NCBI RefSeq assembly: GCF_001610895.1
Contig: NZ_CP011273.1
Location: 5,456,001-5,520,000, forward strand
Reading direction: 5' to 3'
Origin: Planctomyces sp. SH-PL62
GTDB taxonomy: Bacteria > Planctomycetota > Planctomycetia > Isosphaerales > Isosphaeraceae
Length of the DNA: 64,000 nucleotides
This document shows, piece by piece, positions 1 to 64,000 of the stretch. Numbering within the stretch: the stretch's first letter is position 1; the number at the start of each line of letters is the position of its first letter. The translations under genes and the position numbers were made by a program. A model generated the notes under the pieces. It saw only the letters and a list, made by a program, of their open reading frames with translations. It made no database searches and had not been told where the DNA came from.

Positions 1-148
1 ACGTGCGTTATGATGGGGCCTTGTAAGCCCGAGGCCGTCGCGAGCCCGAATAGCGAACGGCCGGCGACCGGAGGCCGGGCCGGCGTCGAGGTCGCCGACG
101 GCCTGGAAGCGCGTCCCGAGCGAGTCTTTCTGAGCGGATGGAGTGGCG

Positions 149-1267
149 ATGTCGTTGTTGAAGATTGGCGTGATCCCCGGCGACGGCGTCGGGCCGGAAG
201 TGATCGCGGTCAGCCTGGGAATCCTCGAAAAAGTCGCCAAACGCGACGGCCTCGCCTACGAGTTGCATGATTTCGACCTGGGAGGCGAGCGCTTCCTCAG
301 GACCGGCGAGGTCTTGCCCCAGGCCGACCAGGACCGCCTCCGGGCCTGCGACGTCATCCTTCTGGGGGCCGTCGGCCATCCCGGCGTGCCGCCGGGCGTG
401 CTGGAGAAGGGGATCCTCCTCAAGCTCCGGTTCGACTTCCACCAGTACATCAACCTCCGCCCCGTCCGCCTCTTCCCCGGCGCCCCCACCCCGCTCAAGG
501 ACAAGGGGCCGGACGACATCGACATGGTGGTCGTCCGCGAGAACAACGAGGACCTCTACGTCGGCGCCGGCGGGTTCACCTACAAGGGGACGCCCGAGGA
601 AGTCGCCATCCAGACCTCCATCAACACCCGCGCCGGCGTCGAACGCTGCATCCGATACGCCTTCGAAGCGGCTCGCGGCCGCGCGACGCGGGGGGCCTCC
701 CGGTCCCTCTCCGAGGACGACAAGAAGAAGGGGTACGTCCGCCAGGTCACGCTGGTTGCCAAGACCAACGTCCTGACCTTCGCCCACGACCTCTGGATGC
801 GCGCGTTCAACGAGGTCGCCCGCGACTACCCGGACGTCAAGCCCTCCTACATGCACGTCGACGCCTGCTGCATGCGGATGGTCACCAACCCCGAATGGTT
901 CGACGTGGTCGTGACCACCAACATGTTCGGCGACATCATCACCGACCTGGGCGCCGTGCTCCAGGGGGGCATGGGCCTGGCCGCCTCCGGCAACCTCAAC
1001 CCGGACAAGACCGCCCCCAGCATGTTCGAGCCGGTGCACGGCTCGGCGCCGGACATCGCCGGCAAGGGGGTCGCCAACCCGCTGGCGGCGATCCTCTCGA
1101 CCGCCATGATGCTCGACCACGTCGGCGCCGGGGCCTCGGCCGACCGGATCCGCCGCGCCGTCGCCGCCGTGCTGGCCGCCGGCGCCCCCAAGACCCCCGA
1201 CCTGGGCGGCAAGAACTCCACCGTCGAGGTCGGCGACGCCGTCCGGGACGCGCTCGATCGGGAATGA
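149..1267 (+). CDS. leuB: 3-isopropylmalate dehydrogenase
   Basis: Oxidatively decarboxylates 3-isopropylmalate with NAD+ in leucine synthesis (cytoplasmic). The 372-residue length fits the family. Visible motifs are the N-terminal IGVIPGDGVGPEV (about 6-18), RENNEDLY near 120, the catalytic Lys in TLVAKTNVL (about K185), the metal-binding Asp residues near 218, 242 and 246 (MFGDIITDLG), and the NAD-site loop EPVHGSAPDI near 274-283. The segment LLKLRFDFHQYINLRPV resembles the actinobacterial-type LeuB more than the proteobacterial type. Start: ATG at 149 follows GGAG at 140-143; a GTG at 143 is also in frame. It stands alone, with no leuCD or leuA nearby. A related beta-decarboxylating dehydrogenase such as tartrate dehydrogenase is the main alternative. 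Confidence 0.88.
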   Translation: MSLLKIGVIPGDGVGPEVIAVSLGILEKVAKRDGLAYELHDFDLGGERFLRTGEVLPQADQDRLRACDVILLGAVGHPGVPPGVLEKGILLKLRFDFHQYINLRPVRLFPGAPTPLKDKGPDDIDMVVVRENNEDLYVGAGGFTYKGTPEEVAIQTSINTRAGVERCIRYAFEAARGRATRGASRSLSEDDKKKGYVRQVTLVAKTNVLTFAHDLWMRAFNEVARDYPDVKPSYMHVDACCMRMVTNPEWFDVVVTTNMFGDIITDLGAVLQGGMGLAASGNLNPDKTAPSMFEPVHGSAPDIAGKGVANPLAAILSTAMMLDHVGAGASADRIRRAVAAVLAAGAPKTPDLGGKNSTVEVGDAVRDALDRE

Positions 1268-1486
1268 GACCGCGAGGGCGGCGGGACCGGGGGCCCACCC
1301 TTGACTCGCCGCCCTTCGCCCCTCATAATGCAATACTGCATGCAATCTCGCCGCGATTCCCGCATTTCGCAACCACGTCGCGTGGCGGGGAGTCGACGAA
1401 TGTTGTAGCTTGAGAGATACGACTATTGTCCGGCTGAACGGACGGCCCGGACGACGGCCGACCTTCCCTTCTCCGAGGAATTCTCG

Positions 1487-2446
1487 ATGCGCCGCATTCC
1501 CGACAGTCGGCACCGGAGATCGGGCTTCACCCTGATCGAGCTTCTGGTCGTCATCGCCATCATCGGCGTGCTGGTCGCCCTGCTGCTGCCGGCCGTCCAG
1601 TCGGCGCGCGAGGCGGCCAACCGCGCGCAATGCCAGAACAACCTGAAGCAGTTGGGTCTCGCGGCGCAGGAGTATCACGACTCGTTCAACGCCTTCCCGG
1701 CCGGCTGGTACTGCACGCCGCCGATCTACGACCCCGTCAATCCCAACACGGTGATCGGCGGCGACGTGACCGGCTGCGCCAACAATTACACCCCCTATCA
1801 GCCCTACCAGTGGAACGGCATGGTCGGCCTGTTCAACAAGCTGGAGCAGGGGAACCTGTTCAACGAGATCAACTTCGACTACGGCCCCAACCACGTCATC
1901 AACACCACGGCCGTCCGCCGCACCCTGACCGGCTTCGTCTGCCCGTCGAACCGCCGCCCCGAGACGACCACCCAGACCGGCTCGACCCAGAAGATGGGCC
2001 CGTCCGACTATCGCGGCAACATGGCCGCCGGCATGATCCTGCCCGACCCCGCCGGCAACTGCCCGACCCAGGACCCGACCAACATCTACTGCCTGAACTA
2101 CGACAACGGCGTCACCTACCAGAACTCCAACGTGGGGATCGCCGACATCACCGACGGCACGACCAACACCTGCCTGATCGGCGAGACCATCGCCCCCAAC
2201 GGCGTCTGGGCCCCCGCCACGAGCTGCTGCGTCCGCACCAACACCGACCGCACGATCAACCGGCCGATCGTCTCCGGCGGCGTGAACTACTACACCTACT
2301 GGTCCAGCAAGCACCCCGGCCTGGTCAACTTCGTGAACTGCGACGGCAGCATCCGCACCGTCACCGCGACCATCGCCAAGCCGGTCCTGAACAAGCTCAT
2401 GACCCGCAACGGCGGCGAGACCATCTCGGCCGACGAGACCAAGTGA
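1487..2446 (+). CDS. DUF1559 family pilin-like protein
   Basis: Secreted or surface pseudopilin of the family greatly expanded in planctomycetes; function unknown. The type IV prepilin signature is clear: a short basic leader, then Gly13|Phe14 cleavage in [10 protein letters not shown] with the conserved Glu18 (Glu5 of the mature protein), followed by one hydrophobic helix to about residue 37. The next segment, [20 protein letters not shown], is the usual family hallmark. The C-terminal part has the His...FVNCDGS pattern (about 283-297) typical of the DUF1559 H-X9-DG tail. Length 319. Many Cys and Thr/Asn-rich loops suggest an extracellular beta domain. A GAGG ribosome-site-like motif lies just upstream of the ATG. 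The gene is monocistronic. Confidence 0.85.
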
Positions 2447-2457
2447 CGCAAGGCGAG

Positions 2458-2476
2458 GCCGGGTTCCGAGCCCGGC
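2458..2476. terminator. Possible bidirectional hairpin between convergent genes
   Basis: A 6-bp GC stem (GCCGGG/CCCGGC, 7-nt loop) sits between the convergent DUF1559 and DUF72 genes. There is no T tract, so intrinsic termination is uncertain. Confidence 0.3.
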
Positions 2477-2498
2477 TCCGCCCCCCTCCACTCGCCCT

Positions 2499-3470
2499 TC
2501 ACTCGATCAGCGCGTCGGCGACCGCCTCGATGGTCCCCGGCGCGTTACCTTCCAGGCGGTTGTTCACGAACACGAACGCCGGCTGGGCCGCCTCCCAGGC
2601 CCGCTCGGCGAGCGCGCGGAGAGCCTCGCGGACGGCCGGGTTCGGCTGCTGGACGCACCGGTACGGGCTGTACGCCTTGACCGCATCCTCGTAGGGCTGG
2701 CCGCGCCGGAGCAAGGCCCGGACGACGGTGAAATCGGCCGTGAACGCGGCGGGCGTCTCCGCCTGCTCGATCAGCTCGGGCATCCGGGTCCAGGAGCTGA
2801 AGACGTGCGCCACGTTGCGGGCGCGGAGCGCGTCGAAGTAGGGCTCGCCCAGGTATTCCGGGTTGCGGATCTCGACGCCGTAGCGGAAGCCCGGCGGCAT
2901 CTCGTCCAGGAACGCCCCCAGGCGCTCGCGGAACTCGTCCACGCCCGACATGCTCGATTTCGCCATCGTCCCGAACTCGAACATCAGGACGGCCACGCGG
3001 TCGCGATACTTCCAGAGCGGCCGGGCGAACAGCTCCTTGAAGAGCTTCGGGTCCAGGAACCCGTCGTTGACGTTCCCGGCCCTGGTGCCATAACGGGCGT
3101 GTCGCGGCCAGCGGGGGACCGTCACCTCCTCCGGGACCTTCAGGCCGAACCGGAGGCTCTCGGGCGTCCCTTCGAACAGCGCCTTCCAGTAGCCGGCCGA
3201 GGGGAACTGGTAGAAGCTGAAGTCGCCGCCGACCACGGGGAAGACCCGCGCGTACTCGCGCAGGCACTCGGCCTCGAACTTCTTGATCGAGAGCTTCCCG
3301 CGCGTCTGGTAAAGCTCGGGGCTGTAGATCGAGCCCAGCCAGCCCTCGTACTTCCACGACGAGGTGCCGAAGAACAGGCCCTTCTCCGCCAGGGCGCGGA
3401 GCTTGGGGGCCAGGGCGGCGGCCTGGGGAGGGAGATCCTCCTGGGAATCGAACAAGGAGAGCTGGTTCAT
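2499..3470 (-). CDS. DUF72 domain-containing protein
   Basis: TIM-barrel-like protein of the DUF72 (YecE) family; biochemical role unknown. The N-terminal half has the family landmark FFGTSSWKYEGWLGSIYSPE, followed by the acidic/aromatic segment EYARVFPVVGGDFSFYQFPS. Later come RFGLKVPEEVT, a long FEFGTMAKS segment and RYGVEIRNPEY near the barrel end, as in other members. Length 323, slightly longer than typical 250-300 residue homologues. Start chosen at the Met of MNQLSLFDSQED; upstream in-frame sequence is low-quality and would run into the divergent neighbour. The short start sequence NQLSLFD is also common in this family. It is convergent with the DUF1559 gene and divergent from the gene at 3667. 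Confidence 0.85.
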   Translation of the reverse strand: MNQLSLFDSQEDLPPQAAALAPKLRALAEKGLFFGTSSWKYEGWLGSIYSPELYQTRGKLSIKKFEAECLREYARVFPVVGGDFSFYQFPSAGYWKALFEGTPESLRFGLKVPEEVTVPRWPRHARYGTRAGNVNDGFLDPKLFKELFARPLWKYRDRVAVLMFEFGTMAKSSMSGVDEFRERLGAFLDEMPPGFRYGVEIRNPEYLGEPYFDALRARNVAHVFSSWTRMPELIEQAETPAAFTADFTVVRALLRRGQPYEDAVKAYSPYRCVQQPNPAVREALRALAERAWEAAQPAFVFVNNRLEGNAPGTIEAVADALIE

Positions 3471-3666
3471 GTCCGGCGCGTTCCTCCCGGTCCCGGCCGA
3501 CGAAGCGGCCGTCGGCCCGCTGGCATCGTAACGGATCGCCGGCCCGCCCGCGACCCTCGGGAAGGCGTTGCAACAATCGAACCGAGGGCTTGCGATCCGA
3601 GGCCACGGACGTGATTCTGAAAGGGTGGAGGTCGGGCCGGGATCGCGGGCCGAGGGGGGTGCGGCG

Positions 3667-6120
3667 ATGGGCGGGACGACGGGCTCTCGACTCTTGTGGA
3701 TGGGACTGCTGACGCCGCCGATCCTCGTGCTGGCGGGCGCCGCGGCGACGATCGTCTGGCCGCAGGCGGTCGTGGGGGTGATGGATCGCGTCGTCGGGCC
3801 GTGGACGCCCCCCTCGGAATCCGCGTTGGTGAACCACCGCCCCCCGCCGATGATCCGGACCCCCATGCCGGCCCCCCCGCCGCCGATCACCGGAACGATC
3901 CGCAAGCCCGACGGCTCGCCCCTCGACCGCGATTTCAAGCTCCTGGCGATCCAGGTCTCGACGGGCGGCTCGCACAGCCAAAGCTGGACTCCGGATCGTC
4001 CCCCCCGGTTCTCCGCGCCGCTCCAGGGCGAGCGGAACTGGATCGTGGTCGAGGCCGAAGGCTATGCGCCGAAGGTCGTCGGGCCGATCGCCCCCAGGCC
4101 CGCGGGGACCGAGGGGGAGGAGCTCTCCATCACGCTGGAGGCGGGCTACCCGCATCGGATTCGCGTCGTCGACGCCGAGGGCTCGCCGATCCCCCGGGCC
4201 GAGGTCCACGCCGGGCTGACGATCGAGGACCAGCCCGCCCGGCTGGCGTCGACCTACCTCACCGACCCGGACGGCTGGGCCGTGATCCCCAACGTCAAGC
4301 AGGCCGACTACGAATTCGACGTCAAGGTCCACCAGTTCAAGATCTCCGACGACACGATCTTCGCGAGGCCTCAGCCCGGCGTCGACACCACGATCACCCT
4401 CGACCGGGGCTCGACCTCGGGCGTGGCGGTGGACGAGGACGGCCGGCCGGTCGCCGACGCGCTCGTGCTGATCTCGGCCGAGTTCGACACGGCCAGCCAG
4501 ATGCACCACATGCACCCGTTTCAGCGGCTCATCGTGGCGACGTCCGACGCCGAGGGCCGGTTCCCCATCCCCCATCTCCACAAGGATTCCGTCTACCTGA
4601 TCCGCGTGGAAGGACCCGACGGTTCCGCCGGCCACGCCCCGGGGGTCCGCCTGAAAGGGCCCAAGGTCCGGGTGACGCTCCACCCCCGCCGCCTGGTCCG
4701 AGGGATCGTCCGACGGAACCCGGGCGCCCCGATGCCGCTCGTCTCCGTACTCACCTCGATCCCGACGGGGTTCGAGGGTCATGGAAGCCGAGCCGAGGCC
4801 CTCGTCGCCCGGGAGCGGTTGACCGGCCTGCACCTCGACGCCGACGGCCGCTTCGAATACCCGGTTTGGGACCCGGAGGAGGCCCGACTTGAAGTCGGGG
4901 GGCGTCTCGTCCCCATCCCCTGGCCCCCCCCGACCGAGCCGATCCCCATCGGCCCGGCCTCGGCGGCCGAGTGGGACGAGCAGAACGTCACGATCCGCCT
5001 GACCGGGGACGAGACGGCCCGGAAGGCTAGCGGGTCGATGACGCTCTACCTCACCAACGGCCGCCCGGAACGGGCGCTCCAGGCGGTCCCGCGCCTGGTC
5101 GAGATCCAGGAAGGCCGGGGGAGCTTCTCCGCCCTGGCGTCCGACGCGTTCCGGTACGATTCCTCGGCGATGCCCGGCTGGTGGACCGCGCCGGGGACGA
5201 TTCCCGGCATGAGTCCGATCGGCGGCGACCGCATGACCAACGTCCGCATCTTCCCCTCCGGGTCGATCTCGGGTCGGGTCGTCGACGCCGACGGCCGCCC
5301 CGTGGGCGAGGGGACCACGGTCCGTCCCGAGTTCGATCCGTCCTGGCTCGCCTCGAACCCTCCTTCGGACTGGGCCAATCAGCCGACCCCCGGCCTGACG
5401 ACCGACGCCCAGGGTCGATTCACGATCCCGGCCTGGCCCCTGAACGTGACCTGCCGCCTCTCCGTGGAACGAGGAAAGTTCGTGGTCCTCGCCGATCCCG
5501 TCCGCCCCGACGCGGGGGTCCCCCGGCCCGAGGTCGAGATCCGAGTTCCAAGGCTGGCGAGCGCCCAGGCCCGGATCCTCGACCCCGACGGCCGCCCCAT
5601 CCCGGACGCCGCCGTCGCGCTCACCCTGAATCCGTCCGCGGCGGACGCCCGCCGGTGGCCCGACGGCCGGACCGACGCCGACGGCCTGATCCGGTTCGAC
5701 GACCTCGCCGAGGGCGAGGACCATTACGTTCTCACCGTGTCGTTCCCGAGGGACTTCCGCCCGTTGACCGTCCCGATCAAGCCCGGCGCCCCCCCGCTGG
5801 AGGTCCGCGCCGAGCGCGGGCGGTCGCTCGAAATCCGGGTCGTCGAGGCCGTCACCGGCTGGCCGGTCCCCGGCGTCCAGCTCTACGCCCAGGGGCCCGA
5901 CGGCCTGATCGTCCAGGCCGACGCGCCCACCGACGACGACGGCCGCTATCATTTCAGCACCCTCCCGCAGGGGGAGATCCGACTCACCAACGCCCACCTG
6001 CTGACCTGGGAGTCGCCCCAGCCGCCGATCGTCGCCGCCGGAGAGTCTGGCCCGATCCTGATCCGCGTGACCCAACTCCACGAGTCTGGCCCACGGCCCA
6101 GGCCGCCCGCAAGGCCCTGA
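3667..6120 (+). CDS. Membrane-anchored protein with repeated carboxypeptidase-regulatory-like domains
   Basis: Large (817 aa) probable cell-envelope protein. One N-terminal hydrophobic segment (about residues 8-30) is followed by a Pro-rich linker (PMPAPPPPITGTIRKPDG) and then a chain of beta-sandwich modules of the carboxypeptidase regulatory/CnaB-like type. Their signature, a beta strand then D-x-DGRPV or similar, recurs: VVDAEGSPIPRAEV, VAVDEDGRPVADALV, GRVVDADGRPVGEGT and ILDPDGRPIPDAAV. No catalytic domain is visible. Such proteins in planctomycetes are thought to be surface or periplasmic scaffolds; that role is inference. Start: ATG at 3667 is preceded by a G-rich ribosome-site-like run; earlier in-frame starts would add a basic, non-conserved stretch. 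The 3' end lies 126 bp before an inverted-repeat arm. Confidence 0.75.
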   Translation: MGGTTGSRLLWMGLLTPPILVLAGAAATIVWPQAVVGVMDRVVGPWTPPSESALVNHRPPPMIRTPMPAPPPPITGTIRKPDGSPLDRDFKLLAIQVSTGGSHSQSWTPDRPPRFSAPLQGERNWIVVEAEGYAPKVVGPIAPRPAGTEGEELSITLEAGYPHRIRVVDAEGSPIPRAEVHAGLTIEDQPARLASTYLTDPDGWAVIPNVKQADYEFDVKVHQFKISDDTIFARPQPGVDTTITLDRGSTSGVAVDEDGRPVADALVLISAEFDTASQMHHMHPFQRLIVATSDAEGRFPIPHLHKDSVYLIRVEGPDGSAGHAPGVRLKGPKVRVTLHPRRLVRGIVRRNPGAPMPLVSVLTSIPTGFEGHGSRAEALVARERLTGLHLDADGRFEYPVWDPEEARLEVGGRLVPIPWPPPTEPIPIGPASAAEWDEQNVTIRLTGDETARKASGSMTLYLTNGRPERALQAVPRLVEIQEGRGSFSALASDAFRYDSSAMPGWWTAPGTIPGMSPIGGDRMTNVRIFPSGSISGRVVDADGRPVGEGTTVRPEFDPSWLASNPPSDWANQPTPGLTTDAQGRFTIPAWPLNVTCRLSVERGKFVVLADPVRPDAGVPRPEVEIRVPRLASAQARILDPDGRPIPDAAVALTLNPSAADARRWPDGRTDADGLIRFDDLAEGEDHYVLTVSFPRDFRPLTVPIKPGAPPLEVRAERGRSLEIRVVEAVTGWPVPGVQLYAQGPDGLIVQADAPTDDDGRYHFSTLPQGEIRLTNAHLLTWESPQPPIVAAGESGPILIRVTQLHESGPRPRPPARP

Positions 6121-6246
6121 TTCGAAGGCCCGTCCGCTTGCGATGCGTCGGCCCGGGGGCCGACGTATTCGGACCTGGCGTGGGCATCGCCGACGGCGGT
6201 TCTCGCCTCGATCAGGGAAGGAGGCTCCGAAGCTGCTGGACGGTGT

Positions 6247-6974
6247 CGGCCATCCCGTAGCAAACGGACAAAAAACAACTCTAAGGCCTACCATCCCGAA
6301 AAGGTTCGCATTCAGGACTCCCCTCAAGGATGGCCTGAATCCCTTCGAAAGACCGTCAAAACCATCCCTGTAGCCGTCTCGAAATCGAGGTCCTGAATCC
6401 TGCCGGTGGTCGTGAGTTTCGAGACAACAGACTACCTTCATACGATGCTGTTCAATCCCTCAGGTTCTGGGCCGACGCAGGAGTAATCATGGTAAACCTC
6501 ATCGGGTGGGCCATCCTCTCGGCCGTCGCGATGGTCGGTGCCCTTTCGGGATGGGGGGTCACGAGGAGGCCGGTCGCCGGGCTGCTGTTCGGAGCCATCG
6601 GTGGGGTCGTGGGTGCCTGCCTCGGGCTCTTCCTGGGCGTCTGGGCCATCCCGCTCGTGTTCCCGACTCATGTGGAGCAGAGCGACTGGTTCGCAAAGGT
6701 CACGGTGGTCGAGGGCCCGTTCAAGCCCTGGAGCAGTCTCTTCGTCATCGTCACCATCATGGTGAGCACGGGGCTTGTCGCCATGGCCTTTGCATGGGTG
6801 GCTGCCCGCCTCGGGGCCCGGTGGTGTGGCGATTAAATCGGGACTCTCCAACGGTCTGGTGTCTCGATGAGTCTTGCCGGGCTTCGGTTCGACAGTCCTT
6901 GACCAAATGGGCTGGTCGACGGTCGTTCCGGTGGGCCTTAAGTTGTTTTTTGTCCGTTTGCTACTGCAAGGCCG
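6247..6974. mobile_element. Candidate inverted-repeat-bounded cassette
   Basis: Two long inverted arms bracket one small gene. The left arm (6247-6292) and right arm (6930-6974) share a perfect 24-bp core (6257-6280 against 6941-6964, opposite orientation; core begins GTAGCAAACGGAC), flanked by further matches (CGGCC outside, TAAGGCC/ACC inside with one indel). The arms are AT-richer than the surroundings. No transposase is encoded, and I see no clear target duplication outside the arms. The interval also holds a short dyad (ATTCAGGAC near 6309, GTCCTGAAT near 6391). This could be a non-autonomous transposable element, an integrated cassette, or two copies of an interspersed repeat that happen to face each other. 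The 368 bp from 6121 to 6488 contain nothing else recognisable. Confidence 0.5.
6489..6836 (+). CDS. Small membrane protein of unknown function
   Basis: A 115-residue integral membrane protein that I do not recognise. Three hydrophobic helices are visible: about 4-24, 30-57 (very rich in Gly, with small-xxx-small packing such as GAIGGVVGACLG) and 83-108. A charged loop (HVEQSDWFAKVTVVEGPFKP) lies between helices 2 and 3. The start ATG has a good AGGAG motif nine bases upstream, which supports expression. The gene lies alone between the two inverted-repeat arms of the candidate cassette, so it may be cargo. No toxin or antitoxin features are recognisable. The following 276 bp up to 7112 hold the right repeat arm and no gene. 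Confidence 0.65.
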   Translation: MVNLIGWAILSAVAMVGALSGWGVTRRPVAGLLFGAIGGVVGACLGLFLGVWAIPLVFPTHVEQSDWFAKVTVVEGPFKPWSSLFVIVTIMVSTGLVAMAFAWVAARLGARWCGD

Positions 6975-7112
6975 TATTCATCAAGTCGCGGAAAGTGCAG
7001 CCCTCGCGCAGGGGCCCGGAATTGACCGGGAGCCAAATTCGCCCACGCAGAGAGCGATTGGGCAAACCGCGGTCGACATGCTTCGATCGCCTGCGGGGAT
7101 TGAGCGCCGCGC

Positions 7113-7343
7113 TCAGGAGGTGGAGGATCCGGCCCGTCGCCCGGCACGCCGCCTCGCGGCATACGGCAGGAGGAACAGGTACAGGCCGGTGAGCAGGAGC
7201 AGGACGAGCGGGAACAGTGCCAGGAAGCCGACCCAGACGGCGGGCTCCTTCCGGCTCATCGCCACGATGTTGATCAGGACGGCCGCCGTGAAGGCGATCG
7301 ACGTCCAGCGGTGAATCTGCCGAATCCATTCGTTCCAGTTCAT
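7113..7343 (-). CDS. Small two-helix membrane protein
   Basis: A 76-residue inner-membrane protein with two predicted helices (about 14-29 and 38-60), starting MNWNEWIRQIHRWTSIAFT. I remember similar small proteins accompanying ArsR/SRPBCC gene pairs in other bacteria, but no function is established. It is the third gene of a co-oriented set: ArsR (7862-8185), SRPBCC (7419-7865), then this gene 75 bp downstream. The C-terminus is basic (RRRAGRRAG). Co-transcription with the regulator is inferred from spacing and strand. Confidence 0.7.
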   Translation of the reverse strand: MNWNEWIRQIHRWTSIAFTAAVLINIVAMSRKEPAVWVGFLALFPLVLLLLTGLYLFLLPYAARRRAGRRAGSSTS

Positions 7344-7418
7344 CGAAACCTCCTTGAAGACGCGCCCGATGCGGATCGGGCGCAGGTCGACCGCCCTCGG
7401 CCACGAGCCTCCACCGGC

Positions 7419-7865
7419 TCACGGGGTCTTTTCGAGCAGATCGACGAGCTTCCCGCCCATCAGCTTCCAGCCGTAGCGGGCGCCGCCGAAGTTCTGCTTC
7501 TGTTCCGGCTTGAAGCCGGACTGCACGAGCGACAGGCGCGTGCCGGTCGCGGTGGGCGCGAGCGTGAAGGTCACGACGGTGTCCAGGGCCATGTCGCCGA
7601 CGACCCACGCGTAGCTGAGCTTCCGCCCGGCTTCGATCTCGAGGAATCGGCAGTTCACGGTGCCGTCCCAACCGGGGTACGGCTGCGTCTTCATCGTGAA
7701 CGCCGCCCCCGGCTCGAGCTTGAGCCTGACGGCGGGCAGGAGCCATTCCGCGAGCAGCTCGGGATCGGTGAGCGCCCGCCACACCTTCTCCGGCGAATGA
7801 TGGAGATCGAACTCGAAAGTCAAAGAATCGGTCTGCGACGAGTCGGTCTTGTCGACGGGGTTCAT
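7419..7865 (-). CDS. SRPBCC/AHSA1-family protein
   Basis: START-like lipid/hydrophobic-ligand-binding fold of the AHSA1 type, 148 residues. Family landmarks are DLHHSPEKVWRALTDPELLAEWL near the N-terminus, the beta strands GTVNCRFLEIEAGRKLSYAW, and the C-terminal amphipathic helix preceded by GWKLMGGKLVDLLE. Start chosen at MNPVDKTD because it overlaps the stop of the upstream ArsR gene in an ATGA arrangement; the longer in-frame reading would run into arsR. In many bacteria an ArsR-type repressor and an SRPBCC protein are coupled this way. The ligand is unknown. Confidence 0.88.
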   Translation of the reverse strand: MNPVDKTDSSQTDSLTFEFDLHHSPEKVWRALTDPELLAEWLLPAVRLKLEPGAAFTMKTQPYPGWDGTVNCRFLEIEAGRKLSYAWVVGDMALDTVVTFTLAPTATGTRLSLVQSGFKPEQKQNFGGARYGWKLMGGKLVDLLEKTP

Positions 7866-8185
7866 TCGTCCATTTTCTCCAGCAGCCGTTCGAGGCGGTC
7901 GATGCGCTCCGGCCAGAACGCGCCGTAGTGTTTCATCCATTCGACCAGCGGTTCCAGGCCTTTCGGCTCGGCGCTGTAGTGGGTCTGGCGTCCCTCCGGG
8001 CGGTCTCGCACAAGGCCCGCGGTCTTCAGGACGCCCAGGTGCTTGGAGACCGCCGGTTGCGAGATCCCCGCGTGATCGGTCAGCGCGCGCACGGTCTGCT
8101 CACCCTCGCTGACGAGGCGTTCGAAGATCGCGCGGCGGGTCGGGTCGCCCAGCGCCCTGAAAAGCTCGTTGGGGGCGGCAAGCAT
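7862..8185 (-). CDS. ArsR-family transcriptional regulator (SRPBCC-associated)
   Basis: Winged-helix repressor of 107 residues. The N-terminal FRALGDPTRRAIFERL and the recognition helix ISQPAVSKHLGVLKTAGLV are standard, as is the wing RPEGRQTHYSAEPKGLEPL. It lacks the metal-binding CxC of arsenic-sensing ArsR proteins and belongs to the metal-independent subgroup paired with AHSA1 proteins. It overlaps the next gene by 4 bp. A promoter with TTGACG and TTATGG ends only seven bases before the start codon, so the mRNA is probably leaderless. Autoregulation is likely because a near-palindrome (ATAACC...GGCTAT) overlaps the -10 region. Confidence 0.9.
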   Translation of the reverse strand: MLAAPNELFRALGDPTRRAIFERLVSEGEQTVRALTDHAGISQPAVSKHLGVLKTAGLVRDRPEGRQTHYSAEPKGLEPLVEWMKHYGAFWPERIDRLERLLEKMDE

Positions 8186-8192
8186 GGCGAAA

Positions 8193-8220
8193 CCATAACC
8201 GCCGGGCTATTGATCGTCAA
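8193..8220 (-). promoter_or_regulatory. Promoter of the ArsR/SRPBCC operon
   Basis: On the minus strand, TTGACG (8215-8220) is separated by 16 bp from TTATGG (8193-8198). The ATG of arsR begins at 8185, so transcription should start at or within a base or two of the start codon (leaderless). A near-palindrome ATAACC-N4-GGCTAT within the promoter is a candidate autoregulatory operator. Confidence 0.5.
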
Positions 8221-8357
8221 GCACGGTCCGTGGACTTGAGCCTGCGCGATCCCGCCGGATCTCTCGCCGAGGCTCGGCTCGCCGCGATTGCGGAGGGGTC
8301 CGACGACGAGGTCGCCCGGCGCTGGTCGGCGCTCTTCCCGATCCGCACAGGTCGAGT

Positions 8358-8654
8358 TCAGCTCGACGGCGGTCGGGGGACCACGCGGAGGCCGGCCTTG
8401 TCGAGGCGGCTGAGCAGGATCGGCCAGTGGCGGGCGAAGCTGTGGGCGGCCATCGTGTGCGTGCAGGCGATGGTTTCGCGGTCGTGCCGCCCCAGCACCC
8501 TCGCCCCGCCGGGCGCCCGGAAGAGCGCCCGGCGCACCGCGCCGACGCTGGGCGCGGCGACGTAGAATCGCAGGGCCGCCGCCGCCTCATCGGCGATCGC
8601 CGACGCCGCGACCCCTTCGTCCCCGGCCCGTCCGATGTTATCCTGGATCTCCAT
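8358..8654 (-). CDS. Hypothetical protein
   Basis: A 98-residue soluble protein that I do not recognise. The codon pattern has the strong GC third-position bias of neighbouring genes, and no other gene occupies this interval, which is why it is kept. The sequence begins MEIQDNIGRAGDEGVAAS and includes HDRETIACTHTMAAHSFARH, which has several His/Cys that could bind metal, though no known motif is formed. Upstream in-frame ATGs exist near 8714, but they would overlap the divergent DUF971 gene. The 172 bp between its end and the arsR promoter hold no gene. Confidence 0.55.
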   Translation of the reverse strand: MEIQDNIGRAGDEGVAASAIADEAAAALRFYVAAPSVGAVRRALFRAPGGARVLGRHDRETIACTHTMAAHSFARHWPILLSRLDKAGLRVVPRPPSS

Positions 8655-8712
8655 GACCGCCCCCCCGGCGACCGGTTCGCGCCCGTCCCCGCTTCTTCGA
8701 GACGACCGTCCC

Positions 8713-9027
8713 ATGATCGATCCTCCCAGCAACATCCGAGCCCATCAAGCGGAACAGATCCTGGAGGTCGCCTGGCCCGACGGATCGGTCGACCGATTCC
8801 CCTACCGCTTCCTCCGCGCCGAGTGCCCCTGCGCCAGTTGCCGGGACGAGTGGAGCGGCGAGCGGATCATCCAGATCGAGCACGTCCGCGAGGACGTCAA
8901 GCTCGAAGCGATCGAGCCGGTCGGCAACTACGCGATCAAGCCCTCCTGGAGCGACGGCCACTCCACCGGCATCTTCACCTGGGATACGCTCAAGGAAGCC
9001 GCCCGATCCATCCCCAAACCCGGATGA
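8713..9027 (+). CDS. DUF971 domain-containing protein
   Basis: A 104-residue stand-alone DUF971 (gamma-butyrobetaine hydroxylase N-terminal-like) domain. It shows the typical opening IRAHQAEQILEVAWPDGSVDRFP, the Cys motif ECPCASCRDEW (about 38-48, probably a zinc site), the middle segment VGNYAIKPSWSDGHSTGIFTWD and the end TLKEA. Such proteins occur alone in many bacteria and have been linked to Fe-S cluster carrier functions; the exact role here is not evident. The stop codon overlaps the ATG of the following glycosyltransferase (ATGA), implying translational coupling. Start ATG at 8713 gives the canonical family N-terminus. Confidence 0.88.
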   Translation: MIDPPSNIRAHQAEQILEVAWPDGSVDRFPYRFLRAECPCASCRDEWSGERIIQIEHVREDVKLEAIEPVGNYAIKPSWSDGHSTGIFTWDTLKEAARSIPKPG

Positions 9028-10001
9028 CCGCCCTTCCGGCCGACCCGGCGCCCCGGCTCACGGTCGCCGTCCCCACCTGCAACGGCGAGCCCCACCTGGC
9101 CGAGGCCCTCGCGGGCGTGCTCGCCCAGCAGGGCGCGATGTTCGACCTGCTCGTCTGCGACGACCGATCGGACGACCGGACCGTCGATCGGGTTCGCGAG
9201 CTGGCCGGCGATCGCGCCCGGATCGAGATCAACCCGGAGCGCCTGGGCCTGGCCGGCAACTGGAACCGCGCGGTCACCCTGAGCCGCACCCCCTGGGTCG
9301 CCGTCTTCCACCAGGACGACGTCATGCGCCCCGGCGACCTCGCGTCCCGGCTCGGGGCGATCGAGAGGCCGGGCGCCGAGAGCCTTGGGCTGATCGCCGG
9401 CCCGGCCGACGTGATCGACCAGTCCGGCCGCCCCGTCCCCCCCGAGATCGTCGAATACGGCGGGCTGGCCGAGCCCCCCACCGGCCGGTTCGTCGACTTC
9501 CCCCCCGGCGCGTTCGCGTCCCGGCTGGAGGCTTCGAACCTCCTCCGCTGCTCGGCCGTGACCACGAGCAAGCTCGCGCACGAGGCCGTCGGCGGCTTCG
9601 ACCCGAGCTATCGCTACGTCGTCGACTGGGACTTCTGGCTCCGCGTGGCCGACCGATTCGCCGTCACCTGGATCGCCCAGGAGCCGAAGGTCTCCGTCCG
9701 CTGGCACGCCGCCAGCGAGACCCACCGCTTCAAGGTCGGCCTCGACGACCTGGAAGAGACCGAACGGCTGCTGACGAGGCGCTCCGTGCGCCCCGGCCGT
9801 CGCCTGGCCCGCGCCTACCTCAACCGCGCCCACGACGCCCTCCGCGCCGGGCGCGTCGACCTGGCCCGCACCGCGCTCGACCGCGCCGTCGCGATCAGCC
9901 CCGCCGTGCTGACCTCGATCCTCGCCGACCCCCGGCTCGCCGCGCAGATGGCGACGCTCCGGCTCGCCCCGAGGCTCGCCCGACGCTGGTTCGCCCGCTG
10001 A
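9024..10001 (+). CDS. GT2-family glycosyltransferase
   Basis: Inverting GT-A glycosyltransferase, 325 residues, cytoplasmic, probably making an extracellular glycan. The N-terminal Rossmann-like half has LTVAVPTCNGEPHLAEAL and LLVCDDRSDD (nucleotide binding). The DxD-type metal motif is FHQDDVMRPGD (about 95-105). Further on are GGFDPSYRYVVDWDFWLRVA, the acceptor-side motif usual in GT2, and a His-containing strand SVRWHAASETH. The last 70 residues form a helical, TPR-like tail (RAYLNRAHDALRAGRVDLARTA). It overlaps the DUF971 stop by 4 bp. Sugar donor and acceptor cannot be assigned from sequence. Confidence 0.88.
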   Translation: MTALPADPAPRLTVAVPTCNGEPHLAEALAGVLAQQGAMFDLLVCDDRSDDRTVDRVRELAGDRARIEINPERLGLAGNWNRAVTLSRTPWVAVFHQDDVMRPGDLASRLGAIERPGAESLGLIAGPADVIDQSGRPVPPEIVEYGGLAEPPTGRFVDFPPGAFASRLEASNLLRCSAVTTSKLAHEAVGGFDPSYRYVVDWDFWLRVADRFAVTWIAQEPKVSVRWHAASETHRFKVGLDDLEETERLLTRRSVRPGRRLARAYLNRAHDALRAGRVDLARTALDRAVAISPAVLTSILADPRLAAQMATLRLAPRLARRWFAR

Positions 10002-10013
10002 CGATCGACGACT

Positions 10014-10445
10014 TCACTTCAAGGGCCCGACGTCGCAGAGCGGGATGATCGGGCTGGTCGATTCCAGGAGGTCCTGCAAGCTCACGCTCCGGAAGGCCGC
10101 TTCCATCGTCGCGTACGCCTGGTCCAGCTCGCGATGGAGCGGACAGAGCGTGGTGTGAGAGGGCAGGCCCAGCGGACAGTGACGGATGCGCTCGATCGGC
10201 GCGACCGCTTCCACCACGTCCAGGATCGTGACCTCCCGCGGCGGTTTGACCAGCTCATAGCCCCCGCCGGGCCCCGGCCGCGAGCGCACCAGGCCCACCG
10301 CCGCCAGGTCCTGCAAGACCCGGTTCAGATACGACCGGGGCGTCTTCGTCTTCAGCGCCAGCACGTCCGCCGACGCCAGCCGGCCGGGCTGGCCCGCCAG
10401 GCACACCGCGGCCCTCAATGCGTATTCCGCCGTCTTCGGCAGCAT
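10014..10445 (-). CDS. Rrf2-family regulator, NsrR-like
   Basis: Rrf2 winged-helix regulator, 143 residues. It starts [17 protein letters not shown] and has the helix-turn-helix [19 protein letters not shown] and the wing [12 protein letters not shown]. Three Cys downstream (in RHCPLG, LCPLH and PLCD) could bind a nitric-oxide-sensitive Fe-S cluster, although their spacing (C-x10-C, then about 40 residues) is wider than in classical NsrR. It is divergent from hmp with a 208-bp shared intergenic region, so it is most likely the NO-responsive repressor of hmp. An IscR-like role is less likely because no isc/suf genes are nearby. Start: [10 protein letters not shown] is the family N-terminus. 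Confidence 0.82.
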
Positions 10446-10553
10446 GAATTCCCCGCTGATTCTCGTTCCAAGGCCCTCGCCCGGTCCGCGACCTCGGAGG
10501 CCCGAAACCATCATACACGCGATCCGCGGATCCGGCCCGAAATATCCTGCACC

Positions 10554-10586
10554 TTGACGTCCAGATCCTATTCTGTATATTCGGAT
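10554..10586 (+). promoter_or_regulatory. hmp promoter and candidate Rrf2 operator
   Basis: TTGACG (10554-10559) and TATATT (10576-10581) are separated by 16 bp, close to the consensus sigma-70 promoter. A dyad ATCC-N14-GGAT (10565-10586) covers the -10 element and is a candidate binding site for the divergent Rrf2 regulator. The region is markedly AT-richer than the genes. Confidence 0.45.
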
Positions 10587-10653
10587 GTAGATTTCAAGCC
10601 GTCGCCCGCCGAGTGGGGGCGGATCCGTCCCCCGGCCCGCCAGGAGAACCCGC

Positions 10654-11898
10654 ATGCTCCGCCCCGAGACGATCGCCATCATCAAGCAGATCACGCCCGC
10701 GGTGGCCGCGAACGCCGAGACGATCACGCGGCGATTCTACCAGTTGATGTTCGCCGGCGACCCGCAGGTCCAGGCGTATTTCAACCAGGCCCACCAGCAT
10801 TCGGGGGGCCAGCAGCAGGCGCTCGCGGGGGCCATCTGCGCGTATTTCGCCCATATCGACAACCCGGCCGTGCTGGGGCCGGCGATTGAGTTGATCGCCC
10901 AGAAGCACTGCTCGCTGGGGATCAAGCCGGAGCATTATCCGATCGTCGGCAAGCACCTGCTGGCGGCCATCGGCGACGTCATGGGCGACGCCGTCACCGA
11001 GCCGATCGTGGCGGCGGTCGCCGAGGCCTACGGCTTCCTGGCCGACGTCTGCATCCAGCGCGAGGCCGAGATCTACCGACAGCAGCGCGAGGCCGTCGGC
11101 GGCTGGAACGGCTATCGCACGTTCGTGGTCGATCGCAAGGTCCCCGAGAGCGACATCGTCACCTCCTTCTACCTCCGACCCGCCGACGGCGGCCCCCTGC
11201 CGACGTACGAGCCCGGCCAGTACGTCACCGTGCGGATCGACCATCCCAGGACCCCGACCTCGCCGCGCAACTACAGCCTCTCCGACCGGCCCGGCCAGGA
11301 CCACTACCGGATCAGCGTCAAGCGCGAGCCGGCCCTCGCCGCCGAGGCCCCCGACGGCCTGATCTCCAACTACCTGCACGACGAAATCCTCGCCGGGGAC
11401 GAGCTGGAACTCGGCCCCCCCTGCGGCGAGTTCACGATCCCGGACCAGGCCGCCGACCGTCCCATCGTCCTGCTCGCCGGCGGCATCGGCGTCACCCCCC
11501 TGCTGGCCATGGCCAAGGACCTGGTCTACCGCAGGCCCAACACCCCGATCCACTTCCTCCACGCCGCCCGCAACAGCCAGATCCAGCCCTTCGCCGACGA
11601 ACTTCGCGCCCTCAAGGCGGCGTCGGACAACGTGGACCTCCACATCGTCTACGACGCCCCGCTCGCCGACGACCTCGCCAGGGGACGTTGCGACCGCGTC
11701 GGCTTCATCGACTCGAACATGATCCGCGACTGGGCCCCCTGCGACGAGGCCTCGTTCTTCTTCTGCGGCCCCAAGCCGTTCATGCAGTCGGTCTACTCCA
11801 CCCTCAAGAACCTGAACGTCGACGACGACCGCATCCGCTTCGAGTTCTTCGGGCCCCGCCAGGAGATCACCGCCGCCCCCGTCGCCGCGACGGCCTGA
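10654..11898 (+). CDS. hmp: Flavohaemoglobin (nitric oxide dioxygenase)
   Basis: Converts NO and O2 to nitrate using NAD(P)H; cytoplasmic NO detoxification. Its 414 residues cover the expected three domains. The globin (1-140) has the B10 Tyr in RRFYQLMF (about Y29), a distal Gln in GGQQQALAG and the proximal His in AQKHCSLGI (about H85). The FAD domain has [11 protein letters not shown] and [10 protein letters not shown]. The NAD domain has [15 protein letters not shown] and [11 protein letters not shown] good AGGAGA motif precedes the ATG. It is divergent from an Rrf2 regulator with three cysteines, an arrangement that fits NsrR control of hmp. All key residues appear intact. Confidence 0.95.
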
Positions 11899-12082
11899 CC
11901 CTCCCCCGCAGTGGGGCGGTCGACCGGCCGCCCCACCCCGATTCGCCACCTCCCTCCCGGAATCCGACCCTCCCCCGTCCCGCCGTTCGGGCTATGATCG
12001 GCGCGTGACGCCGGGAGGGGTTCGCGCGCAAGGTCGGCTTGCCTCGTTCGCCCGCCGGATCGGTTCGCGAGGCGGTGGGAAA

Positions 12083-12478
12083 ATGAAGCGGGCCGCGATG
12101 TTCTCCCGGAGGGTCGTCGACCCGGTCAACTCGGTCGCCTGGTTCGCCATGGACGCGCTCTGGCTCGCGCAACTGGCCGGCCCGGCCTACCTCGCGTCCG
12201 CCGCGACCCTCTCGACCGGCGCGACCCTCCTCTTCCTCAACTGGCGGCGCTGGGCTCGGCTGCGCGACGACCTGACGCTCAACGCCTGGATGTGGATGAA
12301 CGCGCTCTGGATGATCTCGGACCTCGGCGACCGGCCGATGTTCCGCAAGGCCGCCCTGGGGTTCGCGATCCTGGGCGCGATCCTCCTCGCCAACGAGCTC
12401 CGCCCTTCTCCGAACCGATTCGAGTCGCTCGCCCGCTTCAAGAAGATGCGCATCCCCCCACGTCCCCGTCGGCGTTGA
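12083..12478 (+). CDS. Small membrane protein of unknown function
   Basis: A 131-residue inner-membrane protein that I do not recognise. Three hydrophobic helices are visible: about 19-49, containing SVAWFAMDALWLAQLAGPAYL, then about 72-85 and 93-110. A Trp-rich segment, LNAWMWMNALWMISDLGD, lies in the second helix region. Start ATG at 12083 follows a GGTGGGA motif; a further in-frame ATG is at 12101 and an upstream one would add a basic leader. A TATGAT -10-like element lies about 90 bp upstream. There is no obvious operon partner. The arrangement of helices and short loops resembles small permease-like or DUF membrane families, but no family can be named. Confidence 0.6.
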   Translation: MKRAAMFSRRVVDPVNSVAWFAMDALWLAQLAGPAYLASAATLSTGATLLFLNWRRWARLRDDLTLNAWMWMNALWMISDLGDRPMFRKAALGFAILGAILLANELRPSPNRFESLARFKKMRIPPRPRRR

Positions 12479-13007
12479 GCGTCTCCATTCGCGGTTCCTG
12501 GGGTAGTGTCAGGATGGACGAATCCGCCCGCGAGGCGATTTCGCGCCCCGACCCGATCGGCCCGAGGCCCTCACCAGGCGACACCGGACGATCGGCGAGC
12601 CTGGACCCGAGAGGAACATCAAAAGCGCCAAACGAAGCCAATTTTCCAGGGCCGAACCCGAAACCCAAATGCTTTGCCTGATGGAGATTCCGCTCGATGG
12701 CTTTGTTCCCCTCGGCTGGCGAACGAACCCGATTTCCGAGCGTCGCGAGGACGCCCTCGCCAGATAGGGAAAACGGCACGATCGAAGCCAATCGGAAAAC
12801 CATAAACGCCTAACCGAAAGCAACTTAATTCGATTTCACGGCGTAAATACGAAGCCAATCGAACCCAATGCGCGAGGGACGCGGCCGAAGGCCACCGCGC
12901 GGGGTGGCTTGTCGGGGAATTGACGTCCGGGGCATAATGGGAGGATTCCCTCCAACGGCGACGGCGACCGGGACCCCCATTTCTTCGCGAGGCATAGATC
13001 GACGACC
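12479..13007. repeat. Gene-free interval with degenerate repeat copies
   Basis: No gene is visible in this 529-bp stretch. At 12631-12653 a 23-bp segment matches the reverse complement of 51034-51056 at 21 positions, so a degenerate copy of the repeat family described at 50.9-51.6 kb lies here. Further fragments (GAAGCCAATCG near 12783 and 12852, GAACGAACCC near 12721) look like decayed copies. Local AT content rises near 12800-12870. A CATAAT -10-like element at 12933-12938 may belong to the following ygiQ gene. Confidence 0.55.
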
Positions 13008-15032
13008 ATGACGCTTGAGGCGATCGCCCCACTCCCGTGTTCCTCGCGGAACGAAGCCCCGACGCAACTGCCGGTGCTGCCGCTCGTTCCGATCTCGCGT
13101 CCGCACCTCCCGGCCTCCCGCGCCGAGATGGACGCGCGGGGATGGGACGCAGTCGACGTGGTCCTCGTCACCGGCGACGCCTACGTCGACCACCCCGCCT
13201 TCGCGATGGGGATCCTCGGCCGGGTGCTGGAAGCGGCCGGATTCCGGGTTGCGATCCTGAGCCAGCCCGACTGGCGGAGCGCCGAGCCCTGGCGGCAGTT
13301 CGGCCGCCCCCGGCTGTTCTTCGGCGTCAGCGCCGGGAACATGGACAGCATGATCAACCACTATACGGCCAACAAGAAGGTCCGTAACGACGACGCCTAC
13401 AGCCCCGGCGGCCGGATCGGCCTGCGCCCCGACCGCGCCACGATCCCCTACTGCCACCGCTCTCGCGAGGCCTTCCCCGGCGTCCCGATCATCGCCGGAG
13501 GGGTCGAGGCCTCGCTTCGCAGGCTGGCGCACTACGACTACTGGAGCGACACCGTCAAGCGGTCGATCCTGCTGGACTCGAAGGCCGACCTCGTCGTCTT
13601 CGGCATGGGCGAGCAGCCGATCGTCGAGATCGCCCGGCGGCTCCAGGCCGGCGAGTCCACCCGCAACCTGCGCGACATGCGGGCCGTCGCCTACGCGATG
13701 GGTGCCAGCGAGACCCCGCCGGCCGACGCGTTCGTCCTGCCGACCTTCGAGGAGGTCAAGGCCGACAAGCATCGGTTCGCCGAGGCCACCAAGCGGATCC
13801 ACCTGGAGACGAACCCGCTCAACGCCAGGCGGCTCGTCCAGTATCACGACCGCCAGGCCGTCGTCTGCAACCCTCCCGGCCTGCCGATCAGCCAGGACGA
13901 CATGGACCGCACCTACGGCCTGCCGTTCACCCGCCGCCCCCACCCCATGTACAAGGCGGAGCGGATCCCGGCGTACGAGGTCGTCAAGGATTCGGTGACG
14001 ATCATGCGGGGCTGCTTCGGCGGCTGCACCTTCTGCTCGATCACCGCCCACCAGGGCCGGATCATCCAGTCCCGCTCGCAGGAGTCGATCCTGACCGAGC
14101 TGAAGCAGATGGGCCAGGACCCGAAGTTCTCGGGCGTCGTCTCCGACATCGGCGGCCCGACCGCCAACATGTACCAGATGCGCTGCACCCGCCCCGAGGT
14201 GGAGGCCAAGTGCAAGCGGCTCTCGTGCGTGCATCCCACGGTCTGCAAGCTGCTGGGGACCGACCACGGACCCCTGATCGAGCTGATGAAGCAGAGTCGC
14301 GAGACGCCGGGGATCTCCAAGGTCCACGTCGCCTCGGGCATCCGCATGGACCTCGCCCAGAAGTCCCCCGAATACCTGGAGGAGCTGGCGACCCACCACG
14401 TCGGCGGCCACCTCAAGGTCGCCCCGGAGCACACCGACCCGGCCGTCCTCAAGCTGATGAAGAAGCCCGACTCCGAGGACTACGCGGGCTTCGCCGAGGC
14501 CTTCCAGAAGGCCAGCCGCAAGGCTGGCAAGAAGCAGTTCCTGGTGCCGTACTACATCGCCTCCCACCCGGGGAGCGACCTGAACGCCATGATCGACCTG
14601 GCCGTCTTCCTCAAGCGCAACGGCTACCGCCCCGACCAGGTCCAGGACTTCATCCCCGCGCCGTTCGACATCGCCACCTGCATGTACTACACCGGCATGG
14701 ACCCGTTCACCGGCGCGGAGGTCTACGTCGCGCAGCACCTCCGCGACCGCAAGCTCCAGCGGGCGCTGATGCAATTCTTCAAGCCGGAGAACTATTTCAT
14801 GGTCCGCGAGGCGCTGCTCAAGGCGGCGCGACAGGACCTTATCGGAAGCGGGTGCGATTGCCTGATCCCGGCGAATCCCCCGCAGGCCGCCCTGCAGGCG
14901 CGCAGGGAGAAGGCGAACGAGTCGCTGGGCGAGGGTAAGTACGTCCACCAGATCCCGCCCCAGGGATCGAAGGGCTATCGGCCGGGACGGACCTCGGCTC
15001 AGCGACGTCAGGGGAAAAAGCAGGGTTCGTGA
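13008..15032 (+). CDS. ygiQ: YgiQ-family radical SAM protein
   Basis: Radical S-adenosylmethionine enzyme of the UPF0313/YgiQ family, 674 residues; the reaction is not established. The N-terminal DUF3362-type start has [20 protein letters not shown] and GIDVEAS-like segments ([20 protein letters not shown]). The [4Fe-4S] motif is [10 protein letters not shown] (Cys 336, 340, 343). SAM-binding and barrel landmarks follow ([35 protein letters not shown]). The conserved C-terminal part is [25 protein letters not shown]. The tail is basic. Start at 13008 chosen as the first ATG after a TTGACG/CATAAT region. A decayed copy of its C-terminal part lies at 17301-17507, beyond the next gene. Confidence 0.93.
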
Positions 15033-15388
15033 CGATCGCGAGATGCGATCATCGCAAAAAACACGATTTGCTTGATTCCCAGACAATCCCATTCATACAA
15101 TCACCGTGCAATCCTCGGCCCGTCGCCCGGTCCAGGCGCGAAAGAAGCGTCTGCCGAGAGTCGGGGGACGCCGAGGTTGCAATCCGGGGAAGCCCCCGCT
15201 CAGGCGAGGGTTGGAAATACGACGATCCGTTCAGATCCAAAGCCTGAGACGCCGGCATGCCCACGTGCAGTCCAGCCCTTGCGATCGCCCGCGTGAGGCC
15301 AGCCTCGGCCGCCTGGTTGGTCGCCTGGCTGTTTACCCTGCTTCAGCAGTAGCCATGCCGCATCATTCTACCCGCTAGAACGATCGCC

Positions 15389-17089
15389 ATGCCGAGCGAC
15401 TCCTTGAAGAGCCACCTCATGGAAACCTCCGCGTCTCCCTCCTCGCGCCCGACGGACTCCTCGTGGTGGCGGGGGACGGTGATCGCCCTGGTCATCCTCG
15501 CAGTCGGGCTCGCGATCGGATGCTTCGCAATGGGGGAGACAGGCCCGCTCTGGCCGGACTCGCCTCGATACGCGAACGGCGCGGCGATGATCCTCGACTG
15601 GCTGAGGTCGGGGGACTACCATTCCCCCAAGGCTTTCGCCCTACGGAACTACGCCCAGTACCCATCCTTCAGCATTCCGTACCACCCGCCGGGTTATCCG
15701 CTGGTGCTGGCCATCTGGTTCGGCGTCACCGGGCCGTCGTATGCGTCGGCTCGGCTGTTCATCGCCGTGTGCTGGGCCGCGACCGGCGGGCTGTTTTATC
15801 TGATCCACCGCCACTTCGGAGCGGGGCGGACCTCTAGCGCGGCTGTGGCCTTGCTCCTCCTGACCACCCCTCCGCTAGCGATTTGGGCGCGGGACACCAT
15901 GTCAGAGGTCCCAAGCCTCGTGCCACTGCTGGCCGCCACCCTGTTCTATGTCAGGTGGTTGGACGGGGGACGAGCATGGAACGCCGCCCTGGCGGGGTTG
16001 CTGCTTGAGACCGCGTTCTTCTTCCGCGTGACCACCTCCGCGGTCGTCCCGGGATTGGTCCTTTACGGCATGCTGACGCGTGGGCTGACTCGGCGGAAAC
16101 TCCTCTGCGTGGCGCTCTTCGGGGTCGTCTACCTTTCGGTGAACGCGGGTTATATCACATTCGCGGCCCAGTACAGCCGGCACGAGGTGTCCGCCGACGG
16201 TAAAGACCAGGGACTCGGCTTCGCGCAAGCTATCCAGTACTTCCGCGTCTGTTCGCCGGGTCTGGTGGCGGGTGGGACGGCCGCCGTCGGGTTCGGCGGG
16301 TTGCTCGCGGCCCTGATCGGACGGTCCGTCCACCGGCCGGTCCTGTTGTGGGCGGCGTGGTTGGCCAGTTGCGTCGCTTTCAAGATCGCCGTCCCCACGA
16401 CCACCGAGGTCCGGCACTTGGTTCTGGCGATGCCGGCGCTCGCCGGCCTGGCCGTGGCGTGGTTCCCGGACCGCGACTCATCCCGCTATCAGAGGCGACT
16501 GGCCCTCGCCGCAGCCTTGTCGACGCTAGCCGTGGCCTTCAATCTCTTCGTCCTCGCGAGAACGACTCCTCGAGGCCTGGTCGGCTACGCACCGGTCGCC
16601 GAAGCCCTGGCGAAGGCCGACGGCCCCGGGCATATCTTCATGGCCTGCCCGGAAGACCAGGAGCTGATGTTCCGCTACCGCGTCGCCCACCCCGCACGAG
16701 ACCGAGACTGCGTGCGGAGCGACCGCAGCCTCGTCGTGCGGGTATCGGAATACGCCCACCAAACCGACGATGTCCGCGCGACGACGCAAGACGACGTGCT
16801 CGACGTCTTCCGACGCGGCCGGATCGGCTATGTGGTGACGTGCCAGCCGTATCCTGGGCGGCGAGACGTCCGCCCAGTCGACTACAAGCTGACGGAACAG
16901 ACGGTCCGCGCACGCCCCGAAATGTTCCGCGAAATCAAATCGTTCCCGCTTCTGGTCGATTACGTCGACGGGGCTCACCGCGACACTCAGGGGCTGGTGA
17001 CGATCTGGCAGGTGACGGCCCACGTCGAAGACGGTCCACCTGACCTGCCGGTCCTCGTCCCGACGGCCAGCTTGAGGATCGAGCCTTAA
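15389..17089 (+). CDS. Integral membrane glycosyltransferase, GT39/PMT-like
   Basis: A polytopic membrane protein (566 aa, about ten hydrophobic helices) resembling ArnT/PMT-type lipid-linked sugar transferases (GT-C fold). The first periplasmic loop holds the acidic motif TGPLWPDSPRYANGA (about 50-64), where GT39 enzymes carry their catalytic acidic residue, and PYHPPGYPLVLAIWF further on matches the family. The C-terminal 150 residues are soluble. GC content and codon choice are visibly lower than in neighbouring genes (many A/T third positions), which suggests transfer from elsewhere. An alternative start lies at 15419. It is flanked upstream by ygiQ and downstream by a ygiQ fragment. The 356 bp before it (15033-15388) hold no recognisable gene. 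Confidence 0.75.
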   Translation: MPSDSLKSHLMETSASPSSRPTDSSWWRGTVIALVILAVGLAIGCFAMGETGPLWPDSPRYANGAAMILDWLRSGDYHSPKAFALRNYAQYPSFSIPYHPPGYPLVLAIWFGVTGPSYASARLFIAVCWAATGGLFYLIHRHFGAGRTSSAAVALLLLTTPPLAIWARDTMSEVPSLVPLLAATLFYVRWLDGGRAWNAALAGLLLETAFFFRVTTSAVVPGLVLYGMLTRGLTRRKLLCVALFGVVYLSVNAGYITFAAQYSRHEVSADGKDQGLGFAQAIQYFRVCSPGLVAGGTAAVGFGGLLAALIGRSVHRPVLLWAAWLASCVAFKIAVPTTTEVRHLVLAMPALAGLAVAWFPDRDSSRYQRRLALAAALSTLAVAFNLFVLARTTPRGLVGYAPVAEALAKADGPGHIFMACPEDQELMFRYRVAHPARDRDCVRSDRSLVVRVSEYAHQTDDVRATTQDDVLDVFRRGRIGYVVTCQPYPGRRDVRPVDYKLTEQTVRARPEMFREIKSFPLLVDYVDGAHRDTQGLVTIWQVTAHVEDGPPDLPVLVPTASLRIEP

Positions 17090-17300
17090 CAAGGGTCGTC
17101 CGGCCAAATTCGAGAGGGATCTTCCCAGCGACCCCACGTCCAGGATTCCTCGCCTCCTCCGAGCCTCATGGTGCACCAACGCAGGGGGCGTGGGCGGAAC
17201 CTCGATGCTTGCCGCCGCGATCCGTCGAGCACGCATGGCAGCCCATCGAGTTACCGGATATTGTGGGATGACGATCGTCTTAACGCAAATTGGCAAATTG

Positions 17301-17507
17301 TTCGACATCGCCGCGTGCATGTCCTGCACCGGCAAGGACCCGTTCGCCGGCCGAGAGGCCTACGCCGCCCAGCACCTCCGCGACCGCAAGCTCCAGCGGG
17401 CGTCGCTCCAGTGCTTCCGCCCCGAGGACGACTTCGAGGGCCGGAAGGCCCTGCCCGCCGTCGGCCGCGAAGACCTGATCGGCGGCGGCGCCCTGCAACC
17501 CCCAGAC
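17301..17507 (+). pseudogene. Decayed copy of the ygiQ 3' region
   Basis: An open frame here reads FDIAACMSCTGKDPFAG... and [20 protein letters not shown], which aligns over about 68 residues with the C-terminal part of the intact YgiQ at 14.66-14.88 kb ([37 protein letters not shown]). Some stretches are identical at nucleotide level, for example the run encoding [11 protein letters not shown]. The fragment lacks everything upstream, including the radical SAM motif, so it cannot function. The rest of the interval 17090-17827 holds no recognisable gene, only a simple-sequence ACGACCAC-type stretch near 17540-17570. Confidence 0.75.
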
Positions 17508-17827
17508 AAGCCAACCACGCGGTCTGAGGCACCTGACACGACGACCACACGACCACTACCACGACCACGCCGTCCTGAATCCCGCGAAGGCGGAGAAGTC
17601 GACCGAACCAAGGCCCGAGCCGGCGAAGCGGCGAGGGGAGAAACGGTAAGGACGAGACGTTGCCGATTCGACGGCGGACGACGCGCCGAACGGGTCGAGA
17701 TCGCCCGCCGACCCTCGGCCGAACGACGGCCGACGCCACTGGATGACATTCACAAAGCCTGATTTGACACTCGCCGCATCGAGCCCGACCGCCCGACCGG
17801 CCCTTCCCTCCCGAGGTCGTCCCGACC

Positions 17828-19333
17828 ATGCCCCGCAGAGACTCGCGTCCCCCTCGCCACCGCTCCTCGTCGCCCGGCTCGAAGCCGCCGGGAGGGCGGC
17901 CCCGCCCCAAGACGGCCTCCGGCGACCGCCCGAAGCCCCCGGGCGGACGGCCGACCTTCAAGACCGCCCCGCGCGGTAAGACCATGCCGGTCCTCGCCGG
18001 CCTGATCGCCACCATCGCCCCCAAGGTCCTCCGCGACGTCCTGGACCGCGGCAAGCGGCTCGAATCGGCGATCGTCGACGCCCAGGGCGACGAGGCCAAG
18101 AAGAAGTCCACTCGGTCCGACCGCATGATGATCAACCGATCCCTCGCCTCGCTGGTGCGCTGGTGGGGCTGGATCGAGCCCCTCAAGCTCGTGCACGTCG
18201 AGGAGCAGCTCCTGCTGGCCTGGCTGCTCGACGCCCCCGACCTGCCGGCCGTCCCCCGGCTCTGGGCCAGCCGCTCCGGCCGCGACCCCAGCCGCCTCTT
18301 CTCCGGCGGCGACGCCCCCAACTGGACGGCCCGCGCCGAGACCCTGAAGCGGTTCGTCGCCGGCCGCACCGTCGCCGCCGACCCCTGGATGCCCTTCCCG
18401 AACTGGCTCCGCGACGAACTGCCGCTCCCCCCGGGAGAGGAGTCGGCCAAGATCCGCAAGCTCCACTTCCTCCACGCCGTCCAGGCCCCCCCCTCGCTGT
18501 GGGTCGCCGTCCGCGGCAGGCCCCCCAAGGACGTCTGGAACGAACTCCACGAGGACGGCCTCAAGCCCTGGGTCCAGCGCAAGATCGAGTCGGCCGCCCG
18601 GCTCGAGCGCGACGCCGACCTCCGCCGCCTGGAGTCGTTCCAGACCGGCTCCCTGCTCGTCGAGGACCTGGGCTCGCAAGCCGTGGCCAAGGTCTGCGAC
18701 CCCGACCCCGGCGAACGCTGGTGGGACGTGGGCGACGGCGCGGGGCTCTTCGCCCTGGGCCTGGCCGACGAGATGGCCGGCAAGGGGACCATCATCTCGA
18801 CCTTCGAGCACGAGCCGTCCCGCCTCTCCGCCGTCAAGCGGCTCCGCTCCAGCCCCTACACCAACGTGGCCGCCAAGACCTGGGACGGCCGACGCCCCCC
18901 CGGCAAGCCCGAGAGCTTCGACGGCGTCCTCGTCGCCCCCCCCAGCTCCGGGGTCGGCTCGTGGCGCCGCCACCCCGAGGTCCGCTGGATCATCAAGGCC
19001 GACCAGCTCCCCGAACTCGTCGCCCGCCAGAAGAAGCTCCTGGCCCTCGCCGCGACGGCCGTCCGCCCCGGCGGGACCCTGGTCTACACCGTCGGCACCG
19101 TGACCCTCCGCGAGACCCAGGGCCTCATCAACGAGTTCCTCGAAGAATCGCCCGACTTCCGACTCGACCCGTTCCCGCACCCGCTGGAAGACGGCGAGAC
19201 CACCGGCATGCTCCAGCTCTGGCCCCAGACCCACGACTGCGAGGCCCGCTTCATCGCCCGATTGGTCCGCACCGCCAAGCCGTCCGCCACCCCGCCGACC
19301 AGGACGACCGGGAAGAACCAGCCCCCTTCGTGA
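17828..19333 (+). CDS. RsmB/NSUN-like protein lacking the catalytic cysteines
   Basis: Resembles 16S rRNA m5C methyltransferases (Sun/RsmB), 501 residues. A basic, Pro/Arg-rich N-terminal tail (1-50) may bind RNA; a helical NusB-like segment follows (RDVLDRGKRLESAIVDA... LVRWWGWIEP), then a methyltransferase-like domain. Compared with active enzymes, motif I (normally DxCAAPGGKT) reads WDVGDGAGLFALGLA, motif IV (DAPCSGxG) reads VAPPSSGVG near residue 367, and motif VI (YSTCS) reads YTVGTVTL near 418. Both family cysteines, the nucleophile and the release residue, are therefore missing, and the protein is predicted to be inactive or repurposed. Start at 17828 with an upstream GAGG; an internal ATG at 17983 is possible. 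A tRNA gene follows. Confidence 0.78.
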   Translation: MPRRDSRPPRHRSSSPGSKPPGGRPRPKTASGDRPKPPGGRPTFKTAPRGKTMPVLAGLIATIAPKVLRDVLDRGKRLESAIVDAQGDEAKKKSTRSDRMMINRSLASLVRWWGWIEPLKLVHVEEQLLLAWLLDAPDLPAVPRLWASRSGRDPSRLFSGGDAPNWTARAETLKRFVAGRTVAADPWMPFPNWLRDELPLPPGEESAKIRKLHFLHAVQAPPSLWVAVRGRPPKDVWNELHEDGLKPWVQRKIESAARLERDADLRRLESFQTGSLLVEDLGSQAVAKVCDPDPGERWWDVGDGAGLFALGLADEMAGKGTIISTFEHEPSRLSAVKRLRSSPYTNVAAKTWDGRRPPGKPESFDGVLVAPPSSGVGSWRRHPEVRWIIKADQLPELVARQKKLLALAATAVRPGGTLVYTVGTVTLRETQGLINEFLEESPDFRLDPFPHPLEDGETTGMLQLWPQTHDCEARFIARLVRTAKPSATPPTRTTGKNQPPS

Positions 19334-19394
19334 CCTCTCGGGCTGGACGAACCGGCCCGGAGATCGTACTCTGATGAGGTCTTTGACAACTCGC

Positions 19395-19766
19395 GACCGG
19401 GTAGCTCAGTCGGTAGAGCAACGGACTTCAAGCGCGGCCTCGGCCGCGAAATAGGAGCCTCGCGCGGGAAGACGCACAACCGCGACGAGTGAATGCCGCT
19501 ATTTGCTGGAACGCCCTCAGAGCCCCTCGCACCACAACGCGGCCGGCGACGGCGATCGTGACGGTTCGAAAAGCGAGGGGATTGGGCCATCAGCAGGCAA
19601 GGCGCCGAGGGATCCTCGGCCCCAGCCTCAGAGACTAGACGCGGCACGCCTGCGATGGCGAAGAGATAGTCCAGACCATCAAGCCGACCCCCCGGGGCCG
19701 GTGGTCGGTGAAAGCCGATGAGGTAGGTTAATCCGTTGGTCGTGGGTTCGAGCCCCACCCCGGTCA
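19395..19766 (+). tRNA. tRNA-Lys(UUU) interrupted by a group I intron
   Basis: The 5' exon (19395-19428) and 3' exon (19728-19766) together form a 73-nt cloverleaf. The acceptor stem is GACCGGG/CCCGGTC (7 bp); then come the D arm GCTC...GAGC, the anticodon stem ACGGA/TCCGT, the loop CTTTTAA with anticodon TTT, the T arm GTGGG-TTCGAGC-CCCAC and discriminator A766. CCA is not encoded. The loop matches the usual tRNA-Lys(UUU) loop. The intron lies between anticodon positions 34 and 35, the same place as the well-known cyanobacterial tRNA-Leu(UAA) intron. Reading straight through without splicing would give an unusable loop. Confidence 0.93.
19429..19727 (+). ncRNA. Group I intron (IC3-like) in tRNA-Lys
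   Basis: A 299-nt insertion in the tRNA-Lys anticodon loop with group I features. The 5' exon ends in U and the intron ends in G (727). P1 can form between exon GG(A)CUU and intronic GAGCC (19455-19459), with the splice-site U pairing to G, as in the Anabaena tRNA-Leu intron. The P7 strands are AGAGACTAGACG (19630-19641) and GATAGTCC (19665-19672), nearly identical to those of the Azoarcus tRNA-Ile intron as I remember it. No homing endonuclease frame is present. Self-splicing is inferred, not tested. No tRNA group I intron in a planctomycete is known to me, but I cannot check. Confidence 0.9.
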
Positions 19767-19968
19767 CTCGCGACAGGAGCCGCCGCAAGGCGGCTCTTCG
19801 CGTTTCCCCCCCCGGGCCCGGCCGGGGTGGATGCTTCATGCTCGGTTGAGCATGGGAACGTGTCGTCATATCGGATCTCAGCGACGTTTCTCGCTTGTCG
19901 GCCATCTGGGCGGACGAGCCCGGCGCGTCGCGCGCCGGGCTTCGCGCCGGAAGGGGCCCTGGGGGAGT

Positions 19969-21387
19969 TCAGGCGAGGATGTCGTCGACGACATGGCCGG
20001 CGACGTCGGTGAGGCGGAAGTCGCGGCCGGCGTAGCGGTAGGTCAGCTTCTCGTGGTCGAGCCCGATCAGGTGGAGGATCGTGGCGTGCAGGTCGTGGAT
20101 GTGGACCTTGTTCTGGACGGCGTAGTAGCCGTAGTCGTCGGTGGCGCCGTACTGGACGCCCCCCTTCACGCCGCCGCCGGCCATCCACATGGTGAAGCCT
20201 TCGGGGTTGTGGTCGCGGCCGTCCTTCCCCTGGGCGGTCGGGGTCCTTCCGAATTCGCCCCCCCAGAGTACCAGCGTATCCTGGAGTAGCCCCCGGGCCT
20301 TGAGGTCGCGGAGCAGGGCCGCGATCGGCCGGTCGACCTCGCGGGCGTTCTGCTCGTGGCCGTTCTTGAGGTCGCCGTGCTGGTCCCACTGGACGGCGGC
20401 GTTGCTGTGGGTGGCCTGTACGAACCGGACTCCGCGCTCGGCGAAGCGGCGGGCGAGGAGGCACTGGCGGCCGAAGTTCTCGGTGACGGGGTCGTCGAGG
20501 CCGTACGCCTTGAGGGTGGCGGGCGACTCGTCGGAGATGTCCTGGATCTCCGGCATCTCGGTCTGCATCCGGAAGGCCAGCTCGAACGACTCCAGGCGGC
20601 CTTCCAGCTTGGGGTCGGGGCCGGTCTGCTCCAGTTGCTCGCGGTTGATCTCCGCGAGCAGGTCGAGCTGGGCCCGCTGCTCGGCGGCGGAGAACCGGGG
20701 GCTCTGGATGAACTTGACCCGGGCCTCCTTCGCGGGGACTCCGGCGTTGCCCAGGGGCGTGCCCTGGTAGGGGGCGGGCAGGAAGGCGGAACTCCAGTTG
20801 GAGACGCCGCCGTGGGCCAGGGTCGGGCAGATGGTGAGGAAGCCCGGCAGGTTCTGGTTCTCGGTCCCCAGGCCGTAGGTGATCCAGGAGCCCATGCTCG
20901 GCCGGACGAAGTTGTCGCTGCCGGTGTGGAGCTTGAGCAGGGCGCCGCCGTGGGCCGCGTTGGTGCCGTGCAGGGAGTTGATGATGCAGAGGTCGTCCAC
21001 GCACTGGGCGACGTTCGGGAAGAGGTCGCTGACCAGGATCCCGCTCTCGCCGTAAGGCCGGAACTTCCAGGGGGAGCCCAGCAGCATTCCGGTGGGGGCG
21101 AACTGGACCCGGGGCTTGTCGAAGGGGAGCGGCTTGCCGTCGTCGCGCTGGAGGTTCGGCTTGTAGTCGAAGGTGTCGACGTGCGAGGGGCCCCCCTTCA
21201 TGAACAGGAAGATGACCCGCTTGGCGCGGGCCGGGAAGTGGGGGGCTCGCGGCGCCAGCGGGCCGGCCGAGTCCGCCCGGGCCTTCTCGTCGGCGAACAT
21301 CGCCGCCATCGCCAGGGAGCCGAACCCCGTGGCGCACGTCTGGAGCATCCGACGGCGGGAGACGAACCGTCGCGAGTGTTGGTCCAT
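19969..21387 (-). CDS. DUF1501 domain-containing secreted protein
   Basis: A 472-residue secreted protein of the DUF1501 family, which has an alkaline-phosphatase/sulfatase-like fold and is very abundant in planctomycetes. The N-terminus SRRRMLQTCATGFGSLAM is Tat-like. Family landmarks are RVIFLFMKGGPSHVDTFD (about 57-75), PTGMLLGSPWKF, GESGILVSDLFP, AAHGGALLKLHTG, and toward the end WGGEFGRTP and the motif GRDHNPEGFTMW. It is co-directional with, and probably co-transcribed after, the DUF1549/DUF1553 cytochrome gene 21 bp upstream. These two families travel together in planctomycetes; a role in polysaccharide or sulfated-compound breakdown is suspected but unproven. Confidence 0.9.
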   Translation of the reverse strand: MDQHSRRFVSRRRMLQTCATGFGSLAMAAMFADEKARADSAGPLAPRAPHFPARAKRVIFLFMKGGPSHVDTFDYKPNLQRDDGKPLPFDKPRVQFAPTGMLLGSPWKFRPYGESGILVSDLFPNVAQCVDDLCIINSLHGTNAAHGGALLKLHTGSDNFVRPSMGSWITYGLGTENQNLPGFLTICPTLAHGGVSNWSSAFLPAPYQGTPLGNAGVPAKEARVKFIQSPRFSAAEQRAQLDLLAEINREQLEQTGPDPKLEGRLESFELAFRMQTEMPEIQDISDESPATLKAYGLDDPVTENFGRQCLLARRFAERGVRFVQATHSNAAVQWDQHGDLKNGHEQNAREVDRPIAALLRDLKARGLLQDTLVLWGGEFGRTPTAQGKDGRDHNPEGFTMWMAGGGVKGGVQYGATDDYGYYAVQNKVHIHDLHATILHLIGLDHEKLTYRYAGRDFRLTDVAGHVVDDILA

Positions 21388-21408
21388 GTCACGACCTTTC
21401 GTCCGGGA

Positions 21409-23946
21409 TTATCGGATGTACACGAACTCATTCGAGGCCAGGATCACCTGGCAGAGCGCCTGCCAGGCTTCGGGTCGGCTCGGCTCGCCCTTCGATCCGC
21501 CCGATCCGCCGGGCCCGTCGTGCGGGAGGCGTTCGAACCTGTCGAGGAACGCGAGGTCCCGCCGCGACTCGTCGGTCGTCGGGGTCCGGCCGTAAGTCCG
21601 CTGGTAGAGCCGGCGGAGCCGGTCGGCGTCGTCCGACTCGGGGCGGGCGAGGAGGTCGGCGGCCAGCTCGCGGGCCGACTGGATGACCAGGTCGCTGTTC
21701 ATCATGAAGAGGGCCTGGGGCGCCACGGTGGTGGTGGCCCGGTCGCCGTTCATGACGTTGGCGTCGGTGGAGTCGAAGAGCTGGAACATGTCGTACAGGT
21801 GGTTGCGGACGATCGGCAGGTAGAGCGAGCGGCGCCGGGTGTCGTAGCCGGTCTTGTCGCGCGACGTGTGGTCGAAGAAGTAGGCGCGATTCTCTACCTG
21901 GAGCAGCGAGCCGCCCATCGTCTCGTCGAGGGCGCCGCTGACGGCCAGCAGGGCGTCGCGGATCTCCTCGGCCTCCAGGCGGCGGACGTCCCATCGCCAG
22001 TAGAGGCGGTCTTCCGGGTCTTTCTGGAGCGCCTGCGGGTCGGCGTCGCTGCTCATCTGATAGGTCGCCGAGAGCATGATGAGCCGGTGCATCGCCTTGA
22101 TCGACCAGCGCCCATCGACGAAGCGGCGAGCCAGCCAGTCCAGCAGTTCGGGGTGGGTCGGCAGGGCGCCGTTGACGCCGAAGTTGTCGGTGGTGCTCAC
22201 CAGGCCGCGGCCGAAATGCCAGCGCCAGATGCGGTTGACCATGACCCGGGCGGTCAGGGGATGATCCGGCTCGACGAGCCATCGGGCCAGTTCCAGACGT
22301 CCGCTCTGGGTGCCGCCGAAGCTCGTCGGAGAGGCCTCGTTGAAGACCTGGGGCGCGCGACGAGGGACGACCGCTCCCAGCGCCAGGTGGCTTCCCCGGA
22401 TGTGGACGGCCACGTCGGTGGGGGTTCCTTCGGCGACCCCCATCGCCGACGGCATCACGGGCGCGGCCTTCTCCAGCGCGGCCAGGTCGGCCCGCAGCTT
22501 GACGATCCGGGCGCGGGTCTCCTCGGGGTAGAGGGGCTCGAGCTTCTCCGGGAGGGTCGCGCCTTCCGCCTTCCCGGCGCGGACCTGCTCGTCGGCGGCG
22601 GCGACCAGGCGGTCGATCTCGGCCCTGGCGGCGGCGACCTCGGCGTCGTGGGCGGCCTTGCGGGCCAGGTCGGGCTCGGTGGCGATGGTGTTCTCGTGCC
22701 AACGGGCGACGGTCGCGAAGCTCTCCATCGTCTTCGTGCTCTTGAAGACCCCGGCGAGGGCGTAATAATCGGCCGCGGTGATCGGGTCGAACTTGTGATC
22801 GTGGCAGCGTGCGCAGCCCAGGGTCAGGCCGAGGACGGCGCGGCCCAGGGTGTCGATCTGCTCATCGATGATGTCCATCTCCATCTTCGTCTTGTCGACC
22901 TCGGCCAGCACCTTCGGCCCGAGGGTGAGGAAGCCGGTGGCGATCAGCCGCTCATGCTGGACCTCGACGGGGTCGGTCTTCGGGAGCAGGTCGCCGGCCA
23001 GTTGCTCGACGATGAACTGGTCGTAAGGCTTGTCGCGGTTGAACGCGGCGACGACGTAGTCGCGATACCGCCAGGCGTTGCCGTGGGCCACGTTCTCGTC
23101 CAGGCCGTTCGAGTCGGCGTAGCGGGCGACGTCGAGCCAGTGCCGTCCCCAGCGCTCGCCGTAGTGGGGGGAGGCGAGCAGGCGTTCCACGACCCGTTCG
23201 AACGCGTCCGGGGCGTCGTCGGCCAGGAAGGCGTCGATCTCCTCGGGGGTCGGCGGCAGCCCCGTCAGGTCGAAGGTCGCGCGTCGGATCAGGGTGGGCT
23301 TGTCGGCCGGCGGCGCCGGCTTGAGGCCCTGGGCCTCCAGTTGGGCCAGGATGAACCGATCGAGGTCGTCGCCGGGCGGGGTCGACGCCGGGTCCGACGC
23401 CGAGACCGCGGGGGGCGTCGGGTCGGCGGGAGGACGGAAGGCCCAGGCCCCCTGCCCCGGATCGGTCGCGGCCTCGGGCTTCGAGGCGGTCGCCGCGATC
23501 GATTCGGGGGCGGGCGCGCCCATCTCGACCCAACGGGTCAGCACGTCGATCTGGCGATCGTCGAGCTTCCCCTTCGGGGGCATCAGGAGCGATTCGTCCT
23601 TGTAGCCGACCGCCGTGATCAGCAGGCTTTCGGCCGGGTCTCCGGGCACGACCGCCGGGCCGAGGTCGCCGCCGACCAGCCAGGCCGCCGAATCGTCGAG
23701 CCGGAGGTTCCCCTTGATCCGCTTGCCTTCCGCCGAGTGGCAGGAATAACAATGCTCGACGAGCAGCGGCCGGACGTTCTTCTCGAAGAACGCGACCCCT
23801 TCCGGGTCCGGCTGGGCGGCCTCGGCCGCACCTGCGATCATCGCCAGGGCCGCGACGACCAGACACGCGGGGAGCCCCTTCGTTCGAAGTCCCCTCGCGG
23901 CGGGCGCGCCGGGATCGTTCCAAGGACCGTTGGGCGTGATAATCAT
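21409..23946 (-). CDS. PSD1-type cytochrome c with DUF1549 and DUF1553 domains
   Basis: A secreted 845-residue multidomain protein. A hydrophobic signal (LPACLVVAALAMIAGAAEAA, about 25-44) precedes a planctomycete-type cytochrome c domain with CYSCH (Cys66, Cys69, His70) and KGKLDDRQIDVLTRW. The DUF1549 domain has FILAQLEAQGLKPAPPADK and HWLDVARYADSNG, and includes a second heme-like CxxCH motif in LGCARCHDHKFDPI. The DUF1553 domain has RLELARWLVEPDHPLTARV, VNRIWRWHFGRGLV and ATYQMSS. Start chosen at MIITPNGPW, which gives a clean signal peptide; the longer reading adds an unlikely leader. The DUF1501 gene follows 21 bp later. Confidence 0.9.
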   Translation of the reverse strand: MIITPNGPWNDPGAPAARGLRTKGLPACLVVAALAMIAGAAEAAQPDPEGVAFFEKNVRPLLVEHCYSCHSAEGKRIKGNLRLDDSAAWLVGGDLGPAVVPGDPAESLLITAVGYKDESLLMPPKGKLDDRQIDVLTRWVEMGAPAPESIAATASKPEAATDPGQGAWAFRPPADPTPPAVSASDPASTPPGDDLDRFILAQLEAQGLKPAPPADKPTLIRRATFDLTGLPPTPEEIDAFLADDAPDAFERVVERLLASPHYGERWGRHWLDVARYADSNGLDENVAHGNAWRYRDYVVAAFNRDKPYDQFIVEQLAGDLLPKTDPVEVQHERLIATGFLTLGPKVLAEVDKTKMEMDIIDEQIDTLGRAVLGLTLGCARCHDHKFDPITAADYYALAGVFKSTKTMESFATVARWHENTIATEPDLARKAAHDAEVAAARAEIDRLVAAADEQVRAGKAEGATLPEKLEPLYPEETRARIVKLRADLAALEKAAPVMPSAMGVAEGTPTDVAVHIRGSHLALGAVVPRRAPQVFNEASPTSFGGTQSGRLELARWLVEPDHPLTARVMVNRIWRWHFGRGLVSTTDNFGVNGALPTHPELLDWLARRFVDGRWSIKAMHRLIMLSATYQMSSDADPQALQKDPEDRLYWRWDVRRLEAEEIRDALLAVSGALDETMGGSLLQVENRAYFFDHTSRDKTGYDTRRRSLYLPIVRNHLYDMFQLFDSTDANVMNGDRATTTVAPQALFMMNSDLVIQSARELAADLLARPESDDADRLRRLYQRTYGRTPTTDESRRDLAFLDRFERLPHDGPGGSGGSKGEPSRPEAWQALCQVILASNEFVYIR

Positions 23947-24226
23947 GGCGATCTCATCACTTGGCGGGATGGGGCGGGTCGCTGTCCGGTGAGGATCGGG
24001 ACGAGACGGCGGGGAGGAGAAGCCGCACGCGTCCATGATCGATCATCGTCCAGGATCTCGCCCAGGTAAAGCGAAAAAACCCGGGCGTCTCTCTCCGACG
24101 ACGCCGTCCGGGCCGAACCGGGCGGGAGGAAGCCTGGAACTCCCGCCGGGCTTCTGGCTTAATCGGAAGCTCCGGGTTCATGGGAATCCGGCCCGGTGGG
24201 TCTCGCATCGTCGATGAGGGCGGTTG

Positions 24227-24790
24227 ATGTTCCTGCGTTCCAGCAACTCCGGCGGTCGGACCTCCTGGACGGTCGTGGAGAGCTATCGCGAAGGGCGATG
24301 GGCCAAGCACCGGACGATCTACAAGCTGGGGACGCACGCGACGCGCGAGGCCGCCCAGGCGATGTGGGAAGCGCTGGTCAAGCTGGACGAGATCCTGGCC
24401 GAATCGAAGATCGGGCGCGGGGGCGCGGCGGCCCGCGAGGAACTGTCCCGGAAGGTCGCCAGGGCGTTGCGGCGGGCCTCCGGCGGCGGCGCGGCGATCG
24501 ACGAGGAATGGCTCAGGGCGAGGGTCGCGGAAGCCGTCGCCGGCGGACGTCCCCGACGCCCCCGCGCGACGCCTCGCGCGGCGGCCGACGGCCTGGCCGT
24601 GCTCGGCCTGGGCGCCGGGGCCACGGTCGCCCAGGTCAAGGCCGCCTATCGTCGCAAGGCCGTCGAGATCCACCCCGACCGGGGCGGCAGCCACGAGGCG
24701 ATGGCCGCGTTGAACAACGCCTACGAGGCGGCCCTCCGCTCCCTCGGCGCCTCGCGGGGCCGGCCTCCCCGCGCGAACGAGGCCGGCTGA
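24227..24790 (+). CDS. Protein with C-terminal J domain
   Basis: A 187-residue soluble protein. The C-terminal 60 residues are a J domain: GLGAGATVAQVKAAYRRKAVEIHPDRGGSH with the essential HPD motif, then AMAALNNAYEAAL, so it should stimulate a DnaK-type Hsp70. The N-terminal part (WTVVESYREGRWAKHRTIYKLG) resembles the opening of IS1634-type transposases, a short beta unit used there for subunit or DNA contacts; this likeness is from memory. A helical middle, LVKLDEILAESKIGR, links the two. Start: ATG at 24227; a TTG immediately upstream is in frame. It is divergent from the cytochrome gene, with 280 bp between them. The client is unknown. Confidence 0.8.
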   Translation: MFLRSSNSGGRTSWTVVESYREGRWAKHRTIYKLGTHATREAAQAMWEALVKLDEILAESKIGRGGAAAREELSRKVARALRRASGGGAAIDEEWLRARVAEAVAGGRPRRPRATPRAAADGLAVLGLGAGATVAQVKAAYRRKAVEIHPDRGGSHEAMAALNNAYEAALRSLGASRGRPPRANEAG

Positions 24791-24821
24791 AAACCCCGAC
24801 GGCCTTCGAGGCCGGCGGCCG

Positions 24822-25259
24822 TCACTTCCAGACGAAATGGCCCAGGAGCAGGCCGGCGAGGAAGGCCAGCGGGACGGCCGCCAGGACGAGGAGCGACCAC
24901 GCCAGGACGACGGCCGGGGCCAGGACGACGTCGGCCGGTCGTGGGACGGAGGGGGCGGCCGGGCGGATGGGGGAGGGATCGTAACGAATCGCGGGGATGA
25001 CCGGATCGCCGGGGGCGGGGCTCGGGGAGACGATCGCGGCGAATTCGGGCTCGACGCGGATTTCCTCGGGGCTGAGGAGGTCGATTTCGGGGAGGGGCGC
25101 CGGGTCGACCGGCTCGGCTTCGGACCCGGCCCCGGGCTCGGGGACCTGAATCTCGGCGCGGCACTGGGGGCAGGTGGCGACGGCTCCCGCGCGTCGGGCC
25201 GAGGCGCCGAGCAGCTTGCCGCAGCGATAGCATCGAAACTTGATGGGCTGGTCGGACAT
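24822..25259 (-). CDS. Zinc-ribbon membrane protein
   Basis: A 145-residue protein of unknown function. The N-terminus is a zinc ribbon (Cys10, Cys13, Cys30, Cys33 in FRCYRCG...ATCPQCRAE), of a type common in planctomycetes before a Pro-rich linker. The middle is acidic/Pro-rich (residues 40-110: PAPLPEIDLLSPEEIRVEPE). One transmembrane helix, about 117-138 (LAWSLLVLAAVPLAFLAGLL), ends the protein, which finishes KFVWK-like. Start at the Met of MSDQPIKFRCYRCG, immediately before the zinc ribbon. It is convergent with the J-domain gene and divergent from the gene at 25560. It may sense or anchor something at the membrane; this is a guess. Confidence 0.75.
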   Translation of the reverse strand: MSDQPIKFRCYRCGKLLGASARRAGAVATCPQCRAEIQVPEPGAGSEAEPVDPAPLPEIDLLSPEEIRVEPEFAAIVSPSPAPGDPVIPAIRYDPSPIRPAAPSVPRPADVVLAPAVVLAWSLLVLAAVPLAFLAGLLLGHFVWK

Positions 25260-25559
25260 CGTACGCCTCGTCGCGTCGGGGCCTCGCCGGTGGGGTCCAA
25301 GCTTCGAGGGTACGCCCGAGCGGCTCGCGCCGCCAGCCCGCGTTTCGACCGAACGCACGGGCCGTCGGGGCGCAAGGTCGAATATCGGAGCCCCGCGGAG
25401 CGTCCGTCTATCACCGACAACCGCGACGTCTCTCAAGACCGGAGGAACCCGCCGCATCCTGAGGGGACGCCGGGCGGCGGCGTCGGCTATGCTAGAGGAT
25501 TGCGGGGGTGCCGAAGGGCTTCGGCGGGGATCGGGACGAGCTCAGGGAGGCGGCCATTG

Positions 25560-27905
25560 ATGCACGAATCCTCGACGGGAGTCCAGGCGGGCGGCGGCGC
25601 GAGGCGGCCGATCGCCATCGCGGTCGCGGTCGCCGTCGCGGTCGGGGCGGGCCTCGCCGCCCGCGCCGACACCGTGGTGATGAAGAACGGCGTGAGCTAC
25701 CGGACGCTCGCGGCCCCGGATCGCGACAACACGCTGCTGTACCTCTGGGACGGCGTCAAGAAGATCGTCGTCCGCGATTCGAAGGTCGAGCGGGTGGTCC
25801 CGGACAGCGTCCTCCGCACGGGTGAGAAGTTCTCGCTCGTGCAGCCGATGACGGTCCACGCCGGGATCATGCCGAAGGACGTGCTGAGCGTGTCCGCCGA
25901 GCCCTGGGACGAGAAGGGACGGCGGCGGTTCCGGTACGTCGGGCGGTCCGGGAAGCCCGTGACGATGGAGCAGGCGATCAATGAGATCACCCCCCACGTC
26001 GTCCGATACCGGGGGGTCGACGGCTTCTGGCAGGGCCAGGCCGCCACGGAATCGGTCCCTCGGCCGGTCCTCATGAGCCTGCTGCATCGGGTCGAGGAAG
26101 AGAACCAGGGGGAGCGCGAGCGGGTGGTCCGGTTCCTCCTGGGCGCCGGCTGGTACCCCGAGGCCAAGGCCGAGCTCGACCGTCTCATCAAGGATTTCCC
26201 CGGCAGCGACCTGAGCGAGCGGGCCGGGAGCGCCCGCCAGTTCATCGTCCAGGCCGAGGCCACCCAGCGGCGGTCGGACGTGGACGCGCTTCGACGCGCC
26301 CGGAGGCCCCGCGAGGCCGCGAGGCTCCTGAAGACGTTCGACGGCCCGGAGGTCCCCACCGAACTCCAGGTGGAAGTCCGCGAGATCGTCCGCCGCGACG
26401 AGGACCAGGCCCAGGCCGACCAGACGGTGCGCAACGACCTGCGGCGGATCGAGCTGAAGCTGGCGCCCACGGTCCACGCCGTCTGGAAAACCCGGCTTGC
26501 CGAGGTCCAGAGAGCGATGGCCGAGGCCCCCGACGCCGTCCGCGACCGCCTGGCCGCCTGGCGCAAGACCCGGGCCGAATCGAGCCCGACGGAGGCGGCC
26601 CAGCTCGCGCTGGCGATGTCGGGATACGTCGTCGGCCAGGACGCGGCCGTCGCCGACCTGGACGCGGCGGACGTCCTCTGGCAGGCCCGCGACCAGATCT
26701 CCGCCTACCTGACCAGCGACCCCGGCGACGAGGTCTCCCGCGAGGAGACGCTCGCCCGGCTCGACGACCTGGCCTGGCCCGACGCCTCCCCCGAGACGCC
26801 GGGCTACGCGCGCCTGGAGCTGGCCGAGCGGCTCTGCCGACTCATGCCCCCGCCGCTGCGACGCCCGGCCGACGAGAAGGCGGGAGGGGCCGTGGCCAAC
26901 GTGGTCGACGCCGAGGACTCGATCCCCACCCACTACCTCGCCAAGCTCCCCCCGGAGTATCACCCCCTGCGGTCGTACCCGGCGGTCCTGCTCCTGCACT
27001 CGGGGACGGGTCCGCAAGCGGCCGTCGACCAGTGGGAGGCCGAGGCGGCGCGTCGCGGCTACATCCTGATCGCGCCCGAATACGGGACGACCGAAGGGGC
27101 GACCGAATACCAGTACACCCCCGGCGAGCACGCCGCCGCGGAGCTGGCCCTGCGCGACGCCCGGAAGCGCTACGCCATCGACCCCGATCGCGTCTTCGTG
27201 GCGGGCCAGCTCGCCGGCGGCAACATGGCGTGGGACCTGGGCCTGGGCCACCCCGACCTGTTCGCCGGCGCGGTCGTGGTCTCGGGCTTCCCGGCCAAGT
27301 ACGTCCCGCGCAGCCTTTCCCAGCACGAGCGGCTCCCCCTGCTCTGCATGATGGGCGACCTGGCCCCGGCCGCCAACGAGGTCGTCTACGGCAACTACGC
27401 CAAGCCCATGATCCTCAAGGTCTGGGACGTCACCTACATGGAATTGAACCGTCGCGGCCTGGAGGAGTTCCCCGAGGAGATCCCCACCTTCTTCGACTGG
27501 ATGGAGCCTCGCCGCCGCGACCCCTACCCCCGCGAATTCGAGGTCTCGACGGCCCGGATCTGCGACGACCGCCGCCACGGGATCGTCGTCGAGAGCTTCG
27601 CCGAGGGCCGGACCACCGCCGCCGAGGCGGTCGAGCCGCTGGGCCGCAACCTCAACCCCGCCACCCTCAAGATGCGGACCAGCACCCTCAGCAACCTCGT
27701 CGACCTGACCGTCAGCGGCGTCGGCAGGCTGGACGTCTGGCTCAGCCCCGAACTCGTCGACTTCAAGCGCAAGCTGGAAGTCCGGGTCAACCGAAAGCCC
27801 CTGTACAAGGACCAGCCCCGGCTGGAGCTGAAACCCCTGCTGGAAGACCTGCGGATCCGTGGGGACCGAGGCCAGATGTACTGGGTGAAGATCGAAGTCG
27901 GATGA
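25560..27905 (+). CDS. Secreted alpha/beta-hydrolase-fold protein without a nucleophile
   Basis: A 781-residue exported protein. The signal peptide (about 17-36, IAIAVAVAVAVGAGLAARA) precedes a large N-terminal helical and TPR-like region (to about 440). A PHB-depolymerase/esterase-like domain then spans about 450-660: YPAVLLLHSGTG, RGYILIAPEYGTT, and DPDRVFVAGQLAGGNMAWD, where active relatives have GxSxG (for example VFLTGHSMGG). Here Leu replaces the serine (about residue 550), so hydrolase activity is not expected. A C-terminal beta region (RTSTLSNLVDLTVSGVG) follows. A TATGCTAG -10-like element lies about 70 bp upstream. The GH13 gene starts 75 bp after it, on the same strand. Confidence 0.72.
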   Translation: MHESSTGVQAGGGARRPIAIAVAVAVAVGAGLAARADTVVMKNGVSYRTLAAPDRDNTLLYLWDGVKKIVVRDSKVERVVPDSVLRTGEKFSLVQPMTVHAGIMPKDVLSVSAEPWDEKGRRRFRYVGRSGKPVTMEQAINEITPHVVRYRGVDGFWQGQAATESVPRPVLMSLLHRVEEENQGERERVVRFLLGAGWYPEAKAELDRLIKDFPGSDLSERAGSARQFIVQAEATQRRSDVDALRRARRPREAARLLKTFDGPEVPTELQVEVREIVRRDEDQAQADQTVRNDLRRIELKLAPTVHAVWKTRLAEVQRAMAEAPDAVRDRLAAWRKTRAESSPTEAAQLALAMSGYVVGQDAAVADLDAADVLWQARDQISAYLTSDPGDEVSREETLARLDDLAWPDASPETPGYARLELAERLCRLMPPPLRRPADEKAGGAVANVVDAEDSIPTHYLAKLPPEYHPLRSYPAVLLLHSGTGPQAAVDQWEAEAARRGYILIAPEYGTTEGATEYQYTPGEHAAAELALRDARKRYAIDPDRVFVAGQLAGGNMAWDLGLGHPDLFAGAVVVSGFPAKYVPRSLSQHERLPLLCMMGDLAPAANEVVYGNYAKPMILKVWDVTYMELNRRGLEEFPEEIPTFFDWMEPRRRDPYPREFEVSTARICDDRRHGIVVESFAEGRTTAAEAVEPLGRNLNPATLKMRTSTLSNLVDLTVSGVGRLDVWLSPELVDFKRKLEVRVNRKPLYKDQPRLELKPLLEDLRIRGDRGQMYWVKIEVG

Positions 27906-27980
27906 TTTGTTAGAATAAGACCGATCGCTGAATCTGGAAACGAATCGAAACCCGCCGAAGCTCCGGAGCGCCTCGCCACG

Positions 27981-29447
27981 ATGGAACGACCAGATACGCC
28001 GGATTGGGTCCGCGACGCCGTCTTCTACCAGATCTTCCCCGATCGCTTCGCGCGCAGCCTGAGCGTGCCGAAGTCTCCGAACCTGGAAGCGTGGGGATCG
28101 CCGCCGACCTACAACGGCTACCAGGGGGGCGACCTGGTCGGCGTCGCCGAGCGCCTGGACTACCTCCAGGAGCTGGGCGTCAACGCCATCTACTTCACGC
28201 CGGTCTTCCAGTCGGCGTCGAACCATCGCTACCACACCCACGACTATGAGAAGGTCGACCCCATGCTGGGGGGGGACGCCGCGCTCCGCAGGCTCCTCGA
28301 CGCCGCCCACGAGCGGGGGATGAAGGTGGTGCTCGACGGCGTGTTCAACCACGCCAGCCGGGGGTTCTTCCCGTTCCACGACATCCTGGAGAACGGGCCG
28401 GACTCCGCCTACGTCGATTGGTTCAAGGTCAGCGGGTTCCCCGTCAACGCCTATCACCTGGAAGTCTCCCCGAACTACGAGGCCTGGTGGAACCTCCCCG
28501 CCCTGCCCAAATTCAACATCCAGAACCCGGAGGTCCGGGAATACCTCTTCAACGTCGCCGTCAAGTGGATCGAATTCGGCATCGACGGCTGGCGGCTGGA
28601 CGTCGCCAACGAGATCGAGGACGACGAGTTCTGGCGCGAGTTCCGACGCCGGGTGCGCCGGGCCAACCCCGAGGCCTACATCGTCGGCGAGGTCTGGACC
28701 GACGCCCAGCGCTGGCTCCACGGCGACATGTGGGACGCGGTGATGAACTACCACTTCACCCGCGCCTGCCTCGCCTTCTTCACACGCGGCGAGGTCGACC
28801 TGCCGGAGTTGCAGCGGACGAGCCTGCACCCGATCCCCGAGCCCGGCGCCGAGTCGTTCGCCCGCTCGATCGAGCGGCTGCACGGGATCTACGCCCCCGA
28901 GACCACCGCCGCCATGCTCAACCTGCTGGGGAGCCACGACATGGCCCGGTTCGTCACCCTGGCGCGCGGGGACGTCTCCGCGCTGCGGCTGGCGACCCTG
29001 TTCCAGATGACGTACCTCGGCGCCCCCTCGATCTACTACGGCGACGAGATCGGCCTGAGCGGCGGCCACGACCCGGCCAACCGCGGGGCCTTCCCCTGGG
29101 ACCAGCCCGCAGCCTGGAACCGGGACCTGCTCCACGAGTTCCAGCGCCTGACCGCCCTGCGGCGTTCCCGCCCGTCGCTCCGTCGGGGATCGTTCCGGGT
29201 CCTCCACGCCGACGGCGACGTCTTCGCCCACGCCCGGAAGCTGGGCGAGGAGACGGTCCTCGTCGCGTTCAACGCCGGGACGACGCCCCGGCGGCTCGAC
29301 CTCCCCGTGCACGATCAGGTCGCCGACGGCGTCGAACTGGCCGATCCCTGGTCGCACCAGGCCGCCGTCGTCGAGTCCGGCCTCGTCCGGGGCCTGGAAC
29401 TCCCCCCCCGCTCGGGCAAGGTGCTGGCGACGCCCCTCGGCTCTTGA
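27981..29447 (+). CDS. GH13 alpha-glucan hydrolase (neopullulanase/cyclomaltodextrinase-like)
   Basis: A cytoplasmic alpha-amylase family enzyme of 488 residues, no signal peptide. The catalytic residues are the nucleophile Asp207 in GWRLDVANE, the acid/base Glu237 in IVGEVW and Asp320 in LLGSHDMAR. The barrel starts WVRDAVFYQIFPDRFA and GDLVGVAERLDYLQELGVNAIYFTPVFQS, with the conserved loop HRYHTHDY. GFFPFHDI and PALPKFNIQNPEVR resemble maltogenic/neopullulanase members. A C-terminal beta domain is present. The likely job is breaking down intracellular maltodextrins, glycogen-derived chains or pullulan fragments; exact specificity is not decided. The SAM methyltransferase follows 11 bp after its stop. 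Confidence 0.92.
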   Translation: MERPDTPDWVRDAVFYQIFPDRFARSLSVPKSPNLEAWGSPPTYNGYQGGDLVGVAERLDYLQELGVNAIYFTPVFQSASNHRYHTHDYEKVDPMLGGDAALRRLLDAAHERGMKVVLDGVFNHASRGFFPFHDILENGPDSAYVDWFKVSGFPVNAYHLEVSPNYEAWWNLPALPKFNIQNPEVREYLFNVAVKWIEFGIDGWRLDVANEIEDDEFWREFRRRVRRANPEAYIVGEVWTDAQRWLHGDMWDAVMNYHFTRACLAFFTRGEVDLPELQRTSLHPIPEPGAESFARSIERLHGIYAPETTAAMLNLLGSHDMARFVTLARGDVSALRLATLFQMTYLGAPSIYYGDEIGLSGGHDPANRGAFPWDQPAAWNRDLLHEFQRLTALRRSRPSLRRGSFRVLHADGDVFAHARKLGEETVLVAFNAGTTPRRLDLPVHDQVADGVELADPWSHQAAVVESGLVRGLELPPRSGKVLATPLGS

Positions 29448-29458
29448 GGACGGACCAG

Positions 29459-30259
29459 ATGAGCATGCGACGCCCGCCCCCCGCCTGGCGGCTCCCCCAG
29501 GGCGTGAATGCGCCTTTATGGGAGTACCTGAACACGCCCCGGCTAGCCGCCGAGGAGGACGCCTACTTCGCCGGGCACCCGCTGTTCGAGGCCGACGCCG
29601 AGGCGCTCGACCGGCGGTTCCGACCCCCCGGCCGGCTCGTCGACCTGGGCTGCGGGGCGGGTCGACACGCGATCCGGTTCGCGGGCCGGGGCTTCGAGGT
29701 CGTCGCGATCGACCTGGCCCGGCCGATGCTCGAAGTCGTCGGCCGCAAGGCGGAGGAGGCCGGGACGCGGCTCCTGACCGTGCAGGCCAACCTCTGCGAC
29801 CTGGGCTGCCTCCCCTCCGCGAGCTTCGACTACGCCACCTCCATGTTCAGCACGCTCGGCATGATCCGGGGCCGGGACGCCCGCCGTCGGGCTCTCGGCG
29901 AGGCGGCCCGCGTCCTCAAGCCCGGCGGACGGCTGGCGCTGCACGCGCACAACCTCTGGCTCAACCTCCGCGACGCCCAGGGCCGGAGATGGCTCGTCCG
30001 CCAGGCGCTCGGGCTGCTCCGAAACCGCGACGACTTCGGCGACCGGCGGATGACTTATCGCGGCATCCCCGGCATGGAAGTCCACCTCTATCGCTGGGGC
30101 GAGCTGAAACGCGAGCTGCGACGCGCCGGGTTCCAGGTCGACGAGGCCATCCCGCTCGACGAGGTCACCGCCGCGCCCATCCCCTCCCCCGGCCGCTTCC
30201 CCAGCCTCCGCGCCGGCGGCTGGCTCGTCTTCGCGACCCGCCTCGGGAGCACCTCCTGA
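29459..30259 (+). CDS. Class I SAM-dependent methyltransferase
   Basis: A 266-residue cytoplasmic enzyme of unknown substrate. The SAM-binding core is LVDLGCGAGRHAIRFAGRGFEVVAIDLARPML (about 59-91), followed by VQANLCDLGCLPSASFDYATSMFSTLG and the post-motif strand [16 protein letters not shown]. It resembles Methyltransf_11/25-type enzymes. The C-terminal half (MEVHLYRWGELKRELRRAGFQVDEA) is also as expected. It starts 11 bp after the GH13 gene, with a GAGGA motif overlapping that stop, so the two are probably co-transcribed. No substrate can be inferred from neighbours. Transcription likely ends before the glycine-rich gene about 200 bp downstream. Confidence 0.88.
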   Translation: MSMRRPPPAWRLPQGVNAPLWEYLNTPRLAAEEDAYFAGHPLFEADAEALDRRFRPPGRLVDLGCGAGRHAIRFAGRGFEVVAIDLARPMLEVVGRKAEEAGTRLLTVQANLCDLGCLPSASFDYATSMFSTLGMIRGRDARRRALGEAARVLKPGGRLALHAHNLWLNLRDAQGRRWLVRQALGLLRNRDDFGDRRMTYRGIPGMEVHLYRWGELKRELRRAGFQVDEAIPLDEVTAAPIPSPGRFPSLRAGGWLVFATRLGSTS

Positions 30260-30462
30260 CCCGTCGCCCCCAGGCTCAGGCGGTCGGTCGCCACCACGCC
30301 CGGCCGTGTGCGGCGATGGAATCGCCCCGCAAGCATTCTAAATATCTTTTCATAAACCTTCGCCCAGTCGCGGTCCCCTCACCGTATCGGAACCTGTGGG
30401 ACGAGTGCCGGATCTCGATCCGGAACGCCTCCATAGGTCTGCAAGAACTTGGGAGGACATCG

Positions 30463-31014
30463 ATGAACCACTTGATTCGAAGCATCCCCAGAGCGGCGGC
30501 CGTGGCGCTCATGATGATGGCGTGCTCGATGACGCCGGTCTCGGCCGGGCATGGAGGAGGAGGCGGCGGCCACGGCGGCGGGGGCCACATGGGCGGCGGC
30601 CACATGGGCGGCGGCCACATGGGCGGCGGCTACCACGGAGGAGGATTCCGCGGCGGCTACGGCGGCTACGGCGGCACCCGAGGGTATGGCGGCTACCGCG
30701 CGTCCGGCTACCGCGGATATGGCGGCTTCGGCGGCCTGGGCTTCCTCGGGTATGGGCTTTACGGCGGCGGCTACGGCTACGGCAACGGGCTTTACGGCGG
30801 CGGCTACGGCTACGGCAACGGGCTTTACGGCGGCGGCTACGGCTACGGCCTCGACCCGTACAGCAACGCGGGTGACGTGTCGTCGTCGGCGAGCCAGCCG
30901 GCCGCGGCCCCGTACCTGACGGACCAGACCTATGAGCCGGGCGACGGCTACCGTTACCCGCTGTACTACAATCCGGCGACCGGCACGTACTTCTACTACC
31001 CGGTCGCCCCCTGA
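30463..31014 (+). CDS. Secreted glycine-rich repeat protein
   Basis: A small exported protein (183 aa). The signal peptide covers about 1-28 (ALMMMACSMTPVSA|GHGGG). The mature part is almost entirely Gly with His, Met and Tyr: a GGGHM unit repeated three times (about 42-57), then a Gly-Tyr stretch with a 33-nt tandem repeat at 30754-30852, three copies (LYGGGYGYGNG). The C-terminus, PYLTDQTYEPGDGYRYPLYYNPATGTYFYYP, is a more conserved module. His/Met clusters suggest metal binding and the Gly-Tyr part suggests a flexible, adhesive or structural surface protein; both are inference. An AT-rich stretch (30340-30360) precedes the gene, and GGGAGG lies before the ATG. Confidence 0.8.
   Translation: MNHLIRSIPRAAAVALMMMACSMTPVSAGHGGGGGGHGGGGHMGGGHMGGGHMGGGYHGGGFRGGYGGYGGTRGYGGYRASGYRGYGGFGGLGFLGYGLYGGGYGYGNGLYGGGYGYGNGLYGGGYGYGLDPYSNAGDVSSSASQPAAAPYLTDQTYEPGDGYRYPLYYNPATGTYFYYPVAP
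30754..30852 (+). repeat. 33-bp coding tandem repeat, three copies
   Basis: Copies at 30754-30786, 30787-30819 and 30820-30852. The first two are identical over 33 bp and the third diverges only at its end. Each encodes a GLYGGGYGYGN-type unit within the glycine-rich secreted protein. Slippage-prone, so copy number may vary between strains. Confidence 0.85.
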
Positions 31015-31021
31015 CTTCCGC

Positions 31022-31047
31022 GCGGGCTCGCCCGGCCCGCCCTGGTT
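31022..31047 (+). terminator. Possible terminator after the glycine-rich gene
   Basis: A 6-bp stem (GCGGGC/GCCCGC) starting eight bases after the stop codon is followed by CCTGGTTTTCG. The T run is short, so this is only a candidate. It lies between two convergent genes. Confidence 0.35.
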
Positions 31048-31081
31048 TTCGAGCTTCGGATCGGTCCGGGGCGGGGCGGGG

Positions 31082-32071
31082 TCAGATCTGGTAGTTGAGG
31101 CGTTGGGGGTAGGCGTCGTCGGGGCGGACGTCGGGGCTCTCGCGGTAGCGGAGCTTGGGGTTCTCGATGGTGACGGTCGTGTACGGGGCGACGCTGCGGG
31201 TGATCCAGGCGGAGGAGCCGACGACGGCGTGGTGGCCGATGGTCGTCTCACCGCCGAGGATCGTGGCGTTGGCGTAGATGACCACGTCGTGCTCGATGGT
31301 CGGGTGCCGCTTGCGGCCCCGGACGACCTCGCCGGTGGCCTCGTCGCGGGGGAAGCTGAGCGCGCCGAGGGTGACGCCCTGGTAGATCTTCACCCGGTCG
31401 CCGATCTCCGTCGTCTGGCCGACGACGACGCCGGTGCCGTGGTCGATGAAGAACTCGCGGCCGATCCGCGCGCCGGGGTGGATGTCGATCCCGGTCTTGC
31501 CGTGGGCGTACTCGGTCATCATGCGGGGGATCAGGGGCACGCCCAGGTTGTACAGCTCGTGCGCCAGGCGGTAGACGGTGATGGCCGAGACGCCGGGGTA
31601 GCAGAAGACGATCTCGTCCAGGCTGGAGGCCGCCGGGTCCCCCTCGAAGGCCGCCTTCACGTCCCCGCCGGCCGTCTCGCGGAGTTCGGGGATGCGCTCC
31701 AGGAACTGGATCGTGTAGGCCTCGGCCTTGGCCTCGGAGGCGGTCTGGGGCTCGCGGGCCTGGCAATCGTGCTGGAAGGCGCGGGTGAGCTGCTGGCAGA
31801 GGCGGTCGTACAGGCCGTCGATCAGGTCGCCGACGTGGTAGGCGACGTTCCCCATGTGCAGGTTCTGGCGTCGGCCGTAGCCCGGGAAGAGGACTTCGCG
31901 GAGGTCGCCGAGGATCTCGACCACCTCGCGGTAGCTCGGCAGCGACGAGTGCCCCAGGTGGTTGACCGACTCGCAGCCCTTGTAGGTGGAGACGATCCGG
32001 CTCGTCAGGTCGGGGAGCGAGTCCCGGAGCTTCCCGTTCGAATTCGCGTTCGCGTTCGCTTCCGTCGCCAT
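31082..32071 (-). CDS. cysE: Serine O-acetyltransferase (EpsC/CysE-like)
   Basis: Makes O-acetylserine from serine and acetyl-CoA, the first step of cysteine synthesis (cytoplasmic). The 329-residue protein has a helical N-terminal domain ([17 protein letters not shown]...) and the C-terminal left-handed beta helix with the hallmark [27 protein letters not shown] and [23 protein letters not shown] (the catalytic His is in the IDHGTG region). The N-terminal half is longer than in the E. coli enzyme, matching the EpsC-like form of planctomycetes and some other groups. Start at MATEANAN, immediately after a run of Asn/Ala; the upstream in-frame Met adds an unlikely Arg-rich leader. Gene symbol by family only. 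Confidence 0.88.
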
Positions 32072-32287
32072 GGGCCGCCTTTCGCGCCGACGTCTCACAC
32101 CCCCCCACGCCTTCGTCATCTTACGGCAACCCGGCCGGCCGAATCAACGCGAGCCCACCCCGGCCACGCCTGCGCACACCCGTGCATTCGTTGACTTGAT
32201 CCGCCCCCCTCCCTAGCATGACTCGGGAGCCCCTCGGTCCCGCGCGTATCGACATCCCGACGTTGAATCTCGAGAGGCAGGCGATTG

Positions 32288-33733
32288 ATGGCGACGGATC
32301 GGCCCCGGACGCTCGGCGAGCTGCGACGGAGCGGGCATCGGCTGGAATCGGTCAAGGACGAGATGAGGCGCAACCTCGTCCGCAAGCTGCAATCCGGGGA
32401 GCCGCTGTTCCCGAACATCCTGGGATATGAAGAGACGGTCGTCCCCCAGATCCAGAACGCGATCCTCTCGCGCCACGACATGCTCTTCCTGGGCCTTCGC
32501 GGCCAGGCCAAGACCCGGATGCTCCGCCAGCTCGTCCACCTCCTCGACGACGCGGCCCCGATCGTCGAGGGCTCCGAGATCCACGACCACCCGTTCCACC
32601 CGGTCTCCCGCTACGCGCGGGACCTGATCGCCGAGAAGGGGGACGACGCGCCGGTCGCCTGGATCGGCCGCGAGGAGCGGTACAACGAGAAGCTCGCCAC
32701 GCCCGACGTCACCATCGCCGACCTGATCGGCGAGATCGACATGATCAAGCACGCCGAGGGCCGCTACCTCTCGAGCGAGGCGACGATGCACTACGGCCTG
32801 ATCCCGCGCACCAACCGGGGGATCTTCTGCATCAACGAGCTCCCCGACCTCGCCCCCAAGATCCAGGTCGGCCTGTTCAACGTGCTGGAAGAGCGCGACG
32901 TCCAGATCCGGGGCTACCCGATCCGACTGGAGCTGGACCTCTGCCTGGTCTTCTCGGCGAACCCGGAGGACTATACGAACCGGGGCCGGATCGTCACGCC
33001 CCTGAAGGACCGGATCGGCTCGGTGGTGCGGACGCACTACCCGCTGACTCGCGAGATCGGCATGGCCGTCAACGACCAGAACGCCTGGCTCGACCGCTCC
33101 ATCGGCGACGGCGAGGCCGAGGGCGGGACCAGCGTCCCCGGCTACATCAAGGAGGTCGTCGAGGAGGCGTCGCGGCTGGCGAGGACCTCGCCGCACGTCA
33201 ACCAGCAGTCGGGCGTCTCGGTGCGGATGTCGATCGCGAACCTGGAGAACGTCGTCTCGAACGCCGAGCGCCGGGCGCTGGCGAACCGGGAGTCGGCGAT
33301 CGTCCCCCGCGTGGGAGACCTCGCCGCGGCGCTCTCCAGCTCGCGAGGGAAGCTGGAGCTGACGATGAGCGAGGAGGACGGCCACGAGGACAAGCTGATC
33401 CAGCGGATCCTCGACGAGGCGGTCAAGAACGTCTTCCTGCTCCACTTCGACGTCCGCGAGTTCCGGCCGATCGTCCAGCACTTCGAGTCCGGCCAGACGC
33501 TCGAGACCGGCGACATGCTCGGCTCCCAGGCCGTCCTGGACCGCATCGCCAAGGTCCCCGGCCTCCGCAAGCGGGCCGAGGAGGCCGCCGCGGAGCTGGT
33601 CCCCCAGGCCAAGACCCCCGAGGCCAAGCTCGCCGCCGCCGCCAGCGCGGCCGAGTTCATCCTCGAGGGCCTCCACGTCCACAACAAGCTCAACAAATCC
33701 GCCAAGGGAGGCGGGACGTCGTACCAGCGCTGA
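32288..33733 (+). CDS. MoxR-like AAA+ ATPase (magnesium chelatase I-like)
   Basis: A 481-residue cytoplasmic AAA+ ATPase, usually partnered with a VWA-domain protein. The N-terminus has ILGYEETVVPQIQNAILS. The Walker A region is LFLGLRGQAKTRML (about 66-79). The segments GRYLSSEATMHYGLIPRTNRGIFCINELPDLAPK and VGLFNVLEERDVQIRGYP correspond to Walker B and sensor regions, and VFSANPEDYTNRGRIVTPLKDRIGS to sensor 1/Arg finger. The C-terminal part is helical. ATG at 32288 chosen over the adjacent TTG. The VWA gene lies 306 bp downstream on the same strand, after a repeat-containing intergenic region. The pair is thought to act as a chaperone-like machine; its client here is unknown. Confidence 0.88.
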   Translation: MATDRPRTLGELRRSGHRLESVKDEMRRNLVRKLQSGEPLFPNILGYEETVVPQIQNAILSRHDMLFLGLRGQAKTRMLRQLVHLLDDAAPIVEGSEIHDHPFHPVSRYARDLIAEKGDDAPVAWIGREERYNEKLATPDVTIADLIGEIDMIKHAEGRYLSSEATMHYGLIPRTNRGIFCINELPDLAPKIQVGLFNVLEERDVQIRGYPIRLELDLCLVFSANPEDYTNRGRIVTPLKDRIGSVVRTHYPLTREIGMAVNDQNAWLDRSIGDGEAEGGTSVPGYIKEVVEEASRLARTSPHVNQQSGVSVRMSIANLENVVSNAERRALANRESAIVPRVGDLAAALSSSRGKLELTMSEEDGHEDKLIQRILDEAVKNVFLLHFDVREFRPIVQHFESGQTLETGDMLGSQAVLDRIAKVPGLRKRAEEAAAELVPQAKTPEAKLAAAASAAEFILEGLHVHNKLNKSAKGGGTSYQR

Positions 33734-34039
33734 CGAAAGCCTTGCCCCCCTTAGGGGAATCTGGTGACGACGAACACCGACCATAAAGTCCTTCCCCCCT
33801 CGCGGGGAAGGTGGCCCGAAGGGCCGGATGAGGGGGAAGACGAGCGCAAACGCCGTCGGCGTCTCGAGCGGTAGGACTGCAGCTTCCGTACTGGTCCTCC
33901 CTCCTCATCTGACCGCTGCGCGGTCTGTCTACCCCCGCCAGTGGGGAAGACGAGCACGAAAACCATCGCCGCGACGCCCGGTCGGATCGCGGCTCCACTC
34001 TCCCAGGCGACGCCCCCCTTCCCCGAGGCTCGTTCTCCC
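33734..34039. repeat. Intergenic palindromic repeats between MoxR and VWA genes
   Basis: The core unit at 33790-33836 (CTTCCCCCCTCGCGGGGAAGG, then GTGGCCCGAAGGGCCGG and ATGAGGGGG) forms two hairpins. A second partial unit lies at 33740-33756, and the short motif GGGGAAGACGAGC occurs at both 33833 and 33941. Related units lie at 43156-43204 and 43245-43269. These look like interspersed, non-coding repeats of a kind common in planctomycete genomes. They split the MoxR and VWA genes, so may affect their co-expression. Confidence 0.65.
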
Positions 34040-35182
34040 ATGTCGAACTACGAATACTCGAAGTGGGACGGCTCGCAGGAGTTCCTTCCCCAGTCGGCGG
34101 ACAAGCTGTTCGAGCAGATCTCCGAGTACCTGCTCCAGTACGGCGAGGACGTCCTGCGCAACCTCGACGACGTGGACGACGACGACCTGCCCGAAGTCGT
34201 CGAGATGATCCAGAAGGAAGGGCTCATCGAGCGCGACGAGGAAGGCCGCTGGAGCGTCACGCCCAGGGGCCTGCGGAAGATCCAGGACAAGTCGCTCCAC
34301 GAGCTGTTCCTGACCTTCAACCGCGACGCGCTCGGCCGCCACGAGACCCAGCAGAAGGGCGAAGGGACGGTCTCGCTGGAAGACACCCGGCCCTACGTCT
34401 TCGGCGACCCCCTCGCCAACATCGACATGCACCAGACGCTCAAGAACGCCTACACCCGCCAGGGGGGCGGTGTGCCGATCCACCTCACGCCCGACGATTA
34501 CGTCGTGCACGAGACCGAGTACCAGACCCGCTGCGCCACCGCCGTCCTGATCGACATGAGCGGCTCGATGGGACGCTACGGCAAGTACTACACGACCAAG
34601 AAGGTCGCCCTGGCGCTCCAGGCGATGGTGCGCTCCCAGTACCCGCAAGACTCGATCCAGATGATCGGGTTCTACACGTTCGCCAACAAGATGAACGAAC
34701 GCGAGCTGCTGAACTCGGCCCCCAAGCCGGTCAGCATGTTCGACAGCCGCATCCATCTGCGGTTCGACATGGACCAGCCCAAGGGGCGCGTCCCCCAGCA
34801 CTTCACCAACATCCACGCCGGCCTGCGGCTGGCCCGCAACCACCTGATCCGCCAGCCGGCGGGGAACAAGCAGATCATCGTCATCACCGACGGCGAGCCC
34901 ACGGCGCACATCGAGGGCCGGGAGGTCGTCCTGATCTATCCGCCGGCCGAGAAGACCGCGGCCCACACCCTGGCCGAAGCCCGCCGCTGCGCCGCGGCGG
35001 GCATCCGGATCTCCAGCTACGCCCTGATCGAGGACTACTTCTACCTCGGCCTGGTCAACTTCGTGCAGGAGATGGCCCGCGTCTCCAACGGCGTCGCCGC
35101 CTACTGCTCGGCCGAGGACCTCGGCAAGTTCGTCTTCGAAAGCTTCGTCGGCGGCCGTCACACCCGGCGCTATCACGCCTGA
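34040..35182 (+). CDS. VWA-domain protein, partner of the MoxR ATPase
   Basis: A 380-residue cytoplasmic protein. A N-terminal helical, acidic segment (YLLQYGEDVLRNLDDVDDDDLPEVVEMI) comes first, then a von Willebrand A domain with the MIDAS motif DMSGSMG (Asp172, Ser174, Ser176), KKVALALQAMVRSQYP, the second strand LIGFYTFANKM, FTNIHAGLRLARN (MIDAS Thr region) and IIVITDGEPTAHI. The C-terminus ends RHTRRYHA. It is typical of the VWA protein that accompanies MoxR ATPases. It starts 306 bp after the MoxR gene in the same direction, at the ATG of MSNYEYSKWDGSQE. Confidence 0.88.
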   Translation: MSNYEYSKWDGSQEFLPQSADKLFEQISEYLLQYGEDVLRNLDDVDDDDLPEVVEMIQKEGLIERDEEGRWSVTPRGLRKIQDKSLHELFLTFNRDALGRHETQQKGEGTVSLEDTRPYVFGDPLANIDMHQTLKNAYTRQGGGVPIHLTPDDYVVHETEYQTRCATAVLIDMSGSMGRYGKYYTTKKVALALQAMVRSQYPQDSIQMIGFYTFANKMNERELLNSAPKPVSMFDSRIHLRFDMDQPKGRVPQHFTNIHAGLRLARNHLIRQPAGNKQIIVITDGEPTAHIEGREVVLIYPPAEKTAAHTLAEARRCAAAGIRISSYALIEDYFYLGLVNFVQEMARVSNGVAAYCSAEDLGKFVFESFVGGRHTRRYHA

Positions 35183-35228
35183 ACGCCGCTCGACCTGTGC
35201 GGTTCGTCTCAACCTGGCGCAGGCCGCG

Positions 35229-36572
35229 TCAAGGAATCCAGCCGGGCAACGCGGCGGCCTGCTTCACCCACGACGCCATTCGCGCCTCGTCGAGCTGGTC
35301 GCCTTCGTAAATGTCGATCCAGCGTGCGTCCTTGCTCTTCGGCGTGCCGCCGGGGGGAACCGGATGCAGCGACAGGCCCTGGAAGAAGGTCACCTTGACG
35401 TAGCGGGTCAAGACGTGGAACGACAGGAACCAGCCCTGGCCTTCGACGCCGTAGAACGGCGAGTTCCACCTCACGGCCTTGCGCACGTCGGGCACGATCC
35501 GCACGATGATCTCGTCGAGGCGCCTCCCGAGGTCGCTCTTCCAGCCCGGCATCGCGGCGATGTAGGCCTGCACCGGGGCGTCGCCGTCCGCCTTCGCAAT
35601 CTGCGGGTTGCCGCCCGACAGCAGTTTCACCGGCTCGGCCGCATCCGCAACGGGGACGGGCTCCTTCGCCGGCGGGCGGTTCGGGATCGCCCCGGGCTTG
35701 ACGGCGAAGACCTTCACGCCGGCGGCGTAGTCGTTCACGTCGTAGCGGCGGAGGAGGTCGGCGAGCCGGGCGTGGAGCGCCTCGTCCACGACGGCCGCAG
35801 GCCCCACGGCGCAGCATCCCGAATCGGCGATGGGCAGGCCCGACGGCTCGCCCGGGAGCGGGCAGCAGCCGGCCTGGTTCTCGACCTTGGCGTAGGCGTT
35901 CAGGTCGGCCCCGCCGTCGATCACCTCGACGTGGGCGAACCCCGCCTCGACCAGCCCCTTGCCGTACTCCTCGATCGGGATCGCCCCGGCGATGCAGCCG
36001 ACGTAGGCCATCAGGTCGTTCCCCAGTTCCGGGGGCAATTCGCACTTCAGGGCGATGTCGCTGACCGCGAGACGGCCCCCCGGCTTGAGGACCCTGGCGA
36101 TCTCGCGGAAGACGGCGGCCTTGTCGGGTGCGAGGTTGATCACGCAGTTGGAGATCACGCAGTCCGCCGAGGCGTCCGGCAGCGGGAGCCGATCGATGGG
36201 GGCCAGGTGGAACTCGACGTTCGCCAGGCCGGACTTCTCGGCGTTGCGACGGGACAGGTCGATCATCTCGGGCGTCATGTCCACGCCGATCGCCCGGCCC
36301 GAAGGCCCGACCTTGCGGGCGGCCAGGAGGACGTCCAGCCCGCCGCCGCTCCCCAGGTCCACGACCGTCTCCCCTTCCCTGAGCTTGGCGGTGGCGGTGG
36401 GGTTGCCGCAGGAGAGCCCCATGTTGGCCTCGGCGGGGATCGAAGCCAACTCCTCGGGGCTGTACCCGAACGCCTCGGCCACCGCCCGAACCCCGGCGTG
36501 GTCGCTCGAAAGGCCGCTCGCCGCGACGGAGCCGTACTTGCCCTTCACCGCATTCGTGATCGTCTCGGACAT
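35229..36572 (-). CDS. arsM: ArsM arsenite methyltransferase fused to a DUF1801 domain
   Basis: Adds methyl groups from SAM to As(III), helping export or volatilise it. The ArsM part (1-330) has the arsenic-binding Cys in GLSCGNP (Cys54), the SAM motif [11 protein letters not shown] (about 70-80), [11 protein letters not shown] with a second Cys, and Cys-rich tails GCCPLPG and SGCCAVGP. The C-terminal 120 residues are a DUF1801 domain ([38 protein letters not shown]), which is usually a separate protein. Start: MSETITNAV follows GGGAGGA; an alternative MNDS start at 36599 overlaps the upstream stop (ATGA). It is downstream of the LMW-phosphatase gene in the ars operon. Confidence 0.9.
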
Positions 36573-36595
36573 CGGATCATCCTCCCTAGAATCGT

Positions 36596-37321
36596 TCATG
36601 CGGACATCGGACGTCCGTCCAGCCGCCGCCGGACCTCGCCCAGCACCCACGCCATGAGCCTCCCGATCTCGTCCCGGCTCTCGTCGTAGCGGGCGGCCTC
36701 CTCGGGCGTGTCGTCGTATCGCTTCGGGTCGGCGAACGGCAGGGAGAGCCGCAGGGTCGCGCCGGGGACCGTCGGACAGCCGGCGTCGGCCTCGTCGCAG
36801 ACCATCAGGGCGGCGAAGCCGGATCGGGGATTGCTCGGGTCGTCGTACCGCTTGGAGAACTCGACGACCTCCATCGGCGGCCCTCCGGCCGAGCCCCATC
36901 GGACGCGATAGACGGGGTTGGCGACCCCCGGCTCGCCCCTCGCGGCCTCCTCGCCGGTCGTCTCGACCTCGACGCCGATCCGCCGCAGGGCGGCGATCGT
37001 GCGGGGGTTGAAGGCTGTGGGGCCGGTCCCCCCGCTGTGGAAGCGGACCTCGGGCAGGCCGAAGTAGGCGGCGGCGCAGTTGCCGAGGATCGAGCCGAGC
37101 ATGCTCCGCCGACTGTTCCCCGTGCAGACCACGACGACGCCGAGCGGTCGTCCTTCCTCGAAGTTCTCGATGATCCATCCGGCCAGTGCACGCCCCGCCG
37201 TGCGGTGGGCCTCGGCGATCCGCTCGGGATCTCGCGTCAGGTCGCCGATGTGCTCGGCGAGGGCCGGCGGCAGGGGACGACGGAACGAAGTCGTTGGAAT
37301 CGGGGCGGCTGGATCGTTCAT
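36596..37321 (-). CDS. Low-molecular-weight phosphatase-like protein, probable arsenate reductase
   Basis: A 241-residue protein of the LMW protein tyrosine phosphatase/ArsC thioredoxin-type fold, probably reducing arsenate to arsenite. The active-site P-loop is [14 protein letters not shown] (Cys66-x5-Arg72). [22 protein letters not shown] follows, as in ArsC-type proteins, and [15 protein letters not shown] has the acid/Cys pair near the end (Cys in this region may be the resolving residue). The extra N-terminal 60 residues and long C-terminal tail make it longer than typical 130-residue ArsC. It lies between arsR and arsM and has its own operator-containing upstream region. The enzymatic role is inferred from context. 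Confidence 0.8.
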
Positions 37322-37374
37322 GGTTTCGCTCCTCGGCCTGCGTCGGCGAATGACCTCGGGACCACGCCCATTGA

Positions 37375-37393
37375 ATTCGCTTCGGCGAATATA
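37375..37393 (-). promoter_or_regulatory. ArsR operator upstream of the phosphatase gene
   Basis: A perfect 6-bp dyad (ATTCGC-TTCG-GCGAAT, 37375-37390) overlaps a TATATT -10-like element (minus strand, 37388-37393). The same 16-bp arrangement occurs at the arsR start (37788-37803), so ArsR probably binds both. A T tract at 37401-37407 (complement side) precedes it. Confidence 0.6.
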
Positions 37394-37414
37394 TAGGGGC
37401 AAAAAAAGATTCGG

Positions 37415-37789
37415 CTAGGAGCGGCCGCAGCAGCCCAGGAGCCCTTCGAGCCGCCTTCGATCCTCGTCGAAAATCTCGGGATCGCCCAGGCAGGAGCCGA
37501 GACAACCCAGGAGGATGCGATGCAGCCCGGAACCGGCGCGAGCCAGCCGGTAATGGACCCAGAGCCCTTCCTTGCGACCGACGACGAGGCCGTGCTTGCG
37601 GAGATAGGCCAGGTGCCGGGAGACGGTCGGCTGCGGCAGCTCCAGCGCCCCGTGCAGGTGGCAGACGCAGATCTCCTCGAGGTCCCCGGCCAGCAGATTC
37701 AGCAGCCGCAGGCGCACGGGGTCCGCGAACGCCGACAAGGTCCGGGCGGAATCGTCGAGGCCGGGAGTGCTGACTCGTGCGTTCTTCAT
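37415..37789 (-). CDS. arsR: ArsR arsenic-responsive repressor
   Basis: Winged-helix metalloregulator, 124 residues. [23 protein letters not shown] opens the DNA-binding domain; the As(III)-binding pair is Cys41/Cys43 in ICVCHLH. The recognition helix is [19 protein letters not shown] and the wing [13 protein letters not shown]. Additional Cys residues sit near the C-terminus (GCLGSC, LLGCCG). First gene of the operon with the phosphatase-like gene and arsM. Its promoter is canonical (TTGACG-N17-TATATT) and the operator dyad covers the start codon, so the transcript is probably leaderless and autoregulated. Confidence 0.93.
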
Positions 37790-37829
37790 TCGTCCAGGCG
37801 AATATAGAGCCCGCCGCCCGGAACGTCAA
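37788..37829 (-). promoter_or_regulatory. arsR promoter and operator
   Basis: Minus strand: TTGACG (37824-37829), 17-bp spacer, TATATT (37801-37806). The 16-bp dyad ATTCG-N6-CGAAT (37788-37803) overlaps the -10 and the arsR ATG (37787-37789). The same dyad spacing recurs at 37375-37390. Transcription would start only a few bases before, or at, the ATG. Confidence 0.65.
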
Positions 37830-37923
37830 CGGCGAGCCGTCGCAGTCGGCTCGTCCGAGCACGGCCGCGGCGGCGTCGAGATCCGTCGGCCGGCTCGCCG
37901 CGACGGGGGAGGAAGACTTTCTT

Positions 37924-39246
37924 TTAGGCGAACTGTTTGACCAGGCTGTAAGGCACGACCTTCACCCCACGCTCGCGGAGGCTGGAGAGCCCCTGGCGGA
38001 GCAAGGCGAGCTGCTCCCGCCATTCGGCGTCGTCGAGGGGCTCGATGCGAGAGGGGAGGTCGGAGGGCGCGGCGATCTCGCGCTCGTCGAGGAGGAAGAC
38101 GAGGTCGCCGCGGGTCAGCAGGAGCGACTCGATCAGCCCCCGGGTCCGCTCGACGTGCTCGGCGCGACGGGCCTTGCCGCCGGCGCCGACCAGGGTCAGG
38201 ACGCTCAGCTCCACGCCGGCGGCCTTGGCATGGGCCGCGAACGCCTTCAGGTCCTCGTCGGCCCAGCCCTTGCCGTAGAGCCGGCGCAGCTCGGGCGCGC
38301 CCGATTCCACCCCCAGGGCGATGCGGGTGAGGCGGCGGGCGTAGGCCCCGCGAAGGGTCGCGGCGTCGGCGATCGGGCGTTCGAAGTCGTCGAGGAAGGC
38401 GTGGATCTGGTCGATCCGGGGCTCGGCCGGATCGTCGTCGGCCGAGGCTGCGCCGCCCTCGGGCGCGAGCTCGCGGCCGATGACGTCGAGGTAGGCCAGC
38501 ACGTCCGGGCCGGGGAGGCGGAGGACGTCCGGGCCGGCGAGGAACGCCGTCCGGGTCTGGAGCAGGCGACGGCCGAGCAGCCCGGCCACGTCGCGGACGT
38601 GGGCCTCGAACGCCTCGGGGGGGCGGACGGAGTGGGCGTGGACCGGGCCGGCGGCGAAGCGGCGGCCGTCGCGGTCGCCCACCGTCGCCTGGACGACCAC
38701 GGCGTTGGGGCAATCGGGGGGCAGCAGCGGGAGCGGGCCGTAGACCTCGCGGACGCGAGCCTCGTGGGCCGCCCAGGCGGGGGCGTCCCAGGCGGCGATC
38801 CGGCCCAGGAACTCGCGAAGTTCGGCGTCGTCGATCGGCCTCGCCTTGCCGTCCGGGGGGTCGAGGCGACGGCAGCCGCCGCGGGCCAGGTCGGCGAGCA
38901 GGGTGTCGGCGACGGCCCGCACCTCCGCGTCGAGGCGGCGGGCGTCGGCCTCGTCGAGGGACCGCCGCCGCATGACCAGCCCGTCGGGCTCGCGGACGCG
39001 CTCGATCTCGTGAATGGCGCCGTCGAGCCTCTTGACGTAGTGGCGGTCGCGGGCGTAGGCCCGCTGCCATCGACCTTCGAGGTCGAAGTGGTAGATCGGC
39101 GCGTCGCCGAAATAGAGGGAGAACGCCCCTTGTTTGAAGCCCGCGAAGACCAGCGCCCGGCCTTCCCACTGGAGACCCTCGCGCCTGGTGTAGAGGGCCC
39201 CCGTCTCCAGGAGGCAGGCCGCTTCGTTCTGCTGCGGAATCATCAT
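37924..39246 (-). CDS. Radical-SAM-like protein without cluster cysteines
   Basis: A 440-residue protein aligned by eye with the radical SAM family that has YRLVIQATIGCSxNRCTFC in its core. Here the matching stretch reads [19 protein letters not shown] (about 183-201), with all three cluster Cys missing. Downstream fold landmarks remain: [39 protein letters not shown] and [13 protein letters not shown]. The N-terminal 170 residues are an extra domain ([25 protein letters not shown]). It should not bind a [4Fe-4S] cluster and is probably a pseudo-enzyme or scaffold. Start MM at 39241-39246. Neighbours give no pathway. Confidence 0.72.
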
Positions 39247-39458
39247 GCTTCGTCCCCTGAGCCCACCGGCCGCGGACGCCCGCGCCGGGACGAGGGACGT
39301 CGAGGCTCGGCCGCGGTTCCGTTCGCGGAAGCGCTCTCGCCGGAAATCTCGCGGCGATTATACTACGATCCGGCGAGGATTGGGGACGCCGAACGGCTCT
39401 CGCGAGGAAGTTCGCCCGCGTCTCCCCCCGATCCCCGCCGCCAAGGAGGATCTCGACG

Positions 39459-41186
39459 ATGGGGCAGGACGCTCCCGAACGCGACGCGACGACGGCGTCG
39501 CCCCCCCCGAAGGACGGCCGCCGTCCCGCCTGGATCGAGCCGCTCGCGCTCGTCGCCGTCTGCCTCGCCCTCTTCCTGGCGGGCAACGCCCGGACGGGCC
39601 TGTGGGACCGCGACGAGCCCCGCAACGCGGTCGCCGTGCACGAGATGCGAGGAAGCGGCGACTGGCTCTTCCCGACCTTCAACGGCGAGCCCCGCCATCA
39701 CAAGCCGATCCTCGCCTACTGGTTCATGGGGGCCGCCACGGCGATCCTGGGCGAAGGCCCGGCCGGCATGCGGCTGCACTCGGCGCTGGCGGGGACGGGG
39801 ACGTGTCTGCTCGTCTGGATGCTCGGCCGTCGCATCCTGGGCGCCCGCGCCGGGTTCCTGGCGGCGCTGATGCTGGCCGTCTCGCCGATCATGGTCGCCG
39901 AATCGAAGCTGGCGACGACCGACGCCCTGCTGACCTTCTGGCTGACGGCCTGCCAGCTCTGCCTCTGGGAGCTGGCCCGTCGCGGCTCGCGGCGGATCGC
40001 GCTGACGTTCTGGGTCTTGCTCGCGCTGGCGATGCTCACGAAGGGGCCGGTCGGCCCGGCCCTGCTCGCGGTCACGGCCGCGTTCGCCTGGTGGTGGGGC
40101 TGCCCGGTCGTCGAGGTCTGGAGGCGGTTGGAGTGGCGGCGCGGGCTGCTCGCCTTCGCCCTCCTGAGCGGCCCGTGGTACGTCCTGATGCTGGTCGCCA
40201 CCCGCGGCGATTTCGTCGAGGTGGCCGTCAAGCAGCAGTTCCTCCAGCGGCTCGCGACCGGGATGGAGGAGCACGGGGCGATCCCCGGCTATTACGGCCT
40301 GATGTCGACGGCCCTGTTCTTCCCCTGGTCGTGCCTGGTGCCGATGGGGCTGCTCGCGGCCTGGCGGCGGCGGAAGGTCGATCCCAACCTGGCCTACCTC
40401 GTGGCCTGGATCGTCGGGCCGATGATCCTCCTGGAGTGCGTCCAGACGAAGCTGATCCATTACTATCTCCCGGCCTATCCCGCCTGCGCGCTGCTGGCCG
40501 CGTGGGTGGTCAAGGGGGTGGACCGCCAGGCGGTGACGCTGCGGCGATGGCCCCTGGGAAGGCTGGCGCAGGGGATGATCGCGGGGATCGGCGTGACGGC
40601 CGGGGTGGGGATGGCGGCGGCCTCCGCAATCGCCCCGGCGGGGCTCGGCCTGCCGCTGGTCGCCTGCGGCCTGGTCGTCGGCCTGGGGACGGCCGCGAGC
40701 CTGCTGCAACTCCACCGCGGGGAGACCTGGCGGGGGGCCTACGGGCTGGCCGCGACCGTGGGCCTGATGATGCTCCTGGTCTCCGGCTGGCTGATCCCCC
40801 GCGCCGAGCCGCTGCGGGTCTCGCGGATCGTCGGCGAGCGGCTGGCGGCGCTCAAGGCGGAGACCGGGCTCGACCCGTTGCTCATGCAGTATCAGGAACC
40901 GGGCGTCGTCTACGCGTACGGCCGGCCGATCGCCCTGACTCGCGAGGCGTCCACGTTGCGGGAGCGGCTGGATCGCCAGGAGGCCATGATCACGGCCGTC
41001 ACGCCCGAGGAGGTCGTCGAGTTCGAGAAGAAGTTCGGCGTCGAGTTCACGAGAATCGAGGACGTGGCCGGCTTCAACGCGGCCAAGGGGAAGGCGTACC
41101 GGCTCCATCTGGCCGTCGTCCGCAAGGCGAAGGCCCCGGAGTCAACGGCCACGGGGGCGGTCGGCGAGCAGCCGCTCGTAAAGTGA
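39459..41186 (+). CDS. ArnT/PMT-type membrane glycosyltransferase (GT39-like)
   Basis: A 575-residue polytopic inner-membrane protein (about 11-12 hydrophobic helices). The first periplasmic loop has LWDRDEPRNA (Asp50, Asp52, Glu53) with the acidic pair expected for lipid-linked sugar transfer, and GDWLFPTFNGEPRHHKPILAYW (His/Lys motif) is a strong family match. Middle helices include LTKGPVGPAL. It probably transfers a sugar from a polyprenyl carrier to an envelope acceptor. An AAGGAGGA motif lies nine bases before the ATG, and a TACGAT element around 39361 may be its -10. The 3' end overlaps the convergent GT4 gene by 45 bp. Confidence 0.88.
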   Translation: MGQDAPERDATTASPPPKDGRRPAWIEPLALVAVCLALFLAGNARTGLWDRDEPRNAVAVHEMRGSGDWLFPTFNGEPRHHKPILAYWFMGAATAILGEGPAGMRLHSALAGTGTCLLVWMLGRRILGARAGFLAALMLAVSPIMVAESKLATTDALLTFWLTACQLCLWELARRGSRRIALTFWVLLALAMLTKGPVGPALLAVTAAFAWWWGCPVVEVWRRLEWRRGLLAFALLSGPWYVLMLVATRGDFVEVAVKQQFLQRLATGMEEHGAIPGYYGLMSTALFFPWSCLVPMGLLAAWRRRKVDPNLAYLVAWIVGPMILLECVQTKLIHYYLPAYPACALLAAWVVKGVDRQAVTLRRWPLGRLAQGMIAGIGVTAGVGMAAASAIAPAGLGLPLVACGLVVGLGTAASLLQLHRGETWRGAYGLAATVGLMMLLVSGWLIPRAEPLRVSRIVGERLAALKAETGLDPLLMQYQEPGVVYAYGRPIALTREASTLRERLDRQEAMITAVTPEEVVEFEKKFGVEFTRIEDVAGFNAAKGKAYRLHLAVVRKAKAPESTATGAVGEQPLVK

Positions 41187-42311
41187 GCGGAGCTGCGTCG
41201 TCATCGTCTCGTGCCGGAACTGGTCGGCGAACCGCCGTCGGCCTTCCCGGCCGAGGGCCTCGCGGAGCGCCGGGTCGGCGGCGAGCCGGATCACGGCGGC
41301 GGCCAGGCCCTCCAGGTCGCGAGGCGGCAGCAGGACGCCGGTCTCGGGCGTGACGACCTCGCGGGCCCCGTCGACGTCGTAGCTGATCGCGGGCCGACCG
41401 ACCAGGAGCGACTGCGGCAGCACCCGCGCCAGCCCTTCGCGGAGGCTCGGGTGGATGACCGCGTCCGAGGCCGAGAGCAGCTCCGGGATCCGGTCGGGGG
41501 GGACCAGGCCGGTGAGGAGGAAGGCGTCGCGGATCCCTCTCGACTCCAGGTCGGCGATGAGGCGGTCGCGGAGGATGCCGTCGCCGATCCAGACGAAGCG
41601 GACGTTCGGGTTCGCGCGGAGGATCGCCGGGGCGACGGCGATCAGGTCGTCGTGCCCCTTCAGCTCGAACAGCCGGGCGACGGTCGCGAAGGCGACGTGC
41701 TCCGGGGCCAGCCCAAGCTCGCGCCGGACCTCGTCGCGGGGGCGCGGCGGGTTCAGGAAGGCGTCGGCGTCCATGCCGCTGTAGACGGTCGAGAACTGTT
41801 CGGGACGGCCCACGCCCGCCGCCAGCGCCTGCCGGGTCATGGAGTCGCACACGCTGACGATCGCGTGGCACCGCCGCGCCGCCCACCGCTCCAGCGCGAT
41901 GTAGAGCCGGTTCCGCGCCGCCGACTCGAACGGCCCGAACGGCAGCCCGTGGATCGTGTGGACGACCGCCGGAACCCCCTCCTTCCAGGCCGCCGCCCGG
42001 CCGACGATCCCCGCCTTCGAGCTGTGGGTGTGGACGACGTCCGGCCTGAGCCGACGGAACGACCGCCGCAGCTCGCGATACGCCTTCCAGTCGGTCGCGG
42101 GGTTCACGGCGCGGATCAGGTTGGGCGTCAGCTCGACCTTAAGCCCCCGCTCCTCCGCACGCCGAAAGAGGTCGCCCTCCGGGCCTTCCGCCGGGCCGGT
42201 GATGAGCGTCACGTCGTCGCCGTATCGATGGTGGAGCCCCTCGACGGTGAGCAGCGTGTTCTCCTGGGCGCCGCCGAGGATCAGCCGGGTGATGACGTGG
42301 ACGATCTTCAT
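41142..42311 (-). CDS. GT4-family glycosyltransferase
   Basis: Retaining GT-B glycosyltransferase, 389 residues, cytoplasmic. The N-terminus KIVHVITRLILGGAQENTL contains the donor/acceptor loop GGAQ. Other landmarks are VVHTHSSKAGIVGRAAA, TIHGLPFG, SVCDSMTRQ, the hinge region VYSGMDADAF, ATVARLFELKGHDDLI and the C-terminal E-x7-E region SASDAVIHPSLREGLARVLPQSL. It belongs with EpsD/EpsF-type polysaccharide transferases. Its stop overlaps no gene, but its start overlaps the stop of truA (ATGA), so it is translated with truA; its 3' end overlaps the convergent GT39 gene. Sugar specificity is unknown. Confidence 0.9.
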   Translation of the reverse strand: MKIVHVITRLILGGAQENTLLTVEGLHHRYGDDVTLITGPAEGPEGDLFRRAEERGLKVELTPNLIRAVNPATDWKAYRELRRSFRRLRPDVVHTHSSKAGIVGRAAAWKEGVPAVVHTIHGLPFGPFESAARNRLYIALERWAARRCHAIVSVCDSMTRQALAAGVGRPEQFSTVYSGMDADAFLNPPRPRDEVRRELGLAPEHVAFATVARLFELKGHDDLIAVAPAILRANPNVRFVWIGDGILRDRLIADLESRGIRDAFLLTGLVPPDRIPELLSASDAVIHPSLREGLARVLPQSLLVGRPAISYDVDGAREVVTPETGVLLPPRDLEGLAAAVIRLAADPALREALGREGRRRFADQFRHETMTTQLRSLYERLLADRPRGR

Positions 42312-43075
42312 GGGCGCGAGGCCTTCTCCGGCGGGCGGTCGTAATTGACGTGGTGCAGAAACAGCCCGCGCGCGGGGGCCGTGGGCCCGGCCTCGACGCG
42401 GTTCTCGGCCCGCAGGACCTCTCCGACCCAGCCCTCGGGCCGTTTCCCCGTCCCGACCAGCGACAGGGTCCCGGCGATGGAGCGGACCATGTTGTAGAGG
42501 AAGCCGTCGGCCTCGACCTCGATGTGGACGAGGTCGCCGTGCCGGCTCGCGACCACGTCGTAGATCGTCCGCACCGAGCTGAGGCGGTTGGGCCAGTCGG
42601 TCTCGAAGCTGCGGAAGTCGTGCCGGCCCAGCAGCGCCGAGGCGGCCCGGTTCATGGCGTCGACGTCGAGCCGGTGGAAGATGTGCCAGGCGTACCGCAG
42701 CTCGAACGGGCTGGCGTACTGGCCGTTGTCGATCCGATAGCGGTAGCGCTTGGAACGGGCGTCGAGCGTCGCGTGGAAGGCCTGCGGGACCTCGGCCGCC
42801 GCCAGCACCCGGACGTCCGGCGGCAGGATCGCGTTGAGTGCCTTCAGGAAGACGTCCGGCCTGTGCCGCGCCGCGGTCAGGAAGTGGACGACCTGGCCCA
42901 GCGCGTGGACCCCGGCGTCGGTGCGACCGCTGGCGTTGGTGTTCGGCCGCTTCCCGCCGTTGAGCCGCTCGATCGCCTCGTCCAGAACCGACTGCACGGT
43001 CCGCAGCTCGGGCTGGCGCTGCCATCCGTGGAAGTCCGTGCCGTCGTAGGAAATCGTGAGCTTGATGTTGCGCAT
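42308..43075 (-). CDS. truA: tRNA pseudouridine synthase A
   Basis: Makes pseudouridine at tRNA positions 38-40. Its 255 residues include KLTISYDGTDFHGWQRQPELRTVQ, the catalytic Asp53 in GRTDAGVHALGQVVHF, ARSKRYRYRI and the C-terminal DGFLYNMVRSIAGTL. All usual TruA motifs are present. Start at MRNIKLTISYDG. The gene overlaps the GT4 gene downstream by 4 bp (ATGA), an odd pairing of tRNA modification with glycan synthesis that likely reflects simple operon linkage. A palindromic repeat lies in the 208-bp upstream gap. Confidence 0.95.
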   Translation of the reverse strand: MRNIKLTISYDGTDFHGWQRQPELRTVQSVLDEAIERLNGGKRPNTNASGRTDAGVHALGQVVHFLTAARHRPDVFLKALNAILPPDVRVLAAAEVPQAFHATLDARSKRYRYRIDNGQYASPFELRYAWHIFHRLDVDAMNRAASALLGRHDFRSFETDWPNRLSSVRTIYDVVASRHGDLVHIEVEADGFLYNMVRSIAGTLSLVGTGKRPEGWVGEVLRAENRVEAGPTAPARGLFLHHVNYDRPPEKASRP

Positions 43076-43155
43076 CGGGACGTGGGGTGGAGACCTTCTT
43101 TTCTCGACCGACGCCGCATGCGGCCGTCGTCGGCGACGGCTATCGTGCTGGTCAT

Positions 43156-43269
43156 CCCTTCCCCCCTGGTCGGGTAAGGTGGCCGCAGGCCGGATGAGGG
43201 GGACCATCAAAGCGGACGTCGCTGACGGCTCTGGTGCTGGTCACCCCTTCCCCCGCGAGGGGGGAAGGG
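43156..43269. repeat. Intergenic palindromic repeats, two units
   Basis: Unit one (43156-43204) reads CCCTTCCCCCCTGGTCGGG, then TAAGGTGGCCGCAGGCCGG and ATGAGGGGG, and matches the 33790-33836 unit. Unit two (43245-43269) is a hairpin (CCCTTCCCCC-GCGA-GGGGGGAAGGG). The second lies 14 bp beyond the asd stop on the minus strand and may also act as a transcription stop. Confidence 0.6.
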
Positions 43270-43283
43270 CTTCAGGGACCGGA

Positions 43284-44300
43284 TCACGCGCGGGCCGGTT
43301 CGAGCTTCAGGAGGGCCTCGGCGATCTGGACGGCGTTGGTGGCGGCGCCCTTGCGGAGGTTGTCGCTGACGCACCAGAACAGGAGGGCGTTGGGGTTCTT
43401 GAGGTCGTTGCGGGCGCGGCCGACGAAGACGTCGTCGCGGCCCTCGGCGGCGGCGGCGAGCGGGTATTGCAGGGCGGCGGGGTCGTCGACGACGGTGAGG
43501 CCGGGGAACGCGCGCCAGAGGGCCAGGGCGGCCTCGGCGGTGATCGGGCGTTCGGTCTCGATCAGGATGGATTCGCTGTGGGAGTAGGAGACCGGGACCC
43601 GGACGCACGTCGGGCAGACGTCGATGGCGTCGTCGCCCAGGATCTTCCGGGTCTCGTTCACCATCTTCATTTCTTCCTTGGTGAACCCGTTCGGGAGGAA
43701 GTCGTCGATCTGGGGGAGGCAGTTGTTGAAGATCGGGTGGGCGAACTTGGCGGGGGCGGGGATGGCCTCGCCCCGGCCCCAGGCGCGGGTCTGGCTCTCG
43801 AACTCGTCGACCCCCTTCTGGCCGGCGCCCGAGGCCGACTGGTAGGTGCTGACGACCACGCGGAGGACCTTGAAGGCGTCGTGCAGGGGCTTCAGCGCGA
43901 CGACCATCTGGATCGTCGAGCAGTTGGGGTTGGCGATGATCCCCTTGTTGCGGGCGATGTCCTGGGGGTTGACCTCGGGGACGACGAGCGGGACGTCGGG
44001 GTCCATGCGGAAGGCGCTGGAGTTGTCGACGACGACCGCGCCGGCGGCGGCGGCGATCGGGCTCCACTCGCGGGAGACGCCGGCGGGGACGCTGGAGAGG
44101 ACGACGTCGACCCCCCGGAAGGCCTCCCTGGAGATCGGTCGGACCGGGTGCGACTCGCCGCGGAACGTCACCGTCTTGCCCGCGCTGCGCTCGGAGGCCA
44201 GGAACTGGATGGCGGAGACGGGGAAGTTCCGCTCCTCGAGCAGGCGGATCATCCGCTCGCCCACGGCGCCGCTGGCGCCGACGACGGCTACGTTCTTCAC
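43284..44300 (-). CDS. asd: Aspartate-semialdehyde dehydrogenase
   Basis: Reduces beta-aspartyl phosphate to aspartate semialdehyde with NADPH, feeding lysine, methionine and threonine synthesis and diaminopimelate for cell walls. The 338 residues carry the Rossmann opening KNVAVVGASGAVGERMIRLL, DNSSAFRMDPDVPLVVPEVN, the catalytic Cys127 in IIANPNCSTIQ, YQSASGAGQKG and the catalytic His241 region RVPVSYSHSES. Length and motifs match the bacterial type. It is divergent from purD with a 333-bp gap. The 44301-44633 gap holds a TTAGAAT -10-like element and a GGCTATTC motif near the purD start, but no gene. Confidence 0.95.
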   Translation of the reverse strand: MKNVAVVGASGAVGERMIRLLEERNFPVSAIQFLASERSAGKTVTFRGESHPVRPISREAFRGVDVVLSSVPAGVSREWSPIAAAAGAVVVDNSSAFRMDPDVPLVVPEVNPQDIARNKGIIANPNCSTIQMVVALKPLHDAFKVLRVVVSTYQSASGAGQKGVDEFESQTRAWGRGEAIPAPAKFAHPIFNNCLPQIDDFLPNGFTKEEMKMVNETRKILGDDAIDVCPTCVRVPVSYSHSESILIETERPITAEAALALWRAFPGLTVVDDPAALQYPLAAAAEGRDDVFVGRARNDLKNPNALLFWCVSDNLRKGAATNAVQIAEALLKLEPARA

Positions 44301-44633
44301 GGTCGAGTTCTCCGGATGTTGGGGGGCGGGTCGCGCCCCGGTTCTCGCGGCGGCGGCGGTGCGGGCCGATTCTTCTCCATCTTACGATCCCGCGGGCCGC
44401 GACGCCACGCGAAGCGGTCGGCCGGGTCGTCTCCGGGAAACGGTCCTGTGCGCGGCGGGGGGGGGATTATTAGAATGGGAGTCGAGGTTCAGACAGCGTG
44501 CCTTCGGCCAGGACGAGGACGGGTCGGCCGCCCCCGAGGCGTCCTCGCCGTCCCGCGCCGAGCGACGATCTCAAGTCGCTTGGACGCGAGCGTCGCCCGC
44601 GAGGTTCGGGCTATTCTCCGGGGAGTCGACGTC

Positions 44634-46145
44634 GTGAAAGTCTTGGTCATCGGCAAGGGGGGACGCGAGCACGCCTTGTGCTGGAAGCTCAAGCAGTCGC
44701 CGCGGGTCACCGCGGTCTACTGCGCCCCGGGGAACGCGGGCACGGCGATCGACGTCCAGAACGTCGCCATCGAGCCCGGCGACCAGCGCGGACTGGCGCA
44801 GTTCGTCCGCCGCGAGGGGATCGGCCTGACGGTCGTCGGCCCGGAGGAGCCGCTGGCGAAGGGCCTGGTCGACTTCTTCCAGCGCGAGGGGCTGCGGATC
44901 TTCGGCCCCCGTCGCGACGCGGCCGAGCTGGAGGGGAGCAAGGTCTTCGCCAAGGAGCTGATGCGCCAGGCCGGCATCCCGACGGCCGACTACCGGATCT
45001 TCCGGGGCGCGCCCGACGCCGAGCACTACATCCTCTCGCGCGAGGTCGCCCTGATCGTCCGCTCGCGCGGCCGGTCGATGATCCGCAACACGATCCACTG
45101 CCGCACCGCGGCCGAGACGCTGGAGGCCGTCGAGCGCATCCTCGACCCCCGCGAGATGCTCGGCCCCGGCGTCCAGGTCGAGATCGAGGACCGGGGCGTC
45201 CGCAAGTCCTACAGCACCTACGCCGAGGCCCGCGAGTACGTCCTCAACTGCCCCCTGGGCCTGGTCGTCAAGGCCGACGGCCTGGCGGCCGGCAAGGGGG
45301 TCTACGTCTGCGGGACGCTCCGCCAGGCCCTGGAGGCCATCGACCAGATCATGGTCCGCCGGCTCTACGGCCAGGCCGGCGACCGCGTGCTCATCGAGGA
45401 GCGGCTCGACGGCCGCGAGACCAGCGTCCTGGCCCTGACCGACGGACGCACCATCGTCCCCCTGGTCTCCAGCCAGGACTACAAGCGCGCCCTCGACGGC
45501 GACGAAGGGCCGAACACCGGCGGCATGGGCGCCTTCTCCCCCACCCCGATGGTCACCTCGGAGTTGATGCTGGAGGTCGAGCGCGAGATCCTCGTCCCCA
45601 TCGTCCACGCCCTGAAGCGGGCCAGGAAGCCGTTCCGGGGGGTCCTCTACGCCGGGTTGATGCTCACCAACCAGGGGCCCAAGGTCCTGGAATTCAACGT
45701 CCGGTTCGGCGACCCCGAGACCCAGGTGATCCTCATGCGGCTCCAGTCCGACCTGCTCGACGCCCTGGAGGCGGTCGTCGACGAGCGGTTGGACCAGGTC
45801 GAGCTGCGGTGGGACCCCCGCCCCGCCGTGACGGTCGTGATGGCCGCCGAGGGCTATCCCGGCCCCTACGAGCGGAGCAAGTGGATCCAGAACGTTGCCG
45901 CCGCCGACCAGCTCCCCGACGTCAAGGTCTTCCACGCCGGCACCAAGATCCGGCCCGACCCCGAGGCCGGCCGCGAACCCCGGATCGTCTCCGACGGCGG
46001 CCGGGTCCTCAACGTCACCGCCCTGGGCGACGACCTGGCCAAGGCCCGCGAGCGGGCCTACCAGGCCGTGAAAACCATCCGGTTCCCGGGGGGCGTCTAC
46101 CGCCGCGACATCGCCGAGGACCCCGACAAGGCCCCCGGCGCCTGA
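44634..46145 (+). CDS. purD: Phosphoribosylamine-glycine ligase with an internal insertion
   Basis: ATP-grasp enzyme making GAR in purine synthesis. The N-domain has MKVLVIGKGGREHALCWKL and VYCAPGNAGTA; the ATP-grasp core has VGPEEPLAKGLVD, GLVVKADGLAAGKGVYV, LIEERLDGRETSVLALTDG, YKRALDGDEGPNTGGMGAFSP and EFNVRFGDPETQV. At 503 residues it is about 75 longer than typical PurD (about 420-430). The extra part (about 131-193) lies between PTADYRIFR and CPLGLVVKADG and contains REVALIVRSRGRSMIRNTIH and GVQVEIEDRGVRKSYST. Start is a GTG at 44634, since KVLVIGKGG must be at the N-terminus. It is divergent from asd and convergent with the next gene. Confidence 0.9.
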   Translation: MKVLVIGKGGREHALCWKLKQSPRVTAVYCAPGNAGTAIDVQNVAIEPGDQRGLAQFVRREGIGLTVVGPEEPLAKGLVDFFQREGLRIFGPRRDAAELEGSKVFAKELMRQAGIPTADYRIFRGAPDAEHYILSREVALIVRSRGRSMIRNTIHCRTAAETLEAVERILDPREMLGPGVQVEIEDRGVRKSYSTYAEAREYVLNCPLGLVVKADGLAAGKGVYVCGTLRQALEAIDQIMVRRLYGQAGDRVLIEERLDGRETSVLALTDGRTIVPLVSSQDYKRALDGDEGPNTGGMGAFSPTPMVTSELMLEVEREILVPIVHALKRARKPFRGVLYAGLMLTNQGPKVLEFNVRFGDPETQVILMRLQSDLLDALEAVVDERLDQVELRWDPRPAVTVVMAAEGYPGPYERSKWIQNVAAADQLPDVKVFHAGTKIRPDPEAGREPRIVSDGGRVLNVTALGDDLAKARERAYQAVKTIRFPGGVYRRDIAEDPDKAPGA

Positions 46146-46191
46146 CCGCGCCGAATCGAATCCCGCCCGGTCGCCGTCCGCCGAGCCGCCG

Positions 46192-47964
46192 TCAGACCTT
46201 CCAGAGGCCCTTCAAGGCCTTCTGAGCCTTGCCGTAGTTGAGCTTGCGGTTGAACGGCGCGGTGTCGACCTTGGGCGGGAAGGCCGCGCCCTTGACGACG
46301 TCGACGTGCTTGGCGAAGAACGCGGTGTCCGAGGGGACGTCGGGCGAGACCAGCGTCCCCTGGATGGCCGAGTTGTCGACCTCGCCCTCGAGCTTGACGT
46401 TGATGTACCCGCGCGGCAGGACTACGTTCTCCGGGGCCCCGAAGGGGAACCGCTTCGTGGTCACCTGCTGGAACTCGCCCGGGTCGTTCAGGCCGGACGG
46501 GTCGGGGTCGACCGACACCGAGACCACCGAGCTGACCACGCTGCCGGCGATCTGGGCGTTGATCCCGCCGCCGCCGTGGGCCGAGGGGAGCGACGCCCCC
46601 GCGATGTTGCTGAACGTCCGGTTGTCGATCGCCTTGGGGGCCACGCCGTTGAAGGCGCCGCCGCCCGCCGAGAAGACCGAGCCGGGCGAGACCGCCTCGG
46701 CCGTCAGGGTCTGCGTGTAGCCCGACTGGATCAGCGAGTTGACCAGGTCGGCGCCGAGCTTGAGGTTGTCGAGCGTCCGCGAGACCGTCACCTTCGAGTT
46801 CACCGCGCCCCGGTTGGCGTGCAGGTGCTGGATCCACTGCGAGTTGATGACCACGTTGTCCATGCCCCGGCCGAACGACACGTCGCGCGAGCCGCCGGGG
46901 GCGATCAGCATGACGTTGTCCGTCTCGCCGCCGATCAGGAAGTTGGTCACCTTGGGGTCCAGCGTATCCCCCGGGCTGCCGCTGAAGATGCTGGTCGCGA
47001 TGGCGAAGGTGGTGAAGTTGGTGGCGGGGCCGCCGACCCGGACGTAGCCGATCTGGCCGGTCACCTCGCCCGCCTGCGACACCAGGTAGGTGCCGCCGGC
47101 CGTGGGCGTGTCGGCCGTCGCGTCGAACTGCGTCGGCGCCAGGCCGTTCGCCGTGTTGCCGTCGATCTGGTTGGCCTGGAACAGGTTGATCCGGCCGGTC
47201 ACCAGGAACGTCACGCTCTGCTGGTTGACGGTCGTCGTGGTGTTGCCCTGGTTGGTCGAGGTCGACGTGCCCGCGTTGGTGGTCACGCGGTCGACGATGA
47301 TGCTCGTGCCGGTGGTGACCGGCAGGCCCAGGTTGACCACGAACTCGTTCTTCTGCGCCGAGGCGACCAGGGGCGTGGCGCCGGCGGGGGTGTAGTTGAC
47401 GTCGACGCCGCCGAAGCGGAGGACGTTCACCCCCTCGGGCGCGGTGATGCCGCCGGCGAGGAAGAAGCCCGAGTGGATGTCGGACGAGACCGTCGACGCC
47501 GTGGAACTGGTCCGGCCCAGCCAGAAGTCGGGCATGTCCACCAGGGCGATGCCGTTCTGGGCCGTCGTCCCCCGGCGCTGGACGTTGTTGGCGTCGATCT
47601 GGCCGAACGCCCCGTTGTTCTGGATGTTCAGGTTCTGGAAGAAGACCTTGCCGTCTCCCCCCCCCGCCGCTTCCACCCGGCCCACCAGCCGGCTGGAATG
47701 CGAGACCGTCCCGGCGACCGTGATCGTGTGGATCAGGTCGGGCGTGGCCGAGTTCGCCTTGGTGAAGGCCTGGCCGGTCGGGTCCACGACGTTGATCGTG
47801 CCCGGCCCGTAGAGGGTCAGCGTCCAGCGGTCGCCGTCCGCGTCCGTGCCGGAGACCGAGGCCGACGGGATCGTCGAGAGCGACGACAGCACTCGTCGGG
47901 TTTCCAGGCCCTCGGCCATGGGCCGAAGAGATCGTCTCGAAGGCTTTGGCTTACGCGTCCACAT
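46192..47964 (-). CDS. Large secreted beta-rich protein with LEPR-XLL-like N-terminus
   Basis: A 590-residue probable surface protein. The N-terminus MWTRKPKPSRRSLRPMAEGLETRRVLSS resembles the LEPR-XLL-type planctomycete N-terminal motif (here LETRRVLSS, about 20-28), which is linked to export or surface sorting in that phylum. The rest is rich in Thr, Asn, Ser, Gly and Val without Cys, forming short beta strands as in beta-helix surface proteins; phrases such as NVVDPTGQAFTKANSATPD and VIVDRVTTNAGTSTSTNQGNTTTTV are typical. No enzymatic motif is seen. It is preceded by AAGGGGA eleven bases before the ATG. The 460 bp before it (47965-48424) hold no other gene. Confidence 0.7.
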   Translation of the reverse strand: MWTRKPKPSRRSLRPMAEGLETRRVLSSLSTIPSASVSGTDADGDRWTLTLYGPGTINVVDPTGQAFTKANSATPDLIHTITVAGTVSHSSRLVGRVEAAGGGDGKVFFQNLNIQNNGAFGQIDANNVQRRGTTAQNGIALVDMPDFWLGRTSSTASTVSSDIHSGFFLAGGITAPEGVNVLRFGGVDVNYTPAGATPLVASAQKNEFVVNLGLPVTTGTSIIVDRVTTNAGTSTSTNQGNTTTTVNQQSVTFLVTGRINLFQANQIDGNTANGLAPTQFDATADTPTAGGTYLVSQAGEVTGQIGYVRVGGPATNFTTFAIATSIFSGSPGDTLDPKVTNFLIGGETDNVMLIAPGGSRDVSFGRGMDNVVINSQWIQHLHANRGAVNSKVTVSRTLDNLKLGADLVNSLIQSGYTQTLTAEAVSPGSVFSAGGGAFNGVAPKAIDNRTFSNIAGASLPSAHGGGGINAQIAGSVVSSVVSVSVDPDPSGLNDPGEFQQVTTKRFPFGAPENVVLPRGYINVKLEGEVDNSAIQGTLVSPDVPSDTAFFAKHVDVVKGAAFPPKVDTAPFNRKLNYGKAQKALKGLWKV

Positions 47965-48424
47965 GGATCAATTCCCCTTAGCCACGAGGCTCGTCCGGGC
48001 TCGGATTCGCGGGTGCCCCCGGAACGGCCGCCCGAGGCGTCGACTCCATCCAGCATTCGTCCCGGCCCCGGTCGGATCAGACGTGCATCCAGGAAGCGGG
48101 CGACGAGACGTAGGCGGCCACCCCTCGCGGGGAGATGACCCTGGAGATTCGGCACGCCTTGTTCGATAATCGGTTCGCCGACGGGAGCCCTTGAGAAATT
48201 CGTCAAATTCGGCGCATCCGGCGCAGGACGAACAGGGCCACCCCTTCTATCGGCCTGCACCTCAAGTTTTCGTGAGTGTTGGGGGAGGGAACCCTTCGGG
48301 GACGTCGGGGGGGCGGGTCGCCCACCCATCCGGGATCGCGCCCGAAACGACAGGCCCAGGACGGGCCGGGAGGGCGGCGGGGCTCAAGGAGGAGCCCGAA
48401 GTTGATGGGAAGGATTGTCTTGCG

Positions 48425-48832
48425 ATGAGCGACTCTCCGGGCGGGCGACGGCGTGGCTCGGTCCATATCACGCGGCAGCGGGCCTCGCGGCTCTACCGGC
48501 TGGTTCGCCTGCTGGCCGAGCGGCCCCGGACCCGCGAGGAGGTCCTCAAGAGCCTGGCGATCGGCCTGCGCACGTTCTATCGCGAGCTCGACCTGCTCAA
48601 GCGTCGGGGCCTCAAGGTCCAGCACAAGGACAAGCTCTACACCCTCGCCTCCACGGCCGACCAGGCCGAGGGCCGCCTCCCCTTCCCAGACCCCCAGCTC
48701 AGCTTCGCCGAGATGGCCGAACTCGCCCGTTGCGACGGCGAGGCCGGTCGCCGCCTCGCCGCACTCCTCGCCGCCGTCACCGACCAGACCCTCGCCCCCC
48801 CCGCCCGGAAGCGACGGACCGGCGGCCGCTAG
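48425..48832 (+). CDS. HTH DNA-binding protein (WYL-type N-terminal HTH)
   Basis: A 135-residue putative transcription regulator with one winged helix-turn-helix: RLYRLVRLLAERPRTREEVLKSLAIGLRTFYRELDLLKRRGLKV (about 21-66), closest to the HTH_11 domain at the front of WYL-domain regulators. No WYL domain follows; the C-terminal 70 residues (PFPDPQLSFAEMAELARCDGEAGRRLAALLAAV) are helical. It could therefore be a truncated or stand-alone form. A GGGAAGGA motif precedes the ATG. It is divergent from the large secreted protein and co-directional with ilvD, 190 bp upstream of it. Target genes are unknown. Confidence 0.7.
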   Translation: MSDSPGGRRRGSVHITRQRASRLYRLVRLLAERPRTREEVLKSLAIGLRTFYRELDLLKRRGLKVQHKDKLYTLASTADQAEGRLPFPDPQLSFAEMAELARCDGEAGRRLAALLAAVTDQTLAPPARKRRTGGR

Positions 48833-49022
48833 CCCCGCGCCTCGGGCGTCGCTCCAGAGCCTGGAGGTCCTCCCGGGCGGGCTCCGCGGGAACTTCGCAT
48901 TCGAGGGCCGCACTCCCCGCCCCTAGCCGGCTTGGAGGGCGAGGGGCCGTTTTGCTACGATCGAGGGTCGCAGAGACGGTCCCCCCTGCCCCCAGACGGT
49001 CGGCCCGACCGAGGACGATGAC

Positions 49023-50921
49023 ATGCGTTCCGATACGATCAAGCAAGGCGACGCCCGCGCCGCGCATCGCAGCCTGTTGCGCGCCACCGGCGTCCGCGAG
49101 GACGACTGGAAGAAGCCCTTCATCGCCATCTGCAACAGCCACGTCGACATCATCCCGGGCCACGTCCACCTCCAGGAGGTCGGCAACTACGTCAAGGAGT
49201 GCGTGCGGGCCGCGGGGGGGGTGCCGTTCCTCTTCAACACGATCGGCGTCGACGACGGCATCGCGATGGGCCACGGCGGGATGAAGTACTCGCTCCCCTC
49301 CCGCGAGCTGATCGCCGACTCCGTCGAGACGATGATCAACGCCCACATGTTCGACGGCATGATCTGCATCCCCAACTGCGACAAGATCGTGCCGGGGATG
49401 TTCATGGGCGCCATGCGGGTGAACGTCCCCACCGTCTTCGTCTCGGGGGGGCCGATGGAGGCCGGCAAGACGGCCGACGGCAAGACGGTCGACCTGATCG
49501 ACGCCTTCATCGGCGGCGTGCAGAAGGCCCGCGGCGAGATGTCGGCCGAGGAGCTGGACGCCATCGAGAAGGCCGCCTGCCCCACCTGCGGCAGCTGCTC
49601 CGGCATGTTCACCGCCAACAGCATGAACTGCCTGGCCGAAGCCCTGGGCCTGGCCCTCCCCGGCAACGGCACCCTGCTGGCCACCTCCGCCGACCGCAGG
49701 GTCCTGTTCCAGGACGCGTCCCGCCGGATCGTCGAGATGGCCATGGAGTTCAACCGCGTCGGCGAGGGCCACGGCCTGCTCCCGCGCGAGATCGCCACGG
49801 CCGCCGCGTTCGACAACTCCATGATCCTCGACATGGCGATGGGGGGGAGCACCAACACCGTCCTCCACATCCTCGCCATCGCCCACGAGGCGGGCGTCCC
49901 GTTCACCCTCGACCGGATCGACGAGCTCAGCAAGAAGACCCCCAACATCTGCAAGGTCAGCCCGTCGAGCAGCTATCACGTCGAGGACGTCGCCCGCGCC
50001 GGCGGCATCCACACCATCCTCGGCGAAGTCGCCCGCGGCTGCCCCGGCCTGCTGGACCTGACCGCCAGCACCGTCACCGGCAAGACCCTCGGCGAGAACA
50101 TCGAGGCCTACGACGTCCGCAGCGCCGCGGCCGTCCCGGCGGCCCTGAGGATGGCCAGGGTCCGACCCGGCGGCGAGCGGTCCTCCCAGGCGTGGTCGGT
50201 CCCGGCCGTCGCCGACGCCGGGTCGCAGGTCGCCGGCCTGGCCCTGCTCGACTCCGAGGGTGAATCCGCGGCCCCGCAAGACGGCGGCAACGGCGACGGC
50301 TCGACGAACGACGGCTTCGACCCGTTCGACGTGATCCGGCCGGTCGACAAGGCCTACTCCCAGACCGGCGGCCTGACGATGCTCAAGGGGAACCTCGCCC
50401 CCGACGGCGCGGTGGTCAAGACGGCGGGCGTCGACCCCAAGATGCTCAAGCACACCGGCCCGGCCGTCATCTTCGAGAGCGAGGAAGACGCCTACAACGG
50501 CATCGTCTTCGGCAAGGTCAAGCCCGGCGACGTCATCGTCATCCGTTATGAAGGCCCGCGCGGCGGCCCCGGCATGCAGGAGATGCTCGCCCCCACCACG
50601 GCCGTCAAGGGCTCCGGCCTCGACGACTGCTGCGCCCTCATCACCGACGGCCGCTTCTCCGGCGGCACCGCCGGCGCGTCGATCGGCCACGTCAGCCCCG
50701 AGGCCGCCGTCGGCGGCCCCATCGGCCTGATCCAGGACGGCGACGTCGTCGAGATCGACATCCCCAACGGCAAGCTCGCCGTCCGCCTCTCCGACGACGA
50801 ACTCGCCGCCCGCCGCGAAGCCTGGCAGCCCCGCCCCTCCAAGTTCCGGACCGGCTGGCTCGCCCGCTACCAGAAGCTCGCCACCAGCGCCGACACCGGT
50901 GCGATCCTCAAGTGCGACTGA
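49023..50921 (+). CDS. ilvD: Dihydroxy-acid dehydratase with an internal insertion
   Basis: Fe-S enzyme of valine, leucine and isoleucine synthesis; dehydrates 2,3-dihydroxy-3-methylbutanoate and its homologue. The cluster Cys are C37 ([11 protein letters not shown]), C119 ([10 protein letters not shown]) and the CPTCGSC group (186-192); [20 protein letters not shown] and [19 protein letters not shown] are also conserved. At 632 residues it is about 60-70 longer than E. coli IlvD. The extra stretch (about 373-432), with [20 protein letters not shown] and a low-complexity [11 protein letters not shown], lies just before [17 protein letters not shown] recall similar insertions in other planctomycete enzymes. 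A GCTACGAT -10-like motif lies about 65 bp before the ATG. Confidence 0.93.
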
Positions 50922-51065
50922 CCCGCACCGACGGGGCCCCAGATCGGGTTCGTTATTGGGTTCGTTCGCGCGTGCCGCGAACGAACCCATCAGCCGCAAG
51001 TCGATACACCGCAACAACATAAGCCCCGTTTTGGGCCCTTGAAAATTGGGTTCGTTCGGCGCGCT
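50922..51065. repeat. Palindromic repeat unit, intact copy
   Basis: A 13-bp perfect hairpin (GGGTTCGTTCGCG/CGCGAACGAACCC, 50958-50988, 5-nt loop) is followed after about 45 bp by a conserved tail (51034-51064) reading GGCCC, then AAAATTGGGTTCGTTCGG, then CGCGC. Both halves recur at 51251-51283 and 51329-51564, and the tail recurs, degenerate, at 12631-12653. It lies just after the ilvD stop. Open frames across it are artefacts of the repeat. Confidence 0.75.
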
Positions 51066-51250
51066 TTCCCCTGTCGTTCGCGCGGGGCCGGGAGCCGCGG
51101 GGACTTCCACCCCGTGGCCCCCGGGATTGTCCCGCGCCATAGGGCGATGTCGGGCGCGCTCTTCGGGCTCGTTCGCGCGGAACCGCCGTCGCGGGAACGA
51201 CGAGAGGCCGGGATGATCCGCGACACACGAACCACCTCCGCCGGGAGGAT

Positions 51251-51564
51251 TGGGTTCGTTCGCGCGCGCCGAGAACGAACCCATCGGCCATAATTCCTTA
51301 CTCAACAATAAGATAAGGCTCAACTTCGGCCCCGGAAATTGACACTCCTCACTTAACACCACCATCTCGGGGGGGCGGGAGACGGCGATCGGGGTGCCAC
51401 GGGTTCTCTGAACCCGTGGATCGGCGTCGGGCCGGCCCCGAGCCGTCGTCCGAATCCGCGGCCGGTCCACGGGTTCTGCGAACCCGTGGCACCCGAAGGT
51501 CTTCCGCCGGAACTCGGTGGAGTTTAGTGAGGAGTCTCCGGAAATTGGGTTCGTTCGGCGCGCC
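51251..51564. repeat. Second palindromic repeat unit, interrupted by an insertion
   Basis: Hairpin TGGGTTCGTTC...GAACGAACCCA (51251-51283) and 5' part of the tail (to 51340) continue at 51547 after a 198-bp insertion. Removing the insertion and one 8-bp duplicate restores a continuous copy matching the intact unit at 50958-51065. The rest of 50922-51974 contains no convincing gene. Confidence 0.75.
51341..51538. mobile_element. MITE-like element, 198 bp, with 8-bp target duplication
   Basis: Terminal inverted repeats of 23 bp match at 20 positions: left 51341-51363 (starts GACACTCCTCACT), right 51516-51538 (complement starts GAGACTCCTCACT). The flanks are the direct repeat CGGAAATT at 51333-51340 and 51539-51546. 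Internally, two 10-bp-stem hairpins (51397-51419 and 51467-51489) share the stem CCACGGGTTC and together form a larger 14-bp inverted repeat (51393-51406 with 51480-51493). No protein is encoded, so it must be mobilised by a transposase elsewhere, if at all. It inserted into another repeat. Confidence 0.8.
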
Positions 51565-51974
51565 TTACACCAAAATACGCGGTGGGTCCCAGTCCACAGG
51601 GCTCGCGGCGGGTCGTCCCGCGCGGCATCCCTTACCTGAATCTTGGTCCAGGATCGGGGATTGCGAACGGAGGCCAGGAATCCGGGTCTCAGTGGCCCCG
51701 GCGTCAACGGCTCGATCGCCGTCGTCGTCCTCCTCCTCGCCCTGATGCTCGGTTGGGCCGCGATGCGGATTGTCCGCCGGCCCGTACGCACCGTGTGGGC
51801 CCCGGTCACGGCGTACGGGCCTGGGATCCGTAGAGCGACGCACCGCCGGGCGACGATGGCCGGCGATGCATCGGCGATCCCTCGCGATTAACCGGAGAAA
51901 GTGGAACCGGGCGAGGCCGTGGCGGGCATAATAGGGAGGAAAAGGGCCGCTGACGAATCGCGAGGAGGTGTGCC

Positions 51975-53390
51975 ATGGCCGGCGGGGGTCGTCCAACGAT
52001 TGAAGGAGAGATCCGCAAGCTCTGGGCGTTCGGGACGCTCGGAGGGGCCGACGACCGCGCCTTGCTCTCCCGATTCGCCCTCGATCGGGATGAGCCGGCG
52101 GAGGAGGCCTTCCGCATCCTCGTCGAACGGCACGGCCCGATGGTCCTCCGGGTCTGTCGGCAGATCCTGGACGATCGCCAGGACGCCGAAGACGCGGCGC
52201 AGGTCGTCTTCCTCGTGCTCGCCCGCAAGGCGTCCTCGATCCGCGTGGGGGGGTCGCTCGCGCCGTGGCTGCACGGCGCGGCCCGCCGCATTGCCTCGAA
52301 GTCAAGAGGCCGGGCCGTCTCCCGGCGACGGATCGAGGAGCGTGCGGCGGCCGCCGCCGAGGGCCGAATCGTCGCCCGGGAGGATCGGCCGCCGGCCGAC
52401 GACTGGGAGGCCGTCCACGAAGAGGTGGCCCGGCTGCCCGAGAAGTATCGGGCCCCGGTCGTCCACTGCTATCTCCAGGGGCTGACCTATGAGGAGGCGG
52501 CCCGGCGAATCGGCTGCCCGATCGGCACGGTGCGCGTGCGCCTCTCCCGGGCCCGCGAACGCCTCCGAGCCCGCCTGGCCCGCCGCGGGTTCGGACCGGC
52601 CCAGGCGGCGTTGATCGGTCGGCTTGCTTCGGCCGAAGCCCCGCCCCTCGCAAGAGTCGGCTGGTCCGCAGCGACGATCAAGGCGGTCGACGCCCTGCGA
52701 CGGGGCCGGCCCGCGATGCTCGAAGTGGTCCCGAGTTCGGTCGTTTCCAGCTACGAAGGGATGGTGCGCGCCATGGTATTCGACGGCTGCAAAACGGCGG
52801 GTTGGATCCTCGCCGCCGCGATGATGACGACGGCGGGGGCGGTCGGCTTCTCGGCCAACGGCCGAGGCGGACAGGAGGCCCCCGTCTCCCGGCCCCCGTC
52901 GGGCGAGGTTGGCAAGCCGCCGGCGGCGCATCAACATGGCGACCCGGCCCCGCCGGAGAAACCCCGGGATCGAACCGCACGCGAGCGGATGGTCGACGCC
53001 GCGAGGGAGCGGTTGGAGGCGCAGCTCGCCTACTATAAGGAGGGCCGCATCACGATCGACCGCCTCATCGACGCCTCGGGCCTCATGATGGAGGCGGAGT
53101 CGACGGCGAGTCCGGACAAGCGCCTGGCGTCGGTCGAGGCGCATGCCGCCCGCATGGGGGAACTCGAAGAATTCGTGGAGTCGGAAGATAAGCTGGGACG
53201 GAGCGCCATGGGCGACCTCACCAAAGCCCGCTTAGCCCGTCGACTCGCGAGCCTATGGCTCAAGGATGTCCGCAGTCGACCCGACGCCGGCGAGGTCGAG
53301 GTGCTGCGCCGGCGCGTCGAAGCGTTGGAGGAGCGGCTGGACGCCCTCCTCCGCCAGCGCGATGAGGCACAGCCCGGGGATCCCGGCTGA
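51975..53390 (+). CDS. ECF sigma factor with a C-terminal membrane-anchored extension
   Basis: A 471-residue ECF sigma factor. The core covers about 1-200: sigma2 with AFRILVERHGPMVLRVCRQIL and DAEDAAQVVFLVLARKA, sigma4 with LPEKYRAPVVHCYLQGLTYEEAARRIGCPIGTVRVRLSRARERLRARL. A long extension follows: a helical region, one transmembrane segment (about 273-291, WILAAAMMTTAGAVGF), a Pro/Gly linker and a C-terminal coiled region (ERMVDAARERLEAQLAYYKEG... LRRRVEALEERLDALLRQRDE). This domain arrangement (ECF with anchored C-terminus) occurs in planctomycetes; the extension may sense an envelope signal in place of an anti-sigma factor. GAGGAGG precedes the ATG, and a CATAAT element lies about 45 bp upstream. 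Confidence 0.88.
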   Translation: MAGGGRPTIEGEIRKLWAFGTLGGADDRALLSRFALDRDEPAEEAFRILVERHGPMVLRVCRQILDDRQDAEDAAQVVFLVLARKASSIRVGGSLAPWLHGAARRIASKSRGRAVSRRRIEERAAAAAEGRIVAREDRPPADDWEAVHEEVARLPEKYRAPVVHCYLQGLTYEEAARRIGCPIGTVRVRLSRARERLRARLARRGFGPAQAALIGRLASAEAPPLARVGWSAATIKAVDALRRGRPAMLEVVPSSVVSSYEGMVRAMVFDGCKTAGWILAAAMMTTAGAVGFSANGRGGQEAPVSRPPSGEVGKPPAAHQHGDPAPPEKPRDRTARERMVDAARERLEAQLAYYKEGRITIDRLIDASGLMMEAESTASPDKRLASVEAHAARMGELEEFVESEDKLGRSAMGDLTKARLARRLASLWLKDVRSRPDAGEVEVLRRRVEALEERLDALLRQRDEAQPGDPG

Positions 53391-53488
53391 GCCCCCGAGA
53401 CGCCTTGATCGAGGGGCGAAGCCCGCTCCTCCCGACCCGATTTCGCGTCGTCTTGGGTCACCGATGCGGGCGAGCCTCCGATTCGGCC

Positions 53489-55621
53489 TTACCGAGCGGG
53501 GCCGTCCGGCCGGGCCTCGCCGGCCGTGAGCCGGACGGTCTGGGTGAAGGCCCCGTCGCCGGCGACGTCCCAGGCCTCGAACCGCACCCAGGTCCGGCCC
53601 TTGAGGTCGAGCGGGATGCGGAGCTTGCGGCTCCCGAACTCCCCGGCGTCGGCGAGGTCGATCCGGTGGCGGAAGACGTTGCGGCCGTCGCCGGAGACGA
53701 CCTCGGCGAACGCCATCGGGAAGGTCCATTCCAGGCTCGCTTCCACCACCGTCTCCCCCTCGCCGATCGGGCCAAGGTCCTGGCCCGACGGCTTGCCGCC
53801 GACGGTGAAGTCCGGGATCAGGACCTCGCCCGTGGTGGTGAAGTACCGCCCGCCGCGCAGGGCGTCGAGCACCGGCTTCCAGCCGTCGGCGAAGCGGGGC
53901 GTCGCGTCGAGCTTGAGATAGTTGATGTTCATATGCGCGTAGGTCTCGAAGTCGGGCTCCATGCGGAACAGGTCCGCCTCGCCGACGATCTGCTTCCGCG
54001 CGCGCCAGTTCTCCATGTCGTCGAGCAGGTCGAGCACGCGCCAGCCGAGCGTGGGCCGCGACAGGTCCGCCGGCATCGCCTTCCAGGCGGCGCCGAGGAA
54101 GTGCTCGGAGCGGAAGAAGTCACGGTCCTTGTAGCCGTCTGGGAAACCGATCGACGACTTGATCCGGGGGTGGGCCGTCCACATCAGGCCGTCTTCCCGC
54201 TCCATCAGCCGGAGCACGTCCTCCGCGCTGCCGACGCGGTAGACCGTGCCATAGCCCTCGACGTCCTCGACGAACGGCTGGCCTTCCCGACGGTTCAGGA
54301 CCCAGTAGACCGGATTCGGGAAGAAGCTGATCCAGTGCCCGCCCAGGTGGACGTTCGGCTCCTCGCCCGGCAGGATGAGCACCCCCTTCTCGGAGAGGCG
54401 GGCGCATTCCTCGTGGAGGAGCTTCAACTGCGGGAGCCGCTCGGCGTCCCCAAGCCGGGGCGTCTCGCCGACGTGGAACTCGGCGAGGTGGACGATGTCG
54501 ACCCCCCTGGCCTTGAACGTCTCGACCATGCCGGGGGTTTCCAGCTCGCGCGGTTGGCCCGAAATCCCCTGCTCCTTCTGGCGTCGCAAGTATTCGAGGG
54601 TGTGCTCGACGTGATAATGGCTGGTGAACGTCTTGTGGCCCGCCAGGGCCTTGTAGCGGTCGCCGCGGGTGTATTTCGCGACCGCGTCGAGCGCCCGGCG
54701 GCCGTCGCCCCGCGTCAGCAGGAGGAAGACGCCGAGGTGCTGTTCCGTGCCCGCGGGCGCGTTGAACCAGGGGACGAACCGCCGGTCGCCGGTGAGTTCC
54801 TGGCGGACGCCGATCCCGTAACCCTGGGCCGCCCCGCCGTAATCCCGGCCGTGCCAGACGAACTTCAGGTTGAACGCCTCGTCCAGCGGGTAGAAGTACC
54901 GATGCGGCTCCGGGAACACGGCGAGCGACCCACCGCCCGACTCGGCCGCGACGGCCCGGCCCGAGACCGCGAGGGGGGTCGCCGGGGAGTCCGGATCGAA
55001 CGCGACCTTCTTGAAGGGCCCCGCGGCCTCGTTCCAGGCGATCGCGTCCCAGCCCGAGTTTGCGCCGGCGAAGCCGGTGTCATAAACGATCGCCCGACCG
55101 TCCTCCTCCGTGGCGACCACCGTCTCGGCCTGGATCAGCGGGCTGTTCCGGTGGAACGTGAACCGGACGTCCCCGCGAAACGACCCGGCGGCGGCCTCGG
55201 CCACGCTCACGGTGGTCCGCGCGCCGTCGCGGCTCACGATCGCCCGTCGCTTGCCGAGCACGATGGGGAAGGTCTGATGGGGACGCTTGGGCGGGTTGTC
55301 GAAGAACGCCACCCAGCCCGCCGGATTCTTCAGGTCGCGGCTCCCCACGGTCAGGAACGTCACCGGATTCAAGCCCGTCGCGACTGGCTTCGCGGCCTCG
55401 CCATCGGTCGCCACCCCGAGGGATTCGATGAGGGGTTTTTCCGGGTCCAAACTGAAGACCGCCGACCCGCTCTCGTCGGGAGAGATCGTCCAGGTCACCC
55501 GAACCAGGCCCTCGGCCTCGTCGACCTGGACGCCGGAGTCGGCGAACCCCGTCGTCGCGAAGCCCAGACCCAGGAGGATCCCAATTGCGGTCGCCCGGAT
55601 CGATCGGAGAGTTCGTGACAT
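53489..55621 (-). CDS. Secreted PHP-like (CehA/McbA-type) protein
   Basis: A 710-residue exported protein. The signal peptide is about 1-28 (IRATAIGILLGLGFATTGFADS). The N-terminal half is a beta-sandwich-type region (VTWTISPDESGSAVFSLDPEKPL... FDNPPKRPHQTFPI). The C-terminal half resembles the metal-dependent PHP/CehA-McbA phosphoesterase-like group: TSHYHVEHTLEYLRRQ, VDIVHLAEFHVGETP, KGVLILPGEEPNVHLGGHWISFFP and LMWTAHPRIKSSIGFPDG carry the His/Asp/Glu ligands, and FTTTGEVLIPDFTVGGKPSG the last part. Probably a hydrolase of organic phosphate or a carbohydrate-linked substrate; the substrate is unknown. It is preceded by the M29 peptidase gene on the same strand 86 bp away. Confidence 0.75.
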   Translation of the reverse strand: MSRTLRSIRATAIGILLGLGFATTGFADSGVQVDEAEGLVRVTWTISPDESGSAVFSLDPEKPLIESLGVATDGEAAKPVATGLNPVTFLTVGSRDLKNPAGWVAFFDNPPKRPHQTFPIVLGKRRAIVSRDGARTTVSVAEAAAGSFRGDVRFTFHRNSPLIQAETVVATEEDGRAIVYDTGFAGANSGWDAIAWNEAAGPFKKVAFDPDSPATPLAVSGRAVAAESGGGSLAVFPEPHRYFYPLDEAFNLKFVWHGRDYGGAAQGYGIGVRQELTGDRRFVPWFNAPAGTEQHLGVFLLLTRGDGRRALDAVAKYTRGDRYKALAGHKTFTSHYHVEHTLEYLRRQKEQGISGQPRELETPGMVETFKARGVDIVHLAEFHVGETPRLGDAERLPQLKLLHEECARLSEKGVLILPGEEPNVHLGGHWISFFPNPVYWVLNRREGQPFVEDVEGYGTVYRVGSAEDVLRLMEREDGLMWTAHPRIKSSIGFPDGYKDRDFFRSEHFLGAAWKAMPADLSRPTLGWRVLDLLDDMENWRARKQIVGEADLFRMEPDFETYAHMNINYLKLDATPRFADGWKPVLDALRGGRYFTTTGEVLIPDFTVGGKPSGQDLGPIGEGETVVEASLEWTFPMAFAEVVSGDGRNVFRHRIDLADAGEFGSRKLRIPLDLKGRTWVRFEAWDVAGDGAFTQTVRLTAGEARPDGPAR

Positions 55622-55707
55622 GGGCGTCCTCAGGTCTTTTGTCGGGTCGGCTGGAGAGGGACGACGGCCCTGGATCAGAACCGGGCCGAGCGGACGGCGG
55701 ACTCCGG

Positions 55708-56823
55708 TCAGGGGGCGTCCAGCGGCATCAGGTCGTCGACGACGAACTTGCCGTCGACGCGGATGGGGACGCCGTCGAAGGCGATGACGCCGCCGCCGTA
55801 TTCGGGGCGCTGGATCTGGACGAGGTCCCAGTGGATCTTGGAGCGGTTGCCGTTGTCGGCCTCGTCGTAGGCGTTGCCGGGCGTGAGGTGGAAGCTGCCG
55901 GCGATTTTCTCATCGAAGAGGATGTCGCGCATCGGGGTGAGGATGCGGGGGTTGCAGCCGATCGACCATTCGCCCGTGTAGCGGGCCCCGTCGTCGGCGT
56001 CGAGAATCCGCTGGAGCTTCTCGTCGTCCCCCCCGGCGCATTCGGCCTTGACGATCTTCCCCTTGTGGAACTCCAGCCGGACGCCGTCGAACGAGGCGCC
56101 CTGATAGATCGTCGGCGTGTTGAACCGGATGTGGCCCTCGATCGAGTCGCGGACCGGGGCGGTGAAGACCTCGCCGTCGGGGATGTTCATGTTTCCCGAG
56201 CAAGGGACCACCGGGACGCCGGCGATCGAGAACCGCAGGTCGGTCTCCGGGCCGGTGATGCGGACCTCGCGGGCCCTGTCCATGCGGTCGACCAGCGGTT
56301 GCAGGCCCTTGGCCATCTTCGCGTAGTCGAGCGTGCAGACGTTGAAGTAGAAGTCCTCGAACGCTTCGGTGCTCATCCCGGCCTGCTGGGCCATGCCGGC
56401 GTTGGGGAGACGGAGGACGCACCACCTGGTATGAGTCACCCGGCGCTCGAAATGGACGGGCTTCTGGTAGAGGGCGTTGTAGGCGTCAAGCCGCTCCGGG
56501 GGGACGTCACTCATCTCGCTGATGTTGCGGGCGCCCCGGAGGCCCAGGTACGCCTGGACCTTGTCCATCCGCGCGCGGTCGATCCGCCCCCAGGTCTCGA
56601 TCGCCTCGGCCGAGCCACGCAGGACCATCTCCCGGACGAGCCGCGCGTCGCGAGTCTCGACCAGGGCGATTCCGCCGCGCTCGGCGGCTTTTCGGATCAG
56701 AAGGCGGGGGAGCGTGGAGTCCTCAAGGTCGAAGCATTCGATCAGGAGGGTCTCGCCGGCCTTCAGGCGGACGGAGTGGTCGATGAGGATGTCGGCCAGG
56801 GTTTCCCATCGCGGGTCGGGCAT
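55708..56823 (-). CDS. M29-family aminopeptidase
   Basis: Metallo-aminopeptidase of family M29 (thermophilic/AmpS-type), 371 residues, cytoplasmic. It starts MPDPRWETLADILIDHSVRLKAGETLLIE. Metal and active-site regions are in the C-terminal half: GNMNIPDGEVFTAPVRDSIEGHIRFN, a Glu/His cluster in AECAGGDDEKLQRIL, ELSIGCNPRI-like EWSIGCNPRILTP, and GSFHLTPGNAYDEADNGNRSKIHWDLVQI. The family cleaves N-terminal residues from short peptides. It is divergent from the SDR gene, with 228 bp between them; a 25-nt imperfect hairpin (56927-56955) lies in that gap. Possibly co-transcribed with the secreted PHP-like gene downstream. Confidence 0.9.
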   Translation of the reverse strand: MPDPRWETLADILIDHSVRLKAGETLLIECFDLEDSTLPRLLIRKAAERGGIALVETRDARLVREMVLRGSAEAIETWGRIDRARMDKVQAYLGLRGARNISEMSDVPPERLDAYNALYQKPVHFERRVTHTRWCVLRLPNAGMAQQAGMSTEAFEDFYFNVCTLDYAKMAKGLQPLVDRMDRAREVRITGPETDLRFSIAGVPVVPCSGNMNIPDGEVFTAPVRDSIEGHIRFNTPTIYQGASFDGVRLEFHKGKIVKAECAGGDDEKLQRILDADDGARYTGEWSIGCNPRILTPMRDILFDEKIAGSFHLTPGNAYDEADNGNRSKIHWDLVQIQRPEYGGGVIAFDGVPIRVDGKFVVDDLMPLDAP

Positions 56824-57051
56824 CGGATCGGACCTCCCGGGGGCGTCCCGGATCTCGCGACGCCCCCGCGGCGGGCTTCGGTCCGCTTGTCAGCGGCGGG
56901 GTCGTCGATTAGCCTTTACGGTCGAGGGAGCGAGGCGCGGACGCGCCTCGGCTCCGATGATTCGCCTCCATGATCCAACCTTCGCACCGCGACGGCAAGA
57001 CGCGCGGCGGCCGACGCGCCTCGACGCCGAGGCCGAAAGGGGAGCGGCTCC

Positions 57052-57819
57052 TTGAATCTCTTCGATCTGACGGGGAACACGGCGATCGTGACCGGCGGCA
57101 ACGGCGGCATCGGCCTGGGCATGGCCCTGGGCCTGGCCGAGGCCGGCGCCTCGGTCGCCGTGGTGGGACGGAACCCCGAGAAGACCCGGGCCGCAGCCGA
57201 GACCATCGAACAGAAGACCGGGGCGAAGGCGCTTGCGATCGTCGCCGATCTCAGCAAGCCCGAGGAGGTCGAGCGGGCCGTCGCCGAGGCCGGCGACCAC
57301 TTCGGCCGCATCGACGCCCTGTTCAACAACGCCGGGATCAACATCCGCAAGGCCCCCCAGGACTTCACGCTCGACGAATGGAATCAGGTGATGAACGCCA
57401 ACGTCACCTCCGCGTTCCTGGCCTCGAAGGCGGTCTACCCCTGGATGAAGCGGCAAGGGGGGGGCAAGATCGTCAACACCGGCAGCATGACGTCGGTCTT
57501 CGGCTCCTCGTTCGCCGCGGCCTACGCCACCTCGAAGGGGGCGATCGTCCAGCTCACCAAGAGCCTGGCGCTGGCCTGGGCGGCCGATCAGATCCAGGTC
57601 AACGCCATCCTCCCCGGCTGGTTCGACACCGAGATGACCTTCGCCGCCCGCGAGCAGATCCCCGGCCTCCACGAGCGCGTCCTGTCGCGGATCGCGGTCG
57701 GCCGCTGGGCCAAGCCCGACGACATGGCCGGCGCGGCGGTCTTCCTCGCCAGCCGGGCGAGCGACTACATCACCGGCGTCGCCCTCCCGGTCGACGGCGG
57801 CTACCTCGCGACCCTGTAA
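57052..57819 (+). CDS. Short-chain dehydrogenase/reductase (SDR)
   Basis: NAD(P)-dependent oxidoreductase of the classical SDR type, 255 residues. The cofactor motif is NTAIVTGGNGGIGLGMALGLAEAGASVAVVGRN, the structural motif NNAGIN, and the catalytic residues are Ser in NTGSMTS and Tyr/Lys in AAYATSKGAIVQL. The C-terminal part (ILPGWFDTEMT, ASDYITGVALPVDGGYLATL) is also typical, and the sequence is closest in kind to KduD/gluconate-5-dehydrogenase-like members. Start is a TTG at 57052, since NLFDLTGNTAIVTGG must be at the N-terminus and no in-frame ATG is near; a GGGGAGCGG motif precedes it. Substrate unknown. Confidence 0.88.
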   Translation: MNLFDLTGNTAIVTGGNGGIGLGMALGLAEAGASVAVVGRNPEKTRAAAETIEQKTGAKALAIVADLSKPEEVERAVAEAGDHFGRIDALFNNAGINIRKAPQDFTLDEWNQVMNANVTSAFLASKAVYPWMKRQGGGKIVNTGSMTSVFGSSFAAAYATSKGAIVQLTKSLALAWAADQIQVNAILPGWFDTEMTFAAREQIPGLHERVLSRIAVGRWAKPDDMAGAAVFLASRASDYITGVALPVDGGYLATL

Positions 57820-57830
57820 CGTCCAGGGCC

Positions 57831-57855
57831 GCCCGGCGGCCGATCCCGGCCGGGC
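57831..57855. terminator. Possible bidirectional terminator hairpin
   Basis: A 7-bp GC stem (GCCCGGC/GCCGGGC) lies in the 43-bp gap between the convergent SDR and bicupin genes. No T tract follows, so Rho-independent stopping is uncertain. Confidence 0.35.
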
Positions 57856-57862
57856 GTCGGGC

Positions 57863-59035
57863 TCACTCCTCGACCGCGCCCGGGGGAGCGATGAAGACGT
57901 CCTTGCGCGGGAACTTCTCGAACAGAGAGGCCGGCTTGCCGAAGTTCGTCGCCAGCACGTCGGTCGGGTTTCCGGCGATCCACTGCGAGAGGTCGATCGT
58001 CGCGTAGACGCCCGTGTTGAACCCGATCAGGACCCGGCTCGGCCCGTCGCCGACGTTCTCGATCGAGTGGCCGTACCCCTGGGGGATGTAGCCGACGTCC
58101 CCCTGCGCCAGCCGCTCGGTCCGGAACCGGCCGTGGGAGCCGAACATCGTCACGCTCACGTCGCCGTCGACGACGTACTGCCACTCGTCGGCCGTGGGGT
58201 GCCAGTGCAGCTCGCGCAGGCCCCCCGGCTCGAGGTCCAGCACGACGGCCGCGACGGTCTTCGAGATCGGGAACGACGTCGAATCCACCCGCCACTCCCG
58301 GCCGCCCGGGAAGACGCGGTGCGGGGGCCGCTTGAGCAACTCGTACTTGTGCGTGAGGGCCGGCGGCTTCCAGCCCTGGAGCGGCTCCGCGGGCGTCTCC
58401 GGAGGCCTCGCGCCGCGGGCGAAATAGACCTCCTCCGTGGGGAAGCCCTCGAAGGCCGACTCCGGCAGGCCGAAGTTCTTGGCGAGGAGCGCCTTGGGGG
58501 CGTGGCCGATCCAGTCGGTGATGCTGAAGGTGCCGAACTCCGAGAAGTAGCCGTTGTCGAAGATCAGGACGAAGTGGCAGGGGGCGTCGCCCAGGCATTC
58601 GAGGACGTGACCGTGCCCGCGGGGGAAGTACCAGACGTCACCCGGCTCGAAGTCGTTCGTCTCGGCCCCGCCGTCCGGGTCGATCACGGTGGTTCGGACG
58701 CGGCCTTCGACGACGAAGGCCCACTCGGCGGCGGTGGCGTGCCAGTGCAGCTCGCGCATCGCGCCGGGCTCCAGGCGCATCGAGACGCCGGCGATCCCCT
58801 TCGAGATGGGGAGCTGCTCGACGGTCGCCTCCTTTCCGGAGCTGCCGCCGATCACCTTGCCCTGGGACTTCTCCAGCTCGAATTTGAAAGTCGGCAGCTC
58901 CTTGCCGGAGAGGACGTCGTCGGGGGCGTTGTTCATGAAGCTGGGATCGCCGGCCTCGGCCGTCTTCGCCGCCGCCGCGACCGCCGCGGCGAGCCCCACG
59001 CCCGCCAGGAAATCCCGCCTCGGTACGTTCGACAT
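57863..59035 (-). CDS. Bicupin of the oxalate decarboxylase family, Tat-exported
   Basis: A 390-residue secreted bicupin. The N-terminus VPRRDFLAGVGLAAAVAAAAK is a Tat signal. Cupin 1 has RELHWHATAAEW and GHGH; cupin 2 has RELHWHPTADEW and GYGH, so both Mn sites (His, His, Glu, His) appear complete. The lid, SENST in Bacillus OxdC, here reads SEFGT (in GYFSEFGTFSITDWI): the catalytic Glu is kept but the next residues differ, so decarboxylase versus oxidase activity is open. Likely acts on oxalate outside the cytoplasm. It is convergent with the SDR gene and upstream of the ECF sigma gene on the other strand. Confidence 0.88.
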   Translation of the reverse strand: MSNVPRRDFLAGVGLAAAVAAAAKTAEAGDPSFMNNAPDDVLSGKELPTFKFELEKSQGKVIGGSSGKEATVEQLPISKGIAGVSMRLEPGAMRELHWHATAAEWAFVVEGRVRTTVIDPDGGAETNDFEPGDVWYFPRGHGHVLECLGDAPCHFVLIFDNGYFSEFGTFSITDWIGHAPKALLAKNFGLPESAFEGFPTEEVYFARGARPPETPAEPLQGWKPPALTHKYELLKRPPHRVFPGGREWRVDSTSFPISKTVAAVVLDLEPGGLRELHWHPTADEWQYVVDGDVSVTMFGSHGRFRTERLAQGDVGYIPQGYGHSIENVGDGPSRVLIGFNTGVYATIDLSQWIAGNPTDVLATNFGKPASLFEKFPRKDVFIAPPGAVEE

Positions 59036-59298
59036 GCCCTGGTCCTTTGATCTGGGGAGTCGGAGAAGGCGCGACGATCGAACCGCTTCGATCCCGCCGC
59101 TGCGTGCCGGGCCGCCGACACCACTGTACGACGCGGGGATCCGCGACGCTTCCCTCTTGCTTCATCAGGCCGCGCCGGCCCCCCGGGTCAGCTTCGCGGC
59201 CCGGCCGCCGACGGCGTCTTGCCCTCCGCCGGAGTCTTGCCGCACAATACCGGTGCGGACGGGCATCATCGGCTGGCGGACTCCGGCGAGCGCGAAAG

Positions 59299-59871
59299 AT
59301 GGAATCTCGCGGCGAGTTGACCCACATCCTGGATCGGGCGCGCGTCGGCGACGAGCAGGCTCGCGACGAGCTGCTGGCGCGGATGTACGACGAGCTGAGG
59401 CGCGTCGCCGGGCGGATGATGAGCCGCGAGCGTTCGGACCACACCCTCTCGCCGACCGCGGTCGTCCATGAGGCCGTGATCCGCCTGCTGGGCGAGGAGG
59501 TCTTCGAGAAGGCCGACGACCGGGGCTTCGTCCTGGCCTCGGCCGCGAGGGCGATGCGCGAGGTCCTCATCGACCACGCCCGACGACGGAAGGCCGGTCG
59601 TCGGGGAGGCGCCTGGCGTCGGGTGCCGCTCGACGGCGTGGTCGACTACTTCGAGGAGCAAGGGCTGGACGTGGTCGCCGTCCACGAGTCGCTCGACCGC
59701 CTGGCCGCGATGAGCGAGCGCCAGGCCCAGGTGATGACCCTTCGCTACTTCGCGGGGATGACCGTCCCCGAGGTCGCCGCCGCGCTCGACGTCGCCGTGG
59801 TGACGGTCGAGCGCGACTGGAGGCTGGCGCGGGCCTGGCTCGGGGACCAGCTCGGTAGGGGGGACGGATGA
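59299..59871 (+). CDS. ECF-type sigma factor (serine/threonine-kinase-associated)
   Basis: An ECF sigma factor of 190 residues. Sigma2-like region: ELLARMYDELRRVAGRMMSRER and PTAVVHEAVIRLLGEE; sigma4-like region: LAAMSERQAQVMTLRYFAGMTVPEVAAALDVAVVTVERDWRLARAWL. This type (ECF41/43-like, without an anti-sigma gene) is expanded in planctomycetes and often sits in front of Ser/Thr kinase genes, as here. Its stop overlaps the kinase start by 4 bp (ATGA), strongly suggesting translational coupling and a regulatory link: the kinase may control the sigma factor by phosphorylation (inference). Start ATG at 59299. Confidence 0.9.
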   Translation: MESRGELTHILDRARVGDEQARDELLARMYDELRRVAGRMMSRERSDHTLSPTAVVHEAVIRLLGEEVFEKADDRGFVLASAARAMREVLIDHARRRKAGRRGGAWRRVPLDGVVDYFEEQGLDVVAVHESLDRLAAMSERQAQVMTLRYFAGMTVPEVAAALDVAVVTVERDWRLARAWLGDQLGRGDG

Positions 59872-61715
59872 CCCCCGAGCGCTGGCGCCGCGTCGGCGAT
59901 CTCTTCGACGAGGCCCTGCGCCTCGCCCCCGACGACCGAACGGCCTGGCTCCGCGCCGCCTGCGGCGACGACGCCGAGCTGCTCGACGCGACCGCCCGCC
60001 TCCTCGCCCGCGACGTACAGGCCGAGCGCGACGGCTTCCTGGCCCCCCCCTCCCCGGAAGAGACGGCCACCTGGCCGCCCGACCCGGGGCCCGAGCCGGC
60101 CGACGTCGCTCCCGGCCGGGGGTTCACGCCGTATTCGGCCATCCAGGCCGCGACCGGATCGCCCCCCTCGCTCGGCGGCCGAGACCTGGCGCGTCGACGG
60201 CTGCAAGGGCTGACGACCACCTGCCTCCTCATCACGCTCCTGATCCTCGGCTGGAAATACATGGTGCTGGGGGACCCCGATCCCACCCAGGCCGTCCCTT
60301 ACGTTTTGCTCACCGCCGGCCTGGGCGTCCTGGTCGCGCTCTTGCAGGGCCCTCGCCGCTTCTCGCCGTCGGCGTTCGAGGCGATCGAGCTGGGGATGAT
60401 CGGGTCGGTCGCCGCCGTCTATTCGTTCGCCCAGTACCGGACGATGCTCGACTTCTCGCTCCGGAACGACCCCATCCGCGTGCAGCTCGTGTTCAGCCAC
60501 CGGGTGCTCGTCTCGACGATACTGATCCTCTCGTACGGGATCTACGCCCCGGCGAGCTGGCGGCGGGCCGTCGTGGTCGTCGGCTCGATCGCCCTCCTCC
60601 CGTTCGCCACGCTCGCGCTGCTACTCGTCCGCCACCCCGACCTGATGCGGTCGATGGCCCGCCTGGGCCTAGAACGCGGCAGCACGGCGCTGGCCCACTT
60701 CGGCTTCGACGCGATGCTGCTGCTGATCCTCGCCGCCTGGTCCACCCACGGAGCCTACACGATCACCCGGCTGCGTCGGCAGGCCCGCGAGGCGCGTCGG
60801 CTCGGCCAGTACCGGCTGGGCGAGCGGCTCGGCGCGGGGGGGATGGGGGAGGTCTACCTGGCCGAGCACCGGTTCCTCAAGCGGCCCTGCGCCCTCAAGC
60901 TGATCCGTCCCGGCTTCGATCCGGACGGCAAGATCCTGGAGCGCTTCGAACGCGAGGTCCGGATCACCGCCGAGCTCTCCCACCCCAACACGGTGGAGAT
61001 CTACGACTACGGCCGGACCGAGGAGGGCGAGTACTTCTACGTCATGGAGTACCTGCCGGGCCTGAGCCTGGACCGCCTCGTGCAGCGGCACGGGCCGCTC
61101 CCCCCGGGACGGGTCGTCTACCTGCTCCGGCAGGTCTGCCTCGCGCTGGCCGAGGCGCACGCGGCCGGGCTGGTGCATCGCGACATCAAGCCCTCGAACA
61201 TCTTCGCATCGCGCCGGGGGGGCGCGGACGACGTGGCCAAGCTGCTCGACTTCGGCCTGGTCCGGCCCCTCTCCGCGGACCGTTCGCCGGATCCGAGCGA
61301 AGAGGGCCAGATCCTCGGCACCCCCCTGTTCATGTCGCCCGAGCAGGCGAGGGGCGACCCGGAGATCGACGCCCGCAGCGACGTCTACTCGCTCGGCGCG
61401 GTCGCGTATCACCTGCTCACCGGCGAGGCCCCGTTCACGGGCGGCGGGACGATCGGCATCCTGCTCGCCGTCGTCCGCGACCCCGCTCAGTCCCCATCGC
61501 GACGCCGCCCCGAGGTCCCCGAGGATCTCGACCGCCTCGTCCTGAAGTGCCTGGAGAAACGGCCCGACGACCGCTTCCCCGACGTCCTGACGCTCGAACG
61601 GGCCCTGGCCGCCTGCTCCTGCGTCGGCGAGTGGGACGCGGCGCGGGCCGCCGACTGGTGGCGGACCGAGGAGCCCGCGACGCAAGATCGACGATCCCCC
61701 CCGACGACCGTATGA
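59868..61715 (+). CDS. Membrane-bound Ser/Thr protein kinase with the kinase domain at the C-terminus
   Basis: A 615-residue eukaryotic-like kinase. The order is unusual: a soluble N-terminal part (1-115, with RWRRVGDLFDEALRLAPDDRTAWL), then about six transmembrane helices (about 120-300), then the kinase domain (about 313-585). Kinase landmarks: YRLGERLGAGGMGEVYLAEHR (glycine loop), CALKLIRP (ATP Lys), VHRDIKPSN, LLDFGLV (DFG motif), MSPEQA and RSDVYSLGAVAYHLL. Most bacterial kinases have the kinase first and the membrane anchor later. All catalytic residues are present. ATGA overlaps join it to the ECF factor before and the gene after, forming a three-gene operon. Confidence 0.9.
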   Translation: MTPERWRRVGDLFDEALRLAPDDRTAWLRAACGDDAELLDATARLLARDVQAERDGFLAPPSPEETATWPPDPGPEPADVAPGRGFTPYSAIQAATGSPPSLGGRDLARRRLQGLTTTCLLITLLILGWKYMVLGDPDPTQAVPYVLLTAGLGVLVALLQGPRRFSPSAFEAIELGMIGSVAAVYSFAQYRTMLDFSLRNDPIRVQLVFSHRVLVSTILILSYGIYAPASWRRAVVVVGSIALLPFATLALLLVRHPDLMRSMARLGLERGSTALAHFGFDAMLLLILAAWSTHGAYTITRLRRQAREARRLGQYRLGERLGAGGMGEVYLAEHRFLKRPCALKLIRPGFDPDGKILERFEREVRITAELSHPNTVEIYDYGRTEEGEYFYVMEYLPGLSLDRLVQRHGPLPPGRVVYLLRQVCLALAEAHAAGLVHRDIKPSNIFASRRGGADDVAKLLDFGLVRPLSADRSPDPSEEGQILGTPLFMSPEQARGDPEIDARSDVYSLGAVAYHLLTGEAPFTGGGTIGILLAVVRDPAQSPSRRRPEVPEDLDRLVLKCLEKRPDDRFPDVLTLERALAACSCVGEWDAARAADWWRTEEPATQDRRSPPTTV

Positions 61716-62299
61716 CGGAGGATTCCCGCTTGGGCGCTTTCTACGTGAACTTCTCGGTCAAGGCCGCCGCACCTGGCAAGATCGCCGAGGCCCTCGGTCG
61801 CGCGGGGCGGCGGGCCGCCGTCACCCCCTCGCGCGGGGGCTTCGCGGTCGTCTACGACGCGGAGGCGGACAGCCAGGCGACGCGGCCCATCCTGACGGTG
61901 GGGGCGCTCCTCTCCCGGGACCTGGACCAGCCGGTCCTGGCCGTGGTCAACCACGACGACGACGTGCTCGACTACTGGCTGTTCGCGGAGGGCGAGTTGG
62001 CGGACTCCTACAGCTCGGACCCCGAAGCCTTGGAGGAGGAGGAAGGCGCGCCCCCTCTGGGCCCCGGCGACCCGGCGAGGCTCTGCGGCCTGCTGAGGCC
62101 GGGGGCGGACGCGGCGGCCGTCGAGGCGGCCCTGCGTGGGAGTTTCCTGTTCGCGACGGATCGGCACGAACGTCTCGCCGAGATCCTGGGCCTCCCCCCC
62201 TGGTCGGTCGGCTTCGACTACGAGGCCGTCGACGACGGCGAGCTGGAGCACGAGATCCAGGCCGACTCGTTGATCCGCGTGGACGGGCCGGAGGGCTGA
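61712..62299 (+). CDS. Unknown protein, third gene of the ECF/kinase operon
   Basis: A 195-residue soluble protein that I do not recognise. It starts MTEDSRLGAFYVNFSVKA and has a beta-alpha-beta look: ATVGALLSRDLDQPVLAVVNHDDDVLDYWLF is a strong acidic/hydrophobic segment (about 60-90), and the C-terminal half holds LCGLLRPGADAAAVEAAL and GLPPWSVGFDYEAVDDGELEHEI. The protein is acidic. Its ATG overlaps the kinase stop (ATGA), so it is made with the kinase and ECF factor and may be the substrate, adaptor or sensor of that system. No DNA-binding or membrane segments are visible. Its 3' end is convergent with ureD, 49 bp away. Confidence 0.75.
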   Translation: MTEDSRLGAFYVNFSVKAAAPGKIAEALGRAGRRAAVTPSRGGFAVVYDAEADSQATRPILTVGALLSRDLDQPVLAVVNHDDDVLDYWLFAEGELADSYSSDPEALEEEEGAPPLGPGDPARLCGLLRPGADAAAVEAALRGSFLFATDRHERLAEILGLPPWSVGFDYEAVDDGELEHEIQADSLIRVDGPEG

Positions 62300-62348
62300 G
62301 CCCGCGTCGAGGGTCGGCGCTTCGCGGGGCGGGCGCGGGCCGTCGGGC

Positions 62349-63263
62349 CTAGCGCCAGGCGAATTCCGGGGGGACGGGGCGGCCGGCGACCTCGGGACGG
62401 ACGATGGACCAGAACTCGCGGATTCGGGCGCGGACCAGGCTCGTCTCCTTGCCGACGACCTTGTAGACCAGCCCCGCCCCGTTCGGCAGCCGACCGACGC
62501 CGGCGGCCCAGCCTTCGGCCTTGTTCCAGGCCGAGACCGCCCGGGCCGCGACGGCGTCGGCGATCGCGGGGGGGGTCAGCAGCAGGACGTTCCCGAAGAC
62601 GTCGAAGTCGTCCATCACGCCCGGCCGGAACACGGGCGAACGGGCGGGTTCGACGCGGAACTTCTCGACGAACAGGCTCTCCCCGGTCGGCCGCTCGGCG
62701 GCGACGGTCGAGGAGAAGAGGTCGAACCGATACCGCTCGCCGTCGCGATAGTACTTGCGCCCGCCCATGAGGGTCTCGGCGTAGAGGAGCGTCGCCGACG
62801 GGGCGATCCGCACCTTCGTCCGGGTCAGGAATCGCGAGTGGGCGAACGGGATGGCCGCTTCGGGGATGTATTCCAGGTACGACCCCTCGTCGAGCGTCAG
62901 CTCCTGGGTCTGGAGGGCGTGGTTCGCGTCCATCTCGTGGATCTTGGTCGCGGCCTGGGTCGTGACGTGGCCGCACGCCCCGGGGCCGACGGCGAAGTCC
63001 ATCGTGTAGCGGTCGCCCTGGAGGATCCCCCCGGCGTTCGAGATGATGAACACGACCGGGAGGTCGGGCATCCCCTCGTCGCAGTAGAGGGCCTTCTGCA
63101 CCAGGAGCGGGGCGCGACGCTCCATGAACGCCAGGATCGAGCGCCCGCCGCGACGTTCGAACCGGAGCCGCAGCAGGGCGTTCTTGCCGAACCCGCCGCT
63201 GCGGAGCTGCGCGGGCTCGTCCAGGTATGGGGCGAGTTCGGGGGGCGTGGGGGTGACGTTCAC
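62349..63263 (-). CDS. ureD: Urease accessory protein UreD
   Basis: Scaffold of the UreD(H)-UreF-UreG complex that delivers nickel to apo-urease; 304 residues, cytoplasmic. Landmarks: [71 protein letters not shown] (the conserved GG-QGD and T-QAATK region), [23 protein letters not shown] and the C-terminal [14 protein letters not shown]. Last gene of the operon: its ATG overlaps the ureG stop (ATGA). The urease structural genes (ureABC) and ureE are not inside this window and probably lie upstream of ureF. Confidence 0.93.
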
Positions 63264-63898
63264 GCCGGGGCCTTCAGTTCGAGGTCGAAGAGGATGTTCT
63301 CGCGGATCAGCTCGATCAGGTCGTCGATCCCCTCGCCCGTCTTGCAGTTGGTGAAGACGAACGGCTTATCGCCGCGCATCAGCCGGGAGTCCTTCTCCAT
63401 GACCTCCAGGCTGGCGCCGACGTGGGGGGCCAGGTCGGTCTTGTTGATCACGAGGATGTCGGACTGGGTGATGCCGGGCCCGTTCTTGCGGGGGATCTTG
63501 TCGCCGGCGGCGACGTCGATGACATAGATGAAGAAGTCCACCAGGGCCGGGCTGAAGGTGAGCGTGAGGTTGTCCCCGCCGCTCTCGATCAGGACGAGGT
63601 CGGTGTCCGGGAAGCGGGCCTCCATGTCCTCGACGGCGGCGAGGTTCATGCTGGGGTCCTCGCGGACGGCCGTGTGGGGGCAGGCGCCGGTCTCCACGCC
63701 GAGGATCCGCTCCTCGATCAGGACCCCCTTGAGCGTGCGCTGGACGTGCTTGGCGTCCTCGGTGGTCACGACGTCGTTGGTGATGATGAGGATGCGCGAG
63801 CCCATGCTCAGGAGCTTGGGCGTGATCGCCTCGATGATCGCCGTCTTGCCGGACCCGACGGGGCCCCCCACGCCGATCCTCGTGATATTCTTCGCCAT
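63260..63898 (-). CDS. ureG: Urease accessory GTPase UreG
   Basis: SIMIBI-class GTPase that powers nickel insertion into urease, 212 residues. The P-loop is [19 protein letters not shown] (GxxxxGK[S/T]); [19 protein letters not shown] is the switch-like region, the metal-binding CPH is in [47 protein letters not shown] follows, and [10 protein letters not shown] is the guanine-specificity motif. All landmarks are intact. The gene sits 12 bp after ureF and overlaps ureD by 4 bp. The upstream in-frame start would overlap ureF, so [12 protein letters not shown] is used. Confidence 0.95.
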
Positions 63899-63910
63899 GC
63901 GCGGAATCCC

Positions 63911-64000
63911 TCAATTCATGAACATACGGACGTGGGCGCCGACGTGGAGCGACGCCAGGACGTCGAAGACCGGGGCGAAGGCCGCCATGTCCTCGAGCGA
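63911..64000 (-). CDS. ureF: Urease accessory protein UreF, C-terminal end only (cut by the window edge)
   Basis: The last 29 codons of a gene that continues past the right edge. The visible residues, SLEDMAAFAPVFDVLASLHV then GAHVRMFMN, are a fair match to the UreF C-terminus (normally a hydrophobic helix then D-x-A-x-MRHE-x3-RLF-S). It is 12 bp upstream of ureG on the same strand, exactly where ureF belongs. Identification rests on position as much as sequence. Confidence 0.7.
   Translation of the reverse strand, partial: SLEDMAAFAPVFDVLASLHVGAHVRMFMN

Follow-up and report, generated by a model that had tools for sequence, protein, structure and literature searches.

A predicted self-splicing group I intron within the sole tRNA-Lys(UUU) gene detected in a planctomycete genome

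In Planctomyces sp. SH-PL62 (Isosphaeraceae) the one tRNA-Lys(UUU) gene detected is very probably interrupted between U34 and U35 of its anticodon by a group I intron and spliced to a tRNA with the anticodon UUU. The gene lies in the stretch of 64,000 nucleotides that we analysed (hereafter the window, to which all plain coordinates refer), and the reading of the lysine codon AAA in this bacterium probably depends on the intron excising itself. The finding adds tRNA-Lys(UUU) and, together with the related introns described below, tRNA-Lys(CUU) to the tRNAs known to host such introns, and extends the range of host lineages to Planctomycetota.

Anatomy, reading register and uniqueness of the split gene

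A 299-nt insert separates positions 34 and 35 of the gene, and the exons on either side of it (Table 1), once joined, give a 73-nt tRNA with a complete cloverleaf that ARAGORN types as Lys(TTT), in agreement with the earlier sequence-only reading, which had derived a tRNA-Lys(UUU) cloverleaf from the removal of the same 299 nt. The last base of the 5' exon is U, and the insert has C as its first and G as its last base; the rule of an exon-end U and an intron-terminal G, to which that reading had also drawn attention, holds in 30/30 orthologues. Intron-free Isosphaeraceae genes (genomes G021 and G034) carry a 5' exon 100% identical to that of the window over 34 nt, with a 3' exon of 92% identity to its counterpart adjoining it without interruption, have the anticodon loop CTTTTAA and are likewise typed Lys(TTT). 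Precise removal of the insert restores tRNA-Lys(TTT), the same gene being uninterrupted in these relatives, and the exon boundaries and the intron-free genes agree on the proposed insertion point between anticodon positions 34 and 35. No reading frame of homing-endonuclease size is present in the 299-nt intron, the longest stop-free stretch (about 99 codons) running antisense.

Annotation programs handle this gene poorly. Standard ARAGORN reports zero tRNAs in the 64-kb window, and its intron mode shifts both boundaries by one base with respect to the Lys register and prints Asn(GTT), as it does for many of the relatives as well. The gene would then be a tRNA-Asn(GUU) with the 5' exon GGACU and a 3' exon starting GUUAA, and in the window copy this register too leaves a U at the exon end and a G at the intron end. 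We nevertheless consider it extremely improbable and rejected it as wrong: it places the last intron base on a position that varies across the 30 orthologues (G in 11, A in 8, C in 8 and T in 3), whereas in the Lys register every one of them has G as the final intron base; the intron-free genes show the loop CTTTTAA; and two intact Asn(GTT) genes already exist in the genome, which would in turn be missing Lys(UUU). As the standard mode misses the gene and the intron mode misnames it, genomes of this family can appear devoid of a tRNA reading AAA.

Each of the 52 tRNA hits in the genome was assigned a type; one is Lys(CTT), two are Asn(GTT) and none is Lys(TTT). A search of the genome for the pattern of a Lys(UUU) gene without intron, two mismatches being tolerated, gave no match, the pattern being blind to Lys(UUU) genes with more than two mismatches or split by another intron. 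Applied to 45 family genomes it retrieved ten matches, namely the Lys(UUU) genes of G021, G034, G061 and G062, all of them genomes without a match to the intron model, and six tRNAs that their loops identify as others; within the same two mismatches, no intact second Lys(UUU) gene turned up in the 36 intron-bearing genomes. The tRNA-Lys(CTT) is not expected to decode AAA, and AAA codons are in use but rare (five long window frames contain 5 AAA and 109 AAG). With no second tRNA-Lys(UUU) gene detected, splicing is probably essential in this genome; the sequence-only reading had made the same claim on the proviso that the gene be the sole one of its kind, and no other appeared among the 52 typed tRNAs or in the pattern search of the genome.

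Fold of the intron and predicted splicing

Thirty orthologous introns were aligned, and P7 was added as a pseudoknot to the consensus fold before pairs were counted. Of the 1915 cells of the group I fold, including the P3/P7 pseudoknot, 98.5% are paired. Changes on both sides affect 25 of its 64 pairs, compared with 10.3 (sd 1.7) in shuffles, a value as high being obtained in 0/500, and none of five fold measures was reached by any of the 500 shuffles. When the partners were slid by one to three columns, only 6-10 pairs changed on both sides and 30-42% of the cells remained paired. An unguided RNAalifold consensus of the 30 sequences recovers P1-P6 and P8.

Table 1. Exons, intron and ribozyme helices of the tRNA-Lys(UUU) gene (window coordinates)
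Feature	Position	Strand	Support
5' exon of tRNA-Lys(UUU), ends C32-U33-U34	19395-19428	+	same 34 nt in intron-free G021 and G034 genes
Group I intron, 299 nt, 66.6% GC	19429-19727	+	fold, exon joining, weak Rfam match
P1: exon GGACUU (19423-19428) with guide GAGCC (19455-19459), U34.G wobble at splice site	19423-19459	+	100% paired, 30 sequences
P2: 19463-19467 with 19480-19484	19463-19484	+	alignment of 30
P3 5' strand, partner 19641-19646	19494-19499	+	99.4% paired; 3/6 pairs change both sides
P4: 19504-19509 with 19590-19595; encloses P5 and extended P5 region 19514-19586, GNRA-type loop	19504-19595	+	
P6 and P6a	19596-19627	+	5/7 P6a pairs change both sides
P7: GACTA (19633-19637) with TAGTC (19667-19671), pseudoknotted with P3; encloses P3 3' strand and P8 (19647-19660)	19633-19671	+	100% paired
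3'-end hairpin, GAAA loop, probably P9	19705-19718	+	100% paired; U-A to C-G in 2/30
Intron terminal guanosine	19727	+	G in 30/30 orthologues
3' exon, U35-U36 to discriminator A73, CCA not encoded	19728-19766	+	starts TTAATCC in 30/30 orthologues

The two helices that had been picked out from the letters of the window, P1 and P7, are both present and fully paired in the 30 sequences, and they differ in what the alignment can tell about them. In P7, 8/30 sequences have C-G in place of A-U at one pair, both partners having changed, whereas 4/5 pairs of P1 are invariant, so that covariation cannot test this helix. The P5 extension, which is common to the Lys introns of the window family and to the nrdJ-like introns considered below, covaries in 8/10 pairs of its inner three helices. 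Given this extended P5, membership of subgroup IC3 (Azoarcus/Anabaena type) is uncertain.

The Rfam group I model (RF00028, cut-off 50 bits) assigns the window copy 23.7 bits (E 4.6e-4), and does so only when the 372 bases are submitted alone: it gives no match at E<=1 on 2.5 kb around the locus, and in a search of the whole genome at E<=10 the Lys locus was not matched. The same model matches the Lys intron with E<=0.01 in nine family genomes and exceeds its cut-off in three (57.2 bits in G064, 54.9 in G036 and 54.1 in G027), and it scores a related Lys(CUU) intron at 54.9 bits and the nrdJ-like intron L183 at 52.9 bits; with Lys and other introns counted together, it matches 43/45 family genomes. 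The sequence-only reading had named the lack of a significant group I covariance score as one observation that would count against its proposal. In this respect the window copy, below the cut-off, speaks against the assignment and the three high-scoring orthologues speak for it. Since orthologues pass the cut-off while the window copy misses it, the Rfam score alone is not decisive, and the low value of the window copy reflects the reach of the model, for which the long P5 region is hard, and not the nature of the intron. The covarying fold, the terminal G, the U.G pair at the splice site and the orthologues above the cut-off bear out the identification of the insert as a group I intron.

That low score, with splicing predicted here from sequence, would also suit a dead gene, in which a decayed intron sits in a pseudogene while another source provides Lys(UUU). 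Such decay is scarcely credible in view of exons that are intact and almost invariant across the family, of a fold maintained by compensatory changes and of the failure to find another Lys(UUU) gene in the genome.

On the favoured reading, a guanosine held in P7 would attack after U34, and the freed 5' exon would then attack after the terminal G of the intron, releasing a tRNA-Lys with the anticodon UUU, as required for AAA. We infer this chemistry, along with its occurrence in the cell, its independence of any protein and the lethality of its loss. Some group I introns are known to need helpers, and the fold described here could have ceased to work alone and require a protein for splicing; this we regard as unlikely, the core helices being well preserved. 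The intron is present in cultured strains, among them Isosphaera pallida and Singulisphaera acidiphila, and both splicing and its necessity are thus open to direct test.

Distribution and inheritance in Isosphaeraceae

The planctomycete host proposed by the sequence-only reading proved to be one of many, as our intron model R1 matches 36/45 searched genomes of the family and 24/26 of the good ones; a match to the intron pattern was also found in Singulisphaera acidiphila (NC_019892). The nine family genomes without a match comprise five of the genus g17 together with G015, G032, G026 and G010, G015 and G032 being incomplete MAGs. In an rpoB tree of 30 genomes, rooted at midpoint, G021 and G062 of g17 take a nested position among genera that carry the intron (support 95/86), and the distances between introns agree with those between rpoB genes (Spearman 0.68, permutation p 0.001, 20 genomes). 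The absences need four changes on the rpoB tree, a number as low in 113/500 shuffles; shuffles often equal it because G015, G032 and G010 are also counted as absences. The intron-free genes identified within the family come only from the genus of G021 and G062, where the exons are intact, and outside the family intron-free Lys(TTT) genes were typed in eight genomes of the same class (L084-L088, L090, L091 and L093). On the midpoint root, the simplest reading is that the intron would be older than the deepest sampled split of the family, vertically inherited and precisely lost in g17. Its clean absence from one genus beside intron-bearing kin provides a natural comparison of bacteria with and without the intron.

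In the window a gene for an RsmB/F-type methyltransferase (17828-19333) lies directly upstream of the tRNA gene; other neighbours encode a YgiQ-like radical SAM protein (13008-15032) and, downstream on the opposite strand, a DUF1501 protein (19969-21387). An RsmB/F-like gene occurs upstream beside the intron-containing gene in 3/20 loci, all of them from the genus of the window, as seen in flanks of only 1.5 kb.

A phage-type integrase gene (Pfam PF00589) adjoins the tRNA-Lys gene in G001, G002, G005 and G008, and in these genomes a copy of the tRNA-Lys 3' exon, preceded by some 7-10 nt of the intron 3' end, is found 6 to 74 kb downstream; in G003 the copy of the 3' exon is on a different contig. 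The integrase frame of G002 and G005 is antisense and extends into the 3' exon and the intron. These arrangements (loci L034, L094, L095, L097, L098, L103, L104 and L105) are likely to represent integrated elements whose attachment site spans the 3' splice site of the intron. G019 holds two intron copies on two contigs (L045 and L099/L116), the second of which looks the same as the G020 copy (L050/L123) over the letters compared and may be due to MAG contamination.

Related introns and possible origins

In a sample of the phylum 9/392 genomes gave a match: the window genome, G018, and genomes with introns in Lys(UUU) (L148), Arg(UCU) (L149 and L153) and 23S rRNA (L150-L152, assigned by their flanks) or with the weak match L154, where no such host gene is in sight; in the family of L148, 4/120 genomes match. 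A pattern scan of named genomes returned 33 stretches; besides those from Isosphaeraceae and other planctomycete MAGs, they include Lys(UUU) introns in two MAGs of Gemmataceae (L119 and L131) and Lys(CUU) introns in MAGs titled Chloroflexi (L112) and Acidobacteria (L134 and L138). Samples taken around the Acidobacteria and the Chloroflexi MAG contained 19/297 and 16/301 matching genomes, respectively. The hosts in these two samples, read at most of the matched loci (L178-L182 and L197 excepted), include Lys(CUU), Arg(UCU), Leu(UAA) and CAU tRNAs, 23S rRNA and class II ribonucleotide reductase-like genes, no such host gene being visible at L177 and L196. Exon joining at the predicted sites yielded the expected anticodon in 18/18 loci, each with a U before the intron and a G at its end.

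The Gemmataceae Lys(UUU) introns and the Lys(CUU) and Arg(UCU) introns of the Acidobacteria and Chloroflexi samples match the Lys model at 87-107 bits, with a P5 extension shorter than that of the window family. All relatives that could be placed end in G; those in Lys(UUU) and Arg(UCU) cut after U34 like the window intron, whereas those in Lys(CUU) cut one base later, at 35|36. The best BLAST match among ten loci compared is the reductase-like intron L183, whose P3-P5 region agrees with the Isosphaeraceae consensus at 83% over 98 nt (E 6e-24), the identity to the window copy being 75% over 114 nt. Unlike the window intron with its tRNA host, L183 and its companions L184-L186 interrupt a protein-coding gene; these introns of the Chloroflexi sample are inserted after ...STEAIKQGGTR, and the gene was named by eye from its sequence as class II ribonucleotide reductase-like. 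Related introns were also seen, as judged by flanking sequence, in 23S rRNA genes (L150-L152, L167-L169, L187-L190 and L194), several of them holding a frame that, by eye, resembles a LAGLIDADG endonuclease.

The cyanobacterial tRNA-Leu(UAA) intron is inserted at U34|35, a position that we read directly in a pair of Leu(UAA) introns from the sample around the Acidobacteria MAG. Introns of this type share with the window intron, besides the site, the exon GGACUU, the U.G pair at the splice site, the terminal G and similar P7 words, and differ from it in their host tRNA and in the extended P5 of the window intron, the two not forming one clade on the core. It was from the common site that the sequence-only reading had suggested transfer or site-specific spread; a transfer from the Leu intron was not upheld by our phylogenetic analysis. 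The core tree comprises 59 introns and 141 columns of an alignment fitted to the Lys model, with Leu introns drawn from the sample around the Acidobacteria MAG; two weak extra L168 matches and the weak L001 match were left out before the first tree, 22/56 inner branches are open and the 23S branches are long. On these 141 columns, which include no cyanobacterial rows, the AU test rejects the union of the Isosphaeraceae Lys introns with those of Leu(UAA) in one clade (p 0.0167, log-likelihood lower by 54.4), and the Leu, CAU and similar introns stand apart as a separate, well supported group. An acquisition from a cyanobacterial-type tRNA-Leu(UAA) intron, for which the identical insertion point and 5' exon, the cut after U34 in the Leu(UAA) introns read here and the resemblance of the P7 words could be invoked, is very unlikely in the light of that rejection and of that separate group. 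A single clade of all Lys introns does not reach rejection (AU p 0.368); the Isosphaeraceae rows do not themselves form one clade in the core tree, where such a clade is equally spared rejection (p 0.439), and the reductase-like introns fall on the Leu/CAU side of these rows. The Arg(UCU) introns L164 and L165, cut at 34|35, belong to none of the four clades tested.

A shared target, and not shared descent, best explains the insertion site common to the Lys(UUU) and Leu(UAA) introns, which coincide because the 5' exon GGACUU is identical in both tRNAs. Judged by eye, a guide GAG can pair with C32-U33-U34 in Lys(UUU), Leu(UAA) and the Arg(UCU) of L164/L165, all of which are cut after U34, and a guide GGAG reads the loop of Lys(CUU), which is cut one base later. 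We may tentatively envisage a single lineage of introns with the P5 module that moved between dissimilar genes and across phyla, with tRNA-Lys and tRNA-Arg as hosts in Planctomycetota and other groups and a ribonucleotide reductase gene as host in Chloroflexi, by means of such a short guide, GAG reading the C32-U33-U34 common to several U34 tRNAs and GGAG the Lys(CUU) loop one base later, and that, in almost the entire family, became fixed and vertically inherited in the sole tRNA-Lys(UUU) gene; this scenario is possible, if less than probable.

The tRNA-Ile(CAU) of Azoarcus carries a group I intron in its anticodon loop. Introns of this kind, including the Ile2 group I introns mentioned for Acidovorax and Burkholderia in excerpts of the tRNAscan-SE 2.0 paper (PMC8450103), resemble the window intron in being anticodon-loop group I introns of tRNAs; the same excerpts describe reported fMet and Ile2 introns as lying outside the detection design of that program. 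The excerpted part of a 2014 tRNA review gives cyanobacteria and alpha- and beta-proteobacteria as hosts (PMC4033280), and excerpts of a further paper place introns in Arg-TCT and Leu-TAA of Thiomargarita and Beggiatoa (PMC4853749). Term searches found neither 'Lys', 'lysine' nor 'planctomycet' in the searched text of a 2014 review of bacterial group I introns (PMC3984707), nor 'Lys' in that of an archaeal group I intron paper (PMC6125680). A group I intron of 37-49 nt has been claimed for the tRNA-Lys(CTT) of Gloeocapsa sp. PCC 73106 (Mohanta 2017, PMC5733544, in excerpt); it would be, like that of the window, an anticodon-loop intron of a bacterial tRNA-Lys, though from another phylum and with another anticodon, and we judge that the length given in the excerpt falls well below what a group I ribozyme needs. 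No convincing earlier report of such an intron was found in an open-access library holding few subscription papers and no preprints, and within these bounds the intron would appear to belong to a familiar type while both its host tRNA and its lineage are new.

The window genome contains a second group I intron, in a tRNA with the anticodon CAU (L001:1480-1800, minus strand; G000:C1:2171063-2171327). It differs from the Lys intron both in its host tRNA and in being inserted after the anticodon, at 36|37. Its joined exons, with anticodon CAT, are typed as Met, and the tRNA is presumably Ile2, to go by its resemblance to E. coli ileX. This intron reaches 48.3 bits with the Rfam model, just below the cut-off, and matches the Lys model weakly, at 14.8 bits.
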